A stretch of DNA of 27,907 bases, from IMG/VR virus record IMGVR_UViG_3300020172_000737, positions 1 through 27,907 of that record. The stretch is one strand, 5' to 3'. Below, in pieces: positions 1 to 27,907 of the stretch. The notes beneath the pieces are model-generated. The model was not told where the DNA came from and did no database searches. It worked only from the letters and a program-made list of their open reading frames with translations. Every line of letters begins with the position of its first letter. The first letter of the stretch is position 1. Both the position numbers and the translations under genes were made by a program. The stretch is from a virus.

Positions 1-905
1 GAATTGTCAAACTGGAACTCCAGCTTTTTAATTTCATCATCGTCCATGTCTCCTATGTCTTTATATTTTTTGTCTAAGCTAATAACAGTTACAAGATGAT
101 TTAGTTTTTCAACTAACTTATCTTTCATAATGCTACCAGCTTCATCGTTATCTGCAATTAGTACAACATTATTGAAGTACTTTTCTAACAGTCTGATCTG
201 AGATACAGACACATTAGCACCCAGCGTTGCAACTGCTGGAAAACCTACTTGATCCAAGCGGATTGCATCAAATGATGATTCCACTACATATACTATACTA
301 GAACTCTTGACTCTATGTAAGTTAAAAAGAACCTTACTTTTTGGAAGTCCTGGAGTATTTTTAAAATCTTTACCCTCAATAGTTCTTGCAACAAAACCAA
401 TGCACATTGAATCAGGCGAATGAATTGGAATAGTTACAGATCCTTGCTTTTCTGAATACCCAAGGTCAAACTTAATCACAGACTCTTTAGTAATCCTGCG
501 ACTGTTAAAATAGTTCATTGCCCTTGGTGCATCAAGAGCTTGCTTGTTTAATCTTTTAATTAGTAATTCATCATACTGTACAAAATCAGGTGGTGCATAT
601 AGCGCTTTGCCAACTATAGCCTGTATGTCTGACTGCTGCTCTTTACTTTTAATATAGCGAACAGTTTCAAAATACGATCTGCTTGATGTAAACATAATTA
701 GCTCAACAATATTTTTTGTTGTTTGACATCCAAAGCAAAAGAACAAACCACTATCTTTGGCTACCTCACCAGCAGGCGTTCTTGTATTATTGTGGTATGG
801 GCAGTAGATAATAAAGTCATTGCCAAACTCAGCCTCAATATCAAGTCCTGCACCATTGAGAACACGACGTATCTGCTCTTCTGTATAGATCTCTTTACTT
901 GCCAT
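1..905 (-). CDS. DnaG-type DNA primase, N-terminal 301 codons (partial, runs off window)
   Basis: Primase that would make RNA primers for phage DNA replication. My translation from the ATG at 905 begins MASKEIYTEEQIRRVL. A CHC2-type zinc finger is visible: C35, H38, C57 and C60 (CPYH and CFGC). A TOPRIM domain follows, with the catalytic glutamate in VYVVES near residue 208 and the acidic ADNDEAG motif near residues 250-256. These are the standard DnaG landmarks in the right order. The start overlaps the end of the helicase gene by 11 bases (the ATG opens a run that ends in the helicase TAA), so the two are probably translationally coupled and work together at the fork. The 3' end lies beyond position 1, so any C-terminal helicase-interaction region cannot be judged. 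The family call is firm; full length is unknown. Confidence 0.9.
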   Translation of the reverse strand, partial: MASKEIYTEEQIRRVLNGAGLDIEAEFGNDFIIYCPYHNNTRTPAGEVAKDSGLFFCFGCQTTKNIVELIMFTSSRSYFETVRYIKSKEQQSDIQAIVGKALYAPPDFVQYDELLIKRLNKQALDAPRAMNYFNSRRITKESVIKFDLGYSEKQGSVTIPIHSPDSMCIGFVARTIEGKDFKNTPGLPKSKVLFNLHRVKSSSIVYVVESSFDAIRLDQVGFPAVATLGANVSVSQIRLLEKYFNNVVLIADNDEAGSIMKDKLVEKLNHLVTVISLDKKYKDIGDMDDDEIKKLEFQFDN

Positions 906-2118
906 CTTCAAAATCCTTATAACGATAATATCCCTTGTCAAAGTCACACTGAACTAGGAAGTCTCCCATAAAACCATTACGGTTCTTTCTAAAAGCACAC
1001 TCAATAATGTCACTATTGCTAGCACGACCAAGTGCCATAACCCAGTCAGCATCATAAGCAATCTGTCTTGACCATGCTGTTTGTGCAAGGGTAGGAACAG
1101 TAGACATATCCTTCACATCATCAGGTGTGGCAGATGAGATAGCAATGATAGGAACTTCTTCACTAATAGCCATTAGCTTTAATTCACGAGAAAGGTTCTT
1201 CATCTTTACCGTTTCATTATCAGCCTTCTGGTTTGGGCTCATCAATTGAAGATAATCAACTACAACAAAGTCTGGCTTGTACTGATCAAGCTTTCCACGA
1301 ATTACTGACGGAGTTACTTCTCCTCCAGAATCATTAGATATGATATGGAATGGTGGGCGACCCTCAAGTTTGCTTGCATGCCACTTTTTCATCATGTCAA
1401 GCTCTATCTCACCATTGGACAGCTTTCTGTGTGACCAAAGCCCCTCACCCATAATAGTGAACACTCTGTTGCGAACTTCTGTCTCACTCATTTCAAGAGA
1501 AATAATTAATGGTGTTTTGCCTTGCTTCCATGCCTGTACAGCAAAGTACAAAGCCATCCATGACTTACCAATTCCAGGATAGGCAAGGAACACTCCAAGC
1601 TGCCCTGGCATAATTCCAGAAGGAAGATAGTTGTCAAACCCTGGCAATCCTGTTTTAATTCCACGCTGTCCAAGAGCCTGCTGCTCTTTAACATTTTCAA
1701 AATATGCAATAGCAGAATAAATATCTGTTGCATCAATATCACGGATAGAAGATGTGTTTTTCTTGAGTGCGGATGTTTTAGTAATTAAATCTTCAAGTGC
1801 TTGTCCGCCTTGACCACTTTGAACCTCAGTTGCAGCAGATCTTAGTATATCTTTAATACTATCATTTACATACTCAACCTTTAGCTCTTCAAGGTGATGC
1901 TTGGTTGCACCAACATCCTTGATAACCTCAAAGTCTCTAAACTTTTCTACTACTAGAGATGATGGTGGAACTGTTCCATTATTTTCAGCATAAAGGCGAA
2001 TGAAATTCCATACATCGTTATGTGTTCTTAGAAGTGTTTCTACATTAGCTTGTAGTAGTACATGGAGTTGTTTATCTTGCAATACCGCTGAAATTACTTT
2101 AGCCTCAGTATTATTCAT
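895..2118 (-). CDS. Replicative DNA helicase, DnaB/RecA-fold family
   Basis: Hexameric 5'-3' replicative helicase, acting with the adjacent primase. Of its 407 residues, the first 100 or so form a poorly conserved helical N-terminus. The RecA-like motor follows. Walker A is AYPGIGKS near residues 178-186. Walker B is FVVVDYLQL near 283-292. The C-terminal arginine-finger region, RKNRNGFMGDF near 375-385, matches the DnaB motif RKxRxG. It is a little shorter than the roughly 450-470 residues of bacterial DnaB, as is usual for phage versions. Its ATG overlaps the end of the preceding 102-residue gene by 8 bases, and its stop overlaps the primase start, giving a compact loader?-helicase-primase cassette. 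A recombinase of the RecA/KaiC type is less likely because the DYLQLM and RKNRNG motifs are specific to DnaB. Confidence 0.92.
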   Translation of the reverse strand: MNNTEAKVISAVLQDKQLHVLLQANVETLLRTHNDVWNFIRLYAENNGTVPPSSLVVEKFRDFEVIKDVGATKHHLEELKVEYVNDSIKDILRSAATEVQSGQGGQALEDLITKTSALKKNTSSIRDIDATDIYSAIAYFENVKEQQALGQRGIKTGLPGFDNYLPSGIMPGQLGVFLAYPGIGKSWMALYFAVQAWKQGKTPLIISLEMSETEVRNRVFTIMGEGLWSHRKLSNGEIELDMMKKWHASKLEGRPPFHIISNDSGGEVTPSVIRGKLDQYKPDFVVVDYLQLMSPNQKADNETVKMKNLSRELKLMAISEEVPIIAISSATPDDVKDMSTVPTLAQTAWSRQIAYDADWVMALGRASNSDIIECAFRKNRNGFMGDFLVQCDFDKGYYRYKDFEDGK

Positions 2119-2419
2119 TTAGCCACTCCCTTGCTTTAGCCCTGCGTTGTTGTCTCTCTTTTAGATCTTGCTCTACATCTAGTTTACCATTAAGAATTTT
2201 TTCTGCATTGTATGCAAAGTAATTCCAAGTTGGATCTTGTGCAACAGAAAAATAATACTCAAGTAAGTCATAGCATTGAGAAATACCGTATGACTCAATA
2301 AGACCATCTGAGGCCCACTGTTCAACATTTAAATTTAGAGATGGCTTTTGCTCATATCTTGCTGTATGCAATTTTGAGTATCTACTAAGCAAAGCCATTC
2401 GGTCTTTGCGCTCAGCCAT
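2111..2419 (-). CDS. Small helical protein upstream of helicase; possible helicase loader
   Basis: A 102-residue charged, mostly helical protein with no motif I can name. The centre (SLNLNVEQWASDGLIESYGIS, then CYDLLEYYFSV) reads like a compact helical domain. The C-terminus is strongly basic and glutamine-rich (LKERQQRRAKAREWL). No ATP-binding motif is present, so it is not a DnaC-type AAA+ loader. Its place, coupled to the helicase gene by an 8-base overlap and starting inside a TAATG junction with the preceding gene, suggests a partner of the helicase such as a small loader or replisome organiser. That role is inferred from position only; it could equally be an unrelated small protein. Confidence 0.6.
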   Translation of the reverse strand: MAERKDRMALLSRYSKLHTARYEQKPSLNLNVEQWASDGLIESYGISQCYDLLEYYFSVAQDPTWNYFAYNAEKILNGKLDVEQDLKERQQRRAKAREWLNE

Positions 2420-2625
2420 TACTCTGAGATTTCAGACTTTGCTTCTTGAATCTTCTCAGTTAATTTATCTTCTACAAACTTATATACACGCTCAAAAGCT
2501 TCGTTTGTAGTTTCTCCATCACGCTTACTATCTACGATACCCAAATCAAGTCTTAGCGACTGAAAGTTACCTAGATTAAGTGTGTAACCCAGTGTTACGT
2601 TTATCTTTGTTGAATCGTTTTCCAT
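2419..2625 (-). CDS. Small conserved-looking phage protein, function unknown
   Basis: A 68-residue acidic protein. The N-terminal half is probably beta-strand (INVTLGYTLNLGNFQSLRLDLGI) and the C-terminal half a helix rich in Glu and Lys (FERVYKFVEDKLTEKIQEAKSE). I recognise this two-part layout from uncharacterised small proteins of other phages but cannot assign a role. The ATG at 2625 follows a GGTGG-type ribosome site at a normal distance. The stop codon shares one base with the next ATG (TAATG at 2417-2421), so it is probably co-translated with the 102-residue protein and the helicase. A replication-accessory role such as nucleic acid binding is only a guess from context. Confidence 0.65.
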   Translation of the reverse strand: MENDSTKINVTLGYTLNLGNFQSLRLDLGIVDSKRDGETTNEAFERVYKFVEDKLTEKIQEAKSEISE

Positions 2626-2645
2626 TATCCACCCATTTCATAGTT

Positions 2646-3188
2646 TTAAATATTTTCTGACCAAACAGGTATAAACCTGCCATCTTCTGTCTTTGTATAT
2701 GTAAGTATACCGTCCCCCATACGCCGTGTCAACTCTTGCGTAGTAGGAGTCATATTATTTGTTATTAACTTGTCTTTTCTTGGTTGTCCAATATGTATTG
2801 ATGCAAGTATAGCACGAATCTCTCTTACATGTGATTCAGAGTAATAAGACCTAATTGTAAAACCTCTTTCACCATTAAGCTTTGCACCTATTGGTGGAGG
2901 AATAACTCCTCGTTTAATTAAACTTGGAATGTACTTTCTATGCCTATTGACAAGCTTAGCAGTTTCTGCTACACTGTATGCTCTTTCTCTGTTCTTTTTA
3001 AAGTCAGCAAGTAAGCATGTTTCTAAACGATCCTTAGTTATATTATAAAACGTAACCATTCCAGTTGAACGGGAGTTATGATATACCCTTACAAGATCAC
3101 CATTCAAAAACCATACTTTAACCTTACCTTTAATTACAGGTTCGTTATTGTATGCTTGGCTCTGAATTTTTCCTTTTGAAGTATCCAT
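2646..3188 (-). CDS. Helix-turn-helix DNA-binding protein, MerR-like
   Basis: A 180-residue probable DNA-binding protein. Residues about 88-115 (RAYSVAETAKLVNRHRKYIP, then SLIKRGVIPPP) look like a MerR/excisionase-type helix-turn-helix, with the typical 'sv.e.AkllNr....i..li..G.i' spacing. A short beta-rich N-terminus (GKVKVWFLNGDLVRVYHN) precedes it, and a basic region follows (HIGQPRKDKLITNN). The start at 3188 is backed by an AGAGGG ribosome site four bases upstream, so the 55-base overlap with the preceding zinc-ribbon gene looks real. It lies between the structural and replication blocks, a sensible place for a transcription switch protein. Target sites are unknown. It could alternatively act in replication origin recognition. 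Confidence 0.7.
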   Translation of the reverse strand: MDTSKGKIQSQAYNNEPVIKGKVKVWFLNGDLVRVYHNSRSTGMVTFYNITKDRLETCLLADFKKNRERAYSVAETAKLVNRHRKYIPSLIKRGVIPPPIGAKLNGERGFTIRSYYSESHVREIRAILASIHIGQPRKDKLITNNMTPTTQELTRRMGDGILTYTKTEDGRFIPVWSENI

Positions 3189-3325
3189 TGTCCCTCTTTT
3201 GTTGATCCAACTGGATGGTAAAATTTTCTATTACCACATGTAAGACAAGATGTTTCTATATGGTCAGTACTCGTATATTGTCTATCAACAAATACACGAC
3301 CATGACACTTGCTGCACTTTAACAT
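3134..3325 (-). CDS. Small zinc-ribbon protein
   Basis: A 63-residue basic protein with two CxxC knuckles (C4-C7 and C27-C30) spaced as in a zinc ribbon, followed by a basic tail (KEKFRAKHTITNL). Zinc ribbons of this size bind nucleic acid or proteins; this one has no further identifying feature. Its 3' end overlaps the downstream helix-turn-helix gene by 55 bases in another frame. Its ATG lies eight bases beyond the stop of the 43-residue gene. No clear Shine-Dalgarno precedes it, so translation may depend on the upstream reading frame. Together with the helix-turn-helix protein it may be a two-part regulatory unit, which is inference. Confidence 0.7.
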   Translation of the reverse strand: MLKCSKCHGRVFVDRQYTSTDHIETSCLTCGNRKFYHPVGSTKEGQWILQKEKFRAKHTITNL

Positions 3326-3332
3326 TAATTAA

Positions 3333-3464
3333 TTAGTCTTCTTTTTCCTCAGCAAGCAACGTGATGTCTGCTCTAAGAATAGCCATCTGCGTCTCATAGT
3401 GAGTCACAAGCTCGCCTATTCTTTGCTGTAATGCAGTTATTACAAGATCATGTTTTGTAGTCAT
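3333..3464 (-). CDS. Small 43-residue helical protein
   Basis: A short gene reading MTTKHDLVITALQQRIGELV and ending in a glutamate-rich tail (LLAEEKED). The spacing of hydrophobic residues (LVITALQQRIGELVTHYETQ) suggests one long amphipathic helix that could form a coiled coil. Support for a real gene is good: a strong AAAAGGGG ribosome site lies seven to eight bases before the ATG, an extended -10 promoter lies further upstream at 3490-3498, and the frame fills the otherwise empty gap between the glycosyltransferase and zinc-ribbon genes. It is the first gene of the regulatory and replication block. Function is unknown; similar short coiled-coil proteins are common in phage early regions. 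Confidence 0.75.
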   Translation of the reverse strand: MTTKHDLVITALQQRIGELVTHYETQMAILRADITLLAEEKED

Positions 3465-3489
3465 TATTTTCCCCTTTTGCCTTAGTATA

Positions 3490-3498
3490 AGTATATCA
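3490..3498 (-). promoter_or_regulatory. Extended -10 promoter for the regulatory/replication block
   Basis: On the minus strand this reads TGATATACT: TGn followed by a -10 hexamer (TATACT) and then TA. It is within the larger motif TATGnTAWACTTA shared with the sites at 5979 and 24013. No -35 box is evident about 17 bases upstream. It sits between the end of the glycosyltransferase gene and the ribosome site of the 43-residue gene, so it would launch transcription of everything from 3464 to 1. Confidence 0.55.
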
Positions 3499-3507
3499 TA
3501 TATAGGC

Positions 3508-5286
3508 TTATTGGCAGCTATCTACTATATCACCTGAAGCAAAATCAAGTCCCGCAAAAACTCCATATTGTGCAAGTGTTCTTTCTGTACCAAGAAGCAT
3601 TTCTCCTTGAGTTCCTTCAGTTAGTGTTTTATATATTAGGTCTTTAGATTTTTTATCTAACTCTTGAAACTCATTTGGATAGTCAACCCACAATAACTTA
3701 CGTTTATTAATTTCTACAGGCTTTTCATGATTATAGTAAAGATGGTACATGTATTGCTGATCTGGAACAACAATGTCAAAGCCATTGGTATAGGCTCTTG
3801 CTGCTAGCCATATTTCTTCACCATAGAAAGCTATGTCTGTATTAAATGGCAAAAATCCTCCAACTGTAAATATAGATCCACCAGACACAGACTTTACAAA
3901 TATGTTTCCATCTCCTACTCCGATTGCGGTTTGGCTTGGAATCCTAATAGATTTAAACTGTTCTGGATTTTCATGAAAACCTATGCTTGTTAGATTTTCT
4001 TTTACAATAACATCTGTTTCAATGTGACTTTCAGTTGATGACACGTACCAGTAATTTGCTGGATACATGGTTAGTAGTGGCTTATTAATGCCTTGAGCTT
4101 GATAATTAAGTATTGATTTTACTGCAATCTCATCCCATCCATCAACAAATCTAGAGTGTGAATCACATTGAAGATAGTAGTCTTCTCCATTGTAGAATTG
4201 ATGAGCAAGAGCTCTGCCTGATCCTAGACCAATATTTTTTGGAGCTTTACTTTCTGCATGCTTTACATTTGGTAAGTCGGGTATATTTATTTCTGACTCA
4301 TCTACATAAACTGTATGAACTCCAAAGTTGATGGTATAGTTACCCGAAGATTTTTCTATAGCATCCAATATTGTAGGTGTTACTTCTAGGTCTCTGTATG
4401 CTGCTATTTGTACAAATATGCTAGGCTTTATTTCGTTTTTATTTTCCAAAAACATGTTTAAACAGTAATCAGAAACCGTATTGTTGTTTAGTGGAACTAG
4501 CTCATCATACTTTCCATCTCTTGCTTCAAATTTTGAATAAATTCCCTCACCATGCCACTGGTGTATGTGATAAACTTCCATAATATCTTTATTAGAAAAA
4601 CAATTAGCATCAATCTTATCCGTAATGGACAACCTGTCTTTATCAAAATTGGAACAAATAACTATCTCTGTAGCAATAAGTGTTGATGTTCCAGCGTATA
4701 AAGATTTGCCCCATACTTCACTAATTGTTTTTCCATATTCAGAGTCAGGGCATAGGTGATAAAATATTTTTTTACATAAAAAATCAGACTCATCCATTAT
4801 TTTAATGATATCGTTAGTTGGTCCAAATAAAGTAGAGTTTATTGGAAACATTCTTTGATATTTTTCATAGTTAAACATTTTAGCTAACTCATATGTTTGC
4901 TCAACACATCTATCAGTTCCTGAATACCCACCCCATCCAAAGTATATCTTATCGTCAAATGTATGACTGTTTAAATACTTAGTTACAAAAACATCAGTAT
5001 CTGTTTTTATTAAATGTGTATATTCTTTAAGTATGTCTTGGTTTGACTTTATAAATTCTAAAGATTTTGCAAATTTATAAGACTCATAGTATTTATCTTT
5101 TGGTGCTGCATATTCATAAATAAGTACATTGTGTCTTTTTTTTATTTTATGAATAACCTCTGGCTCAACAAAAAGAACAAAAGTAAATCTGCTGTCTAGA
5201 TATTTACCACTTAGAGTAAATTGGTTTGCCTCATTTACAAAATGATCATACTCTCCAACAAGAGCTACGATTGCAATTTTTTCCAT
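3508..5286 (-). CDS. Two-domain glycosyltransferase; C-terminal half GT60-like polypeptide GlcNAc-transferase
   Basis: A predicted cytoplasmic sugar transferase of 592 residues with two GT-A-like halves. Residues 1-260 carry a DxD motif in IKTDTDVFVT (near 93). Residues about 275-592 match the Skp1-type GlcNAc family (CAZy GT60): IFVQIAAYRDLEVTPTILDA, then YYLQCDSHSRFVDGWD near 368-383 (the family's DSH metal and sugar-nucleotide motif), and YGEEIWLAARAYTNGFDIV near 485, ending in YHLYYNH. Known members attach GlcNAc to hydroxyproline of Skp1 or to threonine of trypanosome mucins. The gene starts inside a TAATG junction with the zinc-binding gene; I prefer this ATG to an in-frame GTG six bases earlier. 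Placed just after the tail-fibre genes, it probably decorates a virion protein. Host cell-wall modification is an alternative. Confidence 0.85.
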   Translation of the reverse strand: MEKIAIVALVGEYDHFVNEANQFTLSGKYLDSRFTFVLFVEPEVIHKIKKRHNVLIYEYAAPKDKYYESYKFAKSLEFIKSNQDILKEYTHLIKTDTDVFVTKYLNSHTFDDKIYFGWGGYSGTDRCVEQTYELAKMFNYEKYQRMFPINSTLFGPTNDIIKIMDESDFLCKKIFYHLCPDSEYGKTISEVWGKSLYAGTSTLIATEIVICSNFDKDRLSITDKIDANCFSNKDIMEVYHIHQWHGEGIYSKFEARDGKYDELVPLNNNTVSDYCLNMFLENKNEIKPSIFVQIAAYRDLEVTPTILDAIEKSSGNYTINFGVHTVYVDESEINIPDLPNVKHAESKAPKNIGLGSGRALAHQFYNGEDYYLQCDSHSRFVDGWDEIAVKSILNYQAQGINKPLLTMYPANYWYVSSTESHIETDVIVKENLTSIGFHENPEQFKSIRIPSQTAIGVGDGNIFVKSVSGGSIFTVGGFLPFNTDIAFYGEEIWLAARAYTNGFDIVVPDQQYMYHLYYNHEKPVEINKRKLLWVDYPNEFQELDKKSKDLIYKTLTEGTQGEMLLGTERTLAQYGVFAGLDFASGDIVDSCQ

Positions 5287-5513
5287 TACCACTTACCTAT
5301 TGGACATTTAGCTGCTTGAAGCTTTGTTTTAACTGCCATAAAACATCCACACTTTTTGCATTGTGTAGTTAATTTTATCAGTTCTGGACAAGAACTGCAT
5401 ATTGCTAATCTACTTTCAGATAGAGCTTCATCTTCTACTATCTTGTTAGAATCTAATAAATGCCAAGGCCTAGTTTCTCCTTGAGCCTTTTTCCATTCTT
5501 CCCACTTTGACAT
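5286..5513 (-). CDS. Six-cysteine zinc-binding small protein
   Basis: A 75-residue protein. Its C-terminal half has six cysteines: C39, C42, C52, C55, C57 and C70 (CSSCPEL, then CKKCGCFM, then KCPIGKW). The pattern is that of a small zinc-binding domain with a closing CPIGKW motif, which I recognise from many uncharacterised phage proteins near tail and structural genes. The N-terminus is tryptophan-rich and charged (MSKWEEWKKAQG). The ATG has an AGGGG ribosome site at good distance, and its stop overlaps the glycosyltransferase ATG (TAATG), so the two are probably made together. It may assist the enzyme or its substrate, but nothing in the sequence proves this. Confidence 0.75.
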   Translation of the reverse strand: MSKWEEWKKAQGETRPWHLLDSNKIVEDEALSESRLAICSSCPELIKLTTQCKKCGCFMAVKTKLQAAKCPIGKW

Positions 5514-5531
5514 ATTTATCCCCTTTTTTTG

Positions 5532-5957
5532 CTATTGATTAATTATGTTTTGGCCATCCCAAATATCACCAATATTTGCTGTCTGGCCTTCTGGAACTTT
5601 AATTATAGTTGTTTCTTCAGAAAATATTGCTTGTAGCTGATTGTCTTGTGCTGAATTAACTGCAGCAATAAATCCACCAATATGAATATTATTGCAAAGA
5701 TATCCATATGTATTAATTGCTTCCCAGTCTCTGTCTAGTGGTACTATAGATACTGTTCCTCCAGTAAACCCTGTACCGTCAAAAGTTGATCCAGGAGTTG
5801 CTGACCACTTATATGGTGTCGTAATCATCCCAATAATAGGAAGACCGCTCTCTAATCCATTAGTCAATATGTCTTGTTTTTCTTGATTAAATGAATATGA
5901 TAGCTCAGTCCAAACATCCCAAGTTCCTTGGCTATTTTTTACTACGCAAGCATACAT
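5532..5957 (-). CDS. Probable small tail-associated protein
   Basis: A 141-residue protein with no named domain. It starts MYACVVKNSQGTWDVWTELS and is rich in aromatic and glycine residues. It ends IKVPEGQTANIGDIWDGQNI, which resembles the 'IGD.YDG..F' ending of many small tail-fibre-associated and fibre-assembly proteins. The start at 5957 is fixed by a clear AAAGGAG site about six bases upstream. It is the first gene after the 921-residue fibre and follows its own extended -10 promoter candidate (5979-5987), so it may head a unit with the zinc-binding and glycosyltransferase genes. Possible roles are fibre chaperone, tip protein or decoration protein; none is proven. Confidence 0.6.
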   Translation of the reverse strand: MYACVVKNSQGTWDVWTELSYSFNQEKQDILTNGLESGLPIIGMITTPYKWSATPGSTFDGTGFTGGTVSIVPLDRDWEAINTYGYLCNNIHIGGFIAAVNSAQDNQLQAIFSEETTIIKVPEGQTANIGDIWDGQNIINQ

Positions 5958-5978
5958 TATTTCTCCTTTTGATATCTA

Positions 5979-5987
5979 AGTTTAGCA
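5979..5987 (-). promoter_or_regulatory. Extended -10 promoter ahead of the 141-residue and glycosyltransferase genes
   Basis: Minus strand reads TGCTAAACT inside TATGCTAAACTTA, nearly the same 13 bases as the site at 24013 (TATGATAAACTTA) and close to that at 3490. It lies in the 44-base gap between the fibre stop and the AAAGGAG ribosome site of the 141-residue gene. No -35 box is recognisable. Its hexamer is weaker than TATAAT, so support comes from the repeated motif and the location. Confidence 0.45.
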
Positions 5988-6001
5988 TATTTGAATTCAT
6001 C

Positions 6002-8767
6002 TTATACAGGACAGAATCCTACTCCACACTCTGTTGATGATATTTCACCGTCACAACCACTTCCACAATAGTTTGTTGGCGGTAGCGTAGTTGTTGTAGT
6101 CGTAGTTGTTGTAGTCGTAGTTCCTGGTGCTGCTGTAGTTCCTGGTGCTGCTGTAGTTCCTGGTGCTGCTGTAGTTCCTGGTGCTGGATCAGCAACTCCA
6201 GTAATGCATACATATGTTTTAACTATCTCTCTCCATTTAGGATCTAGATCTGCTCCTGTATTTTTGTAAACAATTAGCATATCACCCTTAATTGCTGATG
6301 GATATTCTAGCATATCGCCACTAAAACTTGTTCCACTTCCAGTGGAACCATTCACTACACTCTGTGCAACAGTAAATATATTTCTTAGACCACCTGAGCG
6401 ATAAGCGCTTAAAGTTGTTGAGCTTGGACTTACAAGAGTGTAAGTTGAACCTGCTCCAGAAACACCTGCAGATTTAGCAACTTCCACTTGTCTTGTACTG
6501 TCACCTAAGAATATTCTCTTTGGGTCATCAACATTGCTTGCAAAAGAATCTGTTCTGATAAGGTTTTCATTGCCATCAATATATTTTATTGAAAAATCAG
6601 ATCCGTCTGGCTCAAGAGTTTGTATTGAGTAGTTTCCAATTTTAATTCTACCTTCACCCTTTGCAATTATTCCATTAGTAGTAATAGTCCAACCATCTGT
6701 AACAAGATTAGTAGTTGGATCAAATGTTCCAAAACCACCACTGGTAGCTCTTACCTCACCTTTAATTGTTGCACTGCTTGCAAATAGATCTCCAGCTAAA
6801 GTCACTCTAAATGGTGCTGCTGCAATTTGAGATTGAGAACTTACGCCACCTGTTGCCGAAGCTCCACCCCAAAAAACTACTGATTCTAATGCTGATGGAC
6901 TATTTATTCCTGATGTTTCATTAGCTATGGTATCGCTTGCTATTGAGATATATCCTTGGGCAGAGTTTAAAGATATTGTTCCTTGTGCTACACCACCTAC
7001 TGATCTTGTTTTTGATATTGCACTATCAGTTATTGCCCAGCCACCAATGTTTCCAGCATTTGCAATTATTAAACCGTTTTCTGCATCTATTGTTACAGAG
7101 TTTGTTCCATTTGCTACCTTAAGTCCTTTTGAATTTAATGCAAAACCATTTCCAGATAATTCCCCTGCGGAATTAATCGTTCCATTGTAAATTGATGCAT
7201 TAGATGTAGACATAAGAATATTTCCACTGAATGTTCCACTTCTAGCTGTTATATCTCCATCAATTGCAAAGGTAGTTCCATTCCAAGAAATATAGTTTGT
7301 TGTTGATCCGCCAACCTTTAATGATGCTGATTGTGCCGAGTCTATATACCAATAATTGTGTGCGTTAAATACTAAACCTCTTTTGCCAGTATCTACTCCA
7401 TACCCAAACTTAAATGTTCCAGTGTCGGTTCCAGTTACTCCTGCTTGAAAAAATCCTGTGGTTGAGACATTTGTTCCTATAAAAGGAGTTCCGCTAATTG
7501 CAACATTTGACCCAGCAATGTAAGAAGTAGATGTGTTATTATATTCATCATATGTAGCAACTGCAATTTCATATGTCAGACCTGCGCCCAGACCAGATAG
7601 CCTGTATGCAGTTCCAACTCCTGGTGAGTCAGCATAAGAGTATGATGATGCTGGACTTGTTACTGGTCTATATCTTATTCTATATCCACGAATACCGCCA
7701 GTTGTAACAGAAGCCCAGGAGATATCTGCAAAGCCATTAAACCCAATTGTTCCAGTAGTATCTAATCCACCTGTTGTTGTAACCGTTGCTACATTCGCAG
7801 GTCCTTCTGTATCTACTGTAATTGGAGACAGTGGTGTTACTTTTTGTGCAGCAGAAAAACCATCATATTCTCCATTGTCTGCTGAAAATCTGGCTTTAAC
7901 CCATCTAGGATTTGTATTTGTTGTGATTACATTTGCTGGAGAGATACTATTAAAATAAACTCTTGAATATGTAACTCCAGTTGGTTCTGCAGATGCGTTT
8001 GATTCATATTCAACAATCTCAATTGCATCAAATGCTTCAGATGTAGGTATTGTGTATGCTACGCTGTATCCATTATTAGCACTAGTTACTGTTATAACTG
8101 GTATCCCAAGATTACTTACCCAGGCAGGAACAGTTGTATCACAAACACTACCGCTTTTATTATAAAATGCATCTATGGCGTATACACAAACACTTGTAAT
8201 ATTGGTTCTCCAGCGACCTATGGTAGACTGAATCAAAGACTCTGTAAGTGTTGCTGTTTGAGCGGTCTGTGTTCTATTTACTGGGAAAGATCCATATGGG
8301 GTTTGACGAACTGTGCCTGTAGATAAGGTTATCTGTAAAATAAATTCTGTAACGGTTGCATTTGCGGGATCTGCATAATCCCAGTCAAATGTAACAATAA
8401 GATCTTTTGTTTTTCCAGATTCTGTTGACCAAGCTGTTGAAACATTAGTAATGTCTGTTGGTACTATAGCACCATAGCCAACTTGAATAGAAGCTTCTCC
8501 ACCATTGACTCCAGGACGTATAAATCTTTGTGGTTCGCTAGGATGGCCTGCTGTTGGTGGACCAACTGATGCTGTTAAACTTTTTCCTCCACCAATTAAA
8601 GGAATGTCATCTAATCCAACAAGTTCAAGTTCAGCACCTAATCGTGCCCTAGTTTGACCAATTTTGTCCCACGCTGCTCTTGGATCATCAACACTTATTG
8701 TTACGGGTTGATTTCTAGCAACTGACTTGGGGCTTTTATAAACAGACTTAGGCGGTACCTTAGCCAT
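6002..8767 (-). CDS. Tail fibre with FN3 domains and mucin-like, Cys-rich C-terminus
   Basis: A 921-residue tail fibre or tip protein, presumably involved in host contact. Residues about 95-425 hold Ig/FN3-like beta domains (for example ISWASVTTGGIRGYRIRYRP followed by GLTYEIAVATYDEY). The middle has the repetitive beta structure typical of phage fibres (GDITARSGTFSGNI, IGGWAITDSAIS). The C-terminus is unusual: about four APG-type repeats (TTAAPG, residues about 861-882), twelve consecutive threonines (883-894), LPP, and a tip with four cysteines (CGSGC, then ECGVGFC). The threonine run uses mixed ACT, ACG and ACA codons, so it is maintained at protein level. The start is a TAATG overlap with the preceding 183-residue gene. 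Glycosylation by the nearby transferase is inferred. Confidence 0.85.
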   Translation of the reverse strand: MAKVPPKSVYKSPKSVARNQPVTISVDDPRAAWDKIGQTRARLGAELELVGLDDIPLIGGGKSLTASVGPPTAGHPSEPQRFIRPGVNGGEASIQVGYGAIVPTDITNVSTAWSTESGKTKDLIVTFDWDYADPANATVTEFILQITLSTGTVRQTPYGSFPVNRTQTAQTATLTESLIQSTIGRWRTNITSVCVYAIDAFYNKSGSVCDTTVPAWVSNLGIPVITVTSANNGYSVAYTIPTSEAFDAIEIVEYESNASAEPTGVTYSRVYFNSISPANVITTNTNPRWVKARFSADNGEYDGFSAAQKVTPLSPITVDTEGPANVATVTTTGGLDTTGTIGFNGFADISWASVTTGGIRGYRIRYRPVTSPASSYSYADSPGVGTAYRLSGLGAGLTYEIAVATYDEYNNTSTSYIAGSNVAISGTPFIGTNVSTTGFFQAGVTGTDTGTFKFGYGVDTGKRGLVFNAHNYWYIDSAQSASLKVGGSTTNYISWNGTTFAIDGDITARSGTFSGNILMSTSNASIYNGTINSAGELSGNGFALNSKGLKVANGTNSVTIDAENGLIIANAGNIGGWAITDSAISKTRSVGGVAQGTISLNSAQGYISIASDTIANETSGINSPSALESVVFWGGASATGGVSSQSQIAAAPFRVTLAGDLFASSATIKGEVRATSGGFGTFDPTTNLVTDGWTITTNGIIAKGEGRIKIGNYSIQTLEPDGSDFSIKYIDGNENLIRTDSFASNVDDPKRIFLGDSTRQVEVAKSAGVSGAGSTYTLVSPSSTTLSAYRSGGLRNIFTVAQSVVNGSTGSGTSFSGDMLEYPSAIKGDMLIVYKNTGADLDPKWREIVKTYVCITGVADPAPGTTAAPGTTAAPGTTAAPGTTTTTTTTTTTTLPPTNYCGSGCDGEISSTECGVGFCPV
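6086..6121 (-). repeat. 15-base tandem repeat encoding a 12-threonine run
   Basis: Two full copies plus six bases of the unit ACTACGACTACAACA (minus strand), all in frame and encoding twelve threonines of the fibre C-terminus. The unit length is a multiple of three, so gain or loss of copies would change the threonine count without a frameshift. Confidence 0.9.
6122..6186 (-). repeat. 18-base tandem repeat encoding TTAAPG
   Basis: Three perfect copies and an 11-base partial copy of the unit ACTACAGCAGCACCAGGA (minus strand), encoding the hexapeptide TTAAPG in the fibre C-terminus. It directly abuts the threonine-coding repeat. The copies are identical at DNA level, which points to recent expansion by slippage or recombination. 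Confidence 0.92.
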
Positions 8768-9318
8768 TACTTTGGTCCTATAGCAATCCAGTTTATATTA
8801 AAATAGTTAACGGGCTTGGGACTGGCTATTGTTGAAGGTGACTCTGCAGTCAACTCTCTTGCATTAATAACACGAACTGTAAAACCTTTATCAGTTGTTG
8901 CAATTACGGTACAAACAAGACCAACGTTTCTATCTGATGTAACAGTTGAACCAACTAGGGCTGGTGTAACGGTTACAATAGGCTTTGCTTTAAAGCTAGC
9001 TGTTCCACTTGGAGAGTTATCAAAATCTACTGTTTGATAAAACATACTACCATTATTTGTACTTAAATCTTTGGTGCCATATGCTGCAACATCTGTGGTA
9101 TTAATTCTAAACTTTCCATAAAGTATTTTTTGTGAGCCAGAATTAAATTCTTCATAAACTTCTGCTTCTCCATTCCAGTCTGTAACAGCAGTTCCTTTAA
9201 TACCAAAATTATTTGTGATAGCAGAAAGAGTATCGCTGTGTTGATTAATAACGTTAATAACTTGGTGCCAAGCAGCAAGATCTATAATATTAGGGTCTGA
9301 TATTTTAACATATGGCAT
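8767..9318 (-). CDS. Minor tail protein, candidate receptor-binding protein
   Basis: A 183-residue protein between the hub and fibre genes. The N-terminus (MPYVKISDPNIIDLAAWHQV, then INVINQHSDTLSAITNNFG) looks helical and may trimerise or attach to the tail tip. Residues about 75-183 are beta-rich: SFKAKPIVTVTPALVG, GLVCTVIATTDKGFTVRVIN, and a final FNINWIAIGPK. This strand pattern and the closing W-I-A-I-G resemble H-type lectin-like domains at phage tail tips, so carbohydrate binding is plausible. The ATG follows an AAAGGAG ribosome site and its own extended -10 promoter (9338-9346). Its stop overlaps the fibre ATG in a TAATG junction. The lectin assignment rests on pattern only. Confidence 0.65.
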   Translation of the reverse strand: MPYVKISDPNIIDLAAWHQVINVINQHSDTLSAITNNFGIKGTAVTDWNGEAEVYEEFNSGSQKILYGKFRINTTDVAAYGTKDLSTNNGSMFYQTVDFDNSPSGTASFKAKPIVTVTPALVGSTVTSDRNVGLVCTVIATTDKGFTVRVINARELTAESPSTIASPKPVNYFNINWIAIGPK

Positions 9319-9337
9319 TTTTGTCTCCTTTCAATTA

Positions 9338-9346
9338 ATTATACCA
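9338..9346 (-). promoter_or_regulatory. Extended -10 promoter for receptor-binding protein and fibre genes
   Basis: Minus strand reads TGGTATAAT followed by TAATT, a perfect TGn-TATAAT extended -10. It lies in the 35-base gap after the hub gene, just upstream of the AAAGGAG ribosome site at 9324-9331. The same nine bases occur at 23286-23294. No good -35 match is seen; an extended -10 can act without one. Confidence 0.7.
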
Positions 9347-9353
9347 CAAAGGA

Positions 9354-12300
9354 CTACTCTTGAATCCTTTTAAGATTTAGAGATGTTGATAGTCCTTGGC
9401 TAAAGCTGTGAGATACTGAGTGTACTAGATATCTTTGACCAACAATGCCATTTAAGGAGTAAGACAGGGTTACGGTATCTCCCACTTGAATTAAAGGGTT
9501 GCCAAATATACTTAAAGATACATTTTTAGAAAAACCCTCAATACCTCTTTGAACAACCTTTAGTGTTTTATAGGCTGCTTGCTTAGACTGTATCCACTCT
9601 GAGTCTACCTGAACTGTTTCTGACAAGTTAGAATAATCTATAATGCTTTCAATAATTTCTGGATCTGAAGGTGCAATTATTTCCTGTGTAAATAGATTTA
9701 GAAATACAGTAGCCTTGTTTACATCATCAGAGTCTTTTTTAAGGTACACCATATGTGGGGATCCATTGGCTATTGCCATTCTTGCTCTGAACCCAGTATT
9801 GATTGGTGTTGAATAAGCTAGAGAATATTCATCAACTATTTTCTTCTGAAATTGTTGTTTATCTATTGGCTTATTACCTGGAAAATATTTCATCATATAG
9901 CTAACTGGAAAAACGTCTACAGAAACAGCAGCTGGGGTTTGATACTCAACATCATAATAATTAATTCCAGATACTTCTGGAGTTGTTTGCATAAGATATG
10001 TGGGAGACTTTGTATACAGTGGTTGTTTTTGAACTAGTCCATTTAAAAATTCTCTATCTTGATAGAAGTAATTTACACTTCTTTCTTTTAATGGTTTTAC
10101 AGTAGCGTGTATTTCTCTCAGAGTTGCTGGGTTATCAGAGGTTGGAAGAAGATTTACTTTTTCTGGAAAAAGATTAGTTATGGTCTGTGGGACACTACAA
10201 GCAAAAAACCCAAATTTTGTACCAATTTTAATGTCATCTGATATCGTTGGCTTTTGCCCCAGGCCCGTAAGTTGATTAACTTTTGATGCTGCCCATCCAG
10301 TTGCCGATGGTGCAGTGGTTGCATTATATTGTGTTCCAGGAATTTGCCAGCCAGTTATCTCAACATTATTTATAAACACTAGCAAACAGTTTTTTGGATC
10401 TTCAACTGTTGCATCTTCTCCATCTTTACCATCTGTTAAATAATGAACCACCTTTAAATTAAAACACTGATCTCTTTCATAAGAATATATAGGTATATCT
10501 TCTGTACCCTCCTTCTTTAATACTTTGGAAAAATTATCAATTATATTAATACACTCAGCAGTAACATCTGCCCATGACTTGGTTGCTCCTGTATGATCAT
10601 AAATGCTTAGGGTGTAATTATATGCTGGTGGATCATAGAGCTCCTGTGTTTTTGGATTAAGCTTATTGTATCTTGCAAGTTCTACAAAGTATGTGCCTGT
10701 AAGATCAGTTGCACTTGTCATATTAAAGAATAAACCTGCTGCTGCTCCACCTTCTTCATCTAATTTAAATTTAACAGAGTATGTTTTATAGCCAATGTCT
10801 ACTTGAGATGTTGGAAATATAAGTGCTGAATCAGAATCTGTTGGAGTTAAGGCAATGCTTTTTACCTCTGGCAGTTTAGGATATGCCGCCCTACTATTAA
10901 CAATTGATGTTGTAGGTGCTGTATTAGATATTGCAAATCCTGAAGTTACAGCTATTTTTGACAAACCCTTGCTTGCTAAATCTTCTATTTTTTTATGTTC
11001 CATAGGTACGGTTCCAAATAGACCACGTTCTACATTTGTAATTTTTCCTGTTAGTTCTACGAGGACGTCATAGTCTGCAGATATATAGGCTTCCCCACCT
11101 GACACATATGTTCCTGTTTGTTTTCCTAATATCTTAAATGATGTTGCTGTTCTTTCACTAATAATACCTTGAATATTATAAAGAAATGGAACAACTCCAG
11201 CAATCATTACTCTGTCACCAACTTTAAAGGTATTCGCTGATGTATAAGTAATCGCAGTTCCATTACCAGAGACAGAGGTAATTTTAGCAGTAGATAGTCT
11301 AAGCCCAATACCTTGTTCTTTAATAAATGTATCTATATATGAAGTAAGATCAAGATTATTTTTAATAGATATAAATTTTTCTTTGCTGCCACTAAGAGTT
11401 GACAGCTTATATTCTTTATATGCAAAAGAAACAATTTCATTTTCAATAAATGCAAAGCCATCATTACTCATATCAAATGTATAAAAAATATCTAGTAAAT
11501 CACTAGTGTTAATCTCAAATATATTAGAATTTTCTAGCATATCTGATTTAAGATAATTAAACCCAACAGAGTCAACGGTTTGCTGGCTCCAAACAACATC
11601 ATTTGAAGTCGTGTATATATAAGATGGGGAATTTTTTATATCAACATTTTTTACATTCTGAACAGGTGGTGATTGTTTAATTTTTGGTGTTTGATATTTT
11701 AAAGAAATTTTTCCTGGTTTAGCATTATTTGATATATTAAATCCATCTTTCATAATGTTGCCATCTGTCAAAGCAAGGTTAGACCCTGAAGATGATAGTA
11801 TGTCATGTAAACTTAAAAACTTCATAACCCCATACTCATCAATATATGCACCAATTTGATAAGCTATAAATAATTCATTTAAACATTCCATAATAGTTGA
11901 ATCTTTAGAATTACAATAATAATAATAAAGATTTACTGGAGCTTCTGATGAGTCAAATATTCTATAAAGAGAGTCATAGTCATAATCTGTAAATCCAGAT
12001 AAATCTAAAATATTTGTTATAATTTCAAATGGCCTCTTTAAATTCACAACATAGTCTGCTACTGATATTGATTGTAAATACCTAGAAATGTCAAAACATT
12101 GAACTGTGATATCCTTAATATCATTTTCAACCCAAGAGTCTGAATAGAAAACTCCGCCAGGGATATAGGTATCTGGCGATATTTTTGAGTTAGGTGATGC
12201 ATATTCTTTAAGATGAAAGTTTACATAAAACTTAATATTTTTTCTTAGCATGTTTGCTAATATTGTAGATGACTGATCACTTTGACTAGAAAATATTGGA

Positions 12301-14354
12301 ACTATGGTTGATCCAATCATAGCTGGTATTCCAGATAAAGTAATTTGGGCATCGTTAGAGTTTAGAGAAGAAATTGGAAGCAGGCTATTGCTTGCATCTA
12401 AAGATTTATTAATAGATACAGACTGAACAAAATCTGTCAAATCAATCTCAAGTCTTGGAGAAATTTCTACTACGTGCATTCTTTTTAAATCAGATACTAC
12501 ATTTAATGAAGCTGAAGGAATTTCTGTTGGTGTTGAAGTACAGTTTACTGTATAGTTTATTGTCCGAGATGCAGAAGCTCCTTGCTGGTTATCTGCTGCG
12601 TATACCGTTAAAGTTAGTGCATAGGTTGTTCCACAATCTCCAAGCCCAAGATAGAGGTCTGTAGCTGAGTTTGCATTGCTTGTGTATGTGGCCCCAATAC
12701 TTGTTGAAGGAGACATTGTTATTTTATAAGAGGATGCATTAGAATAACTAAATAATGCCCAGATAGTTTGTTTTTGTGAAGCAGTTAATGTTGAGCATCT
12801 CCCAGTATCTGGGTTGGGGCATTGGGCAGAAAATGAGTTGATTGTTGGTCCTGCCGAAGCTGGTGGAACTTCTCCTGTTAAAGATAAAAATTCTGGGTTA
12901 GTTGTTTGATCTATCTGAGTTATAGTTATCTTGCTAAATGATGTAGATAAATATAATGATCCAGTAGAGCTAAACTGTGGCATTGATGACCACTTTGTTT
13001 TAGTCCAAGCAGAACCATTCCAGTATAGAATTAGGACTCCAGTACTTCTTCCACCTTCTGAGTTAGCTGAAGGTGATATATTTTGACTGCCGTCAACTGT
13101 AATGTTAGTTTCATCAATAGCTATGTTAACAACTGGTACAGTCATCAATGTATTAAACTTAATAACCAACTTATTTGTTGTGATTGGCTTTTCATAAATA
13201 GATGTAATGCTTCTTGATGATTCATCTGAAACAAAATATCTGTATTCAGATGTATCTGTTGGTAAAGCATTTTTTAATATTGGTACAGGCTTAGAGGCAA
13301 GACAAAACTTTGGATTTTGTAAAATTGGAGTTACTGGAAAATATGTAGGAGTAGTATATCCATCAAGTACTGGAGAGGTAATCTTTCTAAATGCAGATGG
13401 AAAGGTTGACTTTATGTTACCTGATCCTACATATGACTCCCCTGGCCTAAAATATGTAAATGGCATTTCTGTTGGAAATAGGGAGTGGTTTTGATAATCA
13501 AAATAAGTGGTAGCGTATACTTTAGGTTCTGTAAAATATACTATTGGATTATTTGTTTCACCACTTATGGAGTTGGCTGCGATAGTGTATACAAAGCTTG
13601 CAAAGGTGTTATCAGAGCTTTGGGAGCCTACGTAGGTAACAACCTTAGTCAATCCTAAAGAGTCTGCCTCAACGTACTCAGAGCCGTACTGAACGCCTGT
13701 TCCTCTTCCTGATGCATTTATCATTACTGGAATAGGACTACTAGTCTTTACATATGTGACTACTTTATATGCAGAACTAGATCCTCCAGATGGTGCAGTA
13801 ACAGTATATGATACTTTTCCTTGACTAATCATATCTTGTGGGGATGACTGAGTTGTAAAAATTTGACTAATACTACCAAGAACACCAAATGAAGAATTAC
13901 ATGCATCAATGCTTACAGTATATGATTGACCTGATGATAGTCCAGAAAAGGTATAGCTTGTTCCCGTTGAAACTGTGTCGGACTGACCACTTGTTTGCAC
14001 TCTATATAATACAGTTCCAGTTGGTGGATTAGACCAAGAAACATTAATACTAGATGAAGATACAACTGAACCTGTTATAGCAAAGGCACTTGCGCTTGGT
14101 GTTGATGTAGTAATTGGTTGAACGTTAACTGGTCGCAGCATAGCAAAACTTTTAGTTACAAAGTTAGGTTTAAGCGTAGGTGTTACATCGCTTGGCAAAG
14201 GTGATATTGCTTCTATATCTAACTCTTCACCAATTCCAGCGGTAGTAATATATGGAGCATTAAATAGATTATGATTCCACTCCGCAGAAACTACTGGTGT
14301 CAAAGTGATTGAGTCTGAGCCTGTAAAGACTGAAGAGCTGACATTACTTAGCAT
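9354..14354 (-). CDS. Baseplate hub / tail-tip protein (Tal-like) with FN3 and lectin-like insertions
   Basis: A 1666-residue tail-tip protein that probably closes the distal tail and contacts the cell. An FN3 domain lies near 88-178 (SINVSWSNPPTGTVLYRV, then SGLSSGQSYTVSIDAC) and another Ig-like domain near 500-605. From about 615 (MHVVEISPRLEIDLTDFVQS) to about 1000 the sequence resembles the hub fold of siphovirus tail tips (GGVFYSDSWVENDIKDITVQ, then ISRYLQ). A small beta domain (FKVGDRVMIAGVVPFLYNIQ) sits near 1035-1080. A concanavalin/laminin-G-like domain spans about 1175-1390 (YSVKFKLDEEGGAAAGLFFN, then YFVELARY). The last 60 residues (IQVGDTVTLSYSLNGIVG, YLVHSVSHSFSQGLSTSLNL) are a typical hub C-terminus. 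It starts in a TAATG junction. Confidence 0.8.
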   Translation of the reverse strand: MLSNVSSSVFTGSDSITLTPVVSAEWNHNLFNAPYITTAGIGEELDIEAISPLPSDVTPTLKPNFVTKSFAMLRPVNVQPITTSTPSASAFAITGSVVSSSSINVSWSNPPTGTVLYRVQTSGQSDTVSTGTSYTFSGLSSGQSYTVSIDACNSSFGVLGSISQIFTTQSSPQDMISQGKVSYTVTAPSGGSSSAYKVVTYVKTSSPIPVMINASGRGTGVQYGSEYVEADSLGLTKVVTYVGSQSSDNTFASFVYTIAANSISGETNNPIVYFTEPKVYATTYFDYQNHSLFPTEMPFTYFRPGESYVGSGNIKSTFPSAFRKITSPVLDGYTTPTYFPVTPILQNPKFCLASKPVPILKNALPTDTSEYRYFVSDESSRSITSIYEKPITTNKLVIKFNTLMTVPVVNIAIDETNITVDGSQNISPSANSEGGRSTGVLILYWNGSAWTKTKWSSMPQFSSTGSLYLSTSFSKITITQIDQTTNPEFLSLTGEVPPASAGPTINSFSAQCPNPDTGRCSTLTASQKQTIWALFSYSNASSYKITMSPSTSIGATYTSNANSATDLYLGLGDCGTTYALTLTVYAADNQQGASASRTINYTVNCTSTPTEIPSASLNVVSDLKRMHVVEISPRLEIDLTDFVQSVSINKSLDASNSLLPISSLNSNDAQITLSGIPAMIGSTIVPIFSSQSDQSSTILANMLRKNIKFYVNFHLKEYASPNSKISPDTYIPGGVFYSDSWVENDIKDITVQCFDISRYLQSISVADYVVNLKRPFEIITNILDLSGFTDYDYDSLYRIFDSSEAPVNLYYYYCNSKDSTIMECLNELFIAYQIGAYIDEYGVMKFLSLHDILSSSGSNLALTDGNIMKDGFNISNNAKPGKISLKYQTPKIKQSPPVQNVKNVDIKNSPSYIYTTSNDVVWSQQTVDSVGFNYLKSDMLENSNIFEINTSDLLDIFYTFDMSNDGFAFIENEIVSFAYKEYKLSTLSGSKEKFISIKNNLDLTSYIDTFIKEQGIGLRLSTAKITSVSGNGTAITYTSANTFKVGDRVMIAGVVPFLYNIQGIISERTATSFKILGKQTGTYVSGGEAYISADYDVLVELTGKITNVERGLFGTVPMEHKKIEDLASKGLSKIAVTSGFAISNTAPTTSIVNSRAAYPKLPEVKSIALTPTDSDSALIFPTSQVDIGYKTYSVKFKLDEEGGAAAGLFFNMTSATDLTGTYFVELARYNKLNPKTQELYDPPAYNYTLSIYDHTGATKSWADVTAECINIIDNFSKVLKKEGTEDIPIYSYERDQCFNLKVVHYLTDGKDGEDATVEDPKNCLLVFINNVEITGWQIPGTQYNATTAPSATGWAASKVNQLTGLGQKPTISDDIKIGTKFGFFACSVPQTITNLFPEKVNLLPTSDNPATLREIHATVKPLKERSVNYFYQDREFLNGLVQKQPLYTKSPTYLMQTTPEVSGINYYDVEYQTPAAVSVDVFPVSYMMKYFPGNKPIDKQQFQKKIVDEYSLAYSTPINTGFRARMAIANGSPHMVYLKKDSDDVNKATVFLNLFTQEIIAPSDPEIIESIIDYSNLSETVQVDSEWIQSKQAAYKTLKVVQRGIEGFSKNVSLSIFGNPLIQVGDTVTLSYSLNGIVGQRYLVHSVSHSFSQGLSTSLNLKRIQE

Positions 14355-14803
14355 TAGATCTCCGTAAAGTCAATGCTCATACTAACGTAATCTGAAACCT
14401 TCGTTCTGTTAATAATGGTTTTAGAAAAGTTAGTCATAAATACAGTATATACCTTAGAAGTATATTGTGCAGTAACAAAATCTCCAGACCCATTTAGTCC
14501 AGACTCTACTACCTTGACATAAATTGGAGATCCTACATTAGACCTATAAAATGATTCAAGCCAAGCAGCACCATGGTTTAGGTCTGCTGTTTCAGATGTT
14601 TTTGATGGGACGTATGTCCATGATACTGATATTGTATTTTTCTGAGAAACTACATACTTCTTCATTCTACCGTTAGCCATTCTAGCTTCGGTTTCAATAA
14701 GTTCTGTAGACACTGAAATTGGCTCTCTATTATGATCTGTAATTTTTTGCCAATTAACATTATCTAGGGACACTTGTATGCCTGACTGAATTGAATAAGC
14801 CAT
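14354..14803 (-). CDS. Distal tail (Dit-position) minor tail protein
   Basis: A 149-residue beta-rich protein (MAYSIQSGIQVSLDNVNWQK, NTISVSWTYVPSK, YTSKVYTVFMTNFSKTIIN, VSMSIDFTEI). It sits between the tape measure and the hub protein and is joined to both by TAATG junctions. In siphoviruses this position usually belongs to the distal tail protein, which forms the ring linking tail tube to tip. The length fits the N-terminal ring domain alone, without the galectin-like arm of larger Dit proteins. The strand-rich pattern and the end '..YVSMSIDFTEI' also fit the tail tube fold. The role is assigned by position and composition, not by a named motif. Confidence 0.6.
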   Translation of the reverse strand: MAYSIQSGIQVSLDNVNWQKITDHNREPISVSTELIETEARMANGRMKKYVVSQKNTISVSWTYVPSKTSETADLNHGAAWLESFYRSNVGSPIYVKVVESGLNGSGDFVTAQYTSKVYTVFMTNFSKTIINRTKVSDYVSMSIDFTEI

Positions 14804-17800
14804 TATCCACCAACTCTGTTTGTTTTATTATTCTTGCTTATTTCAAGTTTTAGCTTTCTCATAACTTCATTTGCAACGATTTCTGGATTTGCATTATTAC
14901 TTGTAACAGGCATATTTATATTATACACTGTACCGCCAGAGTTTGCGCCAACTGTTGCGGTACCGTTATTAATTGCATCCATTGTCTTAACACCATAGTC
15001 TCTTACAGATGATGCCTTTACAACATATTCTCCATTTGAAACCCTGATTGATCCTCCACCAGCATAGCCAAGTGATGCTCTTATTGAATCTGATATACCT
15101 GTTCCTGGACCCTTGATAAGTCCACCAGTTGCGAGCCTTGGAACTTGTTTTGATAAAGTTTTAAGAAACTCAACTTTAGGAAGATTTTGAATATGTACTC
15201 TTATTAGATTATACATCTCTTGAGCTTTTAGCATTCTTTCTAGTATTGCCTCAGCATCACTTCCCCAGTTTTGTGGAATTGCATCTTGAGCAACAAATCT
15301 AGAAGTTCCATCCATTGAGATATAAGGTTTAGCATCTTTAAGTACCTGAGATACAGATGCGTCGCTCCAATCTTTTTTTCCTCCCACACGAAGACTCAAC
15401 TGTTCAGTGTTTAATAAATTTGCCATTTTTGCTGAGTCAGCAATTGGTACTCCAAAGACTGATTTAGGTGATTCAACGGTCCATGGATCTCCTGGTGCAT
15501 ACATTTTCCATGGTGAAAGTCCACGAATAGCTCCTGGATCAACTTCATACTTATACTCATCTGCTTTAGCCATTCCAACAAATTTACCTCTTGCTTTAGC
15601 AAGTGTTTCTCCAATAACAATACCCATCTCATCTTTTAAACCTCCAAGGCCAAGGACTTGTGGTATTTCATGAGGGTATAGTTCAACAGAGTATGCTCCA
15701 CGAGTGCTTGCCTGTTCTGCACCTGATGCACCAAAAATACGTGATGAGCCCATGTCAAGCTCTTCTTGGGTTACATTACTTGAGCGCCCACGGGCATAGG
15801 CATATGCCATACCTTTGTCTAGTGTGTAGTATCCAGCTGCGACTGGTTCACCTTTATCATTTTTTAGCGGGGACCCATAAAGGTCATACTTCCAAAACTT
15901 TATTTTTTCTCCTGGACCTATGCCATGTTGTTCTGCATAAATCTGATTAATTAATCTAGTAAACTCAGTTGGTCTATCTAAGTAATTCATGGCTCCGTCA
16001 GAATATTGGCTTGCTCGCTTGCTTGATGTAAAACCATCTGGAAGAGATTTAGTAATTGCCTTATAGAATTCATAACGTGTTAATGCTTTTCCACGATAAG
16101 AAGGGGTAAAAGGACCATGAAGAGCATCACCAGAAGAAATCAGAAAAGGACTAAAAGGTTGAGGTCTGTAAAAATCTTCTGGAAGTGGCGCTGTAGCTTT
16201 TTGTTCATGTCTTTTTCCTTTAGCATCATACCAAGCTTTTCTGATATAGCCTCTATGTATTAATTCATCATAAACTTTGTCAAACTTTTGTCTAAGAGCT
16301 ACTCCATAGTCTGAGTCATCCATAAGTGGTGTTTCATAACGTACGCTATTGCTTGTACCAAATATCTTATCAAACTCATCTGATTGTCTTTGTTCTCCTA
16401 CTGAAAACTTTCTAGTACTAGTACCAGGATTTTGTCCTTGTTTAGGAGTCATCCTATCATTTTCATGAAGTGTTTCAAAAGCTCTTGTATCTGTTACATA
16501 TCCCGTAAATCTCTTGTCAGCAGGACTCTTTAATCCAACAGAAGCTAACTTCTGTTCCTTAAACTTATCCCAGTCTAATGCTTCATTGCCATATTGTTTA
16601 TAGTACCAGTTATAGCCTGAATTTAGTTCCTGCTGGGTTACTGATGGAACACCAAAAAGGCTAGATTTTTTACCAGCAAGGTAGGCTATCATCCTTTTTT
16701 GTTTTAGTGATAGTGTATCTACGATTGTTGGAATCTTTATCACTGGAGATTCTGAAGGCTTGCTTGATTCCCATGGCCATTTTGTCACGTCATCTAAAAG
16801 TGGGTCAATTTCTTCAAAAGTTGAATATTGTGCAGGACCCTCTCTTGCTTCCATATTCCTTCCTAAGAAGCTTGGAGCAAATCTTCCTGCTGCATTGGCG
16901 ACGCTCATTGCTGAAGCAAACATATCATCAACAAGTGCTTTGGAAACATCATCAGAAGTTCTTGCTACTGGTGTTTGGTTTTCTATTGTATTGATTGATC
17001 CTGCAAAAGTTCTTGATCCCGCTACACCACTAATTCTTTGTTCTACTGCAGAACCAGGCTTTGATCCAGCAATCTTTTGAGTAATAGATGTTGTTGGTTT
17101 AACAGCGGTACCAAATCCCATGGTAGGATTAAAAGGAGCCATACCAATAAGTGCTGAAGATACTACATTTTGACCTAGCTTTGTAGTGATAGCCTTTTGT
17201 ACTCCCTTTGGAAGAAGATTTATTAGAGGACCTAGTATAGATGAAATTCCAAATGCTTTAAGTGCATCGGCACTGGTCTGCTGAAAACTCATGCTATCTA
17301 ATTCTTTTTTAGCACTAAATCCCTTTTCAGTTGATTTAGATCCGCCTTTTACTCCATACTGAGATCCATCTCTACGCAGACCTTCTAAACCTTCAAGGCC
17401 TCCAAATATTGCTCCACCAATTAATCCTGCCAAACCAAATGGAGCTCCAGAAACTGCTCCCTGTGGAACATTGTATAGCGTTCTGGCAATAGCTTTTGAC
17501 CATTTATGGAAACCAGATGAGTTTTCATTTGCACCATGCTTAAGGCTTAGCCACCTTTCCCCATCTTCCATAAGACTGTAAAGTGATCCAGATGCTCCAA
17601 ACTTTCCCATTGTTTTCATGCGCTTCATCCAGGCTGGACCACCATCACCAAATGCTGGAATTCCATTTTTAAATCTTTGCATTAAACCACCATTTGCAAA
17701 TTTACCAGCATTTAGAGCATCAAATGTTTGCGTTCCATACTTTTGAACAGACTTGGCCTTGATTACATATTCACCATTTGAAAGTAATGCGGGTATAGAA

Positions 17801-20800
17801 TCAGAAGTTCCAGTACCAGCTCCTCTAATTACGCCTCCTGATGCTCTTCTCATTTGAGTTTCAGGAGTGCCCATTCTTATAAATTCACCATTTTTTTGTA
17901 CTTTAAACTTATATATCTTTTTATCTGATCCTTCTAGACTAATTACTATGCCGTCTTCTGGATTTACTAAGTCATTTATTTCGTTAGCAAGTCTTCTTCT
18001 TATATATTCTTCAAGAGCATCTTTTGATGCATCATTTTTCCAAGCACGTTTTGCATCAAGATCGGATGGTTGAACTTTTGCCTGTGAACCCATTCCTCCT
18101 GCGCCTGCAACATATTCGCCTCTTGGATTGTATTTATCAATATAGGATTTAATATTTTCTGGAGTTATTTCTAATGGGAATGCGTTTGCTTTACTTGATC
18201 CATCAGGTCCTACAAACTCTCCTCCACCTTGTGTTTGGTTCTTTACTGCATCTGTAATCTGTTGCCCAGATGCCACAACTGCACCAGTTGTTGCATTGAC
18301 TGCAGATACAATCTTATCGCTTGATTCTTGCAACGCATCAATTCTTGCTTGAAGTGCATCAGACTTTGCTTGAAGAGCAGATTTTTCTGTTTCTGCATTA
18401 AACTCTGCAGTATTCTGAGTCTTTGCTTGCAAAAGATTTGCTGCACCAATATAGTCTCCTCTTAGTTTTGCTTCAACAATTTGTTTATCTAGATCTGCTT
18501 GTTTGTCTAGATAATCATTTTGTTTTTTTAGTTCACTGCTTATTTTTTCTTGTTTTTTGATTTCATCATCTATAATTTTTTTCTTTTTCTTTAATAAATC
18601 AATTTGTTTATTTAAAGTTTTAGTTTGTTCTGATTGATAATCAAGGGTCTCTGAACCTGTAGTCTCTGTCTCAAAAAGTTTTTTATTTCTTAAAAATTCG
18701 TCAGCTTGCTTTGCTAATTGTTTAGGATCTGTCTTAAAGTTAGCCTTAAATCTAAATCCTTTTTGTGTCGCTTGAAAAATTAGCTGTGACTGAGCAGCTG
18801 TTATTCCGCTTATTTTTTCAAGTACCTGAATAGTATCAGCTGCTCCGAGATTGCCCATACCCAAATATGCGTAATACATTGAGCTTAAAGCAGCTGCTGC
18901 AGATATTCCAGATGCAGCAATACCATTAATTATAATTTTCATTTGTTCAAGTGATGTAGCATTGGATGCAGCACCTGCTAAATCTGTTAAACTTTTACCT
19001 AACGCTATAGTATTATCTTTTGTAGCTCTTAAAGTTAGGGAAACAGCCTCAACTTGTGTTTTAATAGTCATAAAGACTGTTCCAACCATATCAGAGTTTT
19101 CAGTTGAAGCTAATAGCAGATCTAGTGATTTTTGTGCTTGTTCTGGTTTAATTTGTCCAATAGCTATTTGAGTTGTAACAAAAGCTTTTGCAATTCTTTC
19201 AATTTCTTTTGGATCATTTTCATTTTTTAATCCCGTTACAAGTTCTTTTAAAGGATCATCTTTTGGAAGCGATGCAACTAAATCAATAAAAGCTTTTAGC
19301 TCAGAGTTTGTGTATCCAAAACTTTCACCTAGTTTTTTTGTTTCTGTTCCTGTGATTCCAAGAGATGAAGATAGGGTGCCAACGGCCATCTCTGTATTTA
19401 TTACAGCATTACCAAAAAGTGTTGCTAGCGCTGTGCTTGACTTAAACATTGCATCCATCATAGCTTTATGCTGTTTTTGTTTTTCAATAAGAGCAGCTAC
19501 TGCAACAGTTACTAATCCAATAGCAGCTCCTGCTGCTGGTCCATACTTACCAAACATAAGTCCTAGGCTTGCGCCAGCCAGTGCTCCTTGAGCTATACTT
19601 TTACCAGCAAAATCTGGGGCCATAGAAAGAGCCATGTTTGCCCCAAGAATACCCATTCCTCCGCCCTTGGAAGCTAATCTTTGTATTCCTTTTGGTTTTG
19701 GTTTTGGTTTTGCTTTTGATTTAGGAGGATCTTTAGGATCTGGAGGAACAATTGGAAGAACAGTCATTCCTGGCTGTGGTGTAGCCCCAATCGGTGCAGG
19801 ACCTTGAGGTCTTGTAGCTACTCTGCGCTTTCTTCCACTTGGCTTTCTTCCAGCTTGTGTAAGCTCTTTATCTCTTGCTGCTGTATAAGCTCTTGCATCA
19901 TCTCTTCCATCTTGTGCGGCAAGTCTATGTGGACTACTTCTATCACGGCTTTGATCATATGGATCTTTTACTTTTACAGATTTAACACCAGAGTCATAGG
20001 CCTTTATGTCTTTAATGCCTAGTTCTTTAGAAAGTTTAATATGTCTTTTTTCAAGTTCTGCTCTAGCAGCAGCTTGCTTACCTTCAGGTAAAGATAGAAC
20101 ACCTCCGCCAAGGGGTCTGATGCCTCCAGGAATAACTCTTTCTTCTGGCACAACATGTGCTCTTGTAACTCTTTCTTGCGTTGATAAAGGATTTCTTTTT
20201 AAGACTTTTTTAATGCGCTCTTGAAAACTCTTAGCTCTTCCAGTTCTATCACTTCTTGGAGCAGCTCTAACTATATTGCCATTTTCATCAATGTCTACCC
20301 CAGGAACTCTAGCATTTCCTCCAGAAAGTATATCCTGATCTGTTGGGTATGCAAAGACTTGAGTTCCTCTTGCCATGGCAGCACCACGTGGCCCTGAAGC
20401 AGTCATTCTTGATAAAATCTGATCTATTTGTTTCTTTTTCTTTGCAAATAGTTGACTAATGTGTGTTGCATCAGTTCCAGCATCCGTTAATTCTTGAGCA
20501 GCTATCCTTAATTGCTCTGTTATTTCATCTGCAAATGGTGAAGCTTCCCTCAACAATTCATCCATTGTTCTTTGTGTAAGTGAAAAACCACCTTCAATAG
20601 CACCAGATGCTACCATTGTATTGGTTATTGACTTAGCAAAATCTGGAGAGGATAAGAATGCCCTATCCATTCCAAATCCACCTGGAGTATTACCTGGTGC
20701 AAACATTGTATATGGAGCAAGCAATCTTTCCTGACCACCATACAAACTTTTTGTCTTTCCAACTTCATAGCCTGGAACCTTATCAGCAATCATTGCATTT

Positions 20801-22911
20801 ATAAGTCCACCATACTTTGCACTCATTGCTGTTGGTATTACTGTTTCTCCAGGCATTAAGAGTGCTAGTTCTGAATCCTTATTTCCTGTACCGCCGACAA
20901 CTGCTGGTTTGCCCTTAGCTCTTTTTGGAATTGGTCCACGAGTAATTGGTGGACCTACTGGTACAAATTGTGATTGAGCAGCAATAGCTCTTTGATATGC
21001 CTGTGTCAGTGCATTAACTGCTGCTGCCTCAGATGTAAATGTTTGTGCAAGTTTTACGTGGACCTGATCAAGTGATGCTGCAACTGCTGCTGCATTTCTT
21101 TGCTCAGTAGTCATATACCTAACTTCTGTGCCAAGTGTTGCTGTTGACTGTCCAGTTTTATTAAATAGTGTCTTTAAGAATGTAAATCCCTTAATTATAT
21201 TAGCAAGACCATTAGCAAGCAAACCAAAGGTCATCAAAAATACTGGACCAAGGCCAGCAACGACTGCGGTAATAGTAACTATAATTTTCTTAGTGCTATC
21301 ACTTAAACCATTAAATTTGTCTAATATCTTTGTAATAAATTCAGCAATTGGAGTTACTGCTTTTAAGAATTGCTCTCCAAGTGGAATAAGAGATAGCTTT
21401 AGATTTTCAACAGCACCCTTAAATTTATTCATAGCAGACTCTGAAGTCATGCCTAATTCTTTTTCTGCCAAACCTGCAAGTTCTTGAACTGAAGCCCCAG
21501 CTAAATCAAGAACACGAGATGCCTGAGTTCCTTCTTTTGTTACGTTTGCAAATAATGTAGAAAGACGAGCAAATTGGAATTTTCCAAACATTTGCTCAAT
21601 TGCTTGAGCTCTATTAAGTGGATCAAGCATATTCAATGCTGTTGCAAATTCAACAACAGTTTTCTTAAGATCACCCTTATTGTCTAAAACAATTTTCTTT
21701 GCATTAATTCCAAAACTTAAAAGCATTTCGTTTGCTTTTCCAGTTGGATTAATTAAAGATGCAAGACCAGACTTAAGTGCGTTAGCTCCTTCTGATGCAT
21801 TAATTCCACCTTCCTTCATGGCAGTCATAAGGAAAGCTAAGTCTTTAACATCACCTCCAAGTTGCTGAACAACTGGTGCTGCTTTTGGAATAGCTGTTGA
21901 AATATCATCAAGAGAAAGTACTGTCTGGTTTTCTACTGCGTTAAGAAAATCAATTGATTCTGCAAGATTTTCAGAAGACATTGAGAAAGCATTTTGTAAT
22001 GCAATAGTTGTTTCAAGTGCTTTTTGGCTTTCTACCTGACCAAGAATAGAAAGTCTAGTTGCTGCTGCTGTCTGTCTTTGTAGATCAACACCTTTAAAGC
22101 CTGCTGCTGCAGCTTCTGCTGCAAGGCCAACGGTTGTTGAAACTGCAATGCCATATTTAGTAAACTCTTTACCAAGCTCCTGAATATCTTTTAATGCTTG
22201 CTGTGATTCTCCAGTAGGTGTAAATAAATCTCCATAAACCTTCTTAAATCTAATGGCCTGTGTTTCCATATCCATAAATGTTTTGGAAGCAGCGGTGCCC
22301 ACGGCAATGAGTGGCAAAGTAAAACCAACCATAAGCTGACGACCAGCCCATTGAGTATTTTTACCAAAGTTAAGTAGGTTTGTTGATCCTTGCTTTAATA
22401 ACTGATTTAGTAATGCTTGCTTTTGAGCAGCGATCTGTGTTCTTGTTCCAAGATCAGTCATGTCAAGAGAAAGAGGTCTAACTGCAATTGACTTCATTGC
22501 TCCGCTAGCATCACGACCTAGACTTATGTATTGTGTTTGTAAGTCTTTTACATTTTCTCTGGCTACCTTATTGATAGTGTCAAATTCGGTTTTAAACAAT
22601 CTACCGAAAGTTTTTGATGCACCGCCAGCGTATCTAAAATATTCTCCTAATGAGAATTTATTTTTTTCTAGGCTATCAGTAAAAGATTCAGTAGTAGTCC
22701 TGATTGTTCTTATTCCTGCTGAGAACTTGCCAGTGGCATTTATTGAGTTTATTAAAGTTTGCTGCATTTGGGCAGAGACTGCATTAGCTGCAGCTCCACC
22801 CTTAGCCATTGAGGAATGAAAGGCTGATATCTGTCTCTGCAAGTTTTTGATACTAGCAAGTGCTTGAGTAGTATCAATGTTTACTTGAATATTGGACTGA
22901 GTATCAGCCAT
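14803..22911 (-). CDS. Tape measure protein, TP901 family, with repeated modules and added domains
   Basis: Sets tail length and is probably ejected ahead of the DNA. Of its 2702 residues, about 175-540 match the TP901 tape-measure core (AGRQLMVGFTLPLIAVGTAA, LFTPTGESQQALKDIQELG, AAEAAAAGFKGVDLQRQTAA). Hydrophobic stretches lie near 537-573, 1124-1143 and 1820-1840. A lysine/proline linker (PPKSKAKPKPKPKG) is near 1060-1075, and a coiled coil at about 1417-1537. Three copies of a 'GTGxxDS..ALL..GEyVI.A..v.kYG' module lie near 669-700, 1690-1735 and 2595-2650. Residues 2265-2440 may form an ADP-ribosyltransferase-like fold. The start has an AAAGAGGT site; the stop overlaps the next ATG (TAATG). 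At about 0.15 nm per residue, the upper bound for tail length is near 400 nm, though the extra domains probably do not all span the tail. Confidence 0.93.
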   Translation of the reverse strand: MADTQSNIQVNIDTTQALASIKNLQRQISAFHSSMAKGGAAANAVSAQMQQTLINSINATGKFSAGIRTIRTTTESFTDSLEKNKFSLGEYFRYAGGASKTFGRLFKTEFDTINKVARENVKDLQTQYISLGRDASGAMKSIAVRPLSLDMTDLGTRTQIAAQKQALLNQLLKQGSTNLLNFGKNTQWAGRQLMVGFTLPLIAVGTAASKTFMDMETQAIRFKKVYGDLFTPTGESQQALKDIQELGKEFTKYGIAVSTTVGLAAEAAAAGFKGVDLQRQTAAATRLSILGQVESQKALETTIALQNAFSMSSENLAESIDFLNAVENQTVLSLDDISTAIPKAAPVVQQLGGDVKDLAFLMTAMKEGGINASEGANALKSGLASLINPTGKANEMLLSFGINAKKIVLDNKGDLKKTVVEFATALNMLDPLNRAQAIEQMFGKFQFARLSTLFANVTKEGTQASRVLDLAGASVQELAGLAEKELGMTSESAMNKFKGAVENLKLSLIPLGEQFLKAVTPIAEFITKILDKFNGLSDSTKKIIVTITAVVAGLGPVFLMTFGLLANGLANIIKGFTFLKTLFNKTGQSTATLGTEVRYMTTEQRNAAAVAASLDQVHVKLAQTFTSEAAAVNALTQAYQRAIAAQSQFVPVGPPITRGPIPKRAKGKPAVVGGTGNKDSELALLMPGETVIPTAMSAKYGGLINAMIADKVPGYEVGKTKSLYGGQERLLAPYTMFAPGNTPGGFGMDRAFLSSPDFAKSITNTMVASGAIEGGFSLTQRTMDELLREASPFADEITEQLRIAAQELTDAGTDATHISQLFAKKKKQIDQILSRMTASGPRGAAMARGTQVFAYPTDQDILSGGNARVPGVDIDENGNIVRAAPRSDRTGRAKSFQERIKKVLKRNPLSTQERVTRAHVVPEERVIPGGIRPLGGGVLSLPEGKQAAARAELEKRHIKLSKELGIKDIKAYDSGVKSVKVKDPYDQSRDRSSPHRLAAQDGRDDARAYTAARDKELTQAGRKPSGRKRRVATRPQGPAPIGATPQPGMTVLPIVPPDPKDPPKSKAKPKPKPKGIQRLASKGGGMGILGANMALSMAPDFAGKSIAQGALAGASLGLMFGKYGPAAGAAIGLVTVAVAALIEKQKQHKAMMDAMFKSSTALATLFGNAVINTEMAVGTLSSSLGITGTETKKLGESFGYTNSELKAFIDLVASLPKDDPLKELVTGLKNENDPKEIERIAKAFVTTQIAIGQIKPEQAQKSLDLLLASTENSDMVGTVFMTIKTQVEAVSLTLRATKDNTIALGKSLTDLAGAASNATSLEQMKIIINGIAASGISAAAALSSMYYAYLGMGNLGAADTIQVLEKISGITAAQSQLIFQATQKGFRFKANFKTDPKQLAKQADEFLRNKKLFETETTGSETLDYQSEQTKTLNKQIDLLKKKKKIIDDEIKKQEKISSELKKQNDYLDKQADLDKQIVEAKLRGDYIGAANLLQAKTQNTAEFNAETEKSALQAKSDALQARIDALQESSDKIVSAVNATTGAVVASGQQITDAVKNQTQGGGEFVGPDGSSKANAFPLEITPENIKSYIDKYNPRGEYVAGAGGMGSQAKVQPSDLDAKRAWKNDASKDALEEYIRRRLANEINDLVNPEDGIVISLEGSDKKIYKFKVQKNGEFIRMGTPETQMRRASGGVIRGAGTGTSDSIPALLSNGEYVIKAKSVQKYGTQTFDALNAGKFANGGLMQRFKNGIPAFGDGGPAWMKRMKTMGKFGASGSLYSLMEDGERWLSLKHGANENSSGFHKWSKAIARTLYNVPQGAVSGAPFGLAGLIGGAIFGGLEGLEGLRRDGSQYGVKGGSKSTEKGFSAKKELDSMSFQQTSADALKAFGISSILGPLINLLPKGVQKAITTKLGQNVVSSALIGMAPFNPTMGFGTAVKPTTSITQKIAGSKPGSAVEQRISGVAGSRTFAGSINTIENQTPVARTSDDVSKALVDDMFASAMSVANAAGRFAPSFLGRNMEAREGPAQYSTFEEIDPLLDDVTKWPWESSKPSESPVIKIPTIVDTLSLKQKRMIAYLAGKKSSLFGVPSVTQQELNSGYNWYYKQYGNEALDWDKFKEQKLASVGLKSPADKRFTGYVTDTRAFETLHENDRMTPKQGQNPGTSTRKFSVGEQRQSDEFDKIFGTSNSVRYETPLMDDSDYGVALRQKFDKVYDELIHRGYIRKAWYDAKGKRHEQKATAPLPEDFYRPQPFSPFLISSGDALHGPFTPSYRGKALTRYEFYKAITKSLPDGFTSSKRASQYSDGAMNYLDRPTEFTRLINQIYAEQHGIGPGEKIKFWKYDLYGSPLKNDKGEPVAAGYYTLDKGMAYAYARGRSSNVTQEELDMGSSRIFGASGAEQASTRGAYSVELYPHEIPQVLGLGGLKDEMGIVIGETLAKARGKFVGMAKADEYKYEVDPGAIRGLSPWKMYAPGDPWTVESPKSVFGVPIADSAKMANLLNTEQLSLRVGGKKDWSDASVSQVLKDAKPYISMDGTSRFVAQDAIPQNWGSDAEAILERMLKAQEMYNLIRVHIQNLPKVEFLKTLSKQVPRLATGGLIKGPGTGISDSIRASLGYAGGGSIRVSNGEYVVKASSVRDYGVKTMDAINNGTATVGANSGGTVYNINMPVTSNNANPEIVANEVMRKLKLEISKNNKTNRVGG
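14970..15127 (-). repeat. Tape measure module, C-terminal copy
   Basis: Encodes a copy of the tape measure module near residues 2595-2650: GLIKGPGTGISDSIRASL, then SNGEYVVKASSVRDYGVKT. It carries a ten-residue glycine-rich insertion (GYAGGGSIRV) not found in the copy at 17715-17839. Coordinates are approximate. Confidence 0.75.
15575..16106 (-). other. Possible ADP-ribosyltransferase-like domain within tape measure protein
   Basis: Residues about 2265-2445 of the tape measure protein run SYRGKALTRYEFYKAI, then GYYTLDKGMAYAYARG, then GAYSVELYPHEIPQVLGLGG, and finally DEMGIVIGETLAKARGKFVG. This order (an Arg-Gly strand, a 'Y-T-x-D-x-x-x-A-x-x-Y-A' strand and helix, then a late strand with Glu) matches the general layout of ADP-ribosyltransferase folds. 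No perfect STS or ExE motif is visible, so activity is uncertain. A structural domain with a chance resemblance is the alternative. Confidence 0.3.
17715..17839 (-). repeat. Tape measure module, central copy
   Basis: Encodes the clearest copy of the tape measure module, near residues 1690-1735: GVIRGAGTGTSDSIPALL, then SNGEYVIKAKSVQKYGTQTF. A third, more diverged copy lies near 20811-20905 (GGTGNKDSELALLMPGETVI, then AMSAKYGG). Coordinates are approximate. Confidence 0.75.
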
Positions 22912-22935
22912 TCACTATACCTCTTTATTTAGTTA

Positions 22936-23259
22936 TTATTCATTACCGTTGAACATTGCTGCTGCATCAGAAATCTTAATTCCTGAAGCTACTTCAACAA
23001 TCTCATAAACGGTAGGCAAATCAATGTTATCTTCAAGTACTGAAATGTCTCCAGCTAGCTCTGGCTTATACTGCTCCATTGCAATTAGAACACATTCCAT
23101 TAGTAGGTCAATAGATTTTTCATTGTCATCTACTACTGCTGCTATACCCTCAAACTTTGCCATAAACTTTCTCAAAAGTGAAATTTTAAGCGGTCTTAGA
23201 GTTATTTCTGTACCATCAATTAGCTTGATCTTTTGCGCTTCATGCACAGTTGTTGCCAT
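22936..23259 (-). CDS. Tail assembly chaperone, short G-like form
   Basis: A 107-residue chaperone expected to bind the tape measure protein during tail assembly. It is clearly related to the first ~100 residues of the preceding 238-residue protein. Shared blocks include LIDGTEITLRPLKI against LFDGTEIEAMPLKI, and EDNIDLPTVYEIVEVASGIK against EDNIDLPTVHEILDIAGNIK. In lambda-like phages a short G and a long G-T protein come from one gene by ribosomal frameshifting. Here the short form has its own gene, placed last before the tape measure. I start it at the second ATG (23259) because a GGGAGGG ribosome site lies between the two in-frame ATGs. A TGGTATAAT promoter overlaps the stop of the previous gene. 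Confidence 0.85.
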   Translation of the reverse strand: MATTVHEAQKIKLIDGTEITLRPLKISLLRKFMAKFEGIAAVVDDNEKSIDLLMECVLIAMEQYKPELAGDISVLEDNIDLPTVYEIVEVASGIKISDAAAMFNGNE

Positions 23260-23265
23260 GTTGAT

Positions 23266-23272
23266 CCCTCCC
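23266..23272 (-). promoter_or_regulatory. Ribosome binding site that fixes the short chaperone start
   Basis: GGGAGGG on the minus strand, six bases upstream of the ATG at 23259. The in-frame ATG at 23274 lies immediately before this site and has no ribosome site of its own, so it is unlikely to be used. Confidence 0.85.
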
Positions 23273-23285
23273 ATAGGTTTAGATA

Positions 23286-23294
23286 ATTATACCA
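23286..23294 (-). promoter_or_regulatory. Extended -10 promoter overlapping a stop codon, before the short chaperone
   Basis: Minus strand reads TGGTATAATTA, identical over eleven bases to the site at 9338. The last codons of the long chaperone gene (ATG GTA TAA) form part of the promoter, so the stop codon lies within the -10 box. It would supply extra transcripts for the short chaperone and the tape measure. No -35 box is evident. Confidence 0.65.
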
Positions 23295-24003
23295 TAAGGG
23301 ATGGATCTCGTGCGTCTTCATAATCAAGACCAAAGCCAATACCAAAACCAGCCTTCTTAGCATTCTGCCCCTGCAAGGATAATATATCATTGCTATCGCT
23401 TGTTGCTCCACCACTAAATACTCTAGCCTTCATATCTTCCCATTCTTTTTGACCACGATCTGAACCTGATGCTTCATCTAAATCTACTCCTTGAATAGCT
23501 GCAAAGAATTTTTTTTCCTGATAATCTAATTCTCTTTTACTTGATATTATTGCCATTATTTCTGATAAAGACAGAGATGCTTCTAACTCTCTATAGTCTT
23601 TCCATATACCCAGCAAAAATACCTCAGACTCTAGCTTTGCTAGATCAAACTCTTCCCATGATGGTCCTGGATCACCCTTTTGTGCCTGTGTCTTAACATC
23701 AGACTCTTCATCATCACCTATTTTAATGTTTCCAGCAATATCCAATATTTCATGTACGGTTGGAAGGTCTATGTTGTCTTCTAAATCTTCTATGCTGGAA
23801 GATATCTCAGGGTAGTACTGCTTCATTGCAATTCTTGTACACTCTAATAAAACTCGCATTGCCTCATCGTCATTCTTGGTTTCTTTTATATGCTTAAAAG
23901 CATCCATAAACTCTCTCAGGTATTTAATTTTTAAAGGCATAGCTTCTATCTCTGTGCCGTCAAATAAATAAATATTTTTTGTTTTATATATCTCTGTAGC
24001 CAT
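23287..24003 (-). CDS. Tail assembly chaperone, long G-T-like form
   Basis: A 238-residue chaperone for tail assembly. Residues 1-100 form a G-like domain shared with the next gene (IYLFDGTEIEAMPLKIKYLR, then EDNIDLPTVHEILDIAG). An acidic linker follows (GDDEESDVKTQAQKGD), then a T-like domain (ESEVFLLGIWKDYRELEASL, SLSEIMAIISSKRELDYQEK, KFFAAIQGVDLDEA). In lambda-type phages such a product needs a -1 frameshift; here both halves are in one continuous frame. It lies right after the major tail protein, the usual chaperone position. No Shine-Dalgarno precedes the ATG, and a promoter candidate at 24013 would start the transcript within a few bases of it, so translation may be leaderless. Confidence 0.85.
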   Translation of the reverse strand: MATEIYKTKNIYLFDGTEIEAMPLKIKYLREFMDAFKHIKETKNDDEAMRVLLECTRIAMKQYYPEISSSIEDLEDNIDLPTVHEILDIAGNIKIGDDEESDVKTQAQKGDPGPSWEEFDLAKLESEVFLLGIWKDYRELEASLSLSEIMAIISSKRELDYQEKKFFAAIQGVDLDEASGSDRGQKEWEDMKARVFSGGATSDSNDILSLQGQNAKKAGFGIGFGLDYEDARDPSLMV

Positions 24004-24012
24004 AGTACATTA

Positions 24013-24021
24013 AGTTTATCA
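24013..24021 (-). promoter_or_regulatory. Extended -10 promoter for the long chaperone gene
   Basis: Minus strand reads TGATAAACT within TATGATAAACTTA, sharing 12 of 13 bases with the site at 5979. It lies between the major tail gene terminator and the ATG at 24003. The expected transcription start, about seven bases past the hexamer, is near 24006, two or three bases before the ATG. An alternative hexamer TATGAT lies five bases earlier. Confidence 0.5.
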
Positions 24022-24055
24022 TAAAACAACAAAGCCTGCCTCCGAAGAGACAGGC
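24022..24055 (-). terminator. Intrinsic terminator after the major tail protein gene
   Basis: Minus strand: a nine-pair stem GCCTGTCTC / GAGGCAGGC (one G-T pair) closed by a TTCG loop, giving the very stable C(UUCG)G tetraloop, at 24034-24055. The T-rich run TTTGTTGTTTT follows. It lies 24 bases beyond the major tail gene stop, the classic layout of a rho-independent terminator. Confidence 0.9.
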
Positions 24056-24078
24056 CTAGTCGCTAACTTATTATTAAA

Positions 24079-24720
24079 TTATGAATTTGCTGGATTCCAA
24101 GTACGATCAATGATCTTACCATATGAACCAGATGTATCTTCTGGAAGAAGACGGAATGAAACTTCAAACATTGAAGCCTCGTCACGCTTTGCAGATACTG
24201 TTACATTCTCAATTGAGAGTGCACGGTAGGCTGAGTATACTCGCTCTACGTATGCAGAGTCTTCACAGTCACCTGTTCCTGGACCTACTGCAACAATACC
24301 ACGCTCAACTGGACATTCGCCAATATCTCCTGCAGAAAGGTCAAGTGCTCTTCCTGCGCTTGAAGCCTTTGTACCAGATAGCTTTGCGTCTGAATATGCA
24401 AGAACTAAAAGGAGATTTTCCAATGTAGCCTCAGCAAATGCTGTTGCAAGATTTACTTGCATTCCTTGCTTGTAAAGTTTTGCAACGTCAAGAATTTGGT
24501 CTACCTGTACTTCGCCGAAGTCAGGTTGGAACTGCAATTCAAGACCGTTCATTGTGTAACCAATGTTTGTGTAGTCTGCATCATTTGTGAGTGTGGTTCT
24601 AAAGCTTTTTGATGCTTCATGAGCAGTCAATGTTGCTGAAGTTAGTGTTGTGTCACAAATGAATAGTGCTGCTGCACCAACAATAATATTACTTGATGTA
24701 CCACGACTATAATTAGCCAT
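24079..24720 (-). CDS. Major tail tube protein
   Basis: A 213-residue main building block of the tail tube. The sequence has the feel of siphovirus tube proteins: MANYSRGTSSNIIVGAAALF, a central DYTNIGYTMNGLELQFQP followed by DFGEVQVDQILDVAKLY, and a final beta-rich stretch (ENVTVSAKRDEASMFEVSFR) with RTWNPANS at the end. Length and position (after the tail terminator, before the chaperones and tape measure) are typical. It has an extended -10 promoter (24784-24792), an AAAGAGGT ribosome site and a strong terminator, so it can be made at high level independently of its neighbours. That suits a protein needed in hundreds of copies per virion. Confidence 0.88.
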   Translation of the reverse strand: MANYSRGTSSNIIVGAAALFICDTTLTSATLTAHEASKSFRTTLTNDADYTNIGYTMNGLELQFQPDFGEVQVDQILDVAKLYKQGMQVNLATAFAEATLENLLLVLAYSDAKLSGTKASSAGRALDLSAGDIGECPVERGIVAVGPGTGDCEDSAYVERVYSAYRALSIENVTVSAKRDEASMFEVSFRLLPEDTSGSYGKIIDRTWNPANS

Positions 24721-24783
24721 TTATTTTACCTCTTTCTGTTAAGATAGATATTTAGTTGTACGGCGTTGTGTTTCCTCAAGTTA

Positions 24784-24792
24784 ATTATAACA
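24784..24792 (-). promoter_or_regulatory. Extended -10 promoter for the major tail protein
   Basis: Minus strand reads TGTTATAAT followed by TAACTT, a perfect TGn-TATAAT motif in the 77-base gap before the major tail gene. The likely transcription start, near 24777, gives a leader of about 55 bases with an AAAGAGGT ribosome site at its end. No -35 box is obvious. Confidence 0.7.
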
Positions 24793-24797
24793 GCGTT

Positions 24798-25424
24798 TTA
24801 TGTAACTATTTTTTTAGTCTTACCGTTGATGGAAGCAACCTCATAGCCCTGTCCAGTAGAAGGGGGTGCCTCTGGAGACCAGTCATCTAAGGTCAATGCT
24901 GGCATTTGATGGTACTCAAAGTCAATAATTATCTTATTTCCACCATATGTACGGGCAGTTCCAAAGTCTATGATATCTCTTGTCTCTTCAAGCTGGTAGA
25001 TTTTGAAGGAATGAAAATAAAACATGTTTTCTATTAAATTTGGGATTGCTTCTGTGCCTATATTTATGGCTCTATTTGAGCACCAATTATTTACTTCTTC
25101 TGCTGTTTCGTCTAGGCGATCCATAAGCCTAAGAACAGATTCTTGGATTTGAACCATATTCTCTATAGTATTTTCTGCAGTAGCATAGAAATAATAAAGT
25201 ATCTGTTCAGATTTAATATGTGGCATAGACTTACGATTCATTTTTACAAGTCTGTCCCAGGTACCCATAACACCACCTGCTGGAAATGAACCAGTTAGGT
25301 CATCCAGAATAGAGGGGGTTGATGGAAACAGTGGAACTTCAATGTTGGTTAGCAAAGGAATCTTGTCTTCAAGATATTTATTAACCCAGAGAACTGGTGT
25401 ATTTAAAAGTGAATCATTAGCCAT
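24798..25424 (-). CDS. Probable tail terminator protein
   Basis: A 208-residue protein just before the major tail gene, where siphoviruses normally encode the tail terminator that caps the tube and joins it to the head. No catalytic or named motif is present. The N-terminal part includes FPSTPSILDDLTGSFPAGG. A helical middle (YYFYATAENTIENMVQIQES, VLRLMDRLDETAEEVNNW) is followed by a beta-rich C-terminus (NKIIIDFEYHQMPAL), an alpha/beta mix compatible with known terminators. The start is a TAATG overlap with the gp10-like gene. The assignment rests mainly on gene order. Confidence 0.55.
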   Translation of the reverse strand: MANDSLLNTPVLWVNKYLEDKIPLLTNIEVPLFPSTPSILDDLTGSFPAGGVMGTWDRLVKMNRKSMPHIKSEQILYYFYATAENTIENMVQIQESVLRLMDRLDETAEEVNNWCSNRAINIGTEAIPNLIENMFYFHSFKIYQLEETRDIIDFGTARTYGGNKIIIDFEYHQMPALTLDDWSPEAPPSTGQGYEVASINGKTKKIVT

Positions 25425-26098
25425 TATCTAATCCCCGCATTCGCTATCCATCTATAACCAACCTGCAAACCTTTTGATCTGCCCATTGATTTTCCTGATG
25501 CTAAATTTCTTTTATAAACTTGTGGGTTACTTAGGTATTCATACAAACCACTTGTTCTTAAAAATGCTTGTGTAAAGTATCTATTAAAAAATGTGTCTAC
25601 AACTTTTTGAAAAGAGCCCGTGGTCTCTATTCCTCCAGGTGAATCTACTACAACCTCGCCTTTAGTAAAGAATGTTTCTCCACCATCTTCAAAAACCAAC
25701 ACGCTTGATCTTGTTGGTCTAATGGTTACTGGAGTTCCTTGTTCCATAATTTTAGCCTTGTTATAAAAAGGTACTGATGAGCCATCCTTAATTGATGTTG
25801 ATTGCTTCATGGTTGACACAAACGAAAGGCCAAGGTTGCTTATTGTGTAGTTTATATCATATAGACGTGCATCAGGACTTCCCACTTTATACCATTCATA
25901 AATATGGTGTAGTGCTCTTGGATTTACCCTGGCATTTGTGTCAATATATTGTTCTAATAGTTCTTTTGTCATTATTCCAATGTTATTCAAAAACTTTGTT
26001 TTTCCTGCTTTGATACCGTCTAAAAATCCAACAGAATAATCTATAATATTTTTCATTTCTTTTTTAAATATGGCATCATTCATTACAACTTTCATCAT
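25424..26098 (-). CDS. Neck protein, HK97 gp10-like
   Basis: A 224-residue protein with a helical N-terminus (FKKEMKNIIDYSVGFLDGIK, then TKELLEQYIDTNARVNP) followed by a beta-rich body (YDINYTISNLGLSFVSTMKQ, then GTPVTIRPTRSSVLVFE). This N-helix plus conserved sheet arrangement is common in the gp10-like/tail-completion proteins encoded between head closure and tail terminator. The ATG overlaps the previous stop by four bases (ATGA at 26095-26098), so translation is probably coupled. The C-terminus is basic and tyrosine-rich (RNLASGKSMGRSKGLQVGYR). Expected role: joining the completed head to the tail tube. The family call is by context and pattern. Confidence 0.55.
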   Translation of the reverse strand: MMKVVMNDAIFKKEMKNIIDYSVGFLDGIKAGKTKFLNNIGIMTKELLEQYIDTNARVNPRALHHIYEWYKVGSPDARLYDINYTISNLGLSFVSTMKQSTSIKDGSSVPFYNKAKIMEQGTPVTIRPTRSSVLVFEDGGETFFTKGEVVVDSPGGIETTGSFQKVVDTFFNRYFTQAFLRTSGLYEYLSNPQVYKRNLASGKSMGRSKGLQVGYRWIANAGIR

Positions 26099-26541
26099 AG
26101 GTCACTTGCCTGATTCTCTGATCTTCTCAATACGACCTTATAATATTCAACATTTCCAAATGGACCCACTATAGCCTCACTTGATGCTATTTCATAAAGG
26201 GTAGATTTTCCATCTCTTGCTCCAGAGGTTTCCATGTATATATCTTTTTGCTGTTGTGTTCTAATATTTGTAAGCACGACATTTGTAATTGAGTTTCTTG
26301 CGTTGTTAGAAGCTATGCGAAGATCAGTCTTTGTTCTGCCAAGTAGAATATTTTCTTTGCTGATATTAACATTTGGTTTTACCTCTTCTGAAGCAGCTTG
26401 ACCAGTTGGACTAAAATTACAGGCTATGGACCTATCAAGAACCCATTGCTTTTTTAAGTTGCCATATGCCCCTTGATCAACTATTGGATAATAGATGTCT
26501 ACAAGCATTGGGTACATAAAGTCTGTTGCTTCGCATTGCAT
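26095..26541 (-). CDS. Head closure protein
   Basis: A 148-residue protein, largely beta-strand. Residues about 9-40 (MYPMLVDIYYPIVDQGAYGN, LKKQWVLDRSIACNF) match the start of many head-closure or head-tail joining proteins: a 'vdIYyp...qg.yG..kk.W..d..i.C' pattern that encodes an oligomeric beta-barrel ring. It would sit under the portal and adaptor and keep the packaged DNA in. It starts in a TAATG junction with the adaptor gene and ends overlapping the gp10-like gene. Order and size both fit. Confidence 0.65.
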   Translation of the reverse strand: MQCEATDFMYPMLVDIYYPIVDQGAYGNLKKQWVLDRSIACNFSPTGQAASEEVKPNVNISKENILLGRTKTDLRIASNNARNSITNVVLTNIRTQQQKDIYMETSGARDGKSTLYEIASSEAIVGPFGNVEYYKVVLRRSENQASDL

Positions 26542-27503
26542 TAAAGAATACCAATTCTTGTTATGCTCTTTTTATACTTATCAAGTATCTTATCAACTAG
26601 AATATTTCCAGTACCGTCTAGAACTGACTTATCAAATTGAATTTTAAACTGGTCTGTATTATAAGCAGTTACATATCTCTTGTAATAATCTATTTTGCCA
26701 CATTTAATATCTTCAATTAGCATCATTGCTGCTTCATAAATATCATGTGGAACAACCTTATATCCTATTTCAAGTAGGAACAAATAGTCCCAACCTTCTG
26801 GGAATGCTACTCCAGTAGAAAATGTATATGCATTTTCACTATAGTCTGTATCATAAACATTAAATGAATCTGATGGAGCAACGTAAAGGTTTAAACCTTT
26901 TTTCTCAGATCTGTTTTCAATTAGTCCTGTCGTTGCTGCATTTTTGATAATAGCAGTTTTATCTTTTGATAGTGCGTACGACCATTCACCAATAGCAGGG
27001 GTTGTTAAGCTTGCATCATATACAAGTGATGAGTTTTCGTATGCTTTTAATATCTTATAAACTCTATCCCAGATAGGGAGGTAGTCAGTAGCCTGTCCAG
27101 TAGTATCAAGCCACTCTACTTTATAATAAAATCCACCCGTTATTGAATCAATGATTGCTCTTGCAATTCTTTCATATTGTGCATACTCTGCTATTTCCGA
27201 TGCAGTAGTTCCAAGCTTTTGAGGATTAACATAAGGTCTTTTTATTTCTATATTATCTTCAATTACTATTGAGTCTTGCTCTTTGAATTGCTGATAAACG
27301 ACTATGTAGTAACTATCGTCATACTTAGTAAAATCTTCAGCAACCTCTATAGAAATCTTTGAATTTGCAGAAGAATTTACTTCATATTCTGCAAGAATAT
27401 CATTTCTATCTTTATCTTTAATTTCTACAAAATGCTTCTTGTTTGGCTCTACAACGGTATACGTAACAAGAATAGGGTATGGTGCGACTCTTAAAACTTC
27501 CAT
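26541..27503 (-). CDS. Head-tail adaptor protein with N-terminal beta domain
   Basis: A 320-residue protein. The first ~95 residues are beta-rich (YPILVTYTVVEPNKKHFVEI, SKISIEVAEDFTKYDDSYYI) and look like an added Ig-like domain. Residues from about 100 (LGTTASEIAEYAQYERIARA, IIDSITGGFYYKVEW) to the end (YEAAMMLIEDIKCGKIDYYK) are helical, with the 'a..yerlAr.iIds.tg' and 'dI..A...l..di' patterns of phage head-tail adaptors (gp15/gp6-like), which dock on the portal. The position before the head closure gene agrees. The extra N-terminal domain makes it about twice the usual size and may be exposed at the neck. It starts in a TAATG junction. Confidence 0.65.
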   Translation of the reverse strand: MEVLRVAPYPILVTYTVVEPNKKHFVEIKDKDRNDILAEYEVNSSANSKISIEVAEDFTKYDDSYYIVVYQQFKEQDSIVIEDNIEIKRPYVNPQKLGTTASEIAEYAQYERIARAIIDSITGGFYYKVEWLDTTGQATDYLPIWDRVYKILKAYENSSLVYDASLTTPAIGEWSYALSKDKTAIIKNAATTGLIENRSEKKGLNLYVAPSDSFNVYDTDYSENAYTFSTGVAFPEGWDYLFLLEIGYKVVPHDIYEAAMMLIEDIKCGKIDYYKRYVTAYNTDQFKIQFDKSVLDGTGNILVDKILDKYKKSITRIGIL

Positions 27504-27841
27504 TATTTACCGTATGCTCTCTTCACTTCTTCTGGGGTAGCTGAACGAACGGACTTGTTTGTTACCCATTTTTCAGCTTCCTCTACAGTGACTATGTTAT
27601 ACCCCTTTACAAGGGCTCCGACGCCATTCCAACTTAGATTGCGTAGTGAATATACGGCAGTCTTTTCTTCTGGTGGTTTTGGCTTAGATATTACTTCTTT
27701 TGTTTCTCTTGGTACAAAGCTAAAAATTACTTCTAATATTTCTTTTTTTGTACTTACCCCAAATAGGTCAATATTATTTTTCTTTGCATAAGATCTTAGC
27801 TCAAATACAGTTTTGTTATTTAGTTCATCTATTAGTGACAT
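27503..27841 (-). CDS. Small protein with Rho-N/SAP-like N-terminus
   Basis: A 112-residue protein. The N-terminus (SLIDELNNKTVFELRSYAKK, then NIDLFGVSTKKEILEVIF) has the helix-extended-helix pattern of Rho-N/SAP-like domains, which can bind nucleic acid. A Pro/Lys/Glu-rich linker (ISKPKPPEEKTA) follows. The C-terminus (SLRNLSWNGVGALVKGYNIV, then AEKWVTNKSVRSATPEEVKR) has a 'GYNIVT.EEAEKW....VR.ATPEEV' pattern I recognise from small proteins of phage head modules. I start it at 27841, where GGAGGT lies four bases upstream; the in-frame ATG at 27877 would lie inside the terminator-promoter region. It begins a transcript that runs through the head-tail joining genes. Confidence 0.7.
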   Translation of the reverse strand: MSLIDELNNKTVFELRSYAKKNNIDLFGVSTKKEILEVIFSFVPRETKEVISKPKPPEEKTAVYSLRNLSWNGVGALVKGYNIVTVEEAEKWVTNKSVRSATPEEVKRAYGK

Positions 27842-27845
27842 TATG

Positions 27846-27851
27846 ACCTCC
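27846..27851 (-). promoter_or_regulatory. Ribosome binding site fixing the start at 27841
   Basis: GGAGGT on the minus strand, four bases upstream of the ATG at 27841. The predicted transcription start from the promoter at 27858 falls at or next to this site, so the transcript leader would be only about ten bases. Confidence 0.8.
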
Positions 27852-27857
27852 ACTGCT

Positions 27858-27866
27858 ATTATATCA
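27858..27866 (-). promoter_or_regulatory. Extended -10 promoter for the head-tail joining operon
   Basis: Minus strand reads TGATATAAT, a perfect TGn-TATAAT motif directly after a terminator hairpin and just before the GGAGGT site. No convincing -35 box is seen. It would restart transcription after the upstream (probably capsid) unit ends. Confidence 0.7.
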
Positions 27867-27872
27867 GAATAT

Positions 27873-27902
27873 GACAAAGGAGGGCAGATTTCTCTACCCT
27901 CC
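27873..27902 (-). terminator. Intrinsic terminator, probably of the upstream capsid gene
   Basis: Minus strand: a ten-pair stem GGAGGGTAGA / TCTGCCCTCC (one T-G pair) with a GAAA loop at 27879-27902, followed by TTTGTC. The T-run is short, so strength is uncertain. The gene it ends lies outside the window; a major capsid gene is expected there from usual gene order. Confidence 0.75.
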
Positions 27903-27907
27903 TCGTC

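Follow-up and report, generated by a model that had tools for sequence, protein, structure and literature searches.

In a freshwater phage and its relatives we find a modular set of genes that likely serves to modify the low-complexity tail of the phage's own tail-tip protein. The window, by which we mean the whole stretch of DNA analyzed here, is a virus record of 27,907 bases, and it encodes a tip protein ending in Pro/Thr repeats a short distance ahead of a two-domain glycosyltransferase of family GT60. Repeats and enzymes are exchanged jointly among close relatives, and, as far as gene content can be read, these phages probably add hydroxyl groups and sugars to the tips of their own tails.

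A two-domain glycosyltransferase behind a mucin-like tail tip

On the minus strand, the tail genes are followed by the tip gene, a 141-residue gene, a gene for a DUF6171 protein and the glycosyltransferase (Table 1); farther downstream lie small genes, a DnaB-like helicase and what its sequence suggests is a primase-like protein. This gene order, together with the minor tail protein annotation of distant relatives of the 1666-residue upstream gene product, points to the tip as a virion protein. We used the 1666-residue tail protein as a lineage marker for relatives of the window. Since all 124 INPHARED records that contain a relative of it are Streptomyces or Rhodococcus phages, the host of the window phage is probably an actinobacterium. 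In related loci other small proteins or a 2OG oxygenase occupy the slot of the 141-residue gene, and DUF6171, present at 25 of 35 loci, is the most constant cassette member across lineages. Within the 27,907 bases of the window, a contig that is a fragment of the phage genome, the profiles used detect no 2OG oxygenase, and no base-hypermodification genes were recognized there.

Table 1. Features of the window, with positions, strand and basis of assignment
Feature	Position	Strand	Basis or remark
Tail protein, 1666 aa, upstream of tip	9354..14354	-	Distant relatives annotated minor tail protein
183-aa gene between tail protein and tip	8767..9318	-	Conserved in lineage
Tail-tip/fibre protein, 921 aa	6002..8767	-	Residues 17-859 = conserved body, fn3-like stretch
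Mucin-like repeat tail, residues 859-897, ADPAPG(TTAAPG)x3-T12-LPP	6077..6193	-	Likely acceptor region (predicted)
T12 run, residues 883-894	6086..6121	-	Translated tip ORF
Cys-containing C-terminal cap TNYCGSGCDGEISSTECGVGFCPV	6005..6076	-	Cys enrichment among tips
141-aa gene directly 3' of tip	5532..5957	-	ORF list
DUF6171 protein, 75 aa, paired CxxC motifs	5286..5513	-	PF19668, 35 bits vs cut-off 27
Two-domain glycosyltransferase	3508..5292	-	594 aa from GTG, 592 from ATG two codons in
N-terminal domain, PF23741/DUF7164, GT6-like fold, invariant D-T-D	4438..5292	-	73 bits; pLDDT 85
C-terminal domain, PF11397/GT60, predicted to start glycan	3511..4437	-	Pfam + fold like polypeptide GalNAc-transferases
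Putative metal-binding DxH, D377-S378-H379	4156..4164	-	D in 49/50, H in 50/50 aligned GT60 domains

A preliminary description of this DNA, made from its letters alone, had placed TTAAPG repeats, twelve threonines and LPP at the end of a fibre and, two genes away, an enzyme with GT60 signatures. The translated tip indeed ends in ADPAPG-TTAAPG-TTAAPG-TTAAPG-T12-LPPT-NYCGSGCDGEISSTECGVGFCPV, and two genes do lie between tip and enzyme. Over 40 residues the repeat region is 65% Pro+Thr, as expected of a mucin-like Pro/Thr tandem repeat, and the T12 run lies beyond compositional expectation, because the longest Thr run among 2000 shuffles of the tip protein was 8 (mean 3.1). The fn3 match in the tip, at 24.8 bits, falls slightly below the cut-off of 25. 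A further ORF crossing the repeats in another frame (6213..6019) was discarded as a repeat artefact. At least four Cys occur in the last 50 residues of 56 of 81 tips beside modification genes, compared with 2 of 53 tips without such genes and 3.4% of background ORFs. At two loci (L023:3408-6401 and L032:5526-8072) Thr-rich tips terminate in a Hint/intein-like domain (CVEENTLVDTPNG...HNK), the Hint_2 match of 22 bits being below the cut-off.

The signatures AAYRD, LQCDSHSRF and YGEEIWLAAR all reside, as described, in the C-terminal half of the enzyme, and the family assignment drawn from them is borne out: this half matches Pfam PF11397, 'Glycosyltransferase (GlcNAc)', with 112 bits against a cut-off of 21 (E 5e-32), and the divergent relatives at L157, L165, L187 and L224 match PF11397 independently over cut-off. 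Structure prediction, proposed in the preliminary description as a check, also agrees. An AlphaFold2 model of the GT60 domain computed from a 50-row alignment (pLDDT 95, pTM 0.93) was compared with the PDB using Foldseek, and the top 34 matches are all GT27 polypeptide GalNAc-transferases, with E 5e-8 and up at a moderate TM of 0.5-0.57. GT27 enzymes initiate mucin-type O-glycans. In the model the domain thus appears as a GT-A fold related to GT27 that carries a putative metal-binding motif of the DxH/DxD kind. E492 and E493 are found in 50 of 50 aligned GT60 domains and H517 in 44 of 50; by analogy with GT27, the DxH, the Glu pair and H517 may have catalytic roles. A profile of the 50 GT60 domains retrieves no sequence relatives from the PDB at E <= 10, in a library that includes GT27 chains; the domain resembles GT27 in fold and is not a member of it by sequence. 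The catalytic residues persist among GT60 genes down to 19-24% identity, which argues that GT60 function is under selection.

Pfam places the N-terminal domain in DUF7164 (PF23741) and not in the GT6 sequence family. Foldseek matches its model to the ABO transferase and alpha-1,3-GalT, both GT6 (E 3.5e-9, TM ~0.52), and D98-T-D100, a DxD motif as in GT6, is kept in 10 of 10 aligned N-terminal domains. DUF7164 is in relatives a separate gene adjoining GT60. Because one domain has a GT27-like fold and the other a GT6-like fold with a DTD motif, the two models can reasonably be read as an enzyme that starts a glycan joined to one that likely extends it; the earlier suggestion that the first domain may extend the glycan fits its predicted likeness to GT6 alpha-Gal/GalNAc-transferases.

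Pairing of repeats with enzymes across loci

A search with the window enzyme identified 34 IMG/VR loci, in which the GT60 is mostly stand-alone. The conserved order is repeat-rich protein, small gene, DUF6171, radical SAM/SPASM protein, GT60 and NAD-dependent epimerase, sometimes with DUF7164, and at least four structural backgrounds contain the GT60 cassette. Radical SAM/SPASM and epimerase genes are frequent further members; a radical SAM/SPASM protein lies between DUF6171 and GT60 at L008:5676-6680 and 24 other loci and is absent from the window. Since SPASM proteins often modify peptides, a further modification of the tip is possible. At L209:12613-13647, a GT61-type glycosyltransferase (PF04577) occupies the GT60 slot behind a (VTPP)n tip.

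To these 34 loci we added GT60 genes from a profile search (best 80 of 288 matches) and 15 from a divergent relative; alignment A3 of divergent GT60s, having no sufficiently conserved block for scanning, gave way to alignment A2 and the L165 enzyme. This gave 51 distinct GT60 genes preceded by 4 kb or more of upstream DNA. With Pro/Thr-rich defined as at least 60% Pro+Thr over 40 residues, a Pro/Thr-rich ORF lies within 4.5 kb upstream of 40 of these 51 genes among the matches listed, so the co-occurrence survey that had been suggested for this pairing came out in its favor. Most of the remaining 11 have shorter upstream poly-Thr stretches, and L274 and L291 are clear exceptions; L035, considered as another, has a tip with TTTTPAPTTTTTPAP that is marginally under the threshold. 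Where 4.5 kb was available on both sides (30 genes among the matches listed), the repeat protein lies solely upstream in 22 cases, solely downstream in none and on neither side in 8.

As a lineage control, relatives of the 1666-residue tail protein were retrieved irrespective of GT60 and near-duplicates were removed. Pro/Thr-rich tips were present at 6 of 8 distinct loci whose tip is followed by modification genes versus 2 of 25 without such genes (p = 6e-4). The two loci that carry modification genes behind other kinds of tip are L224, where a GT60 accompanies a (VYYAPP)n tail, and L192, which has no clear repeat; L226, one of the two Pro/Thr-rich tips without modification genes, has an oxygenase some kilobases further along. 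Most tips lacking a Pro/Thr-rich tail in this control have FFPP or no repeats. Long, hydrophobic (FFPP)n ends are seen at L172, L174, L189, L199 and other relatives without modification genes.

The joint exchange of repeats and enzymes provides the strongest evidence for a functional link between them. Residues 17-859 of the tip share 62-67% identity with the tips of L165, L157 and L183, and the similarity to the L165 tip (67% over these residues) stops exactly where the repeats start, at residue 859. The window with its near-twin L156, L165 and L157 have near-identical tail proteins and three different repeat-enzyme pairs: T12 with GT60-GT6 in the window and L156, (TP)n with a 2OG oxygenase and another GT60 in L165, and (VTPP)n with a different oxygenase-like protein and another GT60 in L157. 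On the tail-protein tree, the modification label requires five changes. In a second lineage, represented by the best 80 of 395 F11 relatives, each locus assessed among the matches listed encodes a tip with Pro/Thr repeats and, behind it, DUF6171 and oxygenases, in some cases together with GT60 and in others not. As all its tips are of the modified type, this lineage was rejected as a negative control and informs on pairing, not on presence or absence.

Enzyme type also tracks repeat type. Among 152 distinct Pro/Thr-rich tips, compared with thresholds set following a first look, those with a GT60 and no oxygenase (n = 39) are poly-Thr with a median P/T ratio of 0.23, those with GT60 and oxygenase (n = 24) have a ratio of 0.98, and those with an oxygenase only (n = 24) a ratio of 1.46, all above 0.6. 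The difference between GT60 tips without and with an oxygenase gives p = 6e-7 with phylogeny not removed; because loci share ancestry, p-values such as this overstate the evidence. A ratio above 0.6 beside modification genes is found for 41 of 48 tips with an oxygenase and 3 of 39 without. Poly-Thr pairs with GT60 alone, and (TP)n, (VTPP)n and (VAP)n pair with 2OG oxygenases of prolyl-hydroxylase-like type, whether or not a GT60 is present as well. The P4H-type oxygenases belong to PF13640. A second type, Ox2, matches Asp/Asn hydroxylases weakly, and for that reason prolyl activity of Ox2 is a guess from sequence.

The preliminary description had proposed that the phage makes both a mucin-type acceptor and the enzyme that modifies it. 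The association between the two proves tight, and the pair turns out to represent one form of a broader cassette that also includes 2OG oxygenases, radical SAM/SPASM proteins and epimerases, and in which the repeats of relatives are often Pro-rich rather than Thr-rich.

Proposed mechanism and alternative explanations

We propose a tip built from a conserved body, a Pro/Thr-repeat tail that can be exchanged and, in many cases, a cap rich in Cys, with matching enzymes encoded just downstream that most likely act within the infected cell on newly made tip. In the window phage, the GT60 domain would add a first sugar, probably alpha-GlcNAc (the donor is a guess), to many Thr of the TTAAPG/T12 tail, and the fused GT6-like domain would extend the glycan by a second sugar. 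Where relatives carry (TP)n, (VTPP)n or (VAP)n tails, the 2OG oxygenases would hydroxylate proline, and the resulting hydroxyproline may then be glycosylated by GT60 in the manner of Gnt1 on Skp1. UDP-Gal or UDP-GalNAc may come from the epimerases, and a further change to the peptide may be made by the SPASM protein. Tips modified in this way would present a stiff glycan brush between body and Cys cap, with a protease-resistant, variable surface for adsorption or shielding as its possible benefit. TTAAPGTTTTTTTTLPP, (TP)10 and (T-Hyp)10 are predicted candidate acceptor peptides. We are evenly divided on the broader proposition that aquatic phages, partly of actinobacteria, possess an exchangeable system that makes their tips into hydroxyproline- and Thr-linked glycoproteins resembling mucins and plant extensins, the repeat tail and the enzyme set (GT60, 2OG oxygenases, radical SAM/SPASM, epimerase, GT6-like) recombining as matched modules.

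The presence of a Thr-rich tip does not imply a GT60. A DNA scan for TTTTAAPTTTT returned 79 new loci, few of them with GT60 (L047, L057, L113); the flanks of 42 such loci contain Glycos_transf_2 in six proteins and single matches to three other families. Neither GT60 nor oxygenase lies within 4.5 kb of 65 of the 152 Pro/Thr tips, most of those 65 having been chosen by the poly-Thr pattern. As poly-Thr tips are often without GT60 and some are near other glycosyltransferases, either other enzymes do the work or the tips require no sugar. These frequent poly-Thr tips without GT60, and the joint movement of gene blocks in phages, would suit an explanation in which the repeat tails serve as disordered linkers that stay unmodified, or receive modifications from host enzymes, and GT60 hitchhikes in a block with the tip. 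We judge this unlikely, because conservation of catalytic residues across highly diverged GT60 genes speaks for selection on function, because several GT60 subfamilies and oxygenases lie beside matching repeats in different backgrounds, and because some bacterial GT60 genes also adjoin Pro/Thr-repeat proteins (L398, L400). It is similarly improbable that the glycosyltransferases and oxygenases modify the host surface, for receptor masking or superinfection exclusion, with the cassette merely located in a variable tail region. A role in altering the cell-wall glycans of the host is commonly suggested for phage glycosyltransferases, as for those of Nanopelagicales phages (PMC10202952), and accessory genes do accumulate in variable tail regions; yet such a role predicts neither that enzyme type tracks repeat type, nor a strictly upstream repeat gene, nor a polypeptide-transferase fold, and no membrane anchor or lipid-carrier enzyme was recognized in the cassettes.

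GT60 is rare among isolated phages, with 3 of 50,697 records, all jumbo phages with a different gene context, and the radical SAM protein of the cassette was found in none of the isolated-phage records searched. Jumbo phages XacN1 (L232:8025-9398) and RAS14 (L433:7001-8437) encode distant GT60 homologs of 23-28% identity located by replication genes; the XacN1 gene adjoins a carbamoyltransferase and is near a DNA polymerase, and it possibly takes part in DNA or nucleotide modification. No coding run of seven Thr exists anywhere in either genome. Retention of the enzyme by related phages lacking any Thr-rich virion protein had been named as evidence against the pairing; these two phages are such a case, and the pairing holds in the tip-linked clade only. 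Their gene context could fit an enzyme that modifies phage DNA, and phage enzymes glycosylate mycobacteriophage capsids (PMC11652166), which could fit a virion protein other than the tip as the acceptor. For the window enzyme we regard either target as very improbable, given that no base-hypermodification genes are recognized in the window and that GT60 is associated with the tip, not with capsid or replication genes. Modification of the tip's repeat tail is the reading we retain.

The bacterial GT60 genes recovered by the scan are all in non-actinobacteria, and the host is on this count unsupported as a source of GT60. Directly behind or close to a repeat protein, as in the phages, bacterial GT60 genes occur in Pseudoduganella (L398:2-1993, (DTPAPT)n) and Halomonas (L400:1902-5129, (PEPT)n). 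In many SAR86 genomes and other Gammaproteobacteria, GT60 adjoins a prolyl-hydroxylase-like gene (L399, L403-L405, L407, L409, L411-L413, L418-L420 and L422; divergently transcribed in L399 and L412), and the SAR86 genes are a possible bacterial Skp1-like hydroxyproline-GlcNAc pair.

Known systems and implications

The closest parallel for the window is Trypanosoma cruzi, in which a GT60 UDP-GlcNAc:polypeptide alpha-GlcNAc-transferase initiates O-glycans on Thr of mucins (PMC3769586). The likeness to this mucin system, already noted in the preliminary description, extends to Pro-bounded Thr runs, APG-T12-LPP in the window and KPPTTTTTTTTKPP in T. cruzi, the latter being the classical peptide acceptor on which GlcNAc is alpha-linked to Thr (PMC3769586). 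The T. cruzi enzyme is a Golgi protein that acts on a cell-surface mucin, whereas the phage enzyme is predicted to be cytoplasmic, carries a fused GT6-like domain and is encoded next to a tail-tip gene. For Skp1 of Dictyostelium and Toxoplasma, hydroxylation by PhyA is followed by Gnt1/GT60 acting on hydroxyproline (PMC6939170). A prolyl-hydroxylase-like gene likewise stands beside GT60 in relatives (L165, L187, L302-L314, L322-L326), and the Skp1-type arrangement of a prolyl hydroxylase preceding GT60 is seen only in relatives such as L165 and L187, the window having no nearby oxygenase. Skp1 differs further in that a single Pro of a ubiquitin-ligase subunit is modified, in contrast to the long repeats of phage tips.

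A few mycobacteriophages are known to glycosylate their virions with enzymes of their own, and we know of no link between that O-glycosylation and exchangeable repeats, hydroxylases or GT60. Mycobacteriophage enzymes O-glycosylate the virion (Freeman et al. 2023, cited in PMC11652166); there, actinophage enzymes glycosylate the phage's own capsid and/or tail, as is predicted for the tip in the window. The prolyl 4-hydroxylase of chlorovirus PBCV-1 acts on Pro-rich repeat peptides (Eriksson 1999, as quoted within PMC9301287); it resembles the phage relatives in being a virus-encoded prolyl hydroxylase with repeat substrates, which in the phages are predicted. PBCV-1 is an algal virus, whereas the phage genes sit directly after their presumed substrate and are paired with GT60. 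Marine phages encode 2OG-Fe(II) oxygenases of PHROG 61 that are EGLN3-like, widespread and unassigned in substrate (PMC12774648); these belong to the same broad family as the cassette oxygenases and occur without GT60. In Synechococcus phage S-MbCM7 (L430:1-2676), the short tail fibre gene gp12 is directly followed by two genes for 2OG-Fe(II) oxygenases that are separated from each other by a single gene, and on that ground a tail-modifying role might extend to cyanophages. Finally, prolyl hydroxylase genes rank with the most abundant viral auxiliary genes; P4HA and galE are among the abundant auxiliary genes of Baltic viruses, where the use of P4HA 'remains cryptic' and an ahbD (radical SAM) call was doubted (PMC9301287).

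The freely accessible published literature searched contains no description of this cassette, and there is a fair chance that it represents a distinct class of virion-modification cassette. If the pairing is right, the substrate of abundant viral prolyl hydroxylases and 2OG oxygenases would be the low-complexity tail of the tip encoded just upstream, and some viral 'auxiliary metabolic genes' (prolyl 4-hydroxylase, galE, radical SAM) would be virion-modifying, not metabolic. A GT60 of the short bacterial type, together with its matched repeat substrates, could also offer a simple means of producing mucin-like glycopeptides. Skp1- and mucin-type chemistry would then be present in phages, and would add to the way phages meet their hosts a fast-changing layer that lies outside the genetic code.
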